Part shown: positions 1-64,000 of the stretch, one piece after another
How the letters are laid out: each line of letters starts with the position of its first letter
Position numbering within the stretch: the first letter of the stretch is position 1
NCBI RefSeq assembly: GCF_003258295.1
Contig: NZ_QKYN01000007.1
Location: forward strand, 1-64,000
DNA length: 64,000 bases
Direction: 5' to 3'
Origin: Streptacidiphilus pinicola
GTDB lineage: Bacteria > Actinomycetota > Actinomycetes > Streptomycetales > Streptomycetaceae
Translations under genes and position numbers: made by a program
Notes under the pieces: model-generated
What the model was told of the DNA's origin: nothing
Seen by the model: only the letters and a program-made list of their open reading frames with translations
The model's database searches: none

Positions 1-315
1 GGCCGGGGCCGCGTTCAGGGTCCGGCCGGTGGCGCCGCAGGCCGAGGCCGGGTTCGCGCGCTGGTGCCGGTTGTCCACCAGGCTGACGACCGGCCCCAGC
101 CCGTGGCACCGCCCCCACCGCGCCAGCTTCGCCTGCGCCCCACCCGGCCCGGGCGCGTCCAGCGCGTCGTTGACGCAGACCCCCGCCACGACGGCCAGCA
201 CGACGCCGACCCCGAGCGCGGCGTAGGCGACGCGGCGTCGCCGGGAGCGGCGGTCCCGCGCGGGACTGGTCTCGGCGTCGCCGCCGGGCGGGTCGGCTTT
301 CGGGCGCAGTTGCAT
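1..315 (-). CDS. Membrane-anchored protein of unknown function, 5' part only
   Basis: The first 105 codons of a minus-strand gene that runs off the left edge. The start is the ATG at 315-313; no strong ribosome site is visible. The N-terminus (residues 1-28) is polar and ends in an Arg cluster. It is followed by one hydrophobic helix (about residues 30-50, VAYAALGVGVVLAVVAG) and then an outward region with two cysteines (Cys70 and Cys93), consistent with an inside-out membrane anchor and an extracytoplasmic domain. The visible part matches no family I recognise. Confidence 0.6.
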   Translation of the reverse strand, partial: MQLRPKADPPGGDAETSPARDRRSRRRRVAYAALGVGVVLAVVAGVCVNDALDAPGPGGAQAKLARWGRCHGLGPVVSLVDNRHQRANPASACGATGRTLNAAPA

Positions 316-387
316 GAGCGAAGGGGTACCCGGCCCGAGCCGGGCAGCGCCGCACAATCACTCGGGCGGAGCAGTTGCCCTCACCTC

Positions 388-410
388 AGGGGCGCGGGGC
401 TCTGCGCCCT
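388..410. repeat. Remnant copy of the dispersed GGGGCGCGGGG palindromic element
   Basis: Carries the outer arm AGGGGCGCGGGG followed directly by a short complementary arm. It looks like a one-arm or collapsed copy of the element seen in full at 10891, 15817, 22494 and 54723. It lies just downstream of the MFS gene's stop codon. Confidence 0.5.
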
Positions 411-424
411 AGGGGTCGTGCGGC

Positions 425-1714
425 TCAGGCCCTTGCCGTCACCGCGCGGTGCGCGGCGACCGTGCCCCACGCCGTGACGCCCGTGGCCAGCAGCATCGCG
501 GTCAGCGCCACCGCGACCGTGCCGCTCCAGCCCTCGGCGTGGTACGCGCTCGCGCCCACCGCGCCGCCGAGGCTGTTGCCGATGTAGTACGCCGCCAGGT
601 ACAGCGCCGAGGCTTGGGCACGACCGTGGGTCGCCGTGCGGCCGACCGCCGCGGAGGCGACGCAGTGGCCGGTGAAGAAGCCCGCGGTGATGAGGACCAG
701 GCCCAGCAGGGTGAGTGGGAGCGACTCCGGCAGGGTGAGCAGCAGGCCGGCGGAGGTCGTGGCCACCGCCGCGTACAGCGCGCCCCGGCGGCCCAGCCGG
801 GCGCCGATCCGGGCGCTCGCCGCGGAGGCGACCGTGCCGACCAGGTAGACCACGAAGATGGACGAGGCCAGCGCCTGCGGCAGGTCGAACGGCGCCGCGA
901 CCAGGCGGTAGCCGAGCACCGTGTAGACCGCACCGAAGACCGTCATGAACAGCAGGCCCAGCGCGAAGAGCCGCCCGAGCAGCGGGTTGGTGACGTGGCC
1001 GGTGACGGTGTGCCAGAGGGCGCGCGGGTTGACCGGGCCGGGGCGGAAGCAGCGGGCGCGGGGAATCAGCACCCGGAAGGCGACCGCGCACAGCAGGGAC
1101 GCGACCGCGACGGCGGCCAGACCCGCGCGCCAGCCGTACGCGCCGGCGACGACGCCGGACAGGAGCCGGCCGCTCATGCCGCCGATGCTGTTGCCCGCCA
1201 CGTAGAGGCCCATGGCCGAGGGCAGCGCCGACGGGTGGACCTCCTCGGCGAGGAAGGCCATCGCCGTGGCCGGCAGGCCGGCCAGCGCCACGCCCTGGAG
1301 GGCGCGCAGGGCGGTCAGCGTGCCGAGGTCGCCGGTGAAGGGCAGGACCAGGGCGATGGCGACGGCCGCGAAGACCGCCATCGTCATGATCCGCGTGCGG
1401 CCGAAGCGCTCGGACAGGGCGCTGACCGGGATCACCGCGACGGCCAGTCCGATGGAGGCGGCGGAGACGGTCCAGCTGGCCTGACCGGGCGTCAGGTGCA
1501 GGTTCGCGGAGAGGTCCGGCAGCAGCGCCTGGGTGGAGTAGAGCAGCAGGAACGTCGCCAGCCCCGCGCCGAAGAGCGCGAGTTGGGTGCGGCGCAGGCC
1601 GGGGGAGCCGGGCAGGTGGCGCAGGTCCTGCGGCTGGGCCGCGGAGCCGGAGCCGGAGGCGGCGGGAGCGGAGAGGGGAGTGGGGAGGGTGGCTGAGGCG
1701 GGGTCCGCTGGCAT
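425..1714 (-). CDS. MFS drug/metabolite exporter, YnfM-like
   Basis: 429 residues with about twelve hydrophobic helices, typical of a 12-TM major facilitator. The conserved loop after TM2 reads SALSERFGRTR, matching the MFS GxLxDRxGRR-type motif A. The first 40 residues are a polar Ala/Pro/Ser extension before TM1 (LALFGAGLATFLLLYST). The sequence pattern and the divergent LysR neighbour resemble YnfM-type exporters paired with YnfL. The substrate is unknown. Transcription probably starts in the 51-bp gap shared with the LysR gene, which holds a clear inverted repeat. A remnant of the dispersed palindromic element lies just after the stop. Confidence 0.85.
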   Translation of the reverse strand: MPADPASATLPTPLSAPAASGSGSAAQPQDLRHLPGSPGLRRTQLALFGAGLATFLLLYSTQALLPDLSANLHLTPGQASWTVSAASIGLAVAVIPVSALSERFGRTRIMTMAVFAAVAIALVLPFTGDLGTLTALRALQGVALAGLPATAMAFLAEEVHPSALPSAMGLYVAGNSIGGMSGRLLSGVVAGAYGWRAGLAAVAVASLLCAVAFRVLIPRARCFRPGPVNPRALWHTVTGHVTNPLLGRLFALGLLFMTVFGAVYTVLGYRLVAAPFDLPQALASSIFVVYLVGTVASAASARIGARLGRRGALYAAVATTSAGLLLTLPESLPLTLLGLVLITAGFFTGHCVASAAVGRTATHGRAQASALYLAAYYIGNSLGGAVGASAYHAEGWSGTVAVALTAMLLATGVTAWGTVAAHRAVTARA

Positions 1715-1737
1715 GCTTCAGACGCTAGGACTCTGCA

Positions 1738-1760
1738 ATTGATGCGTCCAATACATCAAT
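1738..1760. promoter_or_regulatory. LysR-type operator between the MFS and LysR genes
   Basis: A perfect inverted repeat, ATTGATG (1738-1744) and CATCAAT (1754-1760) with a 9-nt spacer; ATTGATG recurs at 1769-1775. LysR-type regulators commonly bind such interrupted dyads in the intergenic region of divergently transcribed targets. It overlaps the most upstream possible start (TTG 1739) of the LysR frame, which argues for a later start. Confidence 0.7.
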
Positions 1761-1765
1761 GGGCG

Positions 1766-2746
1766 ATGATTGATGCTGTGACGTATGACCCCAGTTCGGA
1801 GCCGTCGACCCTTCCTGCGGAGCAGGTGGAGCTGTCGCCCACGTCACCCGCGGCCCGGCTGTCGCCCTTGCTCGCGCAGTTCGCCGCCGTCGCCCGCGCC
1901 GAGCACGTCACCCGGGCGGCGGCGGAGCTCGGCATGCCGCAGCCGACGCTGAGTCGGGCCGTGGCCAGGCTGGAGGCGGAGCTGGGCCTGGTGCTGCTGG
2001 CCCGCGAGGGCCGCACCGTCCGGCTGACCCGGGCCGGGCGGATCTTCCTGGCCGCGACGGAGCGGGCGTTGGCCGAGCTGGAGCGCGGCGCGGACGCGGC
2101 CCGCGCGGAGGCGGACCCGACCGGGGGCCGGGTGGCGTTCGGCTTCCTGCACACCATGGGGACGGAGGCCGTGCCGATGCTGCTGCGCGGTTTCCGTGCA
2201 CGGCTGCCCAGGGTGCGGTTCCAGTTGGTGCAGGGTTATACCGACGAGATGCTGGCCCGGCTGCGGGAGGGCGAGTTGGACCTGTGCCTGCTCTCACCGC
2301 GGCCCGAGGCGCCGGATCTGACCGCCCGTCGGATGGGCGAGCAGCGGCTGCGCCTGGTGCTGTCGGCGGACCACCGGCTGGCCGGCCGACGGCGGGTGCG
2401 GCTGGAGGAGGTGGCCGAGGACCCGTTCGTCAGCCTGGAGCCCGGCTACGGTCTGCGTCGGATCACCGACGAGCTCTGTGCGCAGGCCGGCTTCACCGCG
2501 CGGATCTCCTTCGAGGGGGAGGAGGCCGACACGCTGCGCGGTCTGGTCGCGGCCGGCCTGGGCGTCGCGGTGCTGCCGCCCAGCGCGCTGCCGCGCCCCG
2601 GCGTCGTGGAACTGGCCATCTCCTCGCCCCCGGCGCGGCGCGAGCTGGCGCTGGTGTGGTCGTCGGTGCGGCCGCTGCCGCCGCCCGCGGTGGCGTTCCG
2701 CGACTACGTGCTCTCGGAGAAGGACCGGCTCCCGCTGCACGGGTGA
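1766..2746 (+). CDS. LysR-family transcriptional regulator
   Basis: About 326 residues. The winged helix-turn-helix lies near residues 35-90 (core AAAELGMPQPTLSRAVARLE), followed by a linker helix and a periplasmic-binding-like effector domain. It probably controls the divergent MFS exporter and itself through the ATTGATG/CATCAAT dyad. Start choice is uncertain: TTG 1739 is open but lies inside the operator, so ATG 1766 is used. GTG 1778 is equally possible and would be preceded by GATGAT seven bases upstream, compatible with a leaderless message. An extension of about 30 residues before the HTH is unusual for LysR proteins. Confidence 0.85.
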   Translation: MIDAVTYDPSSEPSTLPAEQVELSPTSPAARLSPLLAQFAAVARAEHVTRAAAELGMPQPTLSRAVARLEAELGLVLLAREGRTVRLTRAGRIFLAATERALAELERGADAARAEADPTGGRVAFGFLHTMGTEAVPMLLRGFRARLPRVRFQLVQGYTDEMLARLREGELDLCLLSPRPEAPDLTARRMGEQRLRLVLSADHRLAGRRRVRLEEVAEDPFVSLEPGYGLRRITDELCAQAGFTARISFEGEEADTLRGLVAAGLGVAVLPPSALPRPGVVELAISSPPARRELALVWSSVRPLPPPAVAFRDYVLSEKDRLPLHG

Positions 2747-2817
2747 ATTGTCTGGCTTGTGACCATTACCCGCGAGGTGGACGCTGTTCCTGTACCTCTG
2801 AAAGGGGGTGGATCGGC

Positions 2818-4164
2818 ATGACGTTCATGCAGGTCATTGAATACGAAACCACCGATGAGAAACGTGTCGACCGATTGATGGACGAGTGGCTGCGGATCAC
2901 CAAGGGCAAGCGGACCGCCCACCACTCGACGATCGGCAAGGACCGGGACAAGCCCTCCCACTTCATGCAGATGGTCGAGTTCCCGTCCTACGAGGAGGCG
3001 ATGCGCAACAGCGACCTCCCCGAGACCCGGCACATCGCCGAGGAGATGCGGGACGCCTGTGTCGAAGCACCCCGCTTCGTGAACCTGGAGATCACCCGAG
3101 ACGAGATCGTCGACGAGGACGCGATGGCGTCCCTGATGGGTCGCGTCGTCACCGACCTGGGGGCGGTGGCCCTCGCTCCGTTGCTGGTCATCGGCGAGCG
3201 CTTGGGGCTCTTCTCGAGCCTGGCGGACGGCAGGTCGCGCACCTCCACCGAGCTGGCCGATGCCACCGGTACCCAGGAGCGCAACGTGCGCGAGTGGCTG
3301 TCGGCGATGGCGGCCAGCGGTTACGTCACCCTGGACCCGGACGGCCGGTTCCGGCTCACCCCCGAGCAGATGGTCGCCTTCTGCGACCGGGAGAGCCCCT
3401 ACTACGCGCTCGGCGGCTTCCAGTCGTTCAGCGCCGCGGCCTGGCTGGAGACGCGCGACAAGCTGGAGCGCGCCTTCAGGACGGGTGAGGGCGTTGGCTG
3501 GGACCAGCACCACCCGGAGCTCTTCTCCGGCACCGCGCGCTTCTTCCGTCCCGGCTACGCCACCTTCCTGGTGGGCCAGTGGCTGCCGGCCCTCGACGGC
3601 GTCGAGGAGAAGCTGCGCACCGGCGGCAGCGTCGCGGACGTCGGCTGCGGGTTCGGCTACTCGACCATGATGATGGCCCGCGCCTTCCCCGAGGCGCGCT
3701 GCACCGGATTCGACTACCACGAGCCCTCCATCGAGGCGGCGCGCCGGCAGGCCAAGCAGGAGGGCATCGCCAAGCACTGCGAGTTCGAGGTGGCGGGCGC
3801 GGCGGACTTCGGCGGCGGCCCCTACGACCTGGTCACCTACTTCGACTGTCTGCACGACATGGGCGACCCGGTCGGGGCGCTCTCGCACACCCGCGCGCGG
3901 CTCGCCGACGGTGGTGTGGTCATGGTGGTCGAGCCCCACGCCGAGGACGACGTGGCGGACAACCTGAACCCGCTGAGCCGGGCCTTCTACGCGGCCTCCT
4001 CGCTGATCTGCGTGCCCGCCTCGCAGGCGCAGCCGGTCGGCCGGGCGCTCGGCGCGCAGGCGGGCGAGGCGCGGACCCGCGAGGTCGCGGCCGAGGCGGG
4101 CTTCTCGCACTTCCGCCGGGCCACCGAGACGCCGTTCAACCTCGTCTATGAACTGAGGAGCTGA
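2818..4164 (+). CDS. Fusion: ferredoxin-like N-domain plus SAM-dependent methyltransferase
   Basis: 448 residues, with AAAGGGGG as ribosome site just before ATG 2818. Residues 1-100 (FMQVIEYETTDEKR..., FMQMVEFPSYEEAM) resemble the small stand-alone streptomycete proteins with an antibiotic-monooxygenase-like alpha/beta fold. Residues 110-190 look like the winged-helix dimerisation domain found in front of class I methyltransferases. Residues 255-390 hold the SAM-binding motif VADVGCGFGYST and an acidic post-motif (FDYHEPS). The closest architecture I know for the C-terminal part is Rv2258c-like methyltransferases. The substrate is unknown. The fusion of the two modules is the odd point. Confidence 0.8.
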   Translation: MTFMQVIEYETTDEKRVDRLMDEWLRITKGKRTAHHSTIGKDRDKPSHFMQMVEFPSYEEAMRNSDLPETRHIAEEMRDACVEAPRFVNLEITRDEIVDEDAMASLMGRVVTDLGAVALAPLLVIGERLGLFSSLADGRSRTSTELADATGTQERNVREWLSAMAASGYVTLDPDGRFRLTPEQMVAFCDRESPYYALGGFQSFSAAAWLETRDKLERAFRTGEGVGWDQHHPELFSGTARFFRPGYATFLVGQWLPALDGVEEKLRTGGSVADVGCGFGYSTMMMARAFPEARCTGFDYHEPSIEAARRQAKQEGIAKHCEFEVAGAADFGGGPYDLVTYFDCLHDMGDPVGALSHTRARLADGGVVMVVEPHAEDDVADNLNPLSRAFYAASSLICVPASQAQPVGRALGAQAGEARTREVAAEAGFSHFRRATETPFNLVYELRS

Positions 4165-4218
4165 ACTGAGGAGCCGAACTGAGGAGCCGAGGAACGCACC
4201 TTCATGTCAGTGGCGAAT

Positions 4219-4246
4219 CTACGCGCGTAGGAGCTAGGATCGGGAA
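4219..4246 (+). promoter_or_regulatory. Nucleoside-regulon operator and leaderless promoter of add
   Basis: The 12-bp perfect palindrome CTACGCGCGTAG (4219-4230) is followed by TAGGAT (4235-4240), a good -10 hexamer, then six bases and the ATG of add. The operator falls in the -35/-10 spacer. The same operator type stands before deoC and the phosphorylase gene. Confidence 0.75.
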
Positions 4247-5383
4247 ATGGTGACCCACAACCCCCAAACCCTCGCGGCGCAGACCCCGCCTGCCACCTCG
4301 GAGCAGATCCGACGCGCACCGAAGGTGCTGCTGCACGATCATCTCGACGGCGGCCTGCGCCCCGAGACGATCATTGAGCTGGCCGACGCCGTCGGATACG
4401 ACGCCCTGCCCGAGCGGGACCCGGCCAAGCTCGGCCAGTGGTTCCGCGACGCCGCAGACTCCGGCTCGCTGGAGCGGTATCTGGAGACCTTCGCGCACAC
4501 CTGTGCCGTGATGCAGACGCGCGAGGCGCTGATCCGTGTCGCCGCCGACTGCGCCGAGGACCTCGCCCGGGACGGCGTCGTGTACGCCGAGGTCCGCTAC
4601 GCCCCCGAGCAGCACCTGGAGCAGGGGCTGACCCTGGACGAGGTCGTCGAGGCCGTCAACGAGGGTTTCCGCCTGGGCGAGCAGCGGGCCCGGGAGAACG
4701 GCGACCGGATCCGGGTCGGCACCCTGCTGACCGCGATGCGGCACGCCGCCCGCTCCCGGGAGATCGCGGAGCTGGCCAACCGCTACCGCGACCACGGCGT
4801 GGTCGGCTTCGACATCGCCGGTGCCGAGGCCGGCCACCCGCCGACCCGGCACCTGGACGCCTTCGAGTACCTCGCGGGCGAGAACAACCACTTCACCATC
4901 CACGCCGGTGAGGCCTTCGGCCTGCCCTCCATCTGGGAGGCGATCCAGTGCTGCGGCGCCGACCGCCTCGGGCACGGCGTGCGCATCATCGACGACATCA
5001 CCGTCAAGGACGACGGGCAGGTCGAGTTCGGCCGGCTCGCCGCCTACGTCCGTGACAAGCGCATCCCGCTGGAGATGTGCCCCACCTCCAACCTGCAGAC
5101 CGGGGCCGCCGCCTCCTATGCGGACCACCCCATCGGCCTGCTGCGCCGGCTCCACTTCCGGGTCACCGTCAACACCGACAACCGGCTGATGAGCGGCACC
5201 AGCATGAGCGAGGAGTTCCAGCACCTCGTCGACACCTTCGGCTACACGCTGGACGACCTGCAGTGGTTCACCGTCAACGCCATGAAGAGCGCCTTCATCC
5301 CCTTCGACGAGCGTCTGGCGATGATCAACGATGTGATCAAGCCCGGCTACGCCGCGCTGAAGGCGGAATGGCTCTTCGCCTGA
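4247..5383 (+). CDS. add: Adenosine deaminase
   Basis: 378 residues. Deaminates adenosine and deoxyadenosine to (deoxy)inosine in the cytoplasm. Metal ligands are visible in LHDHLDGG (residues 30-37), in [10 protein letters not shown] (the HAGE catalytic motif, about residues 215-224) and in the RLGHGVRI and NTDNRLMS segments of the amidohydrolase barrel. Length is normal for the family. The ATG at 4247 follows TAGGAT by six bases, so the message is probably leaderless and the start secure. Its product inosine feeds the phosphorylase at 18604, which carries the same operator. Confidence 0.95.
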
Positions 5384-5400
5384 GCCACCCGGCGTCCCCC

Positions 5401-5463
5401 GCCCCGTTCCGACGGGGCGTCAACCTCCCGAATCCCCGTACGCCGATCGGCTGACGGGGATTT
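5401..5463 (+). terminator. Two tandem hairpins after add
   Basis: The first stem is GCCCCGT/ACGGGGC (5401-5418) with a 4-nt loop. The second has arms AATCCCCGT (5431-5439) and ACGGGGATT (5454-5462), with an inner GCC/GGC pairing. There is no long U-tract, as is usual for GC-rich actinobacterial terminators. Confidence 0.65.
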
Positions 5464-5563
5464 GGGACGGACCCGACCTCGTGGATACCTTGGGCGGCCA
5501 GTCGGGCACGCACTGTGATCGCTGCGCTCACAGGGCCGCTCGCAGGACACGAGGAGACTGCTC

Positions 5564-5923
5564 ATGAAGAAGGCCACCCTGCAGGCAGCCGGGACGGCGG
5601 TGCTCGGTCTCGCGGCGGTCACCGCCGTCGCCGGTCCGGCCGCGGCGGACCCGCTCGGCGGGGTCCCGCAGGTCAGCTCGCTGACCGACTCGGCCTCGTC
5701 GCTGACGGCCCCGAACGGAAGCCTGCACGAGGTGACCTCGACCGCGCAGGGACTCATCAACAGCGCGACGCCGTCCGTGCGGAGCGTCCAACGCGACGGT
5801 GGCGTGCCCGCCGTCGGCGGAACGCTCGGCAACCTGCCCGGGGGCCAGCAGATCCAGGGCGGTGTCGGCCACGCGCTGGGTGCGCTGCACGGTCTGCCCG
5901 TGCAGGCGCCGTCGATCGGCTGA
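5564..5923 (+). CDS. Small secreted protein
   Basis: 119 residues, with ribosome site GAGGAG. It begins MKKATLQAAG followed by a hydrophobic stretch and an Ala-rich cleavage region (AGPAAADPLG), giving a clean Sec signal peptide cut near residue 29. The mature part of about 90 residues is small, Gly/Ser/Val-rich, without cysteines or a wall-anchor signal. I recognise no functional domain. It stands alone between add and a converging PspC gene. Confidence 0.75.
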   Translation: MKKATLQAAGTAVLGLAAVTAVAGPAAADPLGGVPQVSSLTDSASSLTAPNGSLHEVTSTAQGLINSATPSVRSVQRDGGVPAVGGTLGNLPGGQQIQGGVGHALGALHGLPVQAPSIG

Positions 5924-5960
5924 GCGGCCCTCCCGCAACACCGAATGCCTGGCCGCTGAA

Positions 5961-5989
5961 GGCGGGCCTCCCGGACCGGGAGGCCCGCC
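5961..5989. terminator. Bidirectional terminator
   Basis: A 13-bp perfect stem (GGCGGGCCTCCCG and its complement) with a tiny loop, placed between two converging genes. Confidence 0.8.
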
Positions 5990-6019
5990 GTGGTGTGGCG
6001 TGGGCGCGGCCGGCGAGGA

Positions 6020-6211
6020 TCAGTACTCGGCCGGGAGCAGCAGCCACAGCGCCAGGTATATGAGCACCTGCGGGCCGGGCAGCAGGCAGGAGAGCAGGAA
6101 CAGCACGCGGACGGTGAGTGCGCTCAGCCCGAAGCGCCGGGCGATTCCCGCGCAGACACCGCCGAGCATGCGGCCGCTGCGGGGGCGGGCGAGGGTGGCG
6201 GTCGCGGACAT
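6020..6211 (-). CDS. PspC-domain small membrane protein
   Basis: 63 residues. Starts at ATG 6211 behind a GGAG ribosome site; an upstream in-frame ATG (6286) would add 25 unconserved residues. The sequence R-MLGGVCAGIARRFGLS followed by a single hydrophobic segment (VLFLLSCLLPGPQVLIYLAL) and WLLLPAEY is the classic PspC fold. PspC proteins act at the membrane in envelope-stress responses. The gene follows a VanZ-like gene on the same strand with a 71-bp gap. Confidence 0.85.
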   Translation of the reverse strand: MSATATLARPRSGRMLGGVCAGIARRFGLSALTVRVLFLLSCLLPGPQVLIYLALWLLLPAEY

Positions 6212-6282
6212 GGGTAACTCCTGTCGCTGAGACTGTCGCCAAGGGCGTTCCCCGTGGTGGGACCGGCCGTCGGCTTGATGAC

Positions 6283-6894
6283 TCAAGCCTCTCGCGCAGG
6301 AAGGGCGGTGGCGTCAGCCCCGCCGATGATCCGGACCCTTCCGGGATTCGTGCTCCGGGAGGCCCTGTTCTCAGGGACGCTCTCAGGGTTGCCCTCAGGG
6401 GTGTGCGCCATGACGTCCGCCACGGCCGCAGGCCCGGCGGCCGTGGCGGCGCGGTGGCGCAGCCAGGCGCGGGTGGCCGGGACCACCGCGAGGTGGGTCA
6501 GCGCGATGCCGATGCAGGGCAGCAGGATGTCGTCGACGTTCAGCAGGCGCAGCGACAGCGTGGTCTGCAGCACCTCCAGACCGGTCGCGATCAGGATGCC
6601 GGTCAGCAGGGTCCGGGTGAACGAGGTGACCGGTGACGCGTCCCTGCGGCCGCCGGCCAGCGGCAGCAGCACGCCCAGCGGCGCGAGCGAGAGCAGGCTG
6701 CCGAGCAGCTCCAGGTAGTCCCGGGCGGTGCCGCCGGACAGCTCGGCGCGGACCGAGGCGAACGGCGTGAGGTTGCTGTCCGCGAGCCAGACCGACGGGG
6801 TGCTGCGGAACGTCGCCCACAGCAGCACGGCCAGATGGACCGTCAGCAGCAGCAGACCGAGCCGCCGGGCGCCCGCGTGGACGGACGGCTGCAT
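6283..6894 (-). CDS. VanZ-family membrane protein
   Basis: About 203 residues with four hydrophobic segments. The features SNLTPFASV (after TM1), the polar loop before LLGSLLSLAPLGVLLPLA, and LNVDDILLPCIG are typical of VanZ-like proteins (the DD motif near TM4). The C-terminal 50 residues are polar and not membrane-spanning. ATG 6894 lacks an obvious ribosome site, so the start is tentative. VanZ homologues are linked to teicoplanin resistance in enterococci; the role here is unknown. Confidence 0.7.
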   Translation of the reverse strand: MQPSVHAGARRLGLLLLTVHLAVLLWATFRSTPSVWLADSNLTPFASVRAELSGGTARDYLELLGSLLSLAPLGVLLPLAGGRRDASPVTSFTRTLLTGILIATGLEVLQTTLSLRLLNVDDILLPCIGIALTHLAVVPATRAWLRHRAATAAGPAAVADVMAHTPEGNPESVPENRASRSTNPGRVRIIGGADATALPAREA

Positions 6895-7010
6895 GGGACC
6901 GCCCGGGCGGGCGGTGAAGGGACGCGGATGGCCGGTGCTCTCTCCGTGCTGCACGCCAGCAGGGACGCGCGCGGTGGCGCGCGTGGTTGCGCGCCGGGTT
7001 GTGTGCGCCG

Positions 7011-7622
7011 TCACGGCGCGCCGGTGGCAGCGCTGGTGCAGTCGCTGACCGAGAAGCCGCCGGAGGACCGCGTCGAGGGCGTGCTCCTCGCTGCCGCCGT
7101 CGCCGTGGCGGCCGGTGTCGGCACGGCGGACCTCGCCGCGCGCCCGGAACCGCCGACGCCGGCCGATGAGCCGGCCGACGCGCCGGCGGACGAGTCGGCC
7201 CCCGGGGCGGACGTGGCCAGCTCCGAGGCGAGCACGCCCGGCGGCATGGGCAGGGCCGAGGCCAGCGCCTCCCACGGGGTCTCCGAGGTCGGCTGCGACG
7301 GCAGGTCCGTCGGGCCGACCGGCAGCACACCGCTGGGCGCGGCCGTGGTCAGCACAGCGGGACCGGTGCTCTCGGCGGACGATGTGCCGGTGGCGCCGGG
7401 CGGGGGCGGGCACGCCGTCCGGGAGGCCGGGATGCCCGCGTCGACCGGCACGGCGGTGCTGCGGATGCCGCACCCGCTCAGCGTGACGGCGGCGACCGCC
7501 GCGACGACGCAGGCGGCGAAGGCCGTGGCGGTCCCGCGCCGGTGGGGGAGCTCCGCCCGCTCCGGGGCGCCGGCGCGGGTCGTCGTCGTTCTGCGGTGCG
7601 CGTGCTGTTCGGTGGTGCTCAT
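7011..7622 (-). CDS. Lipoprotein downstream of afsQ2
   Basis: 203 residues. After a basic N-terminal tail comes a hydrophobic run ending in LSGC (Cys51), a lipobox with a long n-region. The remainder is low-complexity Ser/Ala/Pro/Thr, probably an extended cell-wall linker. Its ATG overlaps the afsQ2 stop as ATGA, so it is translationally coupled to the sensor kinase. From memory, S. coelicolor has a lipoprotein at the same place. A role as an accessory to signal sensing is inferred from position, as for CseA in the CseBC system. Confidence 0.7.
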   Translation of the reverse strand: MSTTEQHAHRRTTTTRAGAPERAELPHRRGTATAFAACVVAAVAAVTLSGCGIRSTAVPVDAGIPASRTACPPPPGATGTSSAESTGPAVLTTAAPSGVLPVGPTDLPSQPTSETPWEALASALPMPPGVLASELATSAPGADSSAGASAGSSAGVGGSGRAARSAVPTPAATATAAARSTPSTRSSGGFSVSDCTSAATGAP

Positions 7623-9241
7623 TACTCGCTGCCGTTCGTGGTCGGCGGGTTGTTCGGCAGCCGGAGGGTGAAGACCGCGCCGACCCCGTCCGCGGAGTTG
7701 GCCGCCGTGATGGTGCCGCCGTGGATGCGTGCGTTCTCCATGGCGATCGACAGCCCGAGGCCGCTGCCCTCGGAGCGGCGGCGCGAGGCGTCCGCCTTGA
7801 AGAACCGGTCGAAGACGTGCGGCAGCACGTCCTCGGGGATGCCCGGGCCGCCGTCGGCGACCTCGACGACCAGCCAGTCGCCGTCCCCGTCGGACTCCTC
7901 GCGGGCACGGACCCGGACCGGCGAGCCGCCGTGCTTCAGCGCGTTGCCGATCAGGTTGGCCAGCACCACGTCGATGCGGCGCGGGTCCACCCGTGCCACC
8001 AGGCCGCGCGGCGCGTCCAGCTCCACCGCGTCCAGCCAGGCCCGGGCGTCGATGGTGGAGGTGATCAGGTCGGCGATGTCGACCTCGTCGACGACGACCT
8101 TGGCGGTACCCGCGTCGAAGCGGGTCACCTCCATCAGGTTCTCCACCAGCTCGGTGAGCCGGCGCGTCTCGCTGACGACCAGTCGGACCGCGGGCTCGAT
8201 CATCGGATCGAGGGCGTCCGCCTCGTCCTCCAGGATGTCCGTGACGGCCGTCATCGCGGTCAGCGGGGTGCGCAGCTCATGGGACATGTCGGCGACGAAG
8301 CGGCGGCTGGCGTGCTCGCGCGCGCTCAGCTCGTCGACCTGCGCCTCCAGGGCTGCCGCCGTGTGGTTGAACGTCCGTGACAGCTCGGCCAGTTCGTCCT
8401 GTCCGGTGACCTCCAGCCGGGTGTCGAGGTTGCCCTCGCCCAGCCGGCGCGCGGCCTCCGCGAGGCGCGCCACCGGACGCAGCACCGTCGCCGCCGCGGC
8501 CTGGGCCAGCAGCGCCGCCCCGACCAGGGCCAGCAGTGTCGCGATACCCAGGGACCAGGCCAGGGAGTTGAGATCACGCTGCTCGTCGTCGAGCGACTTG
8601 AACATGTACGCCGTCGGCCCGTTCGGCAGCACCCTGGTGCCGCCGATCAGGTAGGGCACGCCGTCGAGGTTCACCCGCTGCCAGAACAGGTGGTACTGGC
8701 CCGGCGCCGTGGTGCAGTGCGCGCACGGCTGCTCCACCTGCTGCTTCAGCACGGCGGGCACGGTCGCGGCCGTGTAGCGGGAGCCCTGCGACGTGACCGT
8801 GCAGGTCGGCGAGGTCATCGACACCCCATAGCGCAGCCCGGTGGTGGCCACGACGTTCGCGGCCAGCTGCAGGTCCTGGCAGCTCGGCTCCAGCGGCAGC
8901 GCCGTGATGGTGCGGTCCAGCTGGTTGCGGAAGTCAGCCAGCGCCGTGTCCTGGGTGCGCTTGAGCACCGCGTCGCGGTTGAGCCAGTAGGCGATGCCCG
9001 AGGACGAGACCGCCGCCGCCAGGGCGACGACCGCGCAGACGGCGATCATCCTTATCCGGAGCGAGGTCAGCCGCAGCCGCCGGGCCAGCCAGCTGGCGCG
9101 CGGGTGCGCGGAACGGGCCTCGGCGCCGGGCGTGGTGACGTTGCCGTCGCCGTCCTCGACGCCGTGGCCGCCACGGCCGCCGGAGCGACCGGAGCGGCCG
9201 GGACGGCCGGTGGGTGCGGAGTCGGTGGAGCGGCGGGTCAT
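7622..9241 (-). CDS. afsQ2: Sensor histidine kinase AfsQ2
   Basis: 539 residues. The N-terminus is about 75 residues of polar cytoplasmic sequence, then TM1 (MIAVCAVVALAAAV), an extracytoplasmic sensor domain of about 170 residues with several cysteines, and TM2 (LGIATLLALVGAALL). The HAMP domain, the phospho-acceptor H-box SHELRTPLTAM, the N-box NLIGNALKHG and the G boxes (DGGPGIP, GSGLGLS) follow. It pairs with the response regulator upstream, whose stop overlaps this ATG. In S. coelicolor AfsQ1/Q2 act in nitrogen-responsive control of antibiotic production. Confidence 0.92.
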   Translation of the reverse strand: MTRRSTDSAPTGRPGRSGRSGGRGGHGVEDGDGNVTTPGAEARSAHPRASWLARRLRLTSLRIRMIAVCAVVALAAAVSSSGIAYWLNRDAVLKRTQDTALADFRNQLDRTITALPLEPSCQDLQLAANVVATTGLRYGVSMTSPTCTVTSQGSRYTAATVPAVLKQQVEQPCAHCTTAPGQYHLFWQRVNLDGVPYLIGGTRVLPNGPTAYMFKSLDDEQRDLNSLAWSLGIATLLALVGAALLAQAAAATVLRPVARLAEAARRLGEGNLDTRLEVTGQDELAELSRTFNHTAAALEAQVDELSAREHASRRFVADMSHELRTPLTAMTAVTDILEDEADALDPMIEPAVRLVVSETRRLTELVENLMEVTRFDAGTAKVVVDEVDIADLITSTIDARAWLDAVELDAPRGLVARVDPRRIDVVLANLIGNALKHGGSPVRVRAREESDGDGDWLVVEVADGGPGIPEDVLPHVFDRFFKADASRRRSEGSGLGLSIAMENARIHGGTITAANSADGVGAVFTLRLPNNPPTTNGSE

Positions 9242-9927
9242 CACGCCGGCGTGTCCAGGCGGTAGCCGACCCCGCGCACGGTGCGGATCAGGGTGGGAGC
9301 GGACGGCACGTCCTCCACCTTGGCCCGCAGCCGCTGGACGCACGCGTCCACCAGCCGCGAGTCGCCCAGATAGTCGTGCTCCCAGACCAGCCGCAGCAGC
9401 TGCTGCCGCGACAGCGCCTGGCCGGGCCGCCGGCTCAGCTCCAGCAGCAGCCGCAGCTCGGTCGGGGTGAGCTGCAGCTCCGCGCCGCGCTTGGTCACGG
9501 TCATCGCGTTGCGGTCGATCACCAGGTCGCCGAAGGCCGCCGAGTCCGAGCTCTCCCGCTCCCCGCGCCGCAGCACCGCGCGGATGCGCGCGTCCAGCAC
9601 GCGCGGCTGCACCGGCTTGACGACGTAGTCGTCCGCGCCGGACTCCAGCCCGACGACGACGTCGATGTCGTCGGAGCGCGCCGTCAGCAGGATGATCGGC
9701 AGCTGGTCGGTCCGGCGGATCCGCCGGCAGACCTCGAAGCCGTCGATGCCGGGCAGCATGACGTCGAGCACGATCAGGTCCGGGCGCTGCTCCTTGAAGA
9801 GCTTCAGGCCGTCCTCGCCGGAGGCGGCCACGGAGACCCGGTGACCCTGGCGGGTCAGCGCGAGCTCCAGTCCGGTACGGATCGCGTCGTCGTCCTCGAT
9901 GAGCAACAGGTGAGACACGCGGTTCAT
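9241..9927 (-). CDS. afsQ1: OmpR-family response regulator AfsQ1
   Basis: 228 residues. The receiver domain has the acidic pocket EDDD, the phospho-acceptor Asp in LIVLDVMLPG, and the switch Thr and Lys (LLTARS, VVKP). The C-terminal winged helix (residues 130-228) ends GVGYRLDTPA. ATG 9927 is used; GTG 9918 would give the shorter start I recall for the S. coelicolor protein. The stop overlaps the afsQ2 start. It is divergent from sigQ, with an AfsQ1-type box between. Confidence 0.93.
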   Translation of the reverse strand: MNRVSHLLLIEDDDAIRTGLELALTRQGHRVSVAASGEDGLKLFKEQRPDLIVLDVMLPGIDGFEVCRRIRRTDQLPIILLTARSDDIDVVVGLESGADDYVVKPVQPRVLDARIRAVLRRGERESSDSAAFGDLVIDRNAMTVTKRGAELQLTPTELRLLLELSRRPGQALSRQQLLRLVWEHDYLGDSRLVDACVQRLRAKVEDVPSAPTLIRTVRGVGYRLDTPA

Positions 9928-9990
9928 TGTGGCGCACCGCCCGCGCGGGATCGACCCTCCTGTGCGCCGGTGTGCACCGCGACGGGCTCT

Positions 9991-10006
9991 GTGACACGCC
10001 TGTGAC
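9991..10006. promoter_or_regulatory. AfsQ1 binding box in the afsQ1-sigQ intergenic region
   Basis: GTGAC-N6-GTGAC (9991-9995 and 10002-10006). This matches the published AfsQ1 consensus GTnAC-n6-GTnAC exactly and sits about 100 bp ahead of sigQ, its known type of target. Confidence 0.8.
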
Positions 10007-10109
10007 AGTCGGCGGACAGGGCCATGAAAACCCCCGGGCAGGATTTTCCATGTCGGACGGAACCAGCAGCCCGACACCGAACACCGACCGGAACCCGAGG
10101 GAGTACCCG

Positions 10110-10769
10110 ATGAACGCAGTCCTCGAGGCGCCCGCCGACAAGGCCGCCGCGACCCTGCCTCACCAGACGTACTCCGTCCGTCACCTTCACGCGGTGGGAC
10201 GCCACGAGGCGGCGTACGGTTCCTCGGGCACCTGGGAGTCGGCGAACGCCGACGACTTCACCGCCTACGTGAAGGAGCGCCGCGCGTCGCTGTACGCCAC
10301 GGCCTACCACCTCACCGGCGACCGCTTCGCGGCCGAGGACCTGCTGCAGAGCGCGCTCTTCAGCACCTACAAGGCCTGGGACCGGATCTCCGACAAGGCG
10401 GCGGTCGGCGGTTACATGCGCCGCACGATGACCAACCTGCACATCTCCGCCTGGCGCCGGCGCAAGGTCAACGAGTACCCGACCGAGGAGATGCCGGAGA
10501 CGGCGGGCGACACGGACGCCATGGGCGGCACCGAGCTGCGCACGGTCCTGTGGCAGGCGCTGGCCAAGCTTCCGGAGAACCAGCGCACGATGCTGGTGCT
10601 GCGCTACTACGAGGGCAAGACCGACCCGGAGATCGCCGACGTGATGGGGATCAGCGTCGGCACGGTCAAGAGCGGCATCTGGCGCGCCCTGCGCCGGCTC
10701 CGCGAGGACGAGACGCTGGCCTCCCGGGACGGGGACCTGGGGCACGCGTTCGGCGAGCTCGTCGCCTGA
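10110..10769 (+). CDS. sigQ: ECF sigma factor SigQ
   Basis: 219 residues. ATG 10110 follows GAGGGAG by six bases. Residues 1-50 form a variable tail. The sigma-2 region spans about 55-125 (LYATAYHLTGDRFAAEDLLQ...) and sigma-4 about 150-205 (LPENQRTMLVLRYYEGKTDPEIADVMGI, GTVKSGIWRALRRLR). This is the SigE-like subgroup without an obvious anti-sigma partner nearby. Its divergence from afsQ1 and the AfsQ1 box support control by the two-component system; in S. coelicolor SigQ opposes AfsQ1/Q2 effects on antibiotics. Confidence 0.92.
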   Translation: MNAVLEAPADKAAATLPHQTYSVRHLHAVGRHEAAYGSSGTWESANADDFTAYVKERRASLYATAYHLTGDRFAAEDLLQSALFSTYKAWDRISDKAAVGGYMRRTMTNLHISAWRRRKVNEYPTEEMPETAGDTDAMGGTELRTVLWQALAKLPENQRTMLVLRYYEGKTDPEIADVMGISVGTVKSGIWRALRRLREDETLASRDGDLGHAFGELVA

Positions 10770-10890
10770 GAGCTTTTCTGAGGGGGACGCTGCGGGTACG
10801 GGGGTGGCCCGCAGCAGCACGAGGCCTGAGCCTTGGCGTTGGGGGACGCCGGGGCTCAGGCCTTCTGTGTTTTCGGACGTTGCACCACCC

Positions 10891-11017
10891 AGGGGCGCGG
10901 GGAACTGCGCGAGAAACCACCCGGGTGCGAACGGTCCCGGCAGTTCAGGGCCCTACACCGCAGTGGGTTGCTCGCGCCCCGCGGCGGAGCCGCTGATCGC
11001 TGCGGCCTCGCGCCCCT
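10891..11017. repeat. Dispersed palindromic element, full-length copy
   Basis: The left arm AGGGGCGCGGGGAACTGCGC opens at 10891, and related complementary arms (GCTCGCGCCCC, CCTCGCGCCCCT) close at 11017. It lies between converging sigQ and the uridine-kinase-like gene. The last 21 codons of the kinase-like gene are read from it. Confidence 0.7.
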
Positions 11018-11630
11018 GACGCGCCACGCGCGCAAGGGCATCGCGGCCGTTGCACGGGGTCGCGCCGAGGTCGCGCTGGCGGGTGACCACCGCGCGCTCG
11101 GCGCGCATCAGGCGGTAGCCGCGGCGGATCAGGAACGGGACGGACTTGCGGGCTTCGCGCACGTCGCGCAGGAAGCGGCGGTAGGCCGTCGTCAGGGCGT
11201 GGTTGCGCAGGCAGATCGCATCCGCGAGCAGGCCTTCGGCCTCGCAGGCGCGGACGATCTCGGCCGCGAAGATGCCCTCGGCGATGAAGACGGGGGTGTC
11301 GACCGTCAGCATGCGGGAGCCGGCACGGCCGTTGGCCGGGATGGAGTAGATCGGGACGTCCGCCGCACCCGTGTCACAGAGCGCGCGGATGGCGCTGACC
11401 GCCTCGTCGGAGTGCCAGGACCGCGGGTCGTCCCAGTCGACGCTGCCGTCGTGGAGCCGTGGCAGGGTCGGGTCGTCGCCGTCCTTGTAGAAGTCGTCGA
11501 GCTGGAGCACTGGGAGCCCGGCGCGCTCGGCGAGGGTGGACTTGCCGGAACCGGAGGGGCCGCAGAGGAGGATGACGCGGGCCGGGGAAGGGTTCACGGA
11601 AGAGGTAGCCACGGGACACCAGTGTGACAT
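10953..11630 (-). CDS. Uridine kinase-like P-loop protein
   Basis: 225 residues with ATG 11630 as start. The Walker A motif GPSGSGKST is at about residues 24-32. DDFYKDGDD and VDWDDPRSW match the substrate-binding part of uridine/cytidine kinase-like proteins, and FIAEGIFAAE is the Walker B region. It probably phosphorylates a nucleoside or a related small molecule, consistent with the nucleoside genes nearby. The C-terminal 20 or so residues (GREAAAISGSAAGREQPTAV) derive from the dispersed repeat and are unlikely to be part of the fold. Confidence 0.8.
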   Translation of the reverse strand: MSHWCPVATSSVNPSPARVILLCGPSGSGKSTLAERAGLPVLQLDDFYKDGDDPTLPRLHDGSVDWDDPRSWHSDEAVSAIRALCDTGAADVPIYSIPANGRAGSRMLTVDTPVFIAEGIFAAEIVRACEAEGLLADAICLRNHALTTAYRRFLRDVREARKSVPFLIRRGYRLMRAERAVVTRQRDLGATPCNGRDALARVARQGREAAAISGSAAGREQPTAV

Positions 11631-11696
11631 CCGAAAGCAGCGAACGGGCACGTGCTCACGGCGAGAGAGCACGTGCCCGTGTCAGTGAGGGGAGAC

Positions 11697-12602
11697 TCAC
11701 ATCCCCATCGGGTGCCAGACCGTCTTGGTCTCCAGGAAGGTCAGCAGGCGGTCCGTCCCCGGCGCGGTCGTCCAGTCGTAGGACGCCGACTCCGGGCGCA
11801 GGACGCGCTTGAGCGTGTCCGCTGCCGCCGTCTCCAGGGACTTGGCCGAGGCCGGGCCCTCGTCCGCCACCACGCCGGACAGGTCCAGCGCGTTGACGTC
11901 GGCGTGGGAGGCCAGCGTCGGGGCGATGTCCTCGGTGCGGCCGGAGATCAGGTTGACCACGCCGCCCGGCAGGTCGGAGGTGGCCAGCACCTCGCCGAGT
12001 GACAGGCCCGGGAGCGGGGCGCCCGGGGCCAGGGCGACCACGGCGGTGTTGCCCGTCGCGACGACGGGCGCCAGCACCGAGACGAGGCCCAGCAGCGAGA
12101 AGCCGTGGCCGCTCTGCGGGGCGACCACGCCGACGACGCCCGTCGGCTCCGGGGTGGAGAGGTTGAAGTACGGGCCGGCGACCGGGTTGGCGTTGCCCGC
12201 GATCTGGGCGACCTTGTCCGTCCAGCCCGCGTACCAGACCAGGCGGTCGACGGCGGCGTCGACGAGCGGCGCCGCCTTCTTCGCCGTCAGGCCCTCGGAC
12301 AGCGCGACCTCGGCGATGTACTGCTCGCGGCGGCCCTGGAGCATCTCGGCCGCGCGGTAGAGGATCTGGCCGCGGTTGTACGCGGTCGCGCCCGACCAGC
12401 CGCCGAAGGCCTTGCGCGCGGCGGAGACCGCGTCGCGGGTGTCCTTGCGGGTGCCCTGGGGGGCGTTGGCGAGCCACTCGCCGGACTTGCGGTCGGTCAC
12501 CTCGTACACCCGTCCGCTCTCGGAGCGCGGGAACTTGCCGCCGACGAAGAGCTTGTAGGTCTTGTAGACGTCCAGGCGGAGTGCCGTCGTGGGCTCAGAC
12601 AT
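11697..12602 (-). CDS. Aldehyde dehydrogenase-like protein lacking the catalytic residues
   Basis: 301 residues. It resembles the NAD-binding half of aldehyde dehydrogenases (YKLFVGGKFPRSESGR, GVVGVVAPQSGHGFSLL, VATGNTAVVALAP). The family's ELGGK glutamate motif is replaced by LDLSGVVADEG, and there is no GQxC cysteine or C-terminal oligomerisation region. The gene starts eight bases inside the end of a full-length dehydrogenase gene, so the two are co-translated. From memory, S. coelicolor has the same pair, which argues for a retained non-catalytic partner over random decay. Confidence 0.75.
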   Translation of the reverse strand: MSEPTTALRLDVYKTYKLFVGGKFPRSESGRVYEVTDRKSGEWLANAPQGTRKDTRDAVSAARKAFGGWSGATAYNRGQILYRAAEMLQGRREQYIAEVALSEGLTAKKAAPLVDAAVDRLVWYAGWTDKVAQIAGNANPVAGPYFNLSTPEPTGVVGVVAPQSGHGFSLLGLVSVLAPVVATGNTAVVALAPGAPLPGLSLGEVLATSDLPGGVVNLISGRTEDIAPTLASHADVNALDLSGVVADEGPASAKSLETAAADTLKRVLRPESASYDWTTAPGTDRLLTFLETKTVWHPMGM

Positions 12603-14031
12603 CGAGGTAGGCCTCCAGACCGTGGCGACCGCCTTCGCGGCCGTAGCCCGACTCCTTGTAGCCGCCGAAGGGCGAGGTCGGGTCGAACTTGTTGAAGGTG
12701 TTGGACCACACCACGCCGGCGCGGAGCTTGCTCGCCATCCACAGGATGCGCGAGCCCTTCTCGGTCCAGATGCCGGCCGACAGCCCGTAGGGGGTGTTGT
12801 TGGCCTTGGCGACGGCCTCCTCCGGGGTGCGGAAGGTCAGCACCGACAGCACCGGGCCGAAGATCTCCTCGCGGGCGATCCGGTGGGTGGCGGAGACGTT
12901 GCTGAACACCGTCGGGGCGAACCAGTAGCCGGCGGACGGCAGCTCGCAGGCGGGGGACCAGCGCTCGGCGCCCTCGGCCTCACCGGCGGCGGTCAGCTCC
13001 TGGATCCGCGCGAGCTGCGCGGCGGAGTTGATGGCGCCGATGTCGGTGTTCTTGTCCAGCGGGTCGCCGACGCGCAGCGTCGACATGCGGCGCTTGAGGG
13101 CGTCCATGACGTCGTCGTGGACAGACTCCTGGACCAGCAGGCGCGAGCCCGCGCAGCAGACGTGGCCCTGGTTGAAGAAGATGCCGTCGACGATGCCCTC
13201 GACCGCCTGGTCGATCGGCGCGTCGTCGAAGACGATGTTCGCGGCCTTGCCGCCGAGCTCCAGCGAGAGACGCTTGGTCGTCCCGGCCAGGGTGCGGGCG
13301 ATGGCGCGGCCGACCTCGGTCGAGCCGGTGAAGGCGACCTTGTCGATCTCGGGGTGCGCGGTCAGCGCGGCGCCGGTGCGGCCGTCACCGGTGATGATGT
13401 TGACGACGCCCTTGGGCAGCCCCGCCTGGCGGCAGATCTCCGCGAAGCGGAGCGCGGTCAGCGGGGTGGTCTCGGCGGGCTTGAGGACGACCGTGTTGCC
13501 GGTGGCCAGCGCCGGGGCGATCTTCCACGCCAGCATCAGCAGCGGGAAGTTCCACGGGATGACCTGGGCGGCCACGCCCACCGGGCGCGGGTTGGACCCG
13601 TAGCCGGCGAACTCCAGCTTGTCGGCCCAGCCGGCGTAGTAGAAGAAGTGCGCGGCGACCAGCGGCAGGTCGACGTCGCGGGTCTCCTTGATCGGCTTGC
13701 CGTTGTCGATCGACTCCAGGACGGCCAGCTCGCGCGAGCGCTCCTGGATGATCCGGGCGATGCGGAACAGGTACTTGCCGCGCTCGGCGCCGGGCAGGGC
13801 GGACCAGGAGGTGAACGCCTTGCGGGCGGCGGCGACGGCGCGGTCCACGTCGGCCTCGGTGCCCTGGGCGAACTCGGCGAGGACCTCCTCGGTCGAGGGG
13901 TCGATCGTCTTGAGCGCCTCGGAGCCGGTGGACTCGACGAACTCGCCGTCGATGAAGTGCCCGTACGTCGAGGCGATGTCGCCGGCGGCGGCGCGCGACT
14001 CGGGCGCGGGGGCGTAGTCGAACAGTGCCAT
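12595..14031 (-). CDS. NAD-dependent aldehyde dehydrogenase
   Basis: 478 residues, full length for the family. Visible are IPWNFPLLMLAWKIAPALA, the NAD-site GSTEVGRAI, the catalytic Glu in LELGGKAANIV, and the Cys pair in NQGHVCCAGSR. It lies five bases after deoC on the same strand. DeoC releases acetaldehyde, so oxidation of acetaldehyde to acetate is the likely reaction; this comes from the operon, and the specificity itself is unproven. Confidence 0.88.
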   Translation of the reverse strand: MALFDYAPAPESRAAAGDIASTYGHFIDGEFVESTGSEALKTIDPSTEEVLAEFAQGTEADVDRAVAAARKAFTSWSALPGAERGKYLFRIARIIQERSRELAVLESIDNGKPIKETRDVDLPLVAAHFFYYAGWADKLEFAGYGSNPRPVGVAAQVIPWNFPLLMLAWKIAPALATGNTVVLKPAETTPLTALRFAEICRQAGLPKGVVNIITGDGRTGAALTAHPEIDKVAFTGSTEVGRAIARTLAGTTKRLSLELGGKAANIVFDDAPIDQAVEGIVDGIFFNQGHVCCAGSRLLVQESVHDDVMDALKRRMSTLRVGDPLDKNTDIGAINSAAQLARIQELTAAGEAEGAERWSPACELPSAGYWFAPTVFSNVSATHRIAREEIFGPVLSVLTFRTPEEAVAKANNTPYGLSAGIWTEKGSRILWMASKLRAGVVWSNTFNKFDPTSPFGGYKESGYGREGGRHGLEAYLDV

Positions 14032-14036
14032 GGTGA

Positions 14037-15014
14037 TCAGTCCACCGTCACGTAGTCGGGACCGGAGTAGCGGCCGGAGGCCAGCTTCTGCCGCTGCATC
14101 AGCAGGTCGTTGAGCAGGCTGGAGGCACCGAACCGGAACCAGTCCGGGGAGAGCCAGTCGTCACCGAGGATCTCGTTCACCATGACCAGGTACTTCATGG
14201 CGTCCTTGGTGGTACGGATACCCCCTGCGGGCTTCACTCCCACCTGGACGCCGGTGGCGTTGCGGAAGTCGCGCACGGCCTCCATCAGCACCAGCGTGTT
14301 GGCGGGCGTCGCGTTGACGGCGACCTTGCCGGTGGAGGTCTTGATGAAGTCGGCCCCGGCCAGCATCGCCAGCCAGGAGGCGCGGCGGATGTTGTCGTAG
14401 GTGACGAGCTCGCCGGTCTCGAAGATCACCTTGAGGTGGGCGGCGGTGCCGTCCGGGCGTTCGCACGCCTTCTTGATCTCGGCGATCAGCTCGTAGATCT
14501 CCAGGTACCGGCCGGAGAGGAAGGCTCCCCGGTCGATCACCATGTCGACCTCGTCGGCCCCGGCGGCGACGGCCTCGGCGGTGTCGGCCAGCTTGACCGG
14601 CAGCCCGGCCCGGCCGGAGGGGAAGGCGGTGGCCACGGCGGCGACGTTGATCGGCGCGCCGCCGAGGGCCTCCTTGGCGAAGGGGACCATGTCCGGGTAG
14701 ACGCAGACGGCCGCGGTGTGCGGGACGTCCGGGTTCCCGGGGTCGGGGTTCTTGGCCTTCTGGCAGAGCGAGCGCACCTTGCCGGGGGTGTCCGCACCCT
14801 CCAGCGTGGTGAGGTCGATCATGGAGATGGCCAGATCGATGGCGTAGGCCTTGGCGGTCGTCTTGATCGACCGCGTGCCGAGCCCGGCGGCGCGAGCCTG
14901 CAGGCCGACGGCGTCGATGCCGGGCAGCCCGTGCAGGAAGCGACGCAGGGACGCCTCGGAGGAGGCGACCTCGGCCAAGCCGCTGGCGGAGAGGGAGGAG
15001 GAGGACATGCTCAC
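14037..15014 (-). CDS. deoC: Deoxyribose-phosphate aldolase
   Basis: About 325 residues. Splits 2-deoxyribose-5-phosphate into glyceraldehyde-3-phosphate and acetaldehyde. The Schiff-base lysine lies in FIKTSTGK and the second catalytic lysine in GVKPAGGIRT. The N-terminus is about 60 residues longer than the E. coli enzyme, as in other actinobacteria. Start: GTG 15014 lies six bases after TATGCT, matching a leaderless promoter; ATG 15008 is two codons downstream. A longer reading from ATG 15050 would run through the operator and is rejected. First gene of deoC-aldehyde dehydrogenase-dehydrogenase-like operon. Confidence 0.92.
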   Translation of the reverse strand: MSMSSSSLSASGLAEVASSEASLRRFLHGLPGIDAVGLQARAAGLGTRSIKTTAKAYAIDLAISMIDLTTLEGADTPGKVRSLCQKAKNPDPGNPDVPHTAAVCVYPDMVPFAKEALGGAPINVAAVATAFPSGRAGLPVKLADTAEAVAAGADEVDMVIDRGAFLSGRYLEIYELIAEIKKACERPDGTAAHLKVIFETGELVTYDNIRRASWLAMLAGADFIKTSTGKVAVNATPANTLVLMEAVRDFRNATGVQVGVKPAGGIRTTKDAMKYLVMVNEILGDDWLSPDWFRFGASSLLNDLLMQRQKLASGRYSGPDYVTVD

Positions 15015-15039
15015 CAGCGCAGCATATCTACACGCGTAG
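15015..15039 (-). promoter_or_regulatory. Nucleoside-regulon operator and promoter of deoC
   Basis: Reading the minus strand, CTACGCGTGTAG (15039-15028) is followed by one base, then the -10 hexamer TATGCT, six bases, and the GTG start. The operator differs from the add site at one position. Confidence 0.7.
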
Positions 15040-15142
15040 CGTTTCGTCATGGGGGCGTCCGTGTGACTTTGACCGGCTGATGCGAGAACGAGACCGGCCC
15101 CTCCCGTGGTGAACGGCCTGAACTGCGGCAGAATCGGTGACC

Positions 15143-15808
15143 ATGAGCGACACCCCGGCCCGTGAGAACACGGCCCCTACGTTTCAGGACAAGGTCTACC
15201 GCAGCGGGGGCGGCATCGTCGGCGGCGTCCTGCTCCTGGCCCTGCTCCTCTGGCTCTGCATCGACGCGATGGTCCGCGGCGCGGGCACCGCGCCCGGCCT
15301 CGCGGCGGCGGTGCTCGTCCTGGGCATCCCGCTGATCTGTGCCTTCACCCTGTGGCCCCAGGTCCGCGCGGGCGCGGACCGGCTGCTGGTGCGCAACCCC
15401 TTCCGCACGATCGAGACCCGCTGGGACGGCGTGGAGTCCCTGTCGGCCGCGCTCTCCGTGGAGCTGCGCGCGGGCGGGCACAAGTTCGTCATCTGGGCGC
15501 TGCCGGTCTCACTCCGTCAGCGGAAGCGCGCGTCCCGGCGCGCGATGATCGACACCGGCGACCGCGCGACGGTCTCCCGCACCCCGCGCCCCTCCCTCTT
15601 CGGCGCGCCGGCCACGGCGTCGACCGGCCCGACGGCCGCCTACGCGGACAAGGCGGTGGACGAACTCAACGAGCGCGTGACCGCGTACCGCGAGGAGCTG
15701 GCCGCGGATGCGGGCGAGCCGGAGGTCAAGGTCCGCTGGACGTGGTGGATCATCGCCCCGATGGTGGCTGGCGCGGCGACCCTGATCATCCTGCTCGCCG
15801 TCGGCTGA
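15143..15808 (+). CDS. Membrane protein with PH-like region
   Basis: 221 residues. TM1 and TM2 (about 25-47 and 53-75: VGGVLLLALLLWLCI, AAAVLVLGIPLICAF), then a segment reading LLVRNPFRTIETRWDGVESLSAALSVEL, which resembles the bacterial PH domain signature. A polar loop and a terminal TM (WWIIAPMVAGAATLIILL) follow. ATG 15143 is chosen; GTG 15137 is in frame two codons earlier. It diverges from deoC and ends at a copy of the dispersed repeat. Function unknown. Confidence 0.75.
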   Translation: MSDTPARENTAPTFQDKVYRSGGGIVGGVLLLALLLWLCIDAMVRGAGTAPGLAAAVLVLGIPLICAFTLWPQVRAGADRLLVRNPFRTIETRWDGVESLSAALSVELRAGGHKFVIWALPVSLRQRKRASRRAMIDTGDRATVSRTPRPSLFGAPATASTGPTAAYADKAVDELNERVTAYREELAADAGEPEVKVRWTWWIIAPMVAGAATLIILLAVG

Positions 15809-15816
15809 GCCCCGTC

Positions 15817-15935
15817 AGGGGCGCGGGGCTCTGCTTGATTAACTGCCTGCGCGAGAAACCACTGACATGCGGATGGCTCTGCGCGTTGAGGACCATCTGG
15901 CTCGGGTGGCTTGTCGCGCAGTTCCTCGCGCCCCT
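15817..15935. repeat. Dispersed palindromic element, full-length copy
   Basis: Left end AGGGGCGCGGGG (15817), right end TCGCGCAGTTCCTCGCGCCC ending at 15935. The inner parts GCGAGAAACCACTGACATGC and GGGTGGCTTGTC repeat those in the 22494 copy. It lies between two converging genes. Confidence 0.8.
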
Positions 15936-15948
15936 CAAGGTGTTGCAA

Positions 15949-16731
15949 CTACAGGAAGGCTGCGTGCAGCGCTTCCAGCTCCCCTGCCTTCACCCCGTGC
16001 GCCAGCAGGTACTGCGACGCGTTGCCGTGGGTGGCGCGGAGGGAGGCGAGGAACGTGGTGATCAGGCCCTCGTGGACCGGGCGGGAGCGGCGTTCGTTGC
16101 CGTGCTCGTCGACGTAGTAGACCGGGCCGAGGTCGAGACCGAGGCCGGTGTTGGAGAGGTGGTAGTCCGCGACGATGTCGGCGTCGGCGACGCCGAGCGC
16201 GGAGAGCAGGGTGGCGACCGTGACGCCGGTGCGGTCCTTGCCGACCGCGCAGTGGACCAGTGCCGGCAACGCGCCCGGCGCGGCCAGCGCGCTGACGGTG
16301 GCGGCGATCGCCGGGCCCGCCGTCGCGGACATGAAGGCGTAGAGGTCCTCCAGCGTCTCCTCGCCCGCCTCGGCGTCCCGTTCCTTCGCCGCCTCGGCCG
16401 CCGCCTCGGCCTCGGCCTCCGCGTCAGCGGCATCCGCGTCGGCGCGCTCCCGCGGGGGGAACGTCGGCAGGTGCAGGAAGACGACCTCGCCGTCGAGCCG
16501 GTGGTCCGGCCAGACCTCCAGCTCGGGCGCGGAGCGCAGGTCGATCACGGTGCGCAGCCCCAACTGCGCCAGGCGCTGCGCGCCCTCGGGGGTGAGCTCG
16601 TGGAGGGAGCCGGCACGGTACAGCAGCGACTCGGCGACGCGCGCGCCGCCCTCGGTGAGGAAGCCCCCGGCGTCGCGCAGGTTGCGCACGCCGGGGACGG
16701 GGATCAGGCGTTCGGCACCAGAAATCGACAC
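15949..16731 (-). CDS. Tyrosine-protein phosphatase (dual-specificity type)
   Basis: 260 residues. The signature loop HCAVGKDRTG (C-x5-R, about residue 175) and the N-terminal PGVRNLRDAGGF are those of the MptpB/Siw14-like phosphatases. Between them lies an insertion of about 35 residues, very rich in Ala, Glu and Asp (ADADAADAEAEAEAAAEAA), probably a solvent-exposed helix. Its substrate (phosphotyrosine, phospho-Ser/Thr or phosphoinositide) cannot be told. It converges on the 15143 gene across the repeat and lies 17 bp after the mutase gene's stop on the same strand. Confidence 0.85.
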   Translation of the reverse strand: MSISGAERLIPVPGVRNLRDAGGFLTEGGARVAESLLYRAGSLHELTPEGAQRLAQLGLRTVIDLRSAPELEVWPDHRLDGEVVFLHLPTFPPRERADADAADAEAEAEAAAEAAKERDAEAGEETLEDLYAFMSATAGPAIAATVSALAAPGALPALVHCAVGKDRTGVTVATLLSALGVADADIVADYHLSNTGLGLDLGPVYYVDEHGNERRSRPVHEGLITTFLASLRATHGNASQYLLAHGVKAGELEALHAAFL

Positions 16732-16748
16732 GCGGACAGCATGTCAGA

Positions 16749-18461
16749 TCAGATGCCCGCGGCGGCTGCCAGATCGGTCTTCAGTGAGGCCAGCAGCGCC
16801 GCCGCCTGCTCGCGCGCGGTGGCCAGCCCGGCGGCGTCGGGGACCGGGACGACGACCTCCAGGTAGCACTTCAGCTTCGGCTCCGTCCCGGAGGGGCGGA
16901 CGACCACCCGCGCCGAGGAGACCCCCTCGCCGCTCAGGTGGTACCGCAGGCCGTCCGTCGGCGGGAGCTTGTCGGAGCCCGTCTCCAGGTCCTCCGCGGA
17001 GTCGACGTGCAGGCCCGCGAGCCGCGTGGGCGGCTGCTCGCGCAGGCGGGCCATGGCGTCGGCGATCAGGCGCAGGTCGGCGACGCGGACGGAGAGCTGG
17101 TCGGTGGCGTGCAGGCCGTGGGTGGCGGCCAGGTCGTCCAGCAGGTCCTGCAGGGTGCGGCCCTGGGCCTTCAGGGTCGCGGCGAGCTCGGCCAGCAGCA
17201 GGGCGGCGCTGACGCCGTCCTTGTCGCGGACGGCCTCGGGGTCGACGCAGTAGCCGAGCGCCTCCTCGTAGCCGTAGCGCAGGTCGTCGACCCGGGAGAG
17301 CCACTTGAAGCCGGTCAGCGTCTCGGTGTAACCGAGGCCCGCGGCCTCGGCGATCCGGCCGAGCAGGGAGGAGGAGACGATCGTCGTGGCGAAGGTGCCC
17401 TTCGCGCCCTTGGCGACCAGGTGCGCGGCGAGCAGCGCGCCGACCTCGTCGCCGCGCAGCATGCGCCAGCCGGAGGCCGTGGACGGGTCACCGGCCGGGA
17501 CGGCGACGGCGAGGCGGTCCGCGTCGGGGTCGTTGGCGATGACGATGTCCGGGCGGTGCTCGGCGGCGGCCGCGAACGCCAGGTCCATCGCGCCGGGCTC
17601 CTCCGGGTTGGGGAAGGAGACCGTCGGGAAGGCCGGGTCGGGGTCGCCCTGCAGGGTGACCACGGTCGGCGCGGGGAAGCCGGCGCGCTCGATCGCGGCG
17701 AGGAAGGTGTCCCGGCCGACGCCGTGCATGGGGGTGTAGACGACGGACAGGTCGCGCGGCGCGTGTGCGTCGACGACGGAGGCGGCGCGGGCGAGGTAGG
17801 GCTCCAGCACGTCCTCCTCGCTCAGCACGTGCCAGCCCTCGACGGCGAGCGGCACCTCGTCGAGCGTGCCGACGGCCTCGATCTCGGCGGCGATGCCGCT
17901 GTCGTGCGGCGGGACGATCTGCGAGCCGCCGAACGCGCCGCCCAGGTAGACCTTGTAGCCGTTGTCGCGCGGCGGGTTGTGGCTGGCGGTGACGGCGACG
18001 CCGGCGGCCGCGCCGAAGTGGCGGACGGCGTAGGCGAGCACGGGGGTGGGCAGCGGGCCCGGCAGCAGCGCGGCCTTGAGCCCCTGGGCGACCATCACGG
18101 CGGCGGTGTCGCGAGCGAAGGCCAGGGAGTTGTGGCGGGCGTCGTAGCCGATGACGACAAGACCGGAGGTGGCCTCCCGCTTGAGGTAGGCGGCCAGGCC
18201 GGCCGCGGCGCGGATGACGACGGCGCGGTTCATTCGCATCGGGCCCGCGCCCATCTCGCCGCGCAGGCCGGCGGTGCCGAACTGCAGCGTGCCGTCGAAG
18301 CGTTCGGCCAGTTCCGACCAGGCCTTCTCGCTGCCCTCGTTCGGGTCGCCCTCGGCGGCGGCGAGGAGCGCGGAGAGCTCCTCGCGGGTCTCCGGATCCG
18401 GGTCCTCGGCCAGCCAGGTGCGGGCCCGGGAGAGCAGATCGCCGTCGTGGTTGGCAGTCAT
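16749..18461 (-). CDS. Phosphohexo/pentomutase, PGM2-like
   Basis: 570 residues from ATG 18461, preceded by GAGGACG. The active-site Ser is in TASHNPPRDNGYK, the metal loop is NDPDADRLAV, and the sugar-binding motif is YEEALGYCV. The last is typical of the PGM2 branch, whose members include phosphopentomutases. Next to a nucleoside phosphorylase and deoC, a role interconverting (deoxy)ribose-1- and -5-phosphate is likely, but glucose or mannose mutase activity cannot be excluded. A strong terminator separates it from the phosphorylase gene, so it may have its own promoter. Confidence 0.85.
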   Translation of the reverse strand: MTANHDGDLLSRARTWLAEDPDPETREELSALLAAAEGDPNEGSEKAWSELAERFDGTLQFGTAGLRGEMGAGPMRMNRAVVIRAAAGLAAYLKREATSGLVVIGYDARHNSLAFARDTAAVMVAQGLKAALLPGPLPTPVLAYAVRHFGAAAGVAVTASHNPPRDNGYKVYLGGAFGGSQIVPPHDSGIAAEIEAVGTLDEVPLAVEGWHVLSEEDVLEPYLARAASVVDAHAPRDLSVVYTPMHGVGRDTFLAAIERAGFPAPTVVTLQGDPDPAFPTVSFPNPEEPGAMDLAFAAAAEHRPDIVIANDPDADRLAVAVPAGDPSTASGWRMLRGDEVGALLAAHLVAKGAKGTFATTIVSSSLLGRIAEAAGLGYTETLTGFKWLSRVDDLRYGYEEALGYCVDPEAVRDKDGVSAALLLAELAATLKAQGRTLQDLLDDLAATHGLHATDQLSVRVADLRLIADAMARLREQPPTRLAGLHVDSAEDLETGSDKLPPTDGLRYHLSGEGVSSARVVVRPSGTEPKLKCYLEVVVPVPDAAGLATAREQAAALLASLKTDLAAAAGI

Positions 18462-18540
18462 CGCGTCACGTCCTCGTCTTCGATGCGGGCCGCACCGTGT
18501 GCGCGGTACGGGAGCCGCAAAGCCGTGGAAAAAGCCGTAC

Positions 18541-18582
18541 AAAAAGCATGGCATCCGGCGTGCGGAGCGTCGGATGCCATGC
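18541..18582 (-). terminator. Canonical Rho-independent terminator after the phosphorylase gene
   Basis: A perfect 12-bp stem, GCATGGCATCCG (18546-18557) and its complement (18571-18582) with a 13-nt loop. On the minus strand it runs straight into TTTTT (18545-18541). This is the most classical terminator in the window. Confidence 0.88.
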
Positions 18583-18603
18583 GGGGGAACTCGGGAAAGT
18601 GCG

Positions 18604-19434
18604 TCAGATCCGTTCCAGGACCTTGGCCAGCAGGCCGCCCATGCGGGTGGCGGAGGTGCGGCCGGCCTCCAGGACCTCTTCGTGGTTGAGCGGCTCTCCG
18701 GTGATGCCGGCGGCCAGGTTGGTGACCAGCGACAGGCCGAGCACCTCGGCGCCAGCCTCGCGGGCGGCGATGGCCTCCAGCGTGGTGGACATGCCGACCA
18801 GGTCGCCGCCGATGGCGCGGACCATGCCGATCTCGGCCGGGGTCTCGTAGTGCGGGCCGGGGAACTGGACGTAGACGCCCTCCTCCAGGGAGGGGTCGAC
18901 CTCCTTGCACAGCGCGCGCAGCCGCGAGGAGTACAGGTCGGTGAGGTCCACGAAGTTGGCGCCGACGATCGGGGAGGCGGCCGTGAGGTTGATGTGATCG
19001 CTGATCAGCACCGGCTGGCCGGGCTGCATGCCCTGGCGCAGACCGCCGCAGCCGTTGGTCAGCACGACAGTGCCGCAGCCGGCAGCGACCGCGGTGCGCA
19101 CGCCGTGGGCGACGGCGGCGACGCCGTGGCCCTCGTAGAAGTGGGTGCGGCCGAGGAAGATCAGGGCGCGCTTGTCGCCGACCTTGATCGAGCGGATCTT
19201 GCCGGAGTGCCCGGCGACGGCCGGCGGCGGGAAGCCCGGCAGCTCGGTGATGGCGAACTCGTAGTCGGGCTTGCCGAGTTCGTCCGCGGCGGGGACCCAG
19301 CCGGAGCCCATCACGAGCGCGACGTCGTGCGAGTGCCCCTCGGTGAGCTCACGCAGACGCGCGGCGGCGGCAGCGGCCGCCTCGTAGGGGCTGACGGGGG
19401 TGGAGCCGGCGTTCGGCTGGGGGAAGGCGTTCAC
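18604..19434 (-). CDS. Purine-nucleoside phosphorylase (class I, trimeric type)
   Basis: 276 residues. Cleaves purine (deoxy)nucleosides to base and (deoxy)ribose-1-phosphate. Motifs: LVMGSGW (phosphate loop), [18 protein letters not shown], the substrate segment [16 protein letters not shown], and [15 protein letters not shown]. The start is GTG 19434: it lies six bases after the -10 hexamer TATCCT, so the message is probably leaderless; a longer frame back to 19476 would cross the operator. With add upstream, the mutase and deoC downstream, it completes a nucleoside catabolic route. Confidence 0.92.
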
Positions 19435-19469
19435 GAAACGAGGATAACCAGAATCTCCTACGCGCGTAG
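19435..19469 (-). promoter_or_regulatory. Nucleoside-regulon operator and promoter of the phosphorylase gene
   Basis: Minus-strand reading: CTACGCGCGTAG (19469-19458), identical to the add site, then 11 bases, TATCCT, six bases, GTG. Confidence 0.75.
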
Positions 19470-19534
19470 AGCACAAAAGGATGACATTCGGGTGGGTCGG
19501 CCCGGTTCATTCGGAGGAACGCACAGCGAACAGC

Positions 19535-19972
19535 TCAGCAGGGGCGCTTGCGCAGGTCCATCACGTAGTCGTGCGGGGCGCCCGCGGACTCGGCGGCGTC
19601 GGCGATCAGGCCCAGGTAGCGGGCCGAGGGCAGGCCGCCCTCGTAGTCGTTGAGGACGTAGGTCCAGGCGGTGACGTCGCCGTCCAGGGTGTGCACCCGG
19701 ATCCGGAGCTTGCGGTAGTGCCCGAGCGGGATGCCCTCCCAGCGGTCCAGGCCCTCCTGGTCCATCGGGGCGATGTCGTAGAGGGCGACGAAGACCTGGT
19801 CCTTCTCGTCCTCGACGATCGTCGCGATCGAGCCCTCCCAGCCGAACTGCTCGCCCCCGAAGGTGAGCCGCCAGCCGTCCAGCCAGCCGGTGCCGCGCAG
19901 CGGCGAATGAGGGGCGCGACGGCTCATCTGCCGCGCGTCGAGGTTGCTGGCATACGCGGCGTAGAGCGTCAT
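19535..19972 (-). CDS. Gamma-glutamylcyclotransferase-fold protein
   Basis: 145 residues from ATG 19972. The start LYAAYASNLD matches the GGCT-fold substrate loop (YxSN). The central acidic residue typical of the catalytic Glu may lie in GWEGSIATIVED. The middle VFVALYDIAPMDQEGLDRWEG is characteristic of the family. TACCCT lies seven bases before the ATG and GGGAG lies within that gap, so leaderless or led translation are both possible. It probably acts on gamma-glutamyl compounds; the substrate is uncertain. Confidence 0.8.
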   Translation of the reverse strand: MTLYAAYASNLDARQMSRRAPHSPLRGTGWLDGWRLTFGGEQFGWEGSIATIVEDEKDQVFVALYDIAPMDQEGLDRWEGIPLGHYRKLRIRVHTLDGDVTAWTYVLNDYEGGLPSARYLGLIADAAESAGAPHDYVMDLRKRPC

Positions 19973-20031
19973 GGCTCCCAGGGTACGGGCCGGTGCAAGG
20001 TCCGACCGATTCTTGCGGGACAATGGGCTAC

Positions 20032-21462
20032 GTGACTCGGATTGTGATCATCGGTGGCGGACCTGGTGGCTATGAGGCGGCGCTGGTCGCCTCGCAACTC
20101 GGCGCGGAGGTGACCATCGTCGACCGCGACGGCCTCGGCGGCGCCGCGGTGCTCACCGACTGCGTCCCCTCGAAGACGCTCATCGCGACGGCCGAGGTGA
20201 TGACCACCTTCGACAGCTCCTACGAGGAGCTCGGCATCGTCGTCGCCAACGACGACGACGCGAAGGAACGGTTCATCGGCGTCGACCTCGGCAAGGTCAA
20301 CCGGCGTGTGAAGCGCCTCGCCGTCGCCCAGTCGCACGACATCACCCAGTCCGTCACCCGCGCCGGAGTCACCGTGGTGCGCGGGTCCGGCCGCCTCGAG
20401 GGCGGGCAGGCGCTCGACGGTTCGCGCGGCGTGATCGTGGAGACCGCCGACGGGGAGCAGCAGGAACTGCGCGCCGACGTGGTGCTGCTGGCCACCGGCA
20501 CCCACCCGCGCGAGCTGCCCGACGCCAAGCCGGACGGCGAGCGGATCCTCACCTGGACCCAGGTCTACAACCTGGAGGAGCTGCCCGAGGAGCTCATCGT
20601 GGTCGGCTCCGGCGTCACCGGCGCCGAGTTCGCCGGCGCGTACCAGGCGCTCGGCTCCAAGGTCACCCTGGTCTCCAGCCGTGACCGCGTGCTGCCGGGC
20701 GAGGACCCGGACGCCGCCACCGTGCTGGAGGACGTCTTCCGTCGCCGCGGCATGAACGTCATGGGCCGCTCCCGCGCGGAGTCCGCGCGCCGGGTCGGCG
20801 ACAAGGTCGAGGTCACCCTCTCCGACGGCCGGGTCATCACCGGCTCGCACTGCCTGATGGCCGTCGGCTCCATCCCCAACTCCGAGGGCCTGGGCCTGGA
20901 GGCGGCCGGCGTGCAGACCGCCGACTCCGGCCACATCAAGGTCGACCGGGTCTCGCGCACCTCCGCGCCCGGCGTCTACGCCGCCGGCGACGTCACGGGC
21001 GTGCTGCCGCTGGCCTCCGTCGCGGCCATGCAGGGCCGCATCGCGATGTACCACGCGCTCGGCGACGCGGTCGCGCCGCTGAACCTGAAGACCGTCTCCT
21101 CCAACGTCTTCACCGACCCCGAGATCGCCACCGTCGGCTACAGCGCCGCGGACGTCGAGTGCGGGAAGATGGACGCCGTCTGCGTCAAGCTGCCGCTGCG
21201 CAGCAACCCGCGCGCCAAGATGCAGGGCATCCGCGACGGCTTCGTGAAGCTCTTCTGCCGCCCGGGCACCGGGATCGTCGTCGGCGGCATCGTCGTCGCG
21301 CCGAAGGCGAGCGAGCTGATCCACCCGATCTCACTGGCCGTCGACCTCAATCTGACGGTCGAGCAGATCGCCAACGCCTTCACCGTCTACCCCTCCGTCT
21401 CCGGCTCGATCGCCGAGGCCGCACGCCAGTTGCACGTGCGCAAGCGCGCACAGGAGAGCTGA
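20032..21462 (+). CDS. LpdA-like NAD(P)H dehydrogenase (flavoprotein disulfide reductase family)
   Basis: 476 residues. FAD-binding GGGPGGYEAALVA, then LGGAAVLTDCVPSKTLIA. The usual redox pair CxxxxC is reduced to one cysteine, as in Mycobacterium tuberculosis LpdA (Rv3303c), so it is unlikely to be a true lipoamide dehydrogenase; quinone reduction is the activity known for that relative. The NAD domain (GSGVTGAEFAGAY), the FAD motif near the end (VYAAGDVTG) and a C-terminal dimerisation domain follow. GTG 20032 follows GACAAT by seven bases, a leaderless arrangement; the encoded start M-TRIVIIGGG matches the family. Confidence 0.88.
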   Translation: MTRIVIIGGGPGGYEAALVASQLGAEVTIVDRDGLGGAAVLTDCVPSKTLIATAEVMTTFDSSYEELGIVVANDDDAKERFIGVDLGKVNRRVKRLAVAQSHDITQSVTRAGVTVVRGSGRLEGGQALDGSRGVIVETADGEQQELRADVVLLATGTHPRELPDAKPDGERILTWTQVYNLEELPEELIVVGSGVTGAEFAGAYQALGSKVTLVSSRDRVLPGEDPDAATVLEDVFRRRGMNVMGRSRAESARRVGDKVEVTLSDGRVITGSHCLMAVGSIPNSEGLGLEAAGVQTADSGHIKVDRVSRTSAPGVYAAGDVTGVLPLASVAAMQGRIAMYHALGDAVAPLNLKTVSSNVFTDPEIATVGYSAADVECGKMDAVCVKLPLRSNPRAKMQGIRDGFVKLFCRPGTGIVVGGIVVAPKASELIHPISLAVDLNLTVEQIANAFTVYPSVSGSIAEAARQLHVRKRAQES

Positions 21463-21598
21463 CGGAGCGTTAGGGGAGCGCGTCGAGCCGTTTGTGCGGC
21501 GCACAGTGTAGAGCCGTGCGCCGGTCCGCTGCGGACGTTTTGGGCAACTAGGCGCAATCGCCTGAAAGCTAACGGTCGTGCACGTTACCGTCTGTTTC

Positions 21599-22489
21599 GT
21601 GTTCGCAGCAGAACGTCGCCAGTTGATCCTCGAAATGGTGCGTGCGAACGGAGCGGTGTCGCTCCGGGAGCTCGCCCGCGTCGTCCAGACCTCCGAGGTG
21701 ACCGTACGCCGAGACGTACGCGCCCTGGAGGCCGAGGGCTTGCTCGACCGCCGGCACGGGGGCGCGGTGCTCCCCGGCGGATTCTCGCGTGAGCCCGGAT
21801 ACCCCCAGAAGACTCATCTCGCCGCCGCCGAGAAGAGTGCCATCGCCGACCTCGCCGCGACCATGGTCGCCGAGGGCGACGCCATCGTGGTGGGCGCCGG
21901 CACCACCACGCAGGAGCTGGCGCGCCGCCTGGCCCGGGTCCCGGGTCTAACCGTCGTGACCAACTCCCTGCTGGTCGCCCAGGCCCTGGCGCACGCCAAC
22001 CGCGTCGAGGTGGTGATGACCGGGGGGACGCTGCGCGGGTCCAACTACGCCCTGGTGGGCAGCGGCGCCGAGCAGTCCCTGCAGGGGCTGCGGGTCACCC
22101 GTGCGTTCATCTCCGGCAGCGGGTTGAGCGCGGAGCGCGGTCTGTCCACGACGAACATGCTGAGCGCGTCCGTCGACCGCGCGCTCGTCAACGCCGCGGC
22201 GGAGGTCGTGGTCCTGGCGGACCACAGCAAGCTCGGCAACGACACCATGTTCCAGACCGTCGCCAGCGAGGCGATCACCCACCTCGTCACGGACGAGCAG
22301 GCCACGCTGGTCGAGCCCGCGGCGAGAGAGCTGGACGCCCTGGCCGACCGCGGCGTCCAGGTCCAGGTCGCCCCGCTGACGCCTCCGGCGAGCTTCCCCG
22401 CGTCATCCCCGCAGGACGCTCCGCGCCGCCCCGCCACGTTCCCGGGCCAGCGACGCGGGCCCGTCCCGGTCGCTTCCGGGAGGAGGTGA
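21599..22489 (+). CDS. DeoR-family transcriptional regulator
   Basis: About 296 residues. N-terminal HTH near residues 5-60 (AERRQLILEMVRANGAVSLRELA, VTVRRDVRALEAEG) and a C-terminal sugar-phosphate-sensing domain with GAGTTTQELARRL and VVVLADHSKLG. Start GTG 21599 has TACCGT seven bases upstream, again leaderless. Gene order makes it a candidate controller of the add/deoC/phosphorylase palindromes, since DeoR proteins respond to phosphorylated sugars. Its own promoter shows no copy of CTACGCGCGTAG, so the link is only an inference. The last 40 residues are Pro/Arg-rich and unstructured. Confidence 0.88.
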   Translation: MFAAERRQLILEMVRANGAVSLRELARVVQTSEVTVRRDVRALEAEGLLDRRHGGAVLPGGFSREPGYPQKTHLAAAEKSAIADLAATMVAEGDAIVVGAGTTTQELARRLARVPGLTVVTNSLLVAQALAHANRVEVVMTGGTLRGSNYALVGSGAEQSLQGLRVTRAFISGSGLSAERGLSTTNMLSASVDRALVNAAAEVVVLADHSKLGNDTMFQTVASEAITHLVTDEQATLVEPAARELDALADRGVQVQVAPLTPPASFPASSPQDAPRRPATFPGQRRGPVPVASGRR

Positions 22490-22491
22490 CC

Positions 22492-23610
22492 TCAGGGGCG
22501 CGAGGAACTGCGCGAGAACCACCGGCGTGCGGATGGCCCTGCGCGTTCGGCCTGCTCCCTGGCTGGGTGGCTTGTCGCGCAGTTCCCCGCGCCCCTAGGC
22601 GGTGCCGCCATCCGGCGTGCGACAACCGTGCACGCCATGAGCTGGATCTGGTGAAAGAGCATCAGCGGTAGCACCGCCAGGCTCACCGCTGAGGCGGGGA
22701 ACAGCACAGCGGCCATCGGCAGCCCGCTGGCCAGGCTCTTCTTGCTGCCGCAGAAGGTCAGCACGATCCGGTCCGCGCGGGCGAAGCCCAAGCGCTTGCC
22801 CGCGAACGTGGTGATCCCGAGGACGGCGAAGAGCAACGCCACGCAGACGCCCAGTAGCAGGCACAGCCGGACCACGGACAGCGCACTCCAGACGCCGTTG
22901 ACCACGCCCTCGCTGAACGCGCCGTAGACCACCAGCAGGATCGACCCCCGGTCGACCAGGGTCAGAGCGGGCTTGTGCCGGGATATCCACCCGGCGATCC
23001 AGCGCCGGGCGAGCTGGCCGAGCAGGAAGGGCAGCAGCAGCTGCAGGACCAGGGTGACCGCCGAGCCGCCGTCGATGCGGGCGCTGCCGCCGATCAGCCA
23101 GGCGGCCAGCAGCGGCGTCAGCACGATGCCGATCAGGCTGGAGAAGGACGCCGCGCAGACCGCCGCGGCGACGTTGCCGCCCGCGATCGAGGTGAAGGCG
23201 ATGGACGACTGCACCGTGGACGGCAGCAGCGTCAGGAACAGCACGCCCTTGGCCAGGGACGCGCCCAGCAGCGGGGTGGTCAGCGCCTGCGCGGCGACGC
23301 CCAGCAACGGGAAGAGCGCGAAGGTGGCGAGCAGGATCGTCAGGTGCAGCCGCCACTGCCGCGCGCCGTCCAGCGCGGCCCGGGGTGACAGGCGCGCGCC
23401 GTAGAGGAAGAACAGCAGGCCGATCGCGACCTGGGTGGCGACGGAGACCGCGTGCGCGGCGCCGCCCCGGGCGGGCAGCAGGGCCGCGACGCCGACGGTC
23501 GAGAGGATCGCGAGCAGATACGGGTCGACGCCCGCCCGGCCGAGCGCGGAGCGCAGGGCCGGGACGAGCGTCGAGGTGGTGCCGTGGTGCGGGCGCTGCC
23601 GGGATATCAG
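22492..23610 (-). CDS. Bile acid:sodium symporter family transporter without a standard start codon
   Basis: Up to about 372 residues and nine or more TM helices. The frame shows family features: DPYLLAILSTVGVAALLPAR, AIGLLFFLYGARLS, LLPSTVQSSIAFTSIAGGN and FCGSKKSLASGLPMA. Conserved sequence begins near 23600, yet the only in-frame ATG/GTG/TTG is TTG 23307, about 100 residues in, which would delete the first helices. A GTG overlapping the end of accA (TGAGTG) is in the wrong frame and hits TGA after one codon. A CTG start or a one-base deletion would explain this. The C-terminus PPRGAGNCATSHP... is repeat-derived. Confidence 0.65.
   Translation of the reverse strand: MISRQRPHHGTTSTLVPALRSALGRAGVDPYLLAILSTVGVAALLPARGGAAHAVSVATQVAIGLLFFLYGARLSPRAALDGARQWRLHLTILLATFALFPLLGVAAQALTTPLLGASLAKGVLFLTLLPSTVQSSIAFTSIAGGNVAAAVCAASFSSLIGIVLTPLLAAWLIGGSARIDGGSAVTLVLQLLLPFLLGQLARRWIAGWISRHKPALTLVDRGSILLVVYGAFSEGVVNGVWSALSVVRLCLLLGVCVALLFAVLGITTFAGKRLGFARADRIVLTFCGSKKSLASGLPMAAVLFPASAVSLAVLPLMLFHQIQLMACTVVARRMAAPPRGAGNCATSHPAREQAERAGPSARRWFSRSSSRP
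22494..22596. repeat. Dispersed palindromic element, full-length copy
   Basis: AGGGGCGCGAGGAACTGCGC at 22494 and its near-complement TCGCGCAGTTCCCCGCGCCC ending at 22596. The inner arms GAGAACCACC and GGGTGGCTTGTC extend the pairing. It lies between the DeoR gene and a converging transporter gene, whose final 35 codons or so are read from it. Confidence 0.85.
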
Positions 23611-23615
23611 GACAC

Positions 23616-25391
23616 TCAGTCCTTGATCTCGCAGATCGCCGCGCCGGAGGTGACCGTGGCGCCGACCTCGGCGGTGATGCCGACGATGGTGCCCGACTTG
23701 TGGGCGTTCAGCGGCTGCTCCATCTTCATGGCCTCCAGGACGACGACCAGGTCGCCCTCGGCGACGGTCTGGCCCTCCTCGACGGCGACCTTGACGATGG
23801 TGCCCTGCATCGGCGAGGCGAGGGTGTCGCCGGAGACGCCGGCGCCGCCCTTGCCGGAGACCGCGCGGCGCTTGGCCTTGCCGCCCGCGGCCTTGGCCGG
23901 GGCCGCCGAGGAGACGCCCAGACCGGCCGGGAGGGAGACCTCGATGCGCTTGCCGCCGACCTCGACGACGACGGTCTCGCGGCCGCCCTCGCCGTCCTCC
24001 GCGCCGACGCCGGGAGCGGCGAACGGCGGGATGGTGTTGTCGAACTCGGTCTCGATCCAGCGGGTGAAGACCTGGAACGGCTCGTCGCTGCCGGTGAGCT
24101 CGGGCGCGAACGCCGGGTCGACGACCACCGCGCGGTGGAACGGGATGGCCGTGGCCATGCCCTCGACCTGGAACTCGGCCAGCGCACGCGCGGCGCGCTG
24201 CAGCGCCTGCTTGCGGGTGGCGCCGGTGACGATCAGCTTGGCCAGCAGGGAGTCCCAGGCCGGGCCGATGACGCTGCCGCTCTCGACGCCGGAGTCCAGG
24301 CGGACGCCGGGGCCGGACGGCGGGGCGAACAGGGTGACGGTGCCGGGGGCCGGCAGGAAGTTGCGACCCGGGTCCTCACCGTTGATGCGGAACTCGAACG
24401 AGTGACCCCGCAGCTCGGGGTCGTCGTAGCCGAGCTCCTCGCCGTCGGCGATGCGGAACATCTCGCGGACCAGGTCGATGCCGGTGACCTCCTCGGAGAC
24501 CGGGTGCTCGACCTGGAGGCGGGTGTTCACCTCGAGGAAGGAGATGGTGCCGTCGTTGGCGACCAGGAACTCACAGGTCCCGGCGCCGACGTAGCCGGCC
24601 TCCTTCAGGATGGCCTTGGAGGCCCGGTACAGCTCCGCGATCTGCGCCTCGGAGAGGAAGGGCGCGGGGGCCTCCTCGACGAGCTTCTGGTGGCGGCGCT
24701 GCAGCGAGCAGTCACGGGTGGAGACGACCACCACGTTGCCGTGCTGGTCGGCCAGGCACTGGGTCTCGACGTGACGCGGCTTGTCCAGGTAGCGCTCGAC
24801 GAAGCACTCGCCGCGACCGAAGGCGGCGACCGCCTCGCGGACGGCGGACTCGTACAGCTCCGGGATCTCCTCCAGGTTGCGGGCGACCTTGAGGCCGCGA
24901 CCGCCACCGCCGAAGGCGGCCTTGATCGCGATCGGCAGGCCGTGCTCCTGGGCGAACGCGACGACCTCGTCGGGGCCGGAGACCGGGTCCGGCGTCCCGG
25001 CGACCAGCGGCGCACCGGCGCGCTGGGCGACGTGACGGGCGGTGACCTTGTCACCGAGGTCACGGATGGCCTGCGGCGGCGGGCCGATCCAGATCAGTCC
25101 GGCGTCGAGGACGGCCTGGGCGAACTCGGCATTCTCCGAGAGAAAGCCGTAGCCGGGGTGGATGGCGTCGGCACCGGAGTCGGCGGCGGCCTTGAGCACC
25201 TTCGCGATGTCGAGGTAGCTGGTGGCCGGAGTGTCTCCACCCAACGCATAGGCCTCGTCGGCAGCGCGGACGTGCAGCGCGTCCCGGTCCGGCTCGGCGT
25301 AGACGGCGACGCTGGCGATTCCGGCATCACGGCAGGCACGGGCGACGCGGACGGCGATTTCTCCGCGGTTGGCGATGAGCACCTTGCGCAC
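23616..25391 (-). CDS. accA: Acyl-CoA carboxylase biotin-carboxylase/carrier subunit
   Basis: 591 residues, corresponding to AccA1/AccA2 of S. coelicolor. Biotin carboxylase domain in residues 1-450: [16 protein letters not shown], the ATP-grasp loop [35 protein letters not shown] linker follows, then a biotin carrier domain (about 515-590) with the biotinylation motif EAMKMEQPL. It carboxylates biotin for acetyl- and propionyl-CoA carboxylases. GTG 25391 is preceded by AGGGAG. The matching carboxyltransferase, epsilon subunit and biotin ligase genes lie 2-6 kb further along. Confidence 0.95.
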
Positions 25392-25574
25392 TGTGGCTCC
25401 CTTCTTTGAACCCCGGAGAGTCTAGGGAATCCCGAGGACTACCCACGAGTCCGTTCCGGTGGTGACCTTGCCCACACGCAGGGTGAGCAGTGGTTCCACG
25501 GTACGCCGTCCGGGTTGTGGGGGGCTCGAGCACACCCCCTTCCGCCGTTGACTACTACTCAGTAAGGTTCGCCC

Positions 25575-26015
25575 ATGCGGAGATGGACGGCGATATCCAC
25601 GACGGTCCTGCTGGTGCTCGAGGCGGGAGTCTCGCTGCTGGCCGCGCTGCTGCTGGGCGGGGCCGCGAGCCGCGGTCACATGCAGTTCGCGGGCGTTTCC
25701 TACCGCGCGATCGCCGGTGCGGCCTACATCGGTCTGAGCCTGCAGGCGGCCTTCCTGCTGCTGGTCGCGGGCGTGCTGGTGCGCGTGGCGGTGCGGGCCC
25801 AGGACCGCGAGTTCGGCCGTCCGACCCGGCTGCTGCTGATCGCCGCCGCGGTCTTCCACGGCGTGCTGGCGGCGCTGATGCTGGCCCTGTCGGGGGTGTG
25901 GACCTTCCTCGTGCTCGCCCTGACCCTGACGCTGCTGGTGCTGCTCTTCTTCATTCCGACGCGGCCGGGGTCAGCGCCTTCGCCGGCGCCGGCCCCCGCT
26001 GCACCTGCTTCGTGA
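25575..26015 (+). CDS. Four-helix membrane protein of unknown function
   Basis: 146 residues with four hydrophobic helices (about 8-28, 45-70, 85-105 and 108-128) and a short Pro/Ala tail, so nearly all of it is in the membrane. I recognise no family. ATG 25575 is eight bases after TAAGGT, which could be a -10 box. Its last 65 bases overlap, antisense, the end of the minus-strand gene at 25951. Confidence 0.7.
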   Translation: MRRWTAISTTVLLVLEAGVSLLAALLLGGAASRGHMQFAGVSYRAIAGAAYIGLSLQAAFLLLVAGVLVRVAVRAQDREFGRPTRLLLIAAAVFHGVLAALMLALSGVWTFLVLALTLTLLVLLFFIPTRPGSAPSPAPAPAAPAS

Positions 26016-26709
26016 CATCCGCCACGAATTCGACGACGTCCGAGCCGTAGTTCTCCGGCTGCAGCACCTTGAAGAGCAGCGCGAAAGTGCTGTCACTGCC
26101 GTGTTTGTGATTCAACTCACGGTAGGAACGCCGCAGATGCCGCACCCCGGCGAGGTTCGAGACGGCGGTCTGACCGCAGACCAGGAACGTCGGCTGCCCC
26201 TGTGCGCCGACCGCGATCCGGGCGAGGAGCACGTAGTCGGCGACCCCCGCCTCGCGGGCGTAGTGCGTGTCGCCGATGACGAACTCGTTGGTCTTGGTGG
26301 CCTCCCACTCGGCGTGATGGGTGAACCCGGGGAACTTGAGCTTCAGATGCGCGGCCGTGCGCTCGTTGGACACGGGGCCGCCGATGCAGAATTCGGCGCG
26401 GTCGCCGATGCCCTGCCGGATCTGGTGGGCCGGCAGCACGGTGTACTGCGCGCCGCACTCGTACACGAGCGCGGAGAGCTCCATCAGGCCGTAGACGTCG
26501 TTCTGCGCGACGATCCGCTCGCCGTCGGCGGAGCCTGCCTTCCGTGGCACCACCAGCAGCGCGTCGCTCCCGCTCCGCAGTCCGAAGAAGGCCCGCTTGC
26601 GGTTCAGCTTCCGCCGCCGCAGCAGCGCCTGCACCAGCCACGCGACGGTGGCGCTGATGGCACTGGAGGCCACTCCGAGCACGATGTTCCATATGTCGCC
26701 GCTGTTCAC
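25951..26709 (-). CDS. Membrane-anchored protein of unknown function
   Basis: 252 residues from GTG 26709 (an upstream ATG at 26751 would add 14 residues). One N-terminal TM (about residues 4-26, WNIVLGVASSAISATVAWLVQAL), a basic stop-transfer RRRKLNRKR, then a soluble domain of about 215 residues on the cytoplasmic side with scattered cysteines. It contains LLVVPRK, NDVYGLMELSALVYECGA, SNERTAAHLK and FLVCGQTA. I do not recognise a catalytic motif. It follows maf on the same strand. Confidence 0.7.
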   Translation of the reverse strand: MNSGDIWNIVLGVASSAISATVAWLVQALLRRRKLNRKRAFFGLRSGSDALLVVPRKAGSADGERIVAQNDVYGLMELSALVYECGAQYTVLPAHQIRQGIGDRAEFCIGGPVSNERTAAHLKLKFPGFTHHAEWEATKTNEFVIGDTHYAREAGVADYVLLARIAVGAQGQPTFLVCGQTAVSNLAGVRHLRRSYRELNHKHGSDSTFALLFKVLQPENYGSDVVEFVADVTKQVQRGPAPAKALTPAASE

Positions 26710-26754
26710 TGGCCTGCCCCCAGCAGAAGTTGAGACTCCAACAGAGAGCATGCA

Positions 26755-27405
26755 CTACATCAGGGGCGCGAGGAACCGCGCGGCCCCTGGGGGGTCCGTG
26801 CGGGGCCAAGCCCAGAGGGTGGTGATCCGGACGTCCAGTTCCGCGAGGAGCCTGCGCAGCAGCGGCAGCGACAAGCCGATGACGTTGCCCGGGTCGCCGT
26901 CGATGCCGTCCACGAAGGGGGCCGAGCGACCGTCCAGGGTGAAGGCGCCGGCGACGTGGAGGGGTTCGCCGGTGGCGATGTAGGCGTCGATCTCGGCGTC
27001 GTCGGGGGTGCCGAAGCGGACCGTCGTGGCGGCCGTCGCCGAGGCGCGGGCGCCGGTGCCGGTGTCGATGACGCAGTGGCCCGTCTGCAGCACGCCGCTG
27101 CGGCCGCGCATGGAGAGCCAGCGGGCCTTGGCGTCCGCCGCGTCGGCGGGCTTGCCGAGGGCGACGCCGTCCAGCTCCAGCACCGAGTCGCAGCCGACGA
27201 CCAGCTCGCCGTCGGCGAGCGCCGCGGCGACCGCCGCGGCCTTGGCCTCGGCGAGGACCAGGGCGAGCTCGGCCGGGGTGGGTGCGGAGAGCGCGTCCTC
27301 GTCGACGCCGCTGACGATCACCTTCGGGTCCAGGCCGGCCTGGCGCAGCAGGCCGAGGCGGGCGGGGGAGGCGGAGGCGAGCACGAGGGTGCGCTTGTCG
27401 GTCAT
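26755..27405 (-). CDS. maf: Maf-like nucleotide pyrophosphatase
   Basis: 216 residues. Hydrolyses non-canonical or modified nucleoside triphosphates to monophosphates (house-cleaning). Motifs: [28 protein letters not shown] (catalytic Asp region), [19 protein letters not shown] and [16 protein letters not shown]. The very end (AARFLAPLM) is read from a short copy of the dispersed repeat. Part of the minus-strand run pccB-accE-mmpB-maf. Confidence 0.9.
26762..26788. repeat. Short copy of the dispersed palindromic element inside the maf 3' end
   Basis: AGGGGCGCGAGGAACC followed directly by GCGCGGCCCCT: both outer arms without the central part. It encodes the last nine codons of maf. Confidence 0.6.
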
Positions 27406-27445
27406 GGCGTCCAGGGTAGTGAAGCCCGGCCGGGGCCCGTTCGGG

Positions 27446-27580
27446 TCATCCCCACGAGGCCATGACCACGATCATCGCCAGGGACGCGCAGAGCGCGACG
27501 AGGATGCCCACCCGGCGCAGCAGCCCGCGAATCCGCGCCGCCTCCGCCGGGGTGTCGTCCACCGGGTCTGACCAGAGCAT
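27446..27580 (-). CDS. mmpB: MmpB-like morphogenic membrane protein (44 aa)
   Basis: Begins [19 protein letters not shown], then a single TM helix ([19 protein letters not shown]) and ends WG. Ribosome site GGGGGA precedes ATG 27580. Length, the MLWSDP start and the place between accE and maf fit the protein annotated in streptomycetes as morphogenic membrane protein MmpB, thought to act in development or cell-wall morphogenesis. The name is from memory of the family and not from a search. Confidence 0.75.
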
Positions 27581-27596
27581 TCCCCCAGGGTGCGCC

Positions 27597-27653
27597 GCGG
27601 GCCCTGAGCGGCGCATGAGTACGGGTACTCAACTTGCGCCGCACAGGGCCCGC
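27597..27653 (-). terminator. Long compound hairpin between accE and mmpB
   Basis: Outer stem GCGGGCCCTG/CAGGGCCCGC (27597-27606, 27644-27653), a middle stem GCGGCGCA/TGCGCCGC and an inner palindrome TGAGTAC-GG-GTACTCA (27616-27631). It could end the pccB-accE message, and the inner 16-bp palindrome could also be an operator for mmpB. No U-tract follows. Confidence 0.6.
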
Positions 27654-27683
27654 TTGCGGAAAACACCAGGGTTCGACCGGGGG

Positions 27684-27893
27684 TCAGCGACCCGCCCAGG
27701 CGGAGGTGCGCCAGGCGTTGGGCCCCGGTTGGGGCATGCGGCGCACCAGCGCCGCACGGTCGCGCCAGACGCCGGCGGGCGGTTCCTCCGGGGCGGCAGC
27801 GGCGCCGGCTGCCGCCCGGGCCGAGACCACCGCCAGGACGGCGGCGAGCTCCTCGGGGTTGGGCTGCCCGTGCAGGACGCGGATGGGGGCCAT
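27684..27893 (-). CDS. accE: Acyl-CoA carboxylase epsilon subunit
   Basis: 69 residues. Opens with the family signature IRVLHGQPNPEELAAVLAVV and ends WRTSAWAGR. Epsilon subunits stimulate actinobacterial acyl-CoA carboxylase by bridging the AccA and carboxyltransferase subunits. It starts 33 bases after the carboxyltransferase gene's stop, in the same operon. Confidence 0.9.
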   Translation of the reverse strand: MAPIRVLHGQPNPEELAAVLAVVSARAAAGAAAAPEEPPAGVWRDRAALVRRMPQPGPNAWRTSAWAGR

Positions 27894-27926
27894 CAGGCCG
27901 TACCTCTCTTCTGAAGCGACGGGCGG

Positions 27927-29522
27927 TTACAGCGGGATGTTGCCGTGCTTCTTCGGCGGCAGGGTCTCGCGCTTGTTGCGCAGCGCGCGCAGGCCCTTCA
28001 CCACGTGCTGGCGGGTCTCGGACGGCAGGATGACGGCGTCGATGTAGCCGCGCTCGGCCGCGACGTACGGGTTGAGCAGGGTGTCCTCGTAGTCCTGCAT
28101 CAGCTCGGCCCGCTTGGCCTCGGGGTCGTCCGCGGCGGCGATGGTCGCGCGGTGCAGGATGTTGACCGCACCCTGCGCGCCCATGACGGCGATCTGCGCG
28201 GTCGGCCAGGCCAGGTTGAGGTCGGCGCCCAGGTGCTTGGAGCCCATGACGTCGTAGGCGCCGCCGAAGGCCTTGCGGGTGATCACGGTGATCAGCGGGA
28301 CCGTCGCCTCGGCGTAGGCGTAGATCAGCTTGGCGCCGCGGCGGATGATGCCGTCCCACTCCTGGCCCGTGCCGGGCAGGAAGCCGGGGACGTCGACGAA
28401 GGTCAGCACCGGGATGTTGAACGCGTCGCAGGTCCGCACGAAGCGGGAGGCCTTCTCGGAGGCGTCGATGTCCAGGCAGCCGGCGAACTGCATCGGCTGG
28501 TTGGCGACGACGCCGACCGGGTGACCCTCGACGCGGCCGAAGCCGGTCAGGATGTTCGGTGCGAACAGGGACTGCGTCTCGAGGAATTCGCCGTCGTCGA
28601 GCACGTGCTCGATGACCTTGTGCATGTCGTACGGCTGGTTGGCGGAGTCCGGGACGATGACGTCCAGCTCCTCGTCCTCCGGGGAGGTCTCGAGGTCGGC
28701 CTCCTCCGGGAAGGCCGGGGGCTCCTCCAGGTTGTTCGACGGCAGGTAGGACAGGAGCGCCTTGACGTACTCGATGGCCTCCTTCTCGTCCGCGGCCATG
28801 TGGTGGGCCACGCCCGACTTGGTGTTGTGGGCGCGCGCGCCGCCCAGCTCCTCCATGCCGACGTCCTCACCGGTGACGGTCTTGATGACGTCCGGGCCGG
28901 TGATGAACATGTGCGAGGTCTGGTCGGCCATCACGATGAAGTCCGTGATCGCGGGGGAGTAGACCGCGCCGCCCGCGCAGGGGCCCATGATCAGCGAGAT
29001 CTGCGGGATCACGCCGGAGGCCAGCACGTTGCGGCGGAAGATCTCGCCGTACAGGCCGAGCGAGGCCACGCCCTCCTGGATCCGGGCGCCGCCGGAGTCG
29101 TTGATGCCGATCATCGGGCAGCCGGTCTTCAGGGCGAAGTCCATCACCTTGACGATCTTCTCGCCGAAGACCTCGCCGAGGGAGCCGCCGAAGACGGTGA
29201 AGTCCTGGGCGAAGACCGCGACCTGGCGACCGTCGACGGTGCCGTAGCCGGTCACCACGCCGTCGCCGTAGGGGCGGTTCTTCTCCTGGCCGAAGTTGGT
29301 GGAGCGGTGCCGGGCGAACTCGTCGAACTCGACGAAGGAGTCCTCGTCCAGGAGCTGGCGCACCCGCTCACGGGCCGTCATCTTGCCCTTGGCGTGCTGC
29401 TTCTCCACGGCGCGCGCCGAGCCCGAGTGGACCGCCTCGTCGATACGGCGGCGCAGGTCGGCGATCTTGCCGGCGGTGGTGTGGATGTCCACGTCGGCGT
29501 TGGCGTGGTCGGCGGAGGACAT
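27927..29522 (-). CDS. pccB: Propionyl/acetyl-CoA carboxylase carboxyltransferase subunit
   Basis: 531 residues from ATG 29522, with GGGAG nine bases ahead. Carboxyltransferase N- and C-domains with oxyanion-hole glycines in [11 protein letters not shown] and [14 protein letters not shown]. Helices [13 protein letters not shown] and [13 protein letters not shown] are typical of PccB. It transfers CO2 from biotin on AccA to propionyl- or acetyl-CoA, giving methylmalonyl- or malonyl-CoA for lipid and polyketide synthesis. It diverges from birA, the enzyme that biotinylates the partner subunit. Confidence 0.94.
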
Positions 29523-29686
29523 GGGTGGGCGGCTCCCGTCAGGAGGGCCGGTGCCGCTCACGTTCCACGCGGACAGGTCCACGGGCGGATACGTGCGGCA
29601 CCAACGGTGGGGGTTTCCGATCAGTAGGTTAGCCACGACGGCCTGCCTCGGATATGGCGAGTGACAGGGGTCATACGCTAGGTGTC

Positions 29687-30535
29687 GTGACCGAATCCCC
29701 CTGGAGTGACCTTGACCGCCCGCCGCTGCGGGCCGCTCAGCTGAACCGCGATCCCGGCCGGCTGGGCGCGCTGTGGAGCAGTGTCGACGTCGTCACCGAG
29801 ACCGGCTCGACCAACGTCGACCTGGCGGAGCTCGCCGCGAAGGGCGCGCCGGAGGGCACCGTGCTGGTCGCCGAGGTGCAGTCGCACGGCAAGGGCCGGC
29901 TCGACCGCTCCTGGTCCGCCCCGGCACGCTCGGGGATCTTTCTGTCCGCGCTGCTCCGTCCGAGTGATGCGGGCGTGCCGCGCGACAACTGGAGCTGGCT
30001 GCCGCTGCTGGTCGGTGTCGCCGCGTCCACCGCGCTGTCACGCGCGGCGGAGACGCGGGTGCGGCTGAAGTGGCCGAACGACCTGCTGGTCAGTGTCGGC
30101 AAGGAGGAGCGCAAGCTCGGCGGCATCCTCACCGAGTTGGCCGACAACGGACGCGCGGTGGTCGCGGGCGTGGGCGTCAACGTGACGCTGCGCGAGAGCG
30201 AGCTGCCGGTGCCGACCGCGGGCTCCCTGGCGCTGGCCCAGGCGGCGGTGACGGACCGCGAGATCCTGCTGCGCGAGCTGCTGCGCACCCTCTCGGAGCT
30301 GTACCAGGAGTGGTGCGCGGACGGCGGCGACCCGACCGCGACGCGGCTGCGCGAGGCGTACCTGGACCAGTGCGCGACGATCGGCAAGCACGTGCGGGTG
30401 CTGCTGCCCGGCGACACACAGGTGGTCGGCGAGGCGGTCGACGTCGACGACCTCGGCCGGCTGGTGCTGCGCGAGCCGAGCGGCGCGGAGCACGCGGTCT
30501 CCGCGGGCGACGTGATCCACGTGCGCGGCGCGTGA
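29687..30535 (+). CDS. birA: Biotin-[acetyl-CoA-carboxylase] ligase
   Basis: 282 residues, without the DNA-binding domain of E. coli BirA. The biotinyl-AMP loop is [11 protein letters not shown] (the usual form is GRGRxGRxW). [20 protein letters not shown] and VAGVGVNV are also typical, and a small SH3-like C-domain follows. It attaches biotin to AccA. GTG 29687 lies seven bases after TACGCT, so the transcript is probably leaderless. Confidence 0.92.
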
Positions 30536-30565
30536 GGCCCACGGCGTCGTTTACGGGTTCTCACC

Positions 30566-30588
30566 GGGGCGGATGCCCCAGACGGGCC
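30566..30588 (+). terminator. Weak terminator after birA
   Basis: A 5-bp stem GGGGC/GCCCC with a 4-nt loop, followed after ten bases by CCTTTTCC. The short stem makes it only a suggestion. Confidence 0.3.
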
Positions 30589-30691
30589 TTTTCCGTGCGA
30601 GTATCACTGGGCGAGGTGTGAGCAAGGACACGCCTGTCGCGGGGGCAGGGGCGGCAGGGCGCGTCACGAGGACGGACGGGACGGCGAACAG

Positions 30692-31840
30692 GTGGGCGAC
30701 CGGGAACGGGAGCGGGATCAGCAGGGTGCGGAACAGCACTACCGCGATTCCGTGGCCCTGCAGCTGGAGCAGCTGATCCTGGACTCCGAACGCCAGTACA
30801 CCCCGTACCAGGCGGCCCGGGCCGCCGGCGTCTCGATGGAGCTGGCCTCCCGTTTCTGGCGGGCGATGGGCTTCGCCGACATCGGCCAGTCGCGTGCGCT
30901 GACCGAGACCGACGTGATCGCGCTGCGCCGGCTGGCGGGCATGGTCGAGGCCGGTCTGCTGAGCGAGCGGATGGCCATCCAGGTGGCCCGCTCCACCGGC
31001 CAGACGACGGCGCGGCTGGCCGAGTGGCAGATCGACACCTTCCTGGAGCACCTCACCTCCGCGTCCGAACCCGGCCTCACACGTGCCGAGGTGGCCTATC
31101 CGCTGGTCGAGTTGCTGCTGCCGGAGCTGGAGCAGTTCCTCATCTACGTCTGGCGGCGGCAGTTGGCCGCGGTGACCGGGCGTGTCGTGCAGGCGGAGAA
31201 CGACGAGGAGATGCAGAGCGGGCGGCTGGCCGTGGGGTTCGCCGACCTGGTGGGCTTCACCCGTCTGTCGCGCCGTCTGGAGGACGACGAGCTGGGCGAG
31301 CTGGTGGAGAACTTCGAGTCCACCTGCGCCGACCTGGTCGCCGGCCGGGGCGGACGGCTCGTCAAGACCCTCGGCGACGAGATCCTCTTCGTCGCGGACG
31401 AGGCGGGTACGGCCGCCGACATCGCCCTCGCGCTGGTCGAGACGCTCGGCAAGGACGACTCGATGCCGGCGCTGCGGGTCGGCATGGCCTTCGGCACGGT
31501 GACGACCCGGATGGGCGACGTCTTCGGCACCACGGTGAACCTGGCGTCCCGCCTCACGTCCATCGCTCCGAAGGACGCGGTCCTGTGCGACGAGGAACTC
31601 GTCGCGGCGCTGGAACGCGAGGGCGCGGTTCCCCCACCCGACGGCGACGGCGAAGGCGCGGACGCCCTGCAGACCATCTCCTCCGTCGGGGTCGTCCCGT
31701 CGGGCGAGGGCCAGCACATCCAGCCCCCGCTCCCGGACGCGGAGTACCGCTTCGCCCTCCAGCCGATGTGGCGCCGCCCCGTGCGTGGCCTCGGCCTGGT
31801 GGAGCCATGGCTGCTCACGCGGCGTGCGCCGGAGGCATGA
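30692..31840 (+). CDS. cya: Class III adenylate cyclase
   Basis: 382 residues. Residues 20-160 form an N-terminal regulatory region found in actinobacterial Cya proteins (SMELASRFWRAMGFADIGQ). The cyclase domain spans about 180-325: FADLVGFTRLSRRL carries the first metal-binding Asp, VKTLGDEILF the second, and FGTTVNLASRL the transition-state Asn and nearby Arg. In S. coelicolor cAMP from this enzyme is needed for germination and development. GTG 30692 is used; no strong ribosome site is seen. Confidence 0.9.
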   Translation: MGDRERERDQQGAEQHYRDSVALQLEQLILDSERQYTPYQAARAAGVSMELASRFWRAMGFADIGQSRALTETDVIALRRLAGMVEAGLLSERMAIQVARSTGQTTARLAEWQIDTFLEHLTSASEPGLTRAEVAYPLVELLLPELEQFLIYVWRRQLAAVTGRVVQAENDEEMQSGRLAVGFADLVGFTRLSRRLEDDELGELVENFESTCADLVAGRGGRLVKTLGDEILFVADEAGTAADIALALVETLGKDDSMPALRVGMAFGTVTTRMGDVFGTTVNLASRLTSIAPKDAVLCDEELVAALEREGAVPPPDGDGEGADALQTISSVGVVPSGEGQHIQPPLPDAEYRFALQPMWRRPVRGLGLVEPWLLTRRAPEA

Positions 31841-31863
31841 CTCGTGGTGGCTAGTCTGCCGTC

Positions 31864-32160
31864 ATGACGGACAGCGAGCTCATCGTTGACCTGCGCGGTC
31901 GGCCGATCGGGACACTCGACGACTTCTGGGACGCGGTCATGGAGCCGTGCGGGCTGCCGGATTGGTTCGGTCGGAACCTCGACGCGTGGTCGGACACGAT
32001 CGTGACACGGGGCATCTCCGAGGTGATCGACAAACACCACGTCCTGATCGTGCATGTCGATCAGCGGGGTCTCTTCGCCGGCGGGAAGCGGGAGGCCGAG
32101 GTCCTGGCCGGCATCTTCGACGGAGACCAGAACCGGCTCATCGTCCACAGCCCGGCCTGA
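31864..32160 (+). CDS. Barstar-like RNase inhibitor
   Basis: 98 residues. The segment DDFWDAVMEPCGLPDWFGRNLDAWSDTI is the barstar helix region that blocks the active site of barnase-type RNases. No RNase gene is adjacent; the nearest toxin is the RHS protein on the other strand. TAGTCT lies six bases ahead of the ATG, so translation is probably leaderless. It may be an orphan immunity gene at the edge of the toxin locus. Confidence 0.85.
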   Translation: MTDSELIVDLRGRPIGTLDDFWDAVMEPCGLPDWFGRNLDAWSDTIVTRGISEVIDKHHVLIVHVDQRGLFAGGKREAEVLAGIFDGDQNRLIVHSPA

Positions 32161-32217
32161 CGCGAACGGCCTCGCGTCAGTTCGTGGAGCAGCGGCCGGA
32201 AGCCGGCGTGGGAGCCG

Positions 32218-32820
32218 TCATGCGCTCGCGTGGATGCGGGCGCGCAGGTGCTCGGGCAGCGGGTACGGCTGCTCGGCGGGGATGAGGGTGTCCGCCTTTG
32301 CCGGGTCGCCGGCCCGGACGAGGGCGTGGGCCTCGTGGGCGAGGGCGGTGGCGTCGGTGATGTCGACGATCCAGTCGTCGACATAGCGGTGGACCGCCTC
32401 ACCGGTGAGGCCGATTTGGATGGCGCGGTGGGAGAGCTCCTGCTGGTTCGTCGAGCGCTCCGGGTCCCACTGGATCCGCACCGGGCTCGCGCGGAGCTGC
32501 TCCTTCCACGCGGCGGCGTCGGGGTGCAGGTCGCGGTCGTAGTGGCTCAGGCACGCGTGCGCGAGCGCCCACTCGAACCCGCTCCGGCGGATCCGCACGG
32601 CCAGTACCCGCTCCTGCCCCGGCTTCTTCCCCCAGCCCGAGCGGTACATCATCCAGCGGAACGACGGTTTGATCCACGTCATCCGCTCCCGCTTGAACGG
32701 CGCGACGAATGTCCGCGCGTCGAGGGCGGGTTGAGCGATGGCGGGGGAGTAGGCCTGATAGACGGTCAGGGCGTTGTCGTCAAAAGCAGCTCGGATCTGT
32801 CGCAGGGGCACGGATTCCAT
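32218..32820 (-). CDS. DUF4291-like protein
   Basis: 200 residues, cytoplasmic. The motif TVYQAYSPAIAQPAL, then FKRERMTWIKPSFRWMMYRSGWG, with RIQWDPER and RAIQIGLTG, is the pattern I know as DUF4291. No biochemical role is established to my knowledge. It is the last gene in the minus-strand toxin/immunity run. Confidence 0.8.
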   Translation of the reverse strand: MESVPLRQIRAAFDDNALTVYQAYSPAIAQPALDARTFVAPFKRERMTWIKPSFRWMMYRSGWGKKPGQERVLAVRIRRSGFEWALAHACLSHYDRDLHPDAAAWKEQLRASPVRIQWDPERSTNQQELSHRAIQIGLTGEAVHRYVDDWIVDITDATALAHEAHALVRAGDPAKADTLIPAEQPYPLPEHLRARIHASA

Positions 32821-32873
32821 GGCAAGTAGCGAAGCATCCGAACGGCGTCGCCGTCGAACGGATTCCGCGGCCT

Positions 32874-33242
32874 TCAGAGCTCGTAGGGGTACACGTCGAT
32901 TGCGCGCGCGGCGAAGGTGACGCAGTCGCCTGGACGAGCTGCCATCTCCAGCAGAACGACGTCACCGCCGAGCGAGAGTGTCGTGACGTTGTCGTCCACG
33001 GCCACGACGTGGGCGGTGACAGTCATCAGGTCGCCGCCCAGGGCGAGAGAGGCCGGGGCTGCCGTGTCGCAGACGAAGAACTCGTGTACTGGATCCGGGA
33101 ATTCGAGCTCCGCATGCCACTGCCCACCGAGCACTGGTGGGCCCGACGATCGCCACCAGCCACAGCCCTCGCCGACGTCGGTGACGAAGACGACCCATGT
33201 GTGCGCTCCGCGCGGCTCGACGGCCGTGATCTGGATCCTCAC
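32874..33242 (-). CDS. Small immunity-like protein
   Basis: 122 residues from GTG 33242, which overlaps the stop of the preceding gene as GTGA. Acidic, with a hydrophobic core, two Trp in GEGCGWW and a beta-rich look (TWVVFVTDV, HAELEFPDP, VHEFFVCD). No family recognised. Coupling to a colicin-immunity-like gene and position behind an RHS toxin suggest a spare immunity protein. Confidence 0.6.
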   Translation of the reverse strand: MRIQITAVEPRGAHTWVVFVTDVGEGCGWWRSSGPPVLGGQWHAELEFPDPVHEFFVCDTAAPASLALGGDLMTVTAHVVAVDDNVTTLSLGGDVVLLEMAARPGDCVTFAARAIDVYPYEL

Positions 33243-34015
33243 TGCTGCGCGGCCTTTCGCAGCGCCGCACGGACCGTGGCGATGACGTCCTCGTCCTTCG
33301 AGTCCCCGGGCTCCCGTAGGGCCGGGTCGAGTGGGTACTCCTCCAGCGCCCAGAACACCGCGTCGAGGACGCCCTGCAGGGGCTCCCGCACGTGCTCGCC
33401 CGCGTCGCGGGCACGCCACCAGGCATGACCGAATGCCGGAACGGAGATCCACCCGGCATCCAACTCGCGCATCAGTCGCAGCTGTTCCGCGACGCCGGGC
33501 GGAGGCGGTGGTGGGCCGGGCAGCAGCGCCTCGAAGCGGCGCAGCTCGTCATGGAGGTCCCGGGACGCGCCGTCGTCCGGGTCGAGCCGCGCGGTCTCGG
33601 TCCCCGCGAACGCCCGCGCGGCGCGCAGCGCCGAGCGCATCAACTCCAGCCGCCGCACCGTCCCGAGCTCGGCTTCGCTCGTGCGGGCGGTGATGTCCAT
33701 GCCGCGCACGACGAAGAGGAGCTGGAACGACGAGTCGCACCCCACGAACTCGAAACGCCCGCGCCGCGCCGCGTACGCCTGCCGGAGCTGGGCCAGCAGG
33801 TCCGCGACCGCGACGTGGATCATCATCGCCTGGTCGGGCACGTGCCCTTCGGACGTCGCGACCCCGTCGCCCCCGCGGACGAACACGTCGCCGAGGTCGA
33901 ACTGATGCGGCGACCCCTGATCCTCCCGGACGGAGAAGGTGAACTCGATCAAGTGTCGGCTCCCTGCCGGCGCGCTCAAGCCATCTGACGGATCGTATGT
34001 CAGCAGGGAGGGCAT
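33239..34015 (-). CDS. Two-part protein with colicin-immunity-like C-terminus
   Basis: 258 residues. The N-terminal 165 residues are a separate alpha/beta domain (QFDLGDVFVRGGDG, HVPDQAMMIHVAVADLLAQLRQAY). A proline-rich hinge (LLPGPPPPPPG) follows. The last 85 residues (MRELDAGWISVPAFGHAWWR, GVLDAVFWALEEYPLDPALREPGD) resemble helical colicin-D/E5-type immunity proteins. Start ATG 34015. The immunity reading comes from pattern and neighbourhood only. Confidence 0.65.
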   Translation of the reverse strand: MPSLLTYDPSDGLSAPAGSRHLIEFTFSVREDQGSPHQFDLGDVFVRGGDGVATSEGHVPDQAMMIHVAVADLLAQLRQAYAARRGRFEFVGCDSSFQLLFVVRGMDITARTSEAELGTVRRLELMRSALRAARAFAGTETARLDPDDGASRDLHDELRRFEALLPGPPPPPPGVAEQLRLMRELDAGWISVPAFGHAWWRARDAGEHVREPLQGVLDAVFWALEEYPLDPALREPGDSKDEDVIATVRAALRKAAQQ

Positions 34016-34323
34016 TGACCGTGGTCCGGTTCCCAGGTGTCACTCGGAGGGTGTCGGGACCGGGTGAAGAGCCGTCCGGCCATGTCCGCCCCGATGTTGG
34101 TGCCGTCGGCGTCGCGGGTGAGGAAACCGCGCTGGCCGATCAGGCCGCCGCCGGTGACGATGTACTCGTCGCCGTTCCCGGGGAGCAGGCCGAGGCCGGC
34201 CGGCGGCAGGTCCGGCGGCAGTTCCCCCGCCGACCGTCGAGGATGTCCATCGAGGCTCCACGACACCGATCCGTCACAGCCCCGGCAGCTCAGCCAGGGT
34301 GAGCACGCAGGCGAGGTGGGCGA
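34016..34323 (-). pseudogene. Decayed gene fragments between immunity genes
   Basis: About 300 bp without a convincing whole gene. One minus-strand frame (34266-34000) reads LGLLPGNGDEYIVTGGGLIGQRGF..., which looks like a piece of a longer protein. Another short stretch near 34270-34320 reads VIAHLACVLTLAELPGL before a stop. Such scraps behind a toxin gene are typical of past toxin/immunity cassette exchange. The parent families are not identified. Confidence 0.4.
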
Positions 34324-34866
34324 TCACCGGCCGCTGCCTTCGGCAATCACCCAGGGCTGGTCCTCAGGTGCGAACAGGGCGTTGTAAACGGTTGGCTCCG
34401 CTACGTCAGGCAGGTGAAGGCCGACAGGCTCGGCGAGCATTGGTTCGGAGAGACATCGCAGGCCATGCCGCGCGAGGATTCGCAGAACGTCGCGCGCAGC
34501 GGGGGAGTCCAGCTCCTCCTCGGAGGTGATGACGCGCGGTCGAGAAGCGGTGCTCGTTCCGTCGTCGAGTGCCTGGACCAGGGCGTAGGGACCCACCATG
34601 GAGAGTCTGACCGCGAGCAAAGGTGTAACGCTCACAAGGTATGTGAAGCACACGTCACAGTTTTCGTCGGTGTCGTCAGTCAGCGCGCCCAGTGTCGCGA
34701 GCTCGGCTCTGGGCGTGCGATAGGGGTCCCGTCGCATGGCGTCCATCACGAACGCGCGGCGAGGTGCTGCCAGATCGCCATAGCTGTCCAGAAGCCTGCG
34801 GTTCAGCTCCTGGCGCGACTTCCAGTTCCACTGCAGGGCGGTGGCGTGTGACTTGTTTCTCGTCAT
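34324..34866 (-). CDS. Probable immunity protein for the RHS toxin
   Basis: 180 residues, starting six bases after the RHS stop. No known immunity family recognised. It has a basic start (MTRNKSHATALQWNWKSRQE), a hydrophobic centre with two cysteines (NCDVCFTYLVSVTPLLAVRL) and an acidic end (LPDVAEPTVYNALFAPEDQPWV). Codon use is less extreme in GC than in the flanking housekeeping genes, as expected for exchangeable cassettes. The assignment rests on the toxin-immunity gene order. Confidence 0.65.
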   Translation of the reverse strand: MTRNKSHATALQWNWKSRQELNRRLLDSYGDLAAPRRAFVMDAMRRDPYRTPRAELATLGALTDDTDENCDVCFTYLVSVTPLLAVRLSMVGPYALVQALDDGTSTASRPRVITSEEELDSPAARDVLRILARHGLRCLSEPMLAEPVGLHLPDVAEPTVYNALFAPEDQPWVIAEGSGR

Positions 34867-34872
34867 CGTGTC

Positions 34873-37800
34873 TCAATCGTAGTGAACCGGTCCGACGGGA
34901 TGGCCATGGATCTTCCCGGCGCCGTCCATGTGGACGCGGACCCGGGTCTGCCAGCCGATCTTCGGGCCGTTGCGGGGAGCGGTTCCGACCGGTCGGCCGT
35001 ACTCGAAGTCGCGCACATTCGGACGCCCGGGAACCGGTGTGCCGTGGTCCCAGGCGTGCTGGGCATATGCGTCGGCTTCGGCTCGGCTCGCGAACGCCGA
35101 GGTCGGAGTCCCGGCGTCGATTCGTTTCTGGTACTCACGCGTCCCCACGACATGCTGGTCCTGCTTCTGCCGCGCTACGTGTGGTGACAGGCCGAGAGGG
35201 TCGGCCCAGGTGAGCGGATTGAGCACGTAGGCGTCAGGGTTCCCGGCCGGCTCCAGGCCCAGCGGGTCGGGGCTGGTGTAGCGGGCCGTCTCCGGGTCGT
35301 AGTACCGGGCGACGTTGTAGTGGAGCCTGGTCTCAGGGTCGAAGAATTGCCCCGGGAAGCGGAGCGGCGTGTAAGCACGACTGCCAGACGCCCAGCTGGT
35401 GTTGCCCCAGACGCTGCGAGTCGCGTGCCAGGCGATGGCACCGGATGACGGTTCGATGAGTTCGAGCGGGGCGCCGGTAAGGTCGGTGACGATCGCGAAG
35501 AAGGCCCGGTCGACCTGCTCGTCGCTGAGTTCGAGACGGCCGGTGCGTCGGATGGACTCGCTTTGCGCAAGCGGGTGCAATCCGTCGTAATCCCAGCTGA
35601 CGGTATGGGGACCGGGCAGGTAGGACGCGCTGGTCGTCTGCTCGATGAGTGTTGTGTCGGCCCAGGTGAACTCCGTCCGCTCCAAGACCTCTCGTTCGTC
35701 CGCTGTTTCACTTGCCAGGCGAACCTTGGCAGTCCGGCGGCCCAGAGCGTCGTATTCGTATCGCCAGCGTGAGCCGTCAGGAGTGGTGACGCCCACGAGG
35801 TGGTCCTCGACGCTCCAGGTGAACCGCCACGTGTCCGGTCGGCGGGAGAGGCGAGTCACTTGACGCATCGTCATTCGTCCTGCGCCGTCGTACTCGTAGC
35901 GAACGCGACCGGCCGAACGCAGGGCGGATCCTGCGTAGGCACGAGCGCCGCGGGCCGCCTCCGAGCCCGCGGAGCCGCGCCAATCCGCCGTGGTCAGATT
36001 GCCCGCCTCGTCGTAGGCGTATGTCTCCGGCTGCCGACTGGAGCGGACCGCAGTGATTCGACCGACCGGGTCGAAGGTGAAGTCCTGACGACCGGAGAGC
36101 AGATCGTGTGTCCAAGCGGGCGTTCCGTCTGGTTGATACTCGTACTGGCGCCGCTGAACTTCTGAGCCACCGCGGCGACGGACTGACTGCTCGGTGAGCC
36201 AGTGGCGGGGGTTGCGGGCGCTCTCGATCGTCAGGCCGTCGCCGATGCTCCGAAGGCGCTGGTGTCCTGCCTCGTCGTAATCGATCTCGATCCTGCCATC
36301 GGGCAGGGTCATCGCGACTCGGCGGCCCGCCGCATCGTAGGTTGACTGGCTGAAGTGTCCGCCAGGGGTGGTGCGCTGTACCTCGTGGCCGAGTTCGTCA
36401 TGTCCGTAAGTGACGGCTCGACCGTTGACGGTTTCACTCAGAAGGTTGCCCAGCGAGTCGAATGTGCGCTCCAGGACGGCGTCCGCGCAGGAAGCGCCGG
36501 TCAGACGTCCGGCGGCGTCGTACTGGAAGCGGGAGATCAGGCCTTCGGCGTTCTTCGCCGCCATTCGGCCGGTCGAGTCGTATTCGTAGAGGATGCGCTC
36601 GCCCAACGGGCTGAGCTTCGACGTAAGTTGGCCGGCTGCGTCGTAGTCGTAGGACGTCGTCCGCCCGAGGAAGTCCTGCTCGCCGGTCAGTCTGCCGCAG
36701 GCGTCGTACTGGTACGTCCATCGCTCGCCGATGGGGCTGACGACCGAAATGAGCTGCATGTGCTCGTCGTAATCGAAGGTGGTGCGGGTGCCATCCGGAT
36801 CTGTTCGGGAGGCCAGATTTTCGAAGTGGGTGTGCTCGAACGCGGTGAGGCGTCCGACCTGGTCCCGGTGACTGAGGAGGTTCCCTTCGCCGTCCCAGGA
36901 CCAGGCCTCCGCTGCGCCATCCGGATGGGTACGTACGGCTGGCTTGCCTTCTACCGTCCAGGTCGTTTCGGTCCCGTGGCCGAGCGGATCGACGACGCGG
37001 ACTGGTCGGCCGAAGGCGTCACGCTCGGTCCGCGTGGTGGCGCCGAGAGCGTTGGTGATCTCGACCGGCAGCCCGGCCGGATCGCAGAGGATGCCGGTGA
37101 TGCTTCCCCGCGCGTCCGTGACGGAGACGAGGTGGCCGCGCTCGTCGTAGGTGTAGCGGGTGACCGCGCCCAGCGGGTCGGTGAGGGACGTTCGGCGTCC
37201 CGCTTCGTCGTAGGTCTGCAGCCAGACCGCCCCGCCCGGTTCGACGATCCGGGTCGGCAGGCTGAGCTCGCCCGCGTACTCCGCCGTTGTCCGCTCGCCG
37301 TCCGGGCGGATGACGGTGGTGAGGTCGCCGGCGCCGTCGTACTCGTAGCGGGTGGTGCGGTCGAGAGGGTCGGTCTCGCTGAGGAGGCGGTTGAAGTCGT
37401 CCCGCTCGTAGCGGGTGGTGTTGCCCAAGGGGTCGACGATCGCCACGACTTGGTGGCGGTCGTTGATGTGGTACCGCGTCGTGTGCCCGAGGGCGTTGGT
37501 CTCGCTGTGGACACGCAGCCCCGTCGCCGGGTCGGGTTCGCCGTAGTGGAAGGTGAAGCGCAGCGCGCCGTCCTCGCCGCCCTCGTCGACGACGCGCCCG
37601 TGGTTGTCGTAGACGTACCAGTAGCGGCTGTTGTTGCGGTCCGTCCAGGAGGTGACGCGGTCCCAGGCGTCGTAGGTGAACCGCATCGGCAGGCCGGAGG
37701 AGTTGTAGACCTCCGTGAGGTTGCCGTCCTCGCCGTAGGCGTAGCGCAGCAGCTCCTGGTCGCCGCCGTCCGGGGCGGCGTTCGCCAGCAGGAGGGCGGT

Positions 37801-38634
37801 GATGCGGCCGGAGTCCGTCGTGACCAGGAGGCGGTAGCCGCCGGAGTGCTGGATGGCCTGCGGGGTACCCGCGCCGTCGTACTCCAGGTCGTAGTGGCGG
37901 CCCGAGCGGTCGCGGACGCGGGTGAGCAGGGCCGTCGCGCCGTCCGGTTGTGCCGTGAACTCGCGGACCAGGCCGGTGCCCGGTTCCGTGACGGTGTAGA
38001 GGCGGCCGCGGGCGTCGACGCCCAGGAGCCGGCGGTCGCCCGCCGAGGCATGGACCCGCTCGCCCGGCTCCGGGTGGGGGTAGGCCTGGGTCACCCGGTC
38101 GGCGCGGATGTGGACGACGCCCTCGGCGTCGATCTCCAGGCGCTCGTCGAAGGTGCAGACCCAGCGGCGGCCCATCCACCGCCCCGCCCGGTAGCCGGAC
38201 TCGAAGTTGCGGGTGAACAGCAGCGGCAGCGAGCCGGGCAGGGAGGCGTCGACCTGGTCGATGTACATCCGCCCCGTCGCCATGTCGACGGGCTCACCGC
38301 CGCCGCACACGGCGTCCTCGTCCCGGCCGGCTTCGTGCGGGTCCTGGACCTGGTCGCGGCCCGCTCCTGTGGGCTCGCCGCCCTCGCCCGGAGGGGATGA
38401 CGGGTGCTCTCCGGACGCCGTGTGCGGGTCGTGCGGGGTGGTGCCGGGGTGCTCAGCCGCCTTCTCGAGGTCGGCGGCGGTGCGCTCCTCGTCCCTGGCG
38501 GCGCCCTCGGCGACCTGCTTGGACTTCTTCTCGGTGTCCTTCAGGATGTCGTGGTACGCCTTGGTGAAGTCCTGAGCCAGGCCCTGTTCCGCCTTCTTCG
38601 CCGCGTCCTCGACCGCGTGTGCGATCTCGCCCAT
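34873..38634 (-). CDS. RHS-repeat polymorphic toxin
   Basis: 1253 residues. Residues 1-60 form a charged helical segment without a signal peptide. DUF6531-like start near 115-170 (GEPVDMATGRMYIDQ). Many YD repeats from about 240 to 1050 (YDAAGQLTSK, YDEAGHQRL) build the RHS shell. The core end (YYDPETARYTSPDPLGL, then NPLTWADPLGLS, about 1105-1150) marks the cleavage and release point. The last 100 residues are the toxin: QHVVGTREYQKRIDAG..., ending GKIHGHPVGP, reminiscent of BECR-fold RNases (type 50-like). It acts in competition with neighbouring cells. ATG 38634. Confidence 0.88.
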   Translation of the reverse strand: MGEIAHAVEDAAKKAEQGLAQDFTKAYHDILKDTEKKSKQVAEGAARDEERTAADLEKAAEHPGTTPHDPHTASGEHPSSPPGEGGEPTGAGRDQVQDPHEAGRDEDAVCGGGEPVDMATGRMYIDQVDASLPGSLPLLFTRNFESGYRAGRWMGRRWVCTFDERLEIDAEGVVHIRADRVTQAYPHPEPGERVHASAGDRRLLGVDARGRLYTVTEPGTGLVREFTAQPDGATALLTRVRDRSGRHYDLEYDGAGTPQAIQHSGGYRLLVTTDSGRITALLLANAAPDGGDQELLRYAYGEDGNLTEVYNSSGLPMRFTYDAWDRVTSWTDRNNSRYWYVYDNHGRVVDEGGEDGALRFTFHYGEPDPATGLRVHSETNALGHTTRYHINDRHQVVAIVDPLGNTTRYERDDFNRLLSETDPLDRTTRYEYDGAGDLTTVIRPDGERTTAEYAGELSLPTRIVEPGGAVWLQTYDEAGRRTSLTDPLGAVTRYTYDERGHLVSVTDARGSITGILCDPAGLPVEITNALGATTRTERDAFGRPVRVVDPLGHGTETTWTVEGKPAVRTHPDGAAEAWSWDGEGNLLSHRDQVGRLTAFEHTHFENLASRTDPDGTRTTFDYDEHMQLISVVSPIGERWTYQYDACGRLTGEQDFLGRTTSYDYDAAGQLTSKLSPLGERILYEYDSTGRMAAKNAEGLISRFQYDAAGRLTGASCADAVLERTFDSLGNLLSETVNGRAVTYGHDELGHEVQRTTPGGHFSQSTYDAAGRRVAMTLPDGRIEIDYDEAGHQRLRSIGDGLTIESARNPRHWLTEQSVRRRGGSEVQRRQYEYQPDGTPAWTHDLLSGRQDFTFDPVGRITAVRSSRQPETYAYDEAGNLTTADWRGSAGSEAARGARAYAGSALRSAGRVRYEYDGAGRMTMRQVTRLSRRPDTWRFTWSVEDHLVGVTTPDGSRWRYEYDALGRRTAKVRLASETADEREVLERTEFTWADTTLIEQTTSASYLPGPHTVSWDYDGLHPLAQSESIRRTGRLELSDEQVDRAFFAIVTDLTGAPLELIEPSSGAIAWHATRSVWGNTSWASGSRAYTPLRFPGQFFDPETRLHYNVARYYDPETARYTSPDPLGLEPAGNPDAYVLNPLTWADPLGLSPHVARQKQDQHVVGTREYQKRIDAGTPTSAFASRAEADAYAQHAWDHGTPVPGRPNVRDFEYGRPVGTAPRNGPKIGWQTRVRVHMDGAGKIHGHPVGPVHYD

Positions 38635-38700
38635 GCCCCCGTGCCCCCGTTGTGCTCTCTGTCGACTCGCCGTGCCCTGAAGAGTTGGTGCGGTGAGCTG

Positions 38701-39423
38701 CTACTCGAAGGTCATGCCGGACAGGTTGCCGCTCAGGGTCTGGGCGTGGCCCTGGACCATCTCCGCGTGGACGGCGAAGAGTTGGGCGTGGGAGGCGAGG
38801 TTGTCCGGGTGGATCATGAAGCCGTCGCCCGGGCCGTTGCCGGAGACGCCGAGCATGTCCTCCAGCGCCGAGTACGACATGCCCGCGACGGCCTTCTCGA
38901 CCACGCCCAGCAGCGGCGTCAGCGCGGCCTCGATGACCTCGCCGATGATGTACTGGACGAGCTGCTGCTCCAGGAAGTCGACGGCCATCTCCGCCGCCTT
39001 GACGATGAGCGCCATCGCCGCCTCGGCGAGGCCGAGTGTCGCCACGGCCGCCGCCTGGTCGGCGACGAAACTCGCGGCGAGGCCGATGAGTTCGCCGATG
39101 CACTCCATCTTCATCGCGATGATGTAGTCCGCGCCCGCCTCGAGCGCGGCGGAGAGCACCTGGCAGCCCTCGATCAGGTCCTGCATGTGGCCCTGGGAGA
39201 GGTGGGCCCACTTGGAGACCAGCAGCTCGTACGAGTTCCCCTGGTAGTGCTCGCTCATGGAGTTGATCGAGTCGGTCGCCTGCTGGTGCGTGTTCTGGAT
39301 GTTGTTGCCGAAGTCCCGGACGTGGCCCGCGAACTCGCGGACCTTGTCCTCGTTGATCTGCGGCCAGTTGATCCCGATGAACTGCAGGAACTGGGCGACC
39401 TCGCTGGGCAGTTCGATGGCCAT
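38701..39423 (-). CDS. WXG100-like helical carrier protein of the RHS toxin
   Basis: 240 residues, ribosome site GGGGGGA. Residues 15-90 are helical with the pattern of ESX/WXG100-type N-domains (NWPQINEDKVREFAGHVRDF, MSEHYQGNSYELLVSKW). A long hydrophobic helical stretch (about 100-180) and a short C-domain that ends HAQTLSGNLSGM follow. Such proteins precede RHS toxins in streptomycetes and are thought to be partners in type VII-like export. No secretion ATPase gene is in the window. Confidence 0.7.
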   Translation of the reverse strand: MAIELPSEVAQFLQFIGINWPQINEDKVREFAGHVRDFGNNIQNTHQQATDSINSMSEHYQGNSYELLVSKWAHLSQGHMQDLIEGCQVLSAALEAGADYIIAMKMECIGELIGLAASFVADQAAAVATLGLAEAAMALIVKAAEMAVDFLEQQLVQYIIGEVIEAALTPLLGVVEKAVAGMSYSALEDMLGVSGNGPGDGFMIHPDNLASHAQLFAVHAEMVQGHAQTLSGNLSGMTFE

Positions 39424-39693
39424 GAATATCCCCCCGTGACCGTCGGATCATGTGATCGTGTCGCGTTCTCGTCACCGTAGCAGCGCGGGCGGACATGCGG
39501 TCAGGTGTGCCGCCCGGCGGAACGGCCGCCTCCGCCGGAGCGGCCACGCCCCGGAAGGTGGCGGGCGGGGCCGGCCAAGCAGGGGAGGCGGTGCTCGCGC
39601 GACGCCTCGGCAGTCGTTCGCCTGCGTGGTATTTGTCCCATATATCCGTAGTCTCGGTAGTGGCAGAGCTGCGATCCAGGAACGAGGAGCACC

Positions 39694-41454
39694 GTGCAGG
39701 CCAGTGCCAGTGAGGACGCCCCGCCGGCCGCGCCGGTTCCGGCCGGGACCGACGGCGACCCCGACGCGCGGCTGCGCGCGGTGGTCGGGCTCGCGCAGGC
39801 GATGGCGGCCGCGCCGGACGGGCGGTCGGCCGCGCAGGTGGCGGCCGGGCTGGCCCGGGAGGCGATGGGCGCGCAGTTCGCGGCGATCTCGATGTGGGAG
39901 CGCGAACGCGGCCGGCTGCGGGTGCTGGTCAACGACGGCCTACTCGCGCCCGGCGAGGAGGCGCTGCCGGCGGACGAGTCGTACCCGCTGGCCGAGTACC
40001 CCGAGATCGCCCAGTTCCTGGCCCAGCGCGGCCTCGGCGAGACCTTCGCGCCGGACGGGCTGCCACGGGCCTGGATGCAGAGCGCTGACGGCGGCGCCGC
40101 CAACGGGCCCGTCAGCCGCGCCCGGGCCGCGTCCCTGCGGCGACGCGGACGTGCCTGCTGCCTGGTCGCGCCGATCCTCCTCGGCGGCCGGGCCTGGGGC
40201 GAGCTCTACCTGGCCCGGACGGAGGGCCGGCCCGTCTTCGACGACGCCGAGGCGTCGTTCGCGACCGCCCTCGCCGCACAGCTCTCGGCGGGCCTCGCGC
40301 AGAGCGAGCGGCTGGAGGAGGTCAGCCGGCTGGCCTTCACCGACCCGCTGACCGGCCTCGCCAACCGCCGCGCCGTCGACGCCCGGCTGGACGCCGCGCT
40401 GGAGCAGCACCGGATCGACGGCGCCGTCGTCTCCCTCGTCGTCTGCGACATCAACGGCCTCAAGCGCGTCAACGACGAGAAGGGCCACGAGTGCGGCGAC
40501 CGGCTGCTGGAGCAGTTCGCCAACCAGCTCTCGCTCTGCGGCGCCATGCTGCCCGGCGCACTCGCCGGGCGGCTCGGCGGCGACGAGTTCTGCCTGGTCT
40601 CCACCGGCCCGAGCGCGGACGAGGTGGTCCGCGTCGCGGAGGAGCTGTGCGCGCAGGCGCTGACGATCGATCAGGGTGAGGGCGTCGCCTGCGGGGTGGC
40701 CTCGACGGGCGACCCGATCGGCCCGGTCACCACCGCGGACCGGTTGTTCCGGCTGGCCGACGCGGCCCAGTACCGGGCCAAGTCCGGCCCGGCCACGCAG
40801 CCCGTCGTCGCCGGTCGCGGCAGCCTGCCGGACCCGACGGTCAGCCTCGCCGACAGCGGCTCGCGGCCCGGCGGCGGGCGCCGCACGGAGCGCCGCCGCT
40901 TCCGCGGCGCGCGGCACACCGCCGACCCGGGCCAGCTGCTCGCCGCGGCCACGGCCGCGCTCGACGACCGCCCGGCCCCGGCCGGGACGCTGGCCCGGCT
41001 GGAGACCGTCGCCGAGACGGCCTCCCAGCTGCTCGACGCCGTCGCCTGGTGGGTCTCCTACGTGCCGCCGGGCGCGACGACGATGCACACGGCGGGCTAC
41101 GGCGTCCGCCGGATGACCCGCGGTCCCGGCAGCGTCCGCGCGCAGGTCCAGCGTGCGATGAACGAGGCCCCCGACGCCGTCTTCGACCTGCAGGCCTACC
41201 CGCTGACGGCGCTGGCGATCCGCGGCGGCAGCTTCGGCCTGCGCACGGGCGTGCCCGGCAACGACCCGGCGGAGGAGGCCGTCCTCGCCGTCGGCGGCTA
41301 CCGCGCGATGGTCGCCGCGGGCGGCGCGAACGCCGCCGGCGGCTGGCTGCTGGAGCTCTTCGCCGACGACGCCACGCTCTCCCTCGCCGGTGTCGGCCCG
41401 ACGCTGCGCGCGCTCGTCGCCGTCGCCCTCTCGGGCCCCCCGAGCGCGCCGTGA
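39694..41454 (+). CDS. cdgE: GAF-GGDEF diguanylate cyclase, CdgE-like
   Basis: 586 residues. GAF domain (about 25-190), GGDEF domain (about 205-365) with intact RLGGDEF and DPLTGLANRR, then a second GAF-like domain (about 420-580). No RxxD inhibitory site is visible just before GGDEF. It is expected to make c-di-GMP, which in Streptomyces holds BldD in its active form and controls development. GTG 39694 follows GAGGAG. The name rests on position and architecture compared with S. coelicolor SCO4931. Confidence 0.8.
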   Translation: MQASASEDAPPAAPVPAGTDGDPDARLRAVVGLAQAMAAAPDGRSAAQVAAGLAREAMGAQFAAISMWERERGRLRVLVNDGLLAPGEEALPADESYPLAEYPEIAQFLAQRGLGETFAPDGLPRAWMQSADGGAANGPVSRARAASLRRRGRACCLVAPILLGGRAWGELYLARTEGRPVFDDAEASFATALAAQLSAGLAQSERLEEVSRLAFTDPLTGLANRRAVDARLDAALEQHRIDGAVVSLVVCDINGLKRVNDEKGHECGDRLLEQFANQLSLCGAMLPGALAGRLGGDEFCLVSTGPSADEVVRVAEELCAQALTIDQGEGVACGVASTGDPIGPVTTADRLFRLADAAQYRAKSGPATQPVVAGRGSLPDPTVSLADSGSRPGGGRRTERRRFRGARHTADPGQLLAAATAALDDRPAPAGTLARLETVAETASQLLDAVAWWVSYVPPGATTMHTAGYGVRRMTRGPGSVRAQVQRAMNEAPDAVFDLQAYPLTALAIRGGSFGLRTGVPGNDPAEEAVLAVGGYRAMVAAGGANAAGGWLLELFADDATLSLAGVGPTLRALVAVALSGPPSAP

Positions 41455-41567
41455 GTCACCGCGGGGACTGACGCTGCGTCAACCTCGGCCCTTGCGACGT
41501 TGACCGGCATGCCATGACTCGATCATGCTTGTGCATCCAGCAACGGACTCGGGGGAGTTGACACAAC

Positions 41568-43373
41568 ATGACCATCTCGTCCTCGTCGGAGGCGAGCCCG
41601 ACAGCGGCGGCCGGCGGCGCGGCCGGCGACCAGGCCGGGGGTGGCGCCGCCACACCCGTTCCGGGCTGGGTCGAGGAGCAGGCCGGTCCCGGCGGAGGCC
41701 AGGCCACCCGGCATCTGCAGGCCGCGGCGCACCTGAGCCGGCCGTTCCGGCGCGCCGTCATCGCCGAACTCGTCGAGGAACGCCACCGCGTGCCGGCCCC
41801 CGCGCCCGGCACCGACATCGGCGCTGTGCTGGCCGAATGCCTGCGCGCCCGGCGCCACCACCTGTGGACCGCCCTGGCCTGCTTCGTCGTCCTGCTCGTC
41901 GGACTCGCCTTCGACGCCGTGGGCACCGCCTTCGCGCTCGGCGCGCTCCTCCAGGTGCTGCTCTGGGGCTTCGGGTCGCGCGCGGTCACCTGGGCGGTGG
42001 TGCGGCTGGAACCCCGCCTCGACACGCCCTGGCTGCGCGAGCGGGTGCGCCGCACCGTCCTCGCCGTGTTCTGGGCGCTGTACGCGGTGGAGCTCGTGTT
42101 CGGCGTCGCGATCCTGACCAAGCTCGCCCAGTCCGACACAGCCGGCTACGACGGGTACGACGGCTACGGCGGGTACGCGGTCACCCCGCAGCCGAGCGTG
42201 GGCGGCTCGCTGGCCGTGCCGGTCCTGCTGGTCGTGGTCTGGCTGCTGATCGGCGCCGTCTCCCGCTACCTGCAGCTGGGACGCCTCGCCGAGATCGGCG
42301 ACCCGCGCTCCGCCGAGCCGCCGTACCAGCCGCCGGCGGGGCTGCGCCCCGTCTTCGAGCGGCTGCGCTCCGGTGCGCTCGAGGCGGAGACCGTCTTCGG
42401 CGCCTTCCAGCCCTTCGTCGGCTCGGGGGTCCTGTACGACGACTGGACCCTGCACACCGAGCTGCGCCCGGCGGAGGCCGGCGTCACCGCCACGCCGCTG
42501 ACCGTCGCCGAGGCGCACGAGACGATCACGTCCTGGCTGCGCGGCCTCTCGTTCGGCGCCGACTACCCGGGCGACGCGCTGCACGCGCTGACCGTCCGCG
42601 ACCGCGTCTTCCGCTCCGGCCTGCGGGTCGAGAGGTCGGAGGCCTGGCACGGCTCGCTCTCCCCGGTCGGCCCCGACGGTCGGCGCGGCCTCGCCCCGGA
42701 CGCGGTCCGCGTGCTCGACGGGGCGGCGCACCCGCGGCTGCGCCACTACGTCGAGGCGCGCGCCGAGCTCTGGGGCGGGCAGGTGATCGTCTCCACCTTC
42801 GTCCGGGTGACGCTCCAGGGACAGCAGCTCTACCTGGAGGGCCTGCAGTACGTCCTGCCCCCGGTGGCGGAGCGCTACCGCGCCGTGGACCAGGCGCTGC
42901 GTCCGGACGGCCTGGACCTGCTGCGCTGCCTGTGGCAGGCGTCCACCCACCTCGGCCGCGACCTCGCCGACAACACACTGGAGGTCTGGTCGGCGCTGGG
43001 CTCCGCACTGCGCGGCCGCTGGAAGGAGCGCTGGCGCGACCGCATGCTCGCGCACGACCGCAAGGTCGATCAGTCCCCCCGGGTGAGCGTGCGCGAGCTG
43101 GGCGCGGACAGCCACTACGAGGTGCTCTTCCAGCATCTCGACGCGAAGCGCGTCTGGTCGGCGGTGGCGGAGCGGACGCAGGCGGCGCTGCTGTTCGTGC
43201 TGAAGCAGCACGGTTACAGCACTGAGCAGTTCGAGGCGGTCGTGCAGAACATCCACATCAACAACGGTGTCCAGAACTACAACAGCACCGTCTCGGGCGC
43301 GCAGGCCGCGGGCCGCGGCGCGCGGGCGAGCACGCATCCGACGGTGCCGCAGGCACGGATGGGAACGAACTGA
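41568..43373 (+). CDS. Membrane protein ending in a repeat-type NSTVSGAQA motif
   Basis: 601 residues, ribosome site GGGGGAG. Cytoplasmic N-tail, four TM helices (about 98-115, 118-135, 165-185, 212-232), with a short Gly/Tyr-rich loop GYDGYDGYGGYA before the fourth. A soluble part of about 350 residues follows (LRPVFERLRSG..., AHETITSWLRGLSFG, a helical region near 470-540). The last 40 residues hold GVQNYNSTVSGAQAAG, nearly identical to the N-terminus of the next protein, whose ATG is one base after this stop. I know no function. The facing motifs suggest a membrane sensor paired with a small effector. Confidence 0.75.
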   Translation: MTISSSSEASPTAAAGGAAGDQAGGGAATPVPGWVEEQAGPGGGQATRHLQAAAHLSRPFRRAVIAELVEERHRVPAPAPGTDIGAVLAECLRARRHHLWTALACFVVLLVGLAFDAVGTAFALGALLQVLLWGFGSRAVTWAVVRLEPRLDTPWLRERVRRTVLAVFWALYAVELVFGVAILTKLAQSDTAGYDGYDGYGGYAVTPQPSVGGSLAVPVLLVVVWLLIGAVSRYLQLGRLAEIGDPRSAEPPYQPPAGLRPVFERLRSGALEAETVFGAFQPFVGSGVLYDDWTLHTELRPAEAGVTATPLTVAEAHETITSWLRGLSFGADYPGDALHALTVRDRVFRSGLRVERSEAWHGSLSPVGPDGRRGLAPDAVRVLDGAAHPRLRHYVEARAELWGGQVIVSTFVRVTLQGQQLYLEGLQYVLPPVAERYRAVDQALRPDGLDLLRCLWQASTHLGRDLADNTLEVWSALGSALRGRWKERWRDRMLAHDRKVDQSPRVSVRELGADSHYEVLFQHLDAKRVWSAVAERTQAALLFVLKQHGYSTEQFEAVVQNIHINNGVQNYNSTVSGAQAAGRGARASTHPTVPQARMGTN

Positions 43374-43374
43374 G

Positions 43375-43746
43375 ATGGCGTCTCCCGAGTACCGCAACGA
43401 GTCGGGGATCCAGAACATCAACAGCACGGTCAGCGGCGCGCAGGCCGTCGGCACGGGCGCGGTCGCGTCCGTGGGAACCCCGCCCGAGGCCAACGCGCTC
43501 GCCGAGGCGGTGGGGGTGCTGCTGCGTCAGCTGCCCGCACTGGGCCTGGACACGGAGACGGCGGAGGACGCGGAGGCGCACCTGGAGGACCTCCACGCGG
43601 AGGCGACCGCGGCGGAGCCGAGCCCCGGCCGGGTGCGGCGGGCGTTGAGCGGCCTGAAGGGCGTTCTGGCCGGAGTGGCCGCAGCGGCGGGCGCCCTGAC
43701 GGCGGTGGAGAAGGCTGCGGAGCCGCTCCTCAGGCTCCTCGGCTAG
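43375..43746 (+). CDS. Small helical protein beginning with the shared NSTVSGAQA motif
   Basis: 123 residues, coupled to the gene above (TGAGATG). Residues 7-30 contain GIQNINSTVSGAQAVG; together with the preceding protein's motif, 17 of 22 positions agree. A helical middle follows (LAEAVGVLLRQLPALGLD, AEDAEAHLEDLHAEA) and then a hydrophobic, Ala/Gly-rich end (LKGVLAGVAAAAGALTAVEKA) that could insert in or lie on a membrane. The combination of a short motif plus small helical domain recalls bacterial amyloid-signalling effectors, but that is inference. The stop codon lies at the edge of a dispersed repeat. Confidence 0.75.
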   Translation: MASPEYRNESGIQNINSTVSGAQAVGTGAVASVGTPPEANALAEAVGVLLRQLPALGLDTETAEDAEAHLEDLHAEATAAEPSPGRVRRALSGLKGVLAGVAAAAGALTAVEKAAEPLLRLLG

Positions 43747-43844
43747 TTCCCCGCGCCCCTAGGTGGTGCAGCTGCCTGCGGGAGCATCCGTGACCGGTCG
43801 CGCCCGGGCGGCGGAGCGGCATATCGGTGGAGCCCCGCGCCCCT
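43745..43844. repeat. Rearranged copy of the dispersed palindromic element
   Basis: AGTTCCCCGCGCCCCT (43745-43760) and AGCCCCGCGCCCCT (ending 43844): two right-hand arms in the same direction and no left arm, with a GGGCGGCGGAGCGGC centre. It lies between converging genes and includes the upstream gene's stop codon. Confidence 0.6.
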
Positions 43845-43862
43845 AGCGTGCTGCAAGGTCCC

Positions 43863-44681
43863 TCAGAGGACCCGCTCGGCTCCGGTGTAAAGGTTCGCGC
43901 TGCGGCCACGCAAAAAGCCGACCAGCGTCATGCCGGCCTCGTCCGCCAGGTCCACCGCGAGAGCGGACGGCGCGGAGACCGCCGCGAGCAGGGGGATGCC
44001 GGCCATCGCCGCCTTCTGGACGAGCTCGAAGGACGCGCGGCTGCTGACCATCAGCAGGTGGCTGCGGAGCGGCAGCAGGTCCTCCCGCAGTGCCCAGCCG
44101 ATGACCTTGTCGACCGCGTTGTGGCGGCCGACGTCCTCGCGGACGCAGAGCAGGCGGCCGTCGGCGGCGAAGAGGCCCGCCGCGTGGAGGCCGCCGGTGG
44201 CGTCGAAGGCGCGTTGCGCGGCGCGGAGCGCGTCGGGGAGGGAGAAGAGGAGCTCGTCGGTGACCGTGAGCGGGTCGTCGGAGAGGTCGGCGGGAAGCCG
44301 CTTGCGGACGGCGTCGACCGTCTCCGCGCCGCACAGGCCGCACGCGCTGCTGGTCAGCAGCGAGCGGTACGCGGAGACCGGGACGGTCTCGGGGCGGGCG
44401 ACGCGGGCGTCGACGACGTTGTAGGTGTTGATCCCCTCGGCGTTGGTGCCCGCGCAGTAGCGCAACGCGGGGACGTCGTCCGCGGTAGCGGCTATGCCCT
44501 CGGCGACGAGGTAGCCGGCGACGAGGTCGAAGTCGTGGCCGGGGGTGCGCATGGTGACGGTGAGCGCGCGGCCACCGACGCGGATCTCCAGGGGCTCTTC
44601 GGCGGCCAGCGCGTCGGGGCGTGCGTCGCGGCGTCCGTCGCGCAGACGGGTCACGCGGCGGCGTTCGGTCACCCGGCCCAT
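43863..44681 (-). CDS. fdhD: Formate dehydrogenase accessory sulfurtransferase
   Basis: 272 residues from ATG 44681, preceded by a strong AAGGAGG. FdhD passes sulfur to the Mo-bis-MGD cofactor of formate dehydrogenase. The Cys pair is in SACGLCG, and RHNAVDKVIGWAL and SSRASFELVQKAA are diagnostic. No formate dehydrogenase gene is in the window. It diverges from hutH over a 113-bp gap. Confidence 0.92.
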   Translation of the reverse strand: MGRVTERRRVTRLRDGRRDARPDALAAEEPLEIRVGGRALTVTMRTPGHDFDLVAGYLVAEGIAATADDVPALRYCAGTNAEGINTYNVVDARVARPETVPVSAYRSLLTSSACGLCGAETVDAVRKRLPADLSDDPLTVTDELLFSLPDALRAAQRAFDATGGLHAAGLFAADGRLLCVREDVGRHNAVDKVIGWALREDLLPLRSHLLMVSSRASFELVQKAAMAGIPLLAAVSAPSALAVDLADEAGMTLVGFLRGRSANLYTGAERVL

Positions 44682-44758
44682 GGCCCGGCCTCCTTCGTTC
44701 GGCTCTGCCGCCATTCGGCTCAGCTGCGACCCACCGTACTTCGGCGGCCCCACTCCTG

Positions 44759-44794
44759 TTGTCATAGCGCCATTCACATGGTGTGATTTCGCAT
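44759..44794 (+). promoter_or_regulatory. Promoter of hutH
   Basis: TTGTCA (44759-44764), a 17-bp spacer, TGTGAT (44782-44787), then seven bases to ATG 44795. The spacing is ideal for the main sigma factor and predicts a leaderless hutH message. Confidence 0.6.
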
Positions 44795-46360
44795 ATGGAT
44801 ATGCACAACGTCGTCATCGGCAAGGCCAACGTGGGCCCGGCCGACGTCATCGCGGTCGCGCGCGGCAACGCCAAGGTGGAGCTCTCCGGGGACGCGCTGG
44901 CCGAGATGGCCGCGTCTCGCGCGCGGATCGACGCGCTCGCCGCCGAGCCGCGCCCGGTCTACGGGGTGTCCACCGGCTTCGGCGCCCTGGCCGTCCGTCA
45001 CATCAGCCCGGAGCTGCGCGCGCAGCTGCAGCGCTCGCTGGTCCGCTCGCACGCGGCCGGCATGGGCCCGCAGGTCGAGCGCGAGGTCACCCGCGCGCTG
45101 ATGCTGCTGCGTCTGAAGACCCTCGCCTCCGGCCGTACCGGCGTGCGCCCGGTCGTCGCCGAGACGATGGCGGCGATCCTCAACGCCGACATCACCCCGG
45201 TGGTGCACGAGTTCGGCTCGCTCGGCTGCTCCGGCGACCTCGCGCCGCTCTCCCACTGCGCGCTGACGCTGATGGGCGAGGGCCTCGCCTACGGCCCGGA
45301 CGGCACCGTCCGCGACGCGGGCGAGCTGCTGGCCGAGGCCGGCATCGCGCCGATCGAGCTCGCCGAGAAGGAGGGCCTGGCCCTCATCAACGGCACCGAC
45401 GGCATGCTCGGCATGCTGGTGATGGCGATCGCCGACCTCGGCCGGCTCTTCACCGTCGCCGACATCACCGCCGCCATGTCGCTGGAGGCGCTGCTCGGCA
45501 CCGAGCGCGTGCTGCTGCCCGAGCTGCACGCCATCCGGCCGCACCCGGGCCAGGCCGCCTCCGCCGGCAACATGCTGAAGGTGCTGGAGGGATCCCGCCT
45601 CACCGGCCACCACCAGGACGACGCGCCGCGCGTCCAGGACGCCTACTCGATCCGCTGCGCCCCGCAGGTCGCCGGCGCGGGCCGGGACACCCTGACCCAC
45701 GCCCAGCTGGTCGCCGACCGCGAGCTCGCCGCCGCCGTCGACAACCCGGTGGTGCTGCCCGACGGCCGCGTCGAGTCGAACGGCAACTTCCACGGCGCGC
45801 CCGTCGCCTACGTGCTCGACTTCCTCGCCGTCGCCGCGGCCGATCTCGGCTCGATCGCCGAGCGCCGCACCGACCGGCTGCTGGACAAGAACCGCTCGCA
45901 CGGCCTGCCGCCGTTCCTGGCGGACGACCCGGGCGTCGACTCCGGCCTCATGATCGCCCAGTACACGCAGGCCGCGCTGGTCAGCGAGAACAAGCGGCTG
46001 GCCGTTCCGGCCTCGGTCGACTCCATCCCGTCCTCGGCGATGCAGGAAGATCACGTCTCCATGGGCTGGTCCGCCGCGCGCAAGCTGCGCCAGGCCGTCG
46101 ACAACCTGGCCCGCGTGCTCGCCGTCGAGCTGGTCGCCTCGGCCCGCGCACTGGAGATCCGCAGCTACAGCCACACCGGCGAGGACGCCAGCCCGCTCGC
46201 CCCGGCCACGGCCGCCGCCGTCGCCGCGGCGCGCGAGGCGGGCGTCGGCGGTCCGGGCTCGGACCGCTTCCTCGCCCCCGACCTGGAGGCCGCGTACGCG
46301 TTCGTGCGCAGCGGCGGCCTGGTCGCCGCGGTCGAGACGGTCACCGGCCCGCTGGCCTGA
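44795..46360 (+). CDS. hutH: Histidine ammonia-lyase
   Basis: 521 residues. Converts histidine to urocanate, the first step of degradation. The MIO prosthetic group forms from the xSG triad in GSLGCSGDLAPLSH: here Cys-Ser-Gly replaces the common Ala-Ser-Gly. The catalytic Tyr in PVYGVSTGFG and the QDAYSIRC region are present. Start: ATG 44795, seven bases after a -10 hexamer; GTG 44783 and ATG 44801 are in frame. An RpiR-type regulator follows. The remaining pathway genes lie at 50.4-56.0 kb. Confidence 0.94.
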   Translation: MDMHNVVIGKANVGPADVIAVARGNAKVELSGDALAEMAASRARIDALAAEPRPVYGVSTGFGALAVRHISPELRAQLQRSLVRSHAAGMGPQVEREVTRALMLLRLKTLASGRTGVRPVVAETMAAILNADITPVVHEFGSLGCSGDLAPLSHCALTLMGEGLAYGPDGTVRDAGELLAEAGIAPIELAEKEGLALINGTDGMLGMLVMAIADLGRLFTVADITAAMSLEALLGTERVLLPELHAIRPHPGQAASAGNMLKVLEGSRLTGHHQDDAPRVQDAYSIRCAPQVAGAGRDTLTHAQLVADRELAAAVDNPVVLPDGRVESNGNFHGAPVAYVLDFLAVAAADLGSIAERRTDRLLDKNRSHGLPPFLADDPGVDSGLMIAQYTQAALVSENKRLAVPASVDSIPSSAMQEDHVSMGWSAARKLRQAVDNLARVLAVELVASARALEIRSYSHTGEDASPLAPATAAAVAAAREAGVGGPGSDRFLAPDLEAAYAFVRSGGLVAAVETVTGPLA

Positions 46361-46437
46361 CCGCTCACCCGAACGGTCACCCGATCGACCTCGGCACGAC
46401 AGTTCTGGTTCCCGTTCCGGCAGGCGAGAAGGGACTT

Positions 46438-46469
46438 GCCGACTCTGCATGCGGTCATGCAGAGTCGGC
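46438..46469. promoter_or_regulatory. Inverted repeat between hutH and the RpiR-type gene
   Basis: Perfect 14-bp arms (GCCGACTCTGCATG and complement) with a 4-nt gap. It could be the hutH terminator or an operator of the regulator gene. The inner half-site CTGCATG resembles CTGAATG in the dyad before hutU, which favours an operator role. No U-tract follows. Confidence 0.55.
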
Positions 46470-46506
46470 ACCTACTGAATCGCCCGCCCGCCCGCTGGAG
46501 GCGCAC

Positions 46507-47430
46507 ATGAGCGTGACACCGCCCCAGCCGATGACACAGTCGGTGGAGGCCCCGCAGAGCAGCGGGCCCTCCAGCAGGCTGCTCCGGCTCTTCGAGGGCT
46601 ACCGGCTGACGCCGACTCAGCGCCGGATCGCGCACTGCCTGGTGCGCAACGCCGCCGAGGCGCCCTTTCTGTCCAGCGTCGAGGTGGCCGAGCTGGCCGG
46701 CGTGAGCCAGCCCTCGGTCACCCGTTTCGCCGTCGCGCTCGGCTTCGACGGCTACCCGGCACTGCGGCGCCGGCTGCGCGAGCTGGGCCTGGCCGAGCCG
46801 GGCGGCGAGTCCGGCGGGCGCGCCGGCGGCGTGCGCGAGACGGCGGGGGAGATCGTCCGCAACGAGCAGCAGCAGGCGGTGCTGAGCGAGATCGCCAACC
46901 TGCAGCACCTGGCCGCGGTGCTGGCCGATCCCGAGCCGGTGCTGCAGGCGGCCAGGGTGCTGGCCGCGTCGCAGCCGCTGATCGTCCTCGGCCTGCGCGC
47001 CGCCTCCGCCCAGGCGAACGGCTTCGCCTACTTCGCCGCCAAGGTCCACCCGGACGTGCGGCTGCTGGACGAGGGCGGTTCGCTGCTGCTCGACCGCATC
47101 GAGCAGGCCCGCGTCGCGGGCGCGACGGCGCTGATCTGCTTCGCGCTGCCGCGCTACCCGCGCGAGCTGCTCGACGCGCTGAACGCGGCCAAGGCCGCCG
47201 GGCTCACCGTCGTCACCGTCGCCGACAGCGCGTTCGCGCCGGTGTCCTCGGTCTCCGACCTGCTGCTCCCCGCGGCGGTCGGGTCCAGCCTGGTCTTCGA
47301 CACCGCCTGCGCGCCGATGATGCTGGGCCGCGTCCTGCTCCAGGCCATGTGCGACGAACTGCCGGGCTCGGTGCTGCGGCTGGAGGAGTTCGAGCAGCAG
47401 GCGGCGACGCGCGGGCTCTTCTTGGGATGA
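46507..47430 (+). CDS. MurR/RpiR-family transcriptional regulator
   Basis: 307 residues; GGAGG precedes ATG 46507. N-terminal HTH_6 domain (about 25-100: YRLTPTQRRIAHCLVRNAAEAP, VAELAGVSQPSVTRFAVALGFDGYPAL) and a SIS sugar-isomerase-like effector domain (about 150-290). Lying just after hutH, it is a candidate regulator of histidine use; RpiR proteins also control hut genes in some other bacteria. Its last two codons and stop fall in the first unit of a 15-bp tandem repeat. Confidence 0.88.
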   Translation: MSVTPPQPMTQSVEAPQSSGPSSRLLRLFEGYRLTPTQRRIAHCLVRNAAEAPFLSSVEVAELAGVSQPSVTRFAVALGFDGYPALRRRLRELGLAEPGGESGGRAGGVRETAGEIVRNEQQQAVLSEIANLQHLAAVLADPEPVLQAARVLAASQPLIVLGLRAASAQANGFAYFAAKVHPDVRLLDEGGSLLLDRIEQARVAGATALICFALPRYPRELLDALNAAKAAGLTVVTVADSAFAPVSSVSDLLLPAAVGSSLVFDTACAPMMLGRVLLQAMCDELPGSVLRLEEFEQQAATRGLFLG

Positions 47431-47495
47431 CGCAGCTTGGGATGACGGAGCTTGGGATGAAGCGGTTCGGGATGACGCGGCTCGGGATCAGTGAG
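47421..47495. repeat. Five tandem 15-bp repeats
   Basis: Five units of the type CTTGGGATGACGCAG with no gaps, degenerating at the last. The first overlaps the stop codon of the RpiR-type gene and the array ends 14 bp before the acetyltransferase start. Confidence 0.85.
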
Positions 47496-47509
47496 CCCGG
47501 GTGCCGGGG

Positions 47510-48271
47510 ATGACCGGGGCCGGGACGGCTCAGCCGGGAGCCGGTCGGGAGCTCCGCTCGGTCGAGGAGATCGCCGCCCTCACGGGCGGGGACACGCTGG
47601 TGCTCTGGGCTGCGCAGGGCCTGGAGCGTGGTGGCCGGGCCTGGGCCGGCGAGGACGCGGTGATCTCCGCCGCGCCGGCGATCTCGACGCGGGACCGCGC
47701 CGCCGTCTGGGCCCGCTCGCCGCAGGCCGCGGCCGCGCTCGCCCGCGAGGTGCTGCCGCAACTGCCGCGCAGCTTCCGTCCGTTCGGTGACCGGCCGGTG
47801 ATCGAGGCGGTCGCCGCGGCGGTCCCCGGTCTGGAGGTCGTCGGCCGCTTCGGCTGGATGGACGCGCGCGAGACGGCGCCGCCGGAGGCCCCGGCGGAGT
47901 GGCTCACCGACGTGGACGCGGAGGCGGTCAGCGGCATCCTCGACCGCGCCTACCCCATCTCCTACGCCCGCCCGGGCGTCACCGGCGTCACCCACTGGGC
48001 CGGCATCCGCGACGACGCGGGCCGGCTCCTCGCCGTCGGCGCCCTGGCCTGGCCCTCCCCGCAGGTCAGCCTGCTCAGCGGCATCGCCGTCGACCCGTCC
48101 GCCCGAGGCAAGGGCCTGGCCCTCCCCCTCTGCGCCACCCTCGCCCACGCGGCCCTCGCCACCCACGACGCGGTGGCCCTGATGGTCGAGGACGCCAACA
48201 CCTCCGCGCGCCGCGTCTACGAGCGCCTCGGCCTCCACCACCGCCCGGTCGCGGCGGCGGCCTTCGCGTAG
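47510..48271 (+). CDS. GNAT-family acetyltransferase
   Basis: 253 residues. The N-terminal 140 residues are an accessory domain. The C-terminal GNAT fold shows the acetyl-CoA loop SGIAVDPSARGKGLALPLC (R/Q-x-x-G-x-A-type) and the end VEDANTSARRVYERLGLHH. The substrate is unknown. ATG 47510 is used; a second ATG three codons earlier is also open. Confidence 0.85.
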   Translation: MTGAGTAQPGAGRELRSVEEIAALTGGDTLVLWAAQGLERGGRAWAGEDAVISAAPAISTRDRAAVWARSPQAAAALAREVLPQLPRSFRPFGDRPVIEAVAAAVPGLEVVGRFGWMDARETAPPEAPAEWLTDVDAEAVSGILDRAYPISYARPGVTGVTHWAGIRDDAGRLLAVGALAWPSPQVSLLSGIAVDPSARGKGLALPLCATLAHAALATHDAVALMVEDANTSARRVYERLGLHHRPVAAAAFA

Positions 48272-48330
48272 CGAACTTCCCCCCTGCACACCCCAAGACT
48301 TTTCTCATGCGGCGGCGTTATCGTCCGGCC

Positions 48331-48882
48331 ATGCGTGGGACCTATGCGCGCGCCCGGGTTGTCGTGATACGGGGCACCGTGGCGCGGACAGTGATGTGGA
48401 TCGGGGCGGTCGGGGCCGTGGCGGGGTTGCTGATACCCGCTCTGACCGGGCTCGGGCGTGGGGCGTTGATCGGTGCCGGGCTGTTCGTGGTCGGCCTCGT
48501 GGCCGGGGTGCTGCAGCGGCGGCGGTGGTTCGCCCGGCGGGCGGTGGCGGCCGGGAAGGCGGCGTTCGCGGTGACGCTGGAGCCGCCGCACGAGACGCGG
48601 CAGCGGCTCGCGCGCGGGCACGCGCTGTGGCTGCTGGTCGGCATCAGCGTGACCGCCGCGCTCGGCGTCGTCGCCGGGCCCGCCGCCGGGCTCGGGGTGC
48701 TGGGCTGCGGTGTCGGACTGCAGCTCTCGGTCCTGCTGCTCGCGCGCTGGGAGCGCCGCGAGGAGAAGCTGCTGTGGGCGCGCACCGACGACGGACGGCT
48801 GCTCGGGCGTCGGGGTACGGTGGGGGAGTTCGTGACCACCGGGCCGTCGGCGGGGAATGTGAAGGCCGTCGTTCACGGCTGA
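48331..48882 (+). CDS. Membrane protein of unknown function
   Basis: 183 residues. Two pairs of hydrophobic helices (about 25-65 and 95-135) flank a basic cytoplasmic loop (RRRWFARRAVAAGK). The C-terminal 35 residues are polar and soluble. ATG 48331 is six bases after TATCGT (48319-48324), consistent with a leaderless start; ATG 48307 is also in frame. No family recognised. Confidence 0.7.
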   Translation: MRGTYARARVVVIRGTVARTVMWIGAVGAVAGLLIPALTGLGRGALIGAGLFVVGLVAGVLQRRRWFARRAVAAGKAAFAVTLEPPHETRQRLARGHALWLLVGISVTAALGVVAGPAAGLGVLGCGVGLQLSVLLLARWERREEKLLWARTDDGRLLGRRGTVGEFVTTGPSAGNVKAVVHG

Positions 48883-48960
48883 CACCGGCCGCGACTGCTG
48901 CACTAGAGTCCCCTGGGCTGTCGGCGCCCGTGTGGTCGGGCGCCGGGGACGGGGGACGCA

Positions 48961-49905
48961 GTGGTGAAGGACCGTGACATCGACCCGGAGGCGGACGCAC
49001 GCGCCTGGCGCGAGGCGGACCTGCCCGAGCTGACGCCGGAGCAGGAACAGGCGCTGAAGCTCGCCGGCTTCGAGACGAAGAAGCTGCGGCACCTGGCGGC
49101 CGGGGGCCGTTACGGGCGCTCCCTCGCCATCAGCGTGCTGATCTGCTTCACCGACGCCTACCCGCAGGCCGCCGCCGTTCAGGACATCGCCCGCGCGGGC
49201 GAGGCGAACCGGATGATCACCTCACGCAGCGCCGACGAGTTCGAGGCCGTGCTCCAACTGCGCGGCCTGCACAGCAGACGCGGTCCCGGGGGCGACCCGA
49301 AGGTACGGAAGGCGAAGGCCCGCCTGACCGCGACGCCCGCCACCGGCGTGCGCTGGTGGTCCGCCTGGGTCCTGGTCGTTGTCCCCACCCTCCTGCTCAC
49401 CAGCGGCCTGGCCGCGATGGACGTCGGCGTCGGCGTGGTCTTCGGCATCATCTGGCTGATCATCGGCTGGGTCCTGGTGGTGCGTCGGCTGGCTTACCGG
49501 CGTGCACCCACCGGCCACCTGGTCGGACAGCTCTACGTGATGGCGTCGATCTGCTTCGTCGTGGCGGGGATGGGCGCCTCCAACGCGGCCCTGCTCGCTC
49601 TGGGACAGCAAGGCGTCGGCAGCGTGGACTCGCAGTCGGAGGGGGTCGGGGGCCACGGCACGCACTACTTCCAGTGCACGGTGCGGCAGCCGGACGGCGC
49701 CTACGTCGACCTGCGGTCGACCGGCGCCTGTCCGGGTCCGGTCGGCACGCCGGTGACGATCGTCTACGTTTCCGGCGGGCAGGTCCTGCGTCCGGCGCTC
49801 GGCACCGCGAGCTCGCTCATGCCGTGGGCGGGTCTGTGGGGCCTCGGCACCCTCGGCGGCTGTGGCCTGCTCGCGGGCGCGGCGGTGCGCGGCCGCCGCG
49901 GCTGA
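48961..49905 (+). CDS. Membrane protein with C-terminal extracytoplasmic segment
   Basis: 314 residues. An N-terminal cytoplasmic region of about 125 residues, including ELTPEQEQALKLAGFETKKLRHL, is followed by TM helices near 137-152, 155-175 and 195-215. An exported loop with two cysteines (YFQCTVRQPDGAYVDLRSTGACPG) and a last TM (WAGLWGLGTLGGCGLLAGA) follow. The layout resembles DUF3592-type proteins. GTG 48961 and GTG 48964 are adjacent, so the exact start is open. Confidence 0.65.
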   Translation: MVKDRDIDPEADARAWREADLPELTPEQEQALKLAGFETKKLRHLAAGGRYGRSLAISVLICFTDAYPQAAAVQDIARAGEANRMITSRSADEFEAVLQLRGLHSRRGPGGDPKVRKAKARLTATPATGVRWWSAWVLVVVPTLLLTSGLAAMDVGVGVVFGIIWLIIGWVLVVRRLAYRRAPTGHLVGQLYVMASICFVVAGMGASNAALLALGQQGVGSVDSQSEGVGGHGTHYFQCTVRQPDGAYVDLRSTGACPGPVGTPVTIVYVSGGQVLRPALGTASSLMPWAGLWGLGTLGGCGLLAGAAVRGRRG

Positions 49906-49918
49906 CCGGCCCGGCCGG

Positions 49919-50266
49919 TCAGCGCAGCTCGCCCTCGTCGGGCGCGATGCGGACCGAGGCCGCCACGCGTCCCTGGGCCGACTCGAACGCGGCCGTCAGC
50001 TCGGCTGCCCAGACGTGCTCGACGAGCAGCAGCAGCGCCGACTCGTCCGGGCTCAGCAGCTCCTCCGCCTCGGCGGCGTCCTCGTCCGTGATCAGCCCGG
50101 ACTCCCCTGGGCGCGTGGTGAGCGCGCCCTTTCTGTCGCGGCGCAGCTCCCGCACGTCCAGCAGCCGGACCCCGCCGTCGCGGCGCAGGCGCTCCAGCGG
50201 CTCCAGGACGGTCGCGGTACTCCCGTCGCCGGGGAAGGCGAGTACCAGGAACTCCACTGGGCCCAC
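49919..50266 (-). CDS. Small cytoplasmic protein, DUF6325-like
   Basis: 115 residues from GTG 50266, which has GGAG upstream. Alternating strand/helix pattern EFLVLAFPGDG, LEPLERLRRDGGVRLLDVRELRRDRKGALT, ESALLLLVEHVWAAEL. This resembles actinobacterial proteins of the DUF1269/DUF6325 type with a ferredoxin-like fold. Function unknown. Divergent from hutU. Confidence 0.65.
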   Translation of the reverse strand: MGPVEFLVLAFPGDGSTATVLEPLERLRRDGGVRLLDVRELRRDRKGALTTRPGESGLITDEDAAEAEELLSPDESALLLLVEHVWAAELTAAFESAQGRVAASVRIAPDEGELR

Positions 50267-50364
50267 GAGGTCTCCTCTCGGTCGTCCGTGTCGTGAAAGC
50301 ATAGGTGCCGAATGCTAAGAAATAGGACATAAGCGAAACCTGGCCGCCGGGCTCTGGTGGAGCC

Positions 50365-50386
50365 CTGAATGAACGGCTACATTCAG
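50365..50386. promoter_or_regulatory. Dyad upstream of hutU
   Basis: CTGAATG (50365-50371) and CATTCAG (50380-50386) with an 8-nt gap, followed by further TGAATGAAT at 50399-50407. It is a likely operator for the hutU operon. The half-site resembles CTGCATG near the RpiR-type gene. Confidence 0.55.
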
Positions 50387-50439
50387 ACTCGTCAATGGTG
50401 AATGAATCTATCCAGGTCACCGAAGAGAGGATGGGAACC

Positions 50440-52110
50440 ATGGCGCAGCAGCAGAGCGGCCCGCGCACGGTCCGTGCCGCACGTGGCACGCAGCTGAGCA
50501 CCCTGGGCTGGCAGCAGGAGGCCGCCCTGCGGATGCTGAACAACAACCTCGATCCGGAGGTCGCGGAGCACCCGGAGAAGCTGGTCGTCTACGGCGGCAC
50601 GGGCAAGGCGGCGCGTGACTGGCGCTCGTACGACGCGATGGTGCGCACCCTGCAGACGCTGAAGCAGGACGAGACCATGCTGGTCCAGTCCGGGCGTCCG
50701 GTCGGTGTGATGCAGACCCACGAGTGGGCGCCGCGGGTGCTGATCGCGAACTCGAACCTGGTGGGCGACTGGGCCAACTGGGAGGAGTTCCGCCGGCTGG
50801 AGTCCCTGGGTCTCACCATGTACGGGCAGATGACGGCCGGTTCGTGGATCTACATCGGCACCCAGGGCATCCTCCAGGGCACCTACGAGACCTTCGCCGC
50901 GGTCGCGGCCAAGCGTTTCAACGGGACCCTGGCCGGGACGATCACGCTCACCGCCGGCCTGGGCGGCATGGGCGGCGCCCAGCCGCTCGCGGTCACGATG
51001 AACGACGGCGTCGCGATCTGCATCGACTGCGACCCCTCCCGCATCGCCCGCCGCATCGAGCACCGCTACCTCGATGTCGAGGCGAAGGACCTCAAGCACG
51101 CGCTGGACCTGGCGGTCGAGGCCCGCGACGCGCGCAAGCCGCTCTCGATCGGCCTGCTCGGCAACGCGGCCGAGATCGTCCCGGCGCTGCTGGCGATGGA
51201 CGCGCCGATCGACATCGTCACCGACCAGACGTCCGCGCACGACCCGCTGGCCTACCTGCCGGTCGGTGTCGCCTTCGACGACATGGCCTCCTACGCGGCC
51301 GAGAAGCCGGAGGAGTTCACGCAGCGCTCGCGCGAGGCGATGGCCAAGCACGTCGAGGCCATGGTCGGGTTCATGGACAAGGGCGCCGAGGTCTTCGACT
51401 ACGGCAACTCGATCCGCGGTGAGGCGCAGCTGGCGGGCTACTCCCGGGCGTTCGACTTCCCCGGCTTCGTCCCGGCCTACATCCGTCCGCTGTTCTGCGA
51501 GGGCAAGGGCCCGTTCCGGTGGGCGGCGCTGTCGGGCGACCCGCGGGACATCGCCAAGACCGACCAGGCCATCCTCGACCTGTTCCCGGAGAACGAGTCG
51601 CTGCACCGCTGGATCAAGATGGCGCAGGAGCGGGTCCACTTCCAGGGCCTGCCGGCGCGGATCTGCTGGCTGGGTTACGGCGAGCGGGACAAGGCCGGTG
51701 AGCGGTTCAACGACATGGTCGCCTCCGGTGAGCTGTCCGCGCCGATCGTGATCGGCCGCGACCACCTCGACTGCGGCTCCGTCGCCTCCCCCTACCGCGA
51801 GACCGAGGCGATGCTGGACGGCTCGGACGCGATCGCGGACTGGCCGCTGCTCAACGCCATGGTCAACGTCGCCTCGGGTGCGTCGTGGGTGTCCATCCAC
51901 CACGGTGGTGGCGTCGGCATCGGCCGTTCGATCCACGCGGGTCAAGTGACGGTCGCCGACGGCACCAAGCTGGCGGGCGAGAAGATCCGCCGGGTGCTGA
52001 CCAACGACCCGGGCATGGGCGTCATCCGCCACGTCGACGCCGGCTACGACCACGCGGTCGATGTCGCCGACGACCTGAACGTCCGCATCCCGATGCGTGA
52101 GGGTGAGTGA
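50440..52110 (+). CDS. hutU: Urocanate hydratase
   Basis: 556 residues. Converts urocanate to imidazolone propionate using tightly bound NAD+. The Rossmann-like motif is [18 protein letters not shown], and the active-site segment [20 protein letters not shown] carries the family's conserved Cys. ATG 50440 follows GAGAGGA; ATG 50431 and the frame start at 50395 are alternatives. First gene of the cluster hutU-amidohydrolase-hutF-hutI. Confidence 0.95.
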
Positions 52111-52117
52111 CCGTCAC

Positions 52118-53362
52118 ATGACTGAGGCTTACGAGGAGGAGCTCGGCGACGCCGCGGACGGCTATCGCCGGATGTGGCGCGAGCTCCTCCCCGTCGGCCG
52201 CTTCCAGGAGACCGGCGGCTACCGCCGGTTCGCCTGGACCAGCGCCGACGCCGAGTGCCGGGCCTGGTTCGCGGAGCAGGCCGCCGCGCGCGGGCTGACC
52301 TACGAGCTGGATCGCAACGGCAACCAGTGGGCCTGGTACGGGGACCCAGAGGCCGGCGACGCCGTCGTCATCGGCTCCCACCTGGACTCCGTCCCGGACG
52401 GCGGCGCCTACGACGGCCCGCTGGGCGTGGTCTCCTCGTTCGCCGCGCTCGACGCCGTGCTCGCGCGCGGCGGCCGGCCGACGCGTCCGGTCGCGATCAC
52501 CAACTTCGTCGACGAGGAGGGCGCGCGATTCGGTGTCGCCTGCGTCGGCTCGCGGCTCACCGCAGGGGTGCTGACGCAGGACCAGGCATTCCGGCTGCGC
52601 GACGCGGACGGCGTCTGGCTGCCCGACGCGATGGCCGCCGCCGGGCAGGACCCGTCCGCGATCGGCAAGGACGAGGCGCGGCTGGCCCGCGTCGGTGCCT
52701 ACGTCGAGCTCCATGTCGAGCAGGGCCGCTTCCTGGACGCGACCCCGCACCCGGTCGGTGTCGCCTCGGCGATCTGGCCGCACGGCCGCTGGCGCTTCGA
52801 CTTCCACGGCGAGGCCAACCACGCCGGTACGACGCGGTTGGAGGACCGCCGCGACCCGATGCTCACCTACGCCAACACCGTGCTCGCGGCCCGCAAGAAG
52901 GCGCGGCTGGCCGGTGCGCTGGCCACCTTCGGCAAGGTCAGCGTGGAGCCCAACGGCACCAACGCGATCGCCTCGCTGGTGCGTGGCTGGCTCGACTCGC
53001 GCGCCGCGGACGAGGCGACGCTGACGGCGCTGGTCGACGAGATCACCACCGCCGCGACCGAGCGCGCCGAGCGGGACGGCGTGCGCGCGGAGATCGTGCG
53101 CGAGTCCTACACGCCCGTCGTCGACTTCGACGACGCGCTGCGCGACCGGCTGGTCTCCATCCTCGGCCCGGGCACCCCCGTCCTGCCGACCGGCGCGGGT
53201 CACGACGCGGGAATCCTCTCCGGGGTCATCCCGACTGCGATGCTGTTCGTGCGGAACCCGACCGGCGTCTCCCACTCGCCGGCGGAGTCGGCCACCGAGC
53301 CCGACTGCCTCGCCGGAGTCGCCGCGCTGGCCAAGGTGCTCGAGGAGATGACCTGCCGATGA
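52118..53362 (+). CDS. M20-family amidohydrolase, allantoate-amidohydrolase-like
   Basis: 414 residues. Metal ligands and motifs: GSHLDSVPDGGAYDGPLG, NFVDEEGARFG, YVELHVEQGR and TGAGHDAG, all as in the allantoate amidohydrolase / N-carbamoyl-amino-acid hydrolase group. It lies between hutU and hutF and overlaps hutF (ATGA). HutF makes N-formylglutamate, and no hutG is present, so this enzyme may remove the formyl group to release glutamate. That role comes from context. ATG 52118. Confidence 0.85.
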   Translation: MTEAYEEELGDAADGYRRMWRELLPVGRFQETGGYRRFAWTSADAECRAWFAEQAAARGLTYELDRNGNQWAWYGDPEAGDAVVIGSHLDSVPDGGAYDGPLGVVSSFAALDAVLARGGRPTRPVAITNFVDEEGARFGVACVGSRLTAGVLTQDQAFRLRDADGVWLPDAMAAAGQDPSAIGKDEARLARVGAYVELHVEQGRFLDATPHPVGVASAIWPHGRWRFDFHGEANHAGTTRLEDRRDPMLTYANTVLAARKKARLAGALATFGKVSVEPNGTNAIASLVRGWLDSRAADEATLTALVDEITTAATERAERDGVRAEIVRESYTPVVDFDDALRDRLVSILGPGTPVLPTGAGHDAGILSGVIPTAMLFVRNPTGVSHSPAESATEPDCLAGVAALAKVLEEMTCR

Positions 53363-54708
53363 CGACCTTCTGGGCTCCGCACGCGTGGCTGCGCCGCGAG
53401 GGCGGCTCGCTGACCGCCGTCGAGGACGACGTGCGGATCGACGTCGACGCGACCGGGCGGATCAGTGCGATCACCCCCGACAGCGGCCCGGCGCCCGAGG
53501 GCGCGACCGTGCTGACCGGGCTGACCCTGCCCGGCCTGGCCAACGCCCATTCCCACGCCTTCCACCGCGCCCTGCGCGGTGCGGTGCAGGTCGGCAGCGG
53601 CACGTTCTGGACCTGGCGGGACACCATGTACCGGGCGGCCGACGCGCTCGACCCGGACAACTACCTGGCGCTCGCCACCGTGGTCTACGCCGAGATGGCC
53701 CTCGCGGGTGTCACCTCGGTCGGCGAGTTCCACTACGTCCACCACCAACCGGGCGGCGCCCCCTACGCCGACCCGAACGCGATGGGCGAGGCACTGATCG
53801 AGGCGGCGGCCCGCGCCGGCATCCGGATCACCCTGCTGGACGCCTGCTACCTCTCCAGCGGCTTCGGTGAGGCCCCGAACCGGCATCAGACCCGTTTCAG
53901 CGACGGGACGGCCGAGGCCTGGGCAGCGCGCGTCTCGCTGTTGAAGGACCGCGACCACGCGAAGATCGGTGCGGCGATCCACAGCGTCCGGGCGGTCCCG
54001 GAGGAGGAGCTCGGCACCGTCGCCGCCTGGGCGAAGGAGCGGCAGGCGCCGCTCCACGTGCACCTGTCGGAGCAGGTCGCCGAGAACGAGCACTGCCTGG
54101 CGGCCCACGGCGTCACCCCCACGCAGCTGCTGGCCCGCCACGGTGTCCTCGGCCCGCGGACCTCGGCGGTCCACGCGACGCACCTGTCCGAGGAGGACAT
54201 GCGGGTGCTGACCGACACCTCCACGGTCATCTGCATGTGCCCGACGACGGAACGCGACCTCGCCGACGGCATCGGCCCCGCCCGCCAGCTGGCCGGCGGC
54301 GGCTGCCCGATCTCGCTCGGCTCCGACAGCCACGCGGTCATCGACCTCTTCGAGGAGGCCCGCGCCCTCGAGCTGAACGAGCGTCTGGCGACGCAGCGCC
54401 GCGGCCACTGGACCGCGGCCGCGCTGCTGCGCGCCGCGACGGAGGACGGCCACGCCTCCCTCGGCTGGACCGAGTCCGGCCGCCTGGAGCGCGGAGCGCT
54501 CGCGGATTTCTGCACGGTCGCGTTGGACACGCCCCGGACGGCGGGGCAGTCGCCCCGCCTCGGCGCGGAGACCGCGGTCTTCGCCGCGACGTCCGCGGAC
54601 GTCCGCGACGTCGTCGTCGGCGGACGGATCGTCGTGCGGGACGGCGTCCACCTCTCAGTCCCGGAGACGGGGCGGACTTTGAACGAAGCGATCGCTGCAC
54701 TCCGCTAG
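53359..54708 (+). CDS. hutF: Formimidoylglutamate deiminase
   Basis: 449 residues, amidohydrolase superfamily. Metal motifs: ANAHSHAFHRAL (HxH), PLHVHLSEQ, AVHATHLS and LGSDSHAVIDLFEE. Converts N-formimidoyl-glutamate to N-formylglutamate and ammonia, the two-step branch of histidine degradation. Its ATG overlaps the preceding stop by four bases. A dispersed repeat lies between this gene and hutI. Confidence 0.92.
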   Translation: MTTFWAPHAWLRREGGSLTAVEDDVRIDVDATGRISAITPDSGPAPEGATVLTGLTLPGLANAHSHAFHRALRGAVQVGSGTFWTWRDTMYRAADALDPDNYLALATVVYAEMALAGVTSVGEFHYVHHQPGGAPYADPNAMGEALIEAAARAGIRITLLDACYLSSGFGEAPNRHQTRFSDGTAEAWAARVSLLKDRDHAKIGAAIHSVRAVPEEELGTVAAWAKERQAPLHVHLSEQVAENEHCLAAHGVTPTQLLARHGVLGPRTSAVHATHLSEEDMRVLTDTSTVICMCPTTERDLADGIGPARQLAGGGCPISLGSDSHAVIDLFEEARALELNERLATQRRGHWTAAALLRAATEDGHASLGWTESGRLERGALADFCTVALDTPRTAGQSPRLGAETAVFAATSADVRDVVVGGRIVVRDGVHLSVPETGRTLNEAIAALR

Positions 54709-54722
54709 GAGTTGCACCGCCT

Positions 54723-54825
54723 AGGGGCGCGGGGAACTGCGTGACAAGCCACCCAGGGTGGTGAGTCCCCGAACGAGCAGGGCCATCGGCACAGGGTGGT
54801 TGCTCGCGCAGTTCCTCGCGCCCCT
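54723..54825. repeat. Dispersed palindromic element inside the hut operon
   Basis: AGGGGCGCGGGGAACTGCGT at 54723 and GCTCGCGCAGTTCCTCGCGC with CCCCT ending 54825. It is the only full-length copy between two genes read in the same direction, 23 bp before the hutI start. Confidence 0.8.
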
Positions 54826-54848
54826 GGGGCCCCATCCGAAGGAGTGAC

Positions 54849-56006
54849 ATGACCACCCTGATCACCAATATCGGTTCCCTGCTCACCAACGACCCCGAGC
54901 TGGGCACCCTGACCGACGCTGCGATCGTGCTCGACGGTGACCAGGTGGCCTGGGTCGGTGCGGCCGCTGCCGCGCCCGACGCGGACGAGCGTGTCGACGC
55001 GGAAGCGCGGGCCGTCATTCCTGGGTTCGTCGACTCGCACTCGCACATGGTCTTCGGGGGCGACCGCACCGCCGAGTTCAACGCGCGGATGTCCGGGAAG
55101 CCGTACACCGCGGGTGGGATCCGGACCACCGTCGCGGCGACCCGGGCGTCGAGCGACGAGGCGCTCGAACGCAATCTGCGCCGTTTCATCGGCGAGATGC
55201 TGCGTCAGGGGACGACCACCGTCGAGGTGAAGTCCGGCTACGGGCTGACCGTCGAGGACGAGGCCCGTGCGCTGCGGATCGCCGCCGCGCACACGCCGGA
55301 GACCACCTACCTCGGCGCGCACGTGGTCGCGCCCGAGTTCGCGGACGACCCGGCCGCGTACGTGGACCTGGTGACGGGGCCGATGCTCGACGCCTGCGCG
55401 CCCTACGCGCGCTACGTGGACGTGTTCTGCGAGCGCGGGGCCTTCGACGGGGACCAGGCGCGGGCGGTCCTCACCGCCGGTGCGGCCCGTGGGCTGACGC
55501 CGCGCGTGCACGCGAACCAGCTGACGGAGGGGCCGGGTGTGCAGCTCGCGGTGGAGCTGGGCGCGGCGAGCGCGGACCACTGCACACACCTGTCCGACGC
55601 GGACGTGAAGGCGCTCGCCGACGCGCACGCGACGACCGTCGCCACCCTGTTGCCGGGCGCGGAGTTCTCCACCCGCGCGGTCTACCCGGACGCGCGCCGG
55701 CTGATCGACGCCGGGGCGACCGTCGCGCTGTCGACGGACTGCAACCCCGGGTCGAGCTTCACCAGCTCCATGCCGTTCTGCATCGCCGTCGCGGTGCGCG
55801 ACATGGGGATGACGCCGGACGAGGCCGTGGTCGCGGCCACCCTCGGCGGCGCCCGAGCCCTGCGGCGCACCGACGTCGGGCATCTCGCGGTCGGCGCGCG
55901 CGCGGACCTCGTGCTGCTGGACGCGCCCTCGCACGTGCACCTGGCCTACCGGCCGGGTGTTCCGCTGGTCAGCGCCGTCTGGCAGGGGGGCGCGCGGGTC
56001 TGCTGA
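54849..56006 (+). CDS. hutI: Imidazolonepropionase
   Basis: 385 residues; GAAGGAG precedes ATG 54849. Hydrolyses imidazolone propionate to formimidoyl-glutamate. Amidohydrolase metal motifs [32 protein letters not shown] and [11 protein letters not shown]. It acts between HutU and HutF. Confidence 0.94.
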
Positions 56007-56113
56007 CGCGCCGGGCCTGTCGCCTGCGCACCACGACGCTCCCACTGCTCACTGAGAAGGTCGCTGCACGAGGGTTCCCCCTGCCGTGTCCCTGTCGTAC
56101 CGTCAGCGACTAT

Positions 56114-56128
56114 CTGACGACTCGTCAG
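56114..56128. promoter_or_regulatory. Palindromic operator before the surface-protein operon
   Basis: CTGACGACTCGTCAG, a 15-bp palindrome, directly before a TAAGGT hexamer (56129-56134) that may be the -10 box. It would suit a TetR- or MarR-type repressor. Confidence 0.5.
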
Positions 56129-56153
56129 TAAGGTGCGGCCGGAGGAGGGCGCA

Positions 56154-56954
56154 GTGGGCAGCAGGGTCACAACAAGGGCCGCCGTGGGGCTCGTCGTCGC
56201 GGGGATGGCGACGGCGGCGGCCGTCGTACCGGCACAGGCGACGACGGTGCCGGTCAACTACAACTGTCAGACACCGATCGGCGCGAAGAGCGCGGTCTCG
56301 CAAGTGGAGATCACCGCCTCGCCGAGCGGCTCGCACTACGCGGTGACCGTCACCTTCACCAACGGCGTCTCGTCCAGCCCCGTCGCGTTGGGGGCGGGCT
56401 CGATGGTGCCGAGCGTGGTGGTGGCGGTGGGCGGCGCCGACAGCGGCAGCTTCACGGCCACCGGACCCGCCAACGCGCAGACGATCCCGGCGAACACGCC
56501 GATCCGGATCGGCAGCATGACCGGGACCTACGACCCGCACCACAACGGCTCGGTGACGCTGACGCCGTCCACGCTGACCATCAAGGCGCTGGGCACCACG
56601 ACCACCTGCACGCCCAGCGGCTCGGTCTCGCCGGCTTTGACGCTGACCGTCAGCAACGCCTCCGGCTCGGGCGGCGGCTCCGGCTCCGGAGGTTCGAGCT
56701 CAGGCGGTTCCAGTTCCGGCGGCTCCGGCTCCGGCGGGTCGAGCACCGGCGGCTCCAGCTCGGGCGGGTCGAGCACGGGAGGGTCCAGCACCGGCGGGTC
56801 GAGCACCGGTGGCGGCACGCTACCGCAGACCGGGCCGGCCGACGACGCCGCCGCGTTCGGGCTGTTCGGCGGGACCGTGCTGCTCGCGGGCGTGGCCGGC
56901 GCGTTCTGGCTCACCCGGCGCAGCCGCAACGGGCGCGTCAATGCACGCATGTGA
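56154..56954 (+). CDS. Cell-wall-anchored surface protein (LPQTG)
   Basis: 266 residues. GTG 56154 follows GGAGGAG. Signal peptide (about 1-30, AAVVPAQA), a beta-rich domain (about 33-170) that starts VNYNCQTPIGAKSA and ends LGTTTTCTPS with two cysteines, then a Gly/Ser linker of about 45 residues built from GGSSx repeats. The sortase signal LPQTG, a TM helix and the basic tail RRSRNG follow. The beta domain recurs in the 59075 protein. First of four overlapping genes. Confidence 0.85.
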   Translation: MGSRVTTRAAVGLVVAGMATAAAVVPAQATTVPVNYNCQTPIGAKSAVSQVEITASPSGSHYAVTVTFTNGVSSSPVALGAGSMVPSVVVAVGGADSGSFTATGPANAQTIPANTPIRIGSMTGTYDPHHNGSVTLTPSTLTIKALGTTTTCTPSGSVSPALTLTVSNASGSGGGSGSGGSSSGGSSSGGSGSGGSSTGGSSSGGSSTGGSSTGGSSTGGGTLPQTGPADDAAAFGLFGGTVLLAGVAGAFWLTRRSRNGRVNARM

Positions 56955-57879
56955 ACGTGCGGAGCGCGACAGGGCCGGGTGGTGGCCGGCCCGCCTGTTC
57001 GCGTTCCTGGTGACGGCGGCGGCGCTGCTCGCGGTCACCGCCCCCGCGCATGCCGTCGGCGGCGGGGGTTGGGCCGTGTTCCCGACCCCGCCCGCCGGCA
57101 CGCAGACGCCCGGCCCGGCCGACCGGCAGTACTTCTACCTCGAATCCGCCCCCGGCCGGACCCTCACTGACCACGTCTCCGTCGTCAACCTCGGTGCTCG
57201 GCCGGAGACCTTCCGCCTGCACGCCACCGACCCCTGGGTGAAGCTGAGCAGCACCGGCCTGACCGTGCCGCCGCACACCCGCGCGGACGTCCCGTTCTCC
57301 CTGGCCATCCCCACGACCGCCGAGCCCGGCGACCACCAGGGCTCGATCGTGGCCGAGGACGCCGGCTCGCGACCGGTCGGCGTCCGCATCTACCTGCACG
57401 TCACCGGGCAGCCGGTGCCCGCGTTCAGCGTGGACGACGTCTCCGTCCGCCGCAGCGTCCCGGCCGTGCCGGGGCTGGGCACGAACCGCGCCACGCTGCA
57501 GTACACCCTGACGAACCACGGCAACGTGACCCTGCACCCGAGCGTGGAGGTCACCGAGACCGGCTGGTTCGGTTCTGTCTATCACCGGCCGCTGTCAAGC
57601 GCCGGGATCGAGCTGCCGCCGGGCCGCTCGGTGCGGCTGAACCTGGCGCTGCCCGGGCCGCCGCTCCTCGACGACGTCGCCGTCACCGTGAAGGCGTCCG
57701 ACGGGGCGACCGGGGCGCAGGGGCAGACCGGCTACCTGGCGATCCCGTGGCTGGTGCTCGTGTTCGTGGTGCTGTTGCTCGCCGTCCTCGGGGTGTGGCT
57801 GTGGCTGCGGTCCAAGCGCAGCCATGTCCACCGGGCGGGATGGTGGCGCAGCCGGGAAAGTGTGGGAGTCGCGGCGTGA
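56941..57879 (+). CDS. DUF916/WxLIP-like membrane-anchored surface protein
   Basis: 312 residues. ATG 56941 overlaps the end of the preceding gene by 14 bases. Signal peptide, then beta-sandwich domains: RTLTDHVSVVNLGARPETFRLH and PTTAEPGDHQGSIVAED match the DUF916 (WxL-interacting protein) pattern known from Firmicute surface complexes. The C-terminus has a TM (YLAIPWLVLVFVVLLLAVLG) and a basic tail. It may bind peptidoglycan and hold partner proteins from the same operon. Confidence 0.82.
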   Translation: MHACERAERDRAGWWPARLFAFLVTAAALLAVTAPAHAVGGGGWAVFPTPPAGTQTPGPADRQYFYLESAPGRTLTDHVSVVNLGARPETFRLHATDPWVKLSSTGLTVPPHTRADVPFSLAIPTTAEPGDHQGSIVAEDAGSRPVGVRIYLHVTGQPVPAFSVDDVSVRRSVPAVPGLGTNRATLQYTLTNHGNVTLHPSVEVTETGWFGSVYHRPLSSAGIELPPGRSVRLNLALPGPPLLDDVAVTVKASDGATGAQGQTGYLAIPWLVLVFVVLLLAVLGVWLWLRSKRSHVHRAGWWRSRESVGVAA

Positions 57880-59078
57880 GGTGCTGTACGAGGCTGCTGG
57901 ATCTTCGTCCGCTGCGCGTCCTGGTGGCCGCGCTGCTGCTCGCGCTGGCGCTGCCGGCGGCGCTGCCCGCCGCGTCCGCGCACGCGGCGAGCGGGCCCGT
58001 CGTCGTGCCGCTGCCCGCGTCGGCCAAACCGGGTGACACGACCGCCGTGAGCGGCTCCGGCTGGCCCGCCTCGGCGCTGCTGACGGTGCTGCTCTGCGGG
58101 CAGAACGCCGTCGCCGGGACCGACGACTGCGTCAACGACGCCGGACGGGCCGTCACCACCGATGCGAGCGGCCGGTTCACGCAGGCCCTGAACGTCGAGA
58201 CGCCACCGCAGCCGTGCCCGTGCGTCATCCATGTCAGCACCGTGCTGGGCGCCCCCGAGAGCGCGGACGCGCCGTTCGAGGTGGTCGGCGCGCCGGTGAA
58301 GCCGATCCCGCCGAACGCCGCGGGCAACGGGCAGTTGCACGCGCTCAGCGCCAGCCTGACCGGGGACAGCGGGCTGCTGAACTGGTTCGGCTCGCCCCCC
58401 TCCCGGACACTGCGGGTGATCGTCACCGACCTCGGCGCCACCCCGGTCGCCAACCCCGAGTTCCAGATGGGCACCTGGCACTCGGTGCTGGCGCCCGAGT
58501 GGAGCGCCGCGCCGTGGCAGGGCGTGATCCAACCGGGGCAGAAGGTGGAGATCGACCTGCCGGTCCAGTTCGGCTCCGGCGCCAGCGGGCGCTGGTCGGT
58601 CGCGCTGCGCTACCAGGGGCAGGACTTCGCGAGCGCCTACGAGGACCTGCCGGTGGCCGGGGGCGTCTACGTCTTCTGGACCCTGCTCGGCCTCGTGGTC
58701 GCCGTCGGCCTCTACCGGATCGGCATGGCGGTGCTCGACAAGGTCCGCCCGGACGTCGTCGAGCGCCACCGGGAGCGGCGCCGTTCGCGGGTCGGCCGCC
58801 ACCGCTTCAACCTCGCGCGCACCGGGGAGGAAGCCGCGGCGGCGGACGGAGTGCCACCGGCGTGGTCGGAGGTCGTGTCACCCGACGCGCCGACGCAGGC
58901 GTTCCCCCTCGTCCCCGCGCCACCCGCGTACGCACCGACCGTGCGCCCCACCGCGCCGCCCCCCGGGTCGGCGGACACGCTGCCGTGGTTCGCGCCCGGC
59001 ACGGTCACCGTGACCGCACCATCCCAGGCCGCACCCCTGGTCCGACCACCCCAAGAGGAAAGGCCTACTGACACGTGA
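57876..59078 (+). CDS. Neocarzinostatin-like domain membrane protein
   Basis: 400 residues. GTG 57876 overlaps the preceding stop (GTGA). Signal peptide, then a domain of about 90 residues with four cysteines (VVPLPASAKPGDTTAVSGSG, CGQNAVAGTDDC, PCPC) resembling the neocarzinostatin/macromomycin Ig fold. A second beta domain, a TM helix (about 265-285, VYVFWTLLGLVVAVGLY) and a cytoplasmic tail of about 110 residues rich in Pro and Ala follow. The long inside tail is unlike its neighbours and may signal inward. Confidence 0.78.
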   Translation: MRCCTRLLDLRPLRVLVAALLLALALPAALPAASAHAASGPVVVPLPASAKPGDTTAVSGSGWPASALLTVLLCGQNAVAGTDDCVNDAGRAVTTDASGRFTQALNVETPPQPCPCVIHVSTVLGAPESADAPFEVVGAPVKPIPPNAAGNGQLHALSASLTGDSGLLNWFGSPPSRTLRVIVTDLGATPVANPEFQMGTWHSVLAPEWSAAPWQGVIQPGQKVEIDLPVQFGSGASGRWSVALRYQGQDFASAYEDLPVAGGVYVFWTLLGLVVAVGLYRIGMAVLDKVRPDVVERHRERRRSRVGRHRFNLARTGEEAAAADGVPPAWSEVVSPDAPTQAFPLVPAPPAYAPTVRPTAPPPGSADTLPWFAPGTVTVTAPSQAAPLVRPPQEERPTDT

Positions 59079-60373
59079 ACAGCTTTCGGCCGGCCGGGGT
59101 CGTGCTGACGGCCCTGCTCGCCGGCTCACTCCTCGCGGTCGCCGCGCCCAGCGCGTCGGCCGCCCAGTCCAGTTTCGCGACCACCTGCAACTCGCCCGTC
59201 GGCGCGGTGAAAGGCACCACGGTGGTCGACGTCTCGAGCAACGACGCCAGCCCGAAGGTGGGTGACACGGTCACGCTCACCTGGAAGTTCGTCCAGGCGG
59301 CCTCGCAGAACCCGAACATCGTCGACCTGCAGGCGAACACGGTGCAGCCGACCGGCCACGTCTCGCTGGGCGGCGCGCAGACGGGCACCGTGGCGCTCAC
59401 CGGCCCGCGCCAGAACCCGCCGATCCCGAAGAACTCGCCGATGGTGCTGTCGAACATGACCGGCACCGTGAAGCTCACCGCCGCCGGGGACGTGACGATC
59501 ACTCCGGCCGACTACAACATCAACGTCAGCACGTTCAACGCGAACACCCCCTGCAAGCCCGACGCGACCGCGCCGGTCGCCCTGACCCTCCACGTCGCGG
59601 GCAGCGGCGGCGGCACGACGGGTGGCGGGACCTCCGGCGGGACCGCCTCGGGTGGAACGACCTCCGGCGGGACGACCGGCGGGTCGGGCGGGGGCAGCGG
59701 GAGCTTCCCGGGCACGGGGGTGCAGGTCGACTACAACTGCCAGACCCCGATCGGCGCCAAGTCCGCCAGCCCGACGATCACCATCAACGCCAAGGAGCAG
59801 AGCGGCAAGTACACCCTCACCGAGACCTTCGCCTCCGGCGTCTCCTCCTCGCCGGTCCAACTCGCCGCCGGGTCCATGGTGCCGAGCACGACGGTCAAGA
59901 TGACCGGCGCGGACAGCGGGGAGCTGACCCTCACCGGCCCGGCCAACAGCGCCCCGATCCCGGCGAACACGCCCATCAAGCCCAGTGACATGAGCGGTTC
60001 CTATGTCCCGGCCCACACGGGTGAGGTGGCGTTCACTCCGGACGTCCTGACCATCAAGGCACTCGGCACGACGACGACCTGCACACCGTCCAACAAGCCG
60101 AATGCTTCGCTGAAGCTGCAGGTCACGGCCGGTGGCGGCACCGGCGGGGTCACCGGCTCCACCAGCACCGGGGGCAATACCGGTGGCGGCAGCACCACGA
60201 CCGGCGGCAGCAGTTCCGGCAGCAGCTCCGGCGGGACTTCCGGCGGGCTGGCCAACACCGGTGGCAATGACGACTCGTTCCGCGCGCTCGGCCTGATCGG
60301 GGGCACCGTGCTGCTGCTCGGCGCGGCCGTCTTCGTGTTCACCCCGTGGCGTCGCCTCCGCAAGGAGCGGTAG
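59075..60373 (+). CDS. Two-domain cell-wall-anchored surface protein (LANTG)
   Basis: 432 residues. GTG 59075 overlaps the preceding stop (GTGA). Signal peptide; a first beta domain (about 30-175, with TTCNSPVGAVKGT) and, after a Gly/Thr linker, a second beta domain (about 212-350, VDYNCQTPIGAKSA ... LGTTTTCTPS) very close to the 56154 protein. Then a Gly/Ser/Thr linker, LANTGG, a TM helix and RRLRKER. LAxTG is the signal for Streptomyces class E sortases. No sortase gene is in the window. Confidence 0.85.
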   Translation: MNSFRPAGVVLTALLAGSLLAVAAPSASAAQSSFATTCNSPVGAVKGTTVVDVSSNDASPKVGDTVTLTWKFVQAASQNPNIVDLQANTVQPTGHVSLGGAQTGTVALTGPRQNPPIPKNSPMVLSNMTGTVKLTAAGDVTITPADYNINVSTFNANTPCKPDATAPVALTLHVAGSGGGTTGGGTSGGTASGGTTSGGTTGGSGGGSGSFPGTGVQVDYNCQTPIGAKSASPTITINAKEQSGKYTLTETFASGVSSSPVQLAAGSMVPSTTVKMTGADSGELTLTGPANSAPIPANTPIKPSDMSGSYVPAHTGEVAFTPDVLTIKALGTTTTCTPSNKPNASLKLQVTAGGGTGGVTGSTSTGGNTGGGSTTTGGSSSGSSSGGTSGGLANTGGNDDSFRALGLIGGTVLLLGAAVFVFTPWRRLRKER

Positions 60374-60382
60374 GAAACGCAC

Positions 60383-60414
60383 GAGGGGCGCCCCGCTCGC
60401 GCGGGACGCCCCTC
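60383..60414. terminator. Bidirectional terminator
   Basis: Stem GAGGGGCG..CCCGC with its complement, one mismatch and a 4-nt loop, between converging genes. Confidence 0.75.
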
Positions 60415-60436
60415 TCGACGCTTCAGTGCGACGACG

Positions 60437-61960
60437 TCAGTGCACGTCGCCCATCAGCGCGCGGACCTTGCGGCGGTAGAGCACCATCGCCACACCGGCC
60501 AGCAGCGCGGCCGTGCCCTGGATGGCGAACGAGGTGGTGCTCAGGAACGCGTCGCCCATGACCTGCTGGAGCACGGCGGCCACGCAGTCGCCCGCGGTGA
60601 CCGCGAGGAACCAGATGCCCATCATCTGGCTGGCGTACTTCTTCGGCGCCAGCTTGGTGGTGACGGACAGGCCGACGGGGGAGAGCGTCAGCTCGCCGAC
60701 GGTCTGGACCAGGTAGACCAGGGCCAGCCAGAGCGGGGTGACCAGGACGCCACCGGAGGCGGCGGCCATCGCCAGCATCATCACGCCGAAGGACAGGCCG
60801 ATCAGGGCCAGGCCGACGCCGAACTTCACGGCCGTGCTGGGGTTCTTGTCGCGGCGGTGCAGCGCCACCCAGAGCCAGGCCATGACCGGCGCCAGCGCCA
60901 TGATGTAGAGCGGGTTCAGCGACTGGAACCAGGTGCTCGGGAAGTCGAAGCCGAACAGCTTGCTGGCCGTGTTGTTCTGCGCGAACAGGCTCAGCGTCGA
61001 ACCGGACTGGTCGTAGATCATCCAGAACACGGCCGCGGCCACGAAGAACCAGATGTAGCCGGTGAGCTTGCCGCGCTCGTCCGTGCTCAGGTCCTTGTCC
61101 CGACGGATGCGGGCGAAGACCACGATCGGGATGATCAGGCCGACGACGGTCAGGGTCCAGATGACCCAGCCCATCGTGAAGTGGCCGGAGAGCGCGACGG
61201 CGCCGAAGAACACCACGGCCAGGGCCAGCCAGAACAGCGCCTTGCGGATGACCGAGACGCGCTCGGCGCGGGACAGCGGCGAGGTGACGACGCTGGACTG
61301 CGCGGAGAGGTTGCGGCCGCCGAAGATGTAGTTCGTCAGGCCCAGGGCCATGCCGACGCCGGCGAGGGCGAAGCCGATGTGCCAGTTGACGTTCTGGCCC
61401 ACGGTACCGATCACCAGCGGCGCGGCGAAGGCGCCCAGGTTGATCCCCATGTAGAAGATCGTGAAGCCGCCGTCCCGGCGCGGGTCGTTCTTGTCCGGGT
61501 ACAGGTGGCCGACCATCGTCGAGATGTTGGCCTTGAGCAGGCCGGACCCGACGGCGATGAAGCCGAGGCCGACGAAGAAGGAGACCGAGGCGGGAACCGC
61601 CAGCAGGAAGTGGCCGATCATGATGATCACGCCACCCACGAGCACGGTCTTGCGCGCGCCCCAGAAACGGTCGGAGATCCATCCGCCGGGCAGGGCGAGC
61701 AAGTACACCATCGCGTTGTAAACGCTGTAGATGGCGGCGCCGGTCGCGGCGCCGAGGCCCAGTCCTCCCTTGTCATGGGGGGCGACCAGGTAGAGCACCA
61801 GCAACGCTCGCATGCCGTAGAAGCTGAAGCGCTCCCACATCTCGGTCATGAAGAGCGTGGACAGACCGCGCGGGTGCCCGAAGAACGTCTTCCTGGGGGA
61901 GCCGTTGGCGGCGACGGCGGAGACCGCGTCGGCAGCGACCTCGACAGGTATCGGCGGCAT
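60437..61960 (-). CDS. POT-family proton-dependent peptide transporter (copy 1)
   Basis: 507 residues from ATG 61960, with AAGGAA ahead. About fourteen hydrophobic helices. The POT signatures FYGMRALLVLYL with the ExxER-type MTEMWERFSF, GGWISDRFWGARK and FYMGINLGAFAAPL are clear. It imports di- and tripeptides with protons. The upstream 217-bp gap is unusually AT-rich for this window (ATCTTTATGACC, CACATAAATATGCC) and probably holds its promoter. Paralogue of the next gene. Confidence 0.9.
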   Translation of the reverse strand: MPPIPVEVAADAVSAVAANGSPRKTFFGHPRGLSTLFMTEMWERFSFYGMRALLVLYLVAPHDKGGLGLGAATGAAIYSVYNAMVYLLALPGGWISDRFWGARKTVLVGGVIIMIGHFLLAVPASVSFFVGLGFIAVGSGLLKANISTMVGHLYPDKNDPRRDGGFTIFYMGINLGAFAAPLVIGTVGQNVNWHIGFALAGVGMALGLTNYIFGGRNLSAQSSVVTSPLSRAERVSVIRKALFWLALAVVFFGAVALSGHFTMGWVIWTLTVVGLIIPIVVFARIRRDKDLSTDERGKLTGYIWFFVAAAVFWMIYDQSGSTLSLFAQNNTASKLFGFDFPSTWFQSLNPLYIMALAPVMAWLWVALHRRDKNPSTAVKFGVGLALIGLSFGVMMLAMAAASGGVLVTPLWLALVYLVQTVGELTLSPVGLSVTTKLAPKKYASQMMGIWFLAVTAGDCVAAVLQQVMGDAFLSTTSFAIQGTAALLAGVAMVLYRRKVRALMGDVH

Positions 61961-62177
61961 GGGCAAGTTCCTTGCAGGTGTGACAGGGGTTGCCCAACTG
62001 TAGGGCAGCATTTAGCTGCTTTTGACCATGGAGGCCACCGAGTGATCTTTATGACCTGATTTGCCGCCACATAAATATGCCCCGTAGGCCGCCGATGACC
62101 TTCGAATCTTCGGGTTGAGTGGCGTGATTCATGCAGATCCTACAGTGTGGACATGTGAGCTGGTTCTCAGCGCCCCG

Positions 62178-63680
62178 TCAGCGCACCTCGCCGAGGTGGC
62201 TGCGGATCTTGCCGCGGTTCAGCATGATCGCCGCTGCGGCCACCAGGGCCAGTGCGACCTCCGCCGCCACGTAGCCGCGGCTGTTGAGGTCGGCGCCGGC
62301 CGTGGTGGCCAGTGAGGTGATGCAGTCGCCGGCCGTCACCGCCAGGAACCAGACGCCCATCATCTGGCTGCCGTACTTCTCCGGCGCCAGCTTGGTGGTG
62401 ACCGACAGGCCCACGGGGGAGAGGCAGAGCTCGCCGACGGTCTGGATCAGGTAGATCGCGCAGAGCCACAGCGGCGTCACCTTCGCTCCGCCCGAGGCCG
62501 CCGCCAGCGCGCCCAGGAAGACCGCGAAGGAGAGGCCGACCAGCACCAGGCCGATCGAGAACTTGGTCGCGGTCTCCGGTTCGCGCTGCTTCGCCGCCAG
62601 CCACTGCCACAGCCAGGCGAAGACCGGGCCGAGCGCCATGATGTAGAGGGGGTTGAGCGACTGGAACCAGCTCGACGGGAAGTGGACCCCGGCCAGACTG
62701 CTCGCGGTGTTGTCCTGGGCGAAGATGTTGAGCGTCGAGCCGCCCTGGTCGTAGATCATCCAGAAGATCGCCGCGGCGACGAAGAACCAGATGTAGCCGG
62801 TCATCTTCTGGCTCTCCAGCGGTGACAGGTCCCGGTCGTGCTTGATCCGGTACAGCGTCCAGGCCGGGAAGACCAGCCCGATCACCGTCAGCGGGATCGT
62901 CGCCCAGTTGAGCGTGAAGTGGCCGGTGCCGGCGACGATCCCATAGAAGACGGCGGCGATCGCCAGCCAGAACAGGCCCTTGCGCAGCACGCTGCGCCGC
63001 TCCTCGGGGCTGAGCGGTGTCGCGACCACGGAGCTCTGCGGGCTCAGCGTCCGCATGCCGAAGAGGTAGATGATCAGGCCGATGCCCATGCCGATGCCGG
63101 CCAGGGCGAAGCCGAGGTGCCAGTTGACCTTCTGGCCCACCGTGCCGATCACCAGCGGCGCGAAGAAGGCGCCGACGTTGATGCCCATGTAGAAGACGGT
63201 GAAGCCGCCGTCCCGGCGCGGGTCGGTCGGCCCTTCGTAGAGCTGGCCGACCATGGTCGAGATGTTGGCCTTCAGCAGCCCGGACCCCAGCGCGATGAAG
63301 ACCAGCCCGCCGAAGAACGACGCCGTCGCGGGCAGTGCCAGCAGGAAGTGCCCGATCATGATCACGCCGCCGGCCACCGCCACCGTCTTGCGCGGACCCC
63401 AGACCCGGTCCGCGACCCAGCCGCCGGGCAGCGTCAGCAGGTAGACCATCGAGACGTAGACGCTGTAGATCGCGGTCGCCGCGCTCGTCGAGAAGCCGAG
63501 CCCGCCGTTGTCGGGCGAGGCCGTCAGATACAGGACGAGCAGCGCGCGCATGCCGTAGTAGCTGAACCGCTCCCACATCTCCGTGGTGAACAGCGTCGCG
63601 AGACCCCAGGGGTGGCCGAAGAAGGTGCGGTGGTGGTGCCCCGGCCCGGTGCCCTGACCCGTCGCCACGTCCTGCGCCAT
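62178..63680 (-). CDS. POT-family proton-dependent peptide transporter (copy 2)
   Basis: 500 residues. Ribosome site GGAG lies ahead of ATG 63680. Same motifs as copy 1 (TTEMWERFSYYGMR, GGWVADRVWGPRK, FYMGINVGAFFAPL), and the two can be matched along their whole length, so they arose by tandem duplication. Differences cluster at the N-terminus (the His-rich GPGHHHRTFFGH here) and in the loops, which may mean different peptide preference. It is upstream of copy 1 on the same strand. Confidence 0.9.
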   Translation of the reverse strand: MAQDVATGQGTGPGHHHRTFFGHPWGLATLFTTEMWERFSYYGMRALLVLYLTASPDNGGLGFSTSAATAIYSVYVSMVYLLTLPGGWVADRVWGPRKTVAVAGGVIMIGHFLLALPATASFFGGLVFIALGSGLLKANISTMVGQLYEGPTDPRRDGGFTVFYMGINVGAFFAPLVIGTVGQKVNWHLGFALAGIGMGIGLIIYLFGMRTLSPQSSVVATPLSPEERRSVLRKGLFWLAIAAVFYGIVAGTGHFTLNWATIPLTVIGLVFPAWTLYRIKHDRDLSPLESQKMTGYIWFFVAAAIFWMIYDQGGSTLNIFAQDNTASSLAGVHFPSSWFQSLNPLYIMALGPVFAWLWQWLAAKQREPETATKFSIGLVLVGLSFAVFLGALAAASGGAKVTPLWLCAIYLIQTVGELCLSPVGLSVTTKLAPEKYGSQMMGVWFLAVTAGDCITSLATTAGADLNSRGYVAAEVALALVAAAAIMLNRGKIRSHLGEVR

Positions 63681-63850
63681 CAGCTGCTCCGCCTCTCCCC
63701 GGCCGCGCTGCCGCAGCCCTGCGCTTTGTACTGCTTTCCTGCCTTTTGCCGAGATTAGGGGAGGAGATCGCGATCGGTGCTGAGGAACGCCCGGCTGTGC
63801 TCCGTTCGACGGAAGCCGGTCACCGCCCTGCGGCGCACTACGATCGACAC

Positions 63851-64000
63851 ATGACGCGTGTACTGCTGGCCGAGGACGACATCGCCATCTCCGAGCCGCT
63901 CGCCCGCGCCCTGCGCCGCGAGGGCTACGAGGTGATCGTCCGCGAGGACGGCCCCTCCGCGCTGGAGACCGCCGGCAGCGGTGGCGGCGTCGACCTGCTC
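63851..64000 (+). CDS. OmpR-type response regulator, 5' part only
   Basis: The first 50 codons of a receiver domain: MTRVLLAEDDIAISEPLARALRR has the acidic pair EDD, and GGGVDLL leads up to the phospho-Asp, which is beyond the edge. TACGAT lies six bases before ATG 63851, so a leaderless start is likely. The output domain and kinase partner are outside the window, so the family assignment is provisional. Confidence 0.75.
   Translation, partial: MTRVLLAEDDIAISEPLARALRREGYEVIVREDGPSALETAGSGGGVDLL

Follow-up and report, generated by a model that had tools for sequence, protein, structure and literature searches.

Matched terminal tags in a membrane protein–small helical protein gene pair of Streptacidiphilus and its relatives: a candidate NLR-independent counterpart of bacterial amyloid signalling

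Bacterial amyloid signalling sequences (BASS) were reportedly described from NLR-Bell gene pairs by Dyrka et al. in 2020. In the portions of PMC7889193 and PMC8086366 that were available, BASS are short motifs at the ends of proteins encoded by adjacent NLR and Bell genes; they fall into many unrelated types that are matched within a pair, and are known mainly from filamentous actinobacteria and cyanobacteria. The same portions of this review literature (PMC7889193 / PMC8086366) ask whether NLR-independent signalling amyloids exist in bacteria.

The stretch of DNA analysed here (the window, 64,000 nt of the Streptacidiphilus pinicola genome) carries two adjacent genes, A and B, with closely similar tags at the C-terminus of one product and the N-terminus of the other. 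The preferred reading, with a probability of roughly 0.6, is that A and B are a two-gene receptor–effector module coupled by a like-on-like contact between the tags, which is probably amyloid-like. The A-B family is a direct candidate for an NLR-independent signalling amyloid, having a membrane receptor and a reversed polarity. No earlier report of the A-B tag pairing was found among the open-access papers searched, in which those listed for amyloid signalling concern NLR-linked or unrelated systems.

The gene pair in the window and its genomic site

The features of the pair, with their coordinates in the window, are as follows.

41568-43373, + strand: gene A, 601 aa, a putative membrane receptor with a predicted cytosolic alpha/beta domain and a disordered, tagged C-terminus
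41817..42296, + strand: membrane part of A, four long model helices (residues 84-113, 117-147, 154-191 and 216-243)
43266..43331, + strand: shared motif at the C-terminus of A (residues 567-588)
43375-43746, + strand: gene B, 123 aa, an N-terminal motif and a four-helix domain, DUF5955 (PF19380)
43405..43470, + strand: shared motif at the N-terminus of B (residues 11-32)
43483..43743, + strand: helical domain of B, model helices 37-52, 60-77, 84-105 and 108-122

One base separates the stop codon of A from the ATG of B, and 113 bases lie between the stop codon of an upstream GGDEF gene and the ATG of A. The hydropathy plot of A has three hydrophobic stretches (residues 106-135, 164-182 and 213-231), the first of sufficient length for a hairpin, and a Gly/Tyr-rich loop occupies residues ~191-205, which by the positive-inside rule would lie outside. 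B carries a hydrophobic, Ala/Gly-rich stretch at residues ~93-111. The preliminary description of this locus had noted the one-base spacing, the loop of A and an Ala/Gly-rich final helix in B, and all three are present. In the AlphaFold models, pLDDT is below 50 for residues 561-601 of A and 7-34 of B.

Window A had no Pfam or NCBIfam match near the cut-off. Window B matched PF19380 (DUF5955) with 34.3 bits, above the curated cut-off of 27.1. Of 36 aligned B proteins, 21 matched this family with an E-value no worse than 0.01. Profile searches of the PDB with A, B and a RHIM-like tag returned nothing convincing, mostly coiled-coil or designed proteins at E 0.003-1. Structure comparison gave a weak likeness to helix-grip/START-like domains for A and a generic bundle for B, neither being usable as a family assignment.

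The tags of the window pair (A 567-588 and B 11-32) are identical at 17 of 22 residues, in agreement with the preliminary description, and have a local alignment score of 85. All shuffles stayed below this score: shuffling the B head (45 residues) 20,000 times against the A tail (40 residues) gave a mean of 24.3 (sd 4.8, maximum 59), and the maximum for whole B, shuffled 2,000 times against whole A, was 71. The match is far above chance. In the underlying DNA, 48 of 66 bases are identical. Different codons are used at 4 of the 17 identical residues, among them a shared serine encoded by TCG in A and by AGC in B.

It had also been suggested that A and B are co-transcribed with the c-di-GMP cyclase gene upstream. 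A three-gene signalling operon of diguanylate cyclase, A and B would accord with the common strand and the 113 bp spacing, and a GGDEF gene also lies upstream of the pair in a second genome of the genus (G008), but such an operon is hardly credible: among the 14 genomes of the genus, 12 have fdhD behind the GGDEF gene and show neither an A nor a B match there. A tblastn of the loci, the flanks of which were often only 1.5 kb, placed a GGDEF relative next to the pair in no genome other than those of the window and G008. The operon was rejected as a general feature (GGDEF present in 14/14 genomes, A-B behind it in 2/14), and co-transcription is unsupported as part of the system. Between the window and G008, the parts compared are 91% identical for GGDEF, 90% for FdhD and 99% for HutH; the corresponding values for A and B are 56% and 70%. 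At the GGDEF site, A-B is an accessory, fast-changing module and not part of a c-di-GMP operon.

In one genome (G007, locus L348), about 500 nt between GGDEF and fdhD are unexplained, the other empty sites measuring roughly 30-330 nt; this stretch could be a remnant of an A-B pair. On the other side of the GGDEF gene, the window encodes a WXG100-like protein (38701-39423, - strand; PF25547 9.6e-11, PF06013 1.8e-8), the WXG100 family being linked to type VII secretion.

Recurrence of the pair and other tagged partners

A search with A found matches in 234 of 394 genomes of the family Streptomycetaceae, covering 13 of 17 genera. The loci fetched were the first 131 of the matches listed, less G174, which has an internal stop; of the resulting 130 (L070-L199), L085 and L106 are one gene. 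A was present in all 130. A profile of B, built without the tag, matched no more than 600 nt downstream of A, in the same orientation, in 120 of the 130; one of the remaining ten (L167) has its match at 620 nt, and nine gave no profile match. Manual inspection of these nine, together with L072 and L142, found a small tag-bearing ORF behind A in each of the 11. This ORF was the best match of the locus to the A tail in eight cases and the third best in L116 and L154, and was not within the best three in L142. A second scan produced 366 matches, of which the best 80 (79 from Streptomyces) were examined, and B was behind A in 80 of 80. These loci were selected by relatedness to the first A3 sequence and overlap the 130-locus set, at least 16 contigs having the same length in both, and therefore do not constitute an independent sample.

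The preliminary description had proposed asking whether the motif recurs at protein ends and in neighbouring genes, and the two sets (120/130, and 80/80 for the best of 366) show that it does. A place of the motif inside one large fold is unsupported: it is terminal in the measured pairs and disordered in both models.

The phylum-wide profile search matched 11 of 246 genomes, giving 22 loci that represent 19 distinct genes. Eight of the 19, including that of the window, have a partner with a matched tag. Outside the order, L285 carries the tags AGNIGGEGNSG and AGNIGGSGNNG; outside the class, L284 carries a different tag that is still matched to its partner, and wholly different tags are found in L297 (NVQNQPGA at both ends) and L300. 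The B-profile match to the eight partners is strong in L280, L281 and L283, weak in L285 and L300, and absent in L284, L287 and L297, so that five of the eight were recognised by the tag itself. A further eight of the 19 genes form a paralogous group of A that ends in KADVYDA or similar and has no tag, and no B-profile match was found in the 1.1-1.4 kb stretch behind them. These paralogues probably represent another function of the same scaffold. One of them occurs in the Streptacidiphilus pinicola genome itself (L295, G000:C6:53576-54697), the others being L288-L290, L292, L294, L296 and L298. No partner was seen in L282, L286 and L291, and L286 is near a contig end.

Copies of the pair were also sought on mobile elements. 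With the A protein of L200 as query, 4 of 72,556 plasmid records matched, and in both of the plasmid copies inspected the next gene has a matched tag. A tblastn search of 50,697 phage records with window A gave no match. On one plasmid (NZ_CP107767.1, typed mobilizable; L344), the pair adjoins genes annotated as AAA ATPase, ATP-dependent endonuclease and helicase, a neighbourhood reminiscent of defence genes. Judged by eye, the genes behind the pair in L175 and L199 resemble vWA and PP2C-type phosphatase genes, presumably as in other conflict-system clusters.

A search with the B alignment as query produced matches in 80 of 99 genomes, many of the weaker matches being the ordinary DUF5955 gene, and 33 further B-match regions were inspected. 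In six of these, an upstream ORF of beta-helix type has the B-head tag at its C-terminus (scores 82-128); among the six, L313 and L317 were tested for PF13229. In two more (L333 and L334), a DUF6232 protein (PF19744) ends in the B-head tag, with scores of 95 and 64. Nine regions have an A profile match, and in seven of them the A tail is the best match to the B head; within the nine, L330 was matched by eye and L325 loosely. L323, L331 and L332 have a tag-like B head and no partner seen in the region, L322 has a doubtful internal match to the tag, and L342 is cut by a contig end. The remaining regions were uninformative, the B-profile match lying in an apparently wrong frame or lacking a clear head. 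The main DUF5955 gene of the order is present in 250 of 293 genomes, and no N-terminal tag was visible in the correctly framed copies inspected (L013-L063); this gene is possibly a core relative of B that lacks the tag. No mention of DUF5955 or DUF6232 was found in the open-access literature searched.

Private tags that change in concert

The tags vary strongly between loci and match within each locus. For example, L074 has GGVQVVGSTVHGPVAGG at both ends, and the tag pairs of L075, L087 and L158 are VTGNVQSGSHARADY / VTGVVQSGSHARADY, IIGNQAIGAGATA / YVGNQAVGPGARA and AVGIGDHNTITHH / AFAIGDHNTVTHN. Their composition is 46-48% G/N/Q/S/T, ~10% charged and 2-3% P, compared with 22%, 22% and 6% in the A core. 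Both tags of 19 of 118 pairs contain an IG-x-x-N kind of core, which resembles RHIM. The small partner proteins of L090 and L178 appear to have two copies of the tag.

In the 118-pair set (L072 and the duplicate L106 left out), 111 pairs score above all 1000 shuffles and 116 are reached by 10 shuffles or fewer, the weakest being L142 and L093, reached by 22 and 23 of 1000. Among the best 80 of 366 matches, 79 of the 80 pairs lie above all 1000 shuffles. The motif ends a median of 11 residues from the C-terminus of A (118 pairs) and starts a median of 7 residues from the chosen start of B (80 pairs, best of 366).

Permutation of partners among clusters separated cognate from other combinations at every level of A-core identity, with means that include L072, whose head was cut wrongly: 72.1 for cognate partners versus 36.8 (sd 1.33) in 110 clusters at 90%, 70.8 versus 36.2 (sd 1.68) in 66 clusters at 70%, 74.6 versus 39.0 (sd 3.12) in 23 clusters at 50%, and 75.2 versus 41.2 (sd 5.21) in 10 clusters at 40%. 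The cluster's own B was the single best partner in 27/110, 25/66, 14/23 and 7/10 cases, respectively, so near relatives often score equally.

A quartet test counted a column as parallel when the A and B residues are the same inside each of two loci but differ from one locus to the other; if a single old duplication had been followed by separate evolution, parallel and crossed columns would be expected in equal numbers. Among 56 disjoint locus pairs whose A cores are 30-55% identical, 187 columns were parallel and 14 crossed, and by locus pair the outcome was 51 parallel, 2 crossed and 3 ties. The 44 pairs at 55-75% gave 42 versus 6 columns (22 parallel, 2 crossed, 20 ties), and the 27 pairs at 75-92%, which hold hardly any signal, gave 8 versus 1 (3, 1 and 23 ties). 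An adverse variant, with segments cut via the alignment of tail to wrong head, which favours crossed columns, gave 110 versus 16 columns in the 56 pairs (37 for, 7 against, 12 ties) and 31 versus 7 in the 44 pairs (16 for, 2 against, 26 ties). With uncut segments the counts were 179 versus 16 and 37 versus 11. The tags of A and B evolve in concert.

Pairs within one genome are insulated from each other. In ten genomes with two usable pairs, the cognate score exceeded the non-cognate score in 20 of 20 comparisons (means 78.2 and 35.8). This bears on the alternative that both ends are alike through a common third partner (a chaperone, protease or lipid) with the same variable site. Concerted change would also follow from such an arrangement, but the tags differ between pairs of one genome, which would require a separate third partner for every pair, and no recurring third gene was noticed among the loci viewed; the explanation is improbable.

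Still less probable is that the similarity is a functionless remnant of local DNA duplications or gene conversions that took place repeatedly between the two ends. The fraction of identical tag residues using the same codon is 0.638 for cognate tags (n=1772), higher than the 0.514 expected from the codon usage of the locus, as conversion would have it. However, the excess is equal in non-cognate tags (0.640, n=2870, against 0.494 expected) and therefore belongs to the codon habit of the tags; equal same-codon use in the two comparisons speaks against recent DNA copying. Also against conversion are the TCG and AGC codons for the same serine in the window copies and the match above all shuffles in 111 of the 118 pairs. 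Recent gene conversion is unsupported by the non-cognate codon control, and a functionless origin of the similarity is largely refuted.

Proposed mechanism and comparison with known systems

Like-for-like change at the ends of two unrelated proteins fits in-register stacking of the tags, since hetero-docking would be expected to need complementary segments. The composition, disorder and type diversity of the tags and the IG-x-x-N kind of core in 19 of the 118 pairs fit amyloid signalling motifs, so that B would be seeded by A through the tag and would act at the membrane. In the receptor–effector reading, A would be an inner-membrane protein with four model helices, the large, presumably cytosolic domain of which carries at its end a flexible tag, ~22-28 residues long and with a high content of G, N, Q, S and T, and the same tag begins the small helical protein B. 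When A is triggered by some signal, its tails would cluster, and the identical B tags would then be recruited or templated through beta stacking of like on like, probably with an amyloid-like cross-beta core. The helices of B would thereby be concentrated at the membrane and could then act on it, conceivably killing the cell. The pair would then work like NLR-Bell amyloid signalling without an NLR, its polarity running from the C-terminus of the receptor to the N-terminus of the effector, and it may take part in conflict or cell death.

Like-on-like binding need not be open-ended. The tags might form a finite homotypic beta contact, such as a sheet of two or three strands or a short beta-solenoid cap, by which B is docked on A in a fixed stoichiometry; B would then be a subunit or regulator and not a killer. 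The sequence tests demand only that like binds like, and AlphaFold gives no structure for either tag, both of which are compatible with a finite contact. On the other hand, the variety of the tags, their composition and their place at flexible ends resemble the amyloid signalling motifs described in the portions of PMC7889193 and PMC8086366 available, and the two tag copies in some B proteins (L090) suit stacking. A finite contact is accordingly considered unlikely, and stacking of an amyloid-like kind is preferred.

The core of the preliminary description, a membrane sensor and a small effector with a shared terminal motif, gains support from the recurrence of the pair, the terminal position of the motif, its concerted change, the insulation of pairs and the absence of B behind the tagless paralogues. 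A wider claim, for and against which the odds appear evenly balanced, is that Streptomyces and its relatives have a large NLR-independent class of prion-like modules, in which A, beta-helix and DUF6232 sensors with private tags drive a common type of small helical effector, and in which the joint diversification of tag pairs lets several modules operate in a cell without cross-talk. The natural cognate tag pairs number well above one hundred and include paralogous ones kept apart in a single cell; they form a natural data set on the specificity of like-on-like assembly, and DUF5955-like and DUF6232 proteins gain a testable role.

Several described systems share part of this arrangement. The effector-associated adaptor domains of conflict systems follow the same principle of homotypic effector recruitment to a sensor but, in the portion of PMC8195603 available, are mostly alpha-helical folded domains, whereas the A-B element is a short disordered tag. 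The helical domain of window B lies above the cut-off of PF19380 (DUF5955), and the main DUF5955 gene of the order has no visible tag in the copies inspected. The C-terminal part of the PADLOC candidate PDC-M14B is weakly like B (profile positions 156-257 of 275, E 5e-5), but PDC-M14B is twice the length of B; one of its models, PDLC04448, matched in 0 of 80 genomes of the order, and 0 of 39 A proteins had a PADLOC match.

Among BASS families 1-10, only the RHIM-like subset of tags suggests one, BASS3. The fungal PP motif is homologous with RHIM and BASS3 according to the portion of PMC12261475 available. The likeness of the A-B tags to RHIM, PP and BASS3 is the IG-x-x-N kind of core in both tags of 19 of the 118 pairs, most pairs being without it. 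Pfam RHIM gave no match to eight proteins (four with a GDxN core) at E up to 10, a search in which the HMMER filters may drop weak short matches.

The closest resemblance is to BASS as a whole. As in the available portions of the BASS literature (PMC7889193, PMC8086366), the two genes are adjacent and a short motif is common to the protein ends (120/130 loci; 80/80, best of 366), and the tags are of many sequence-unrelated types, each matched within its pair. The partner B, four-helical in its model and with an Ala/Gly-rich hydrophobic stretch, may be comparable to Bell, a small helical bundle with a hydrophobic helix. In contrast, the receptor here is a membrane, beta-helix or DUF6232 protein and not an NLR; the Pfam NLR families (NB-ARC or NACHT ATPase) match 0 of 39 aligned A proteins at E 0.01. 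The motif lies at the receptor C-terminus and the effector N-terminus, whereas in BASS, as far as the same portions describe them, it lies at the receptor N-terminus and the effector C-terminus. With a receptor other than an NLR and a reversed polarity, A-B is therefore not filed as BASS, and is best read as an NLR-independent, polarity-reversed relative of the bacterial amyloid-signalling pairs.
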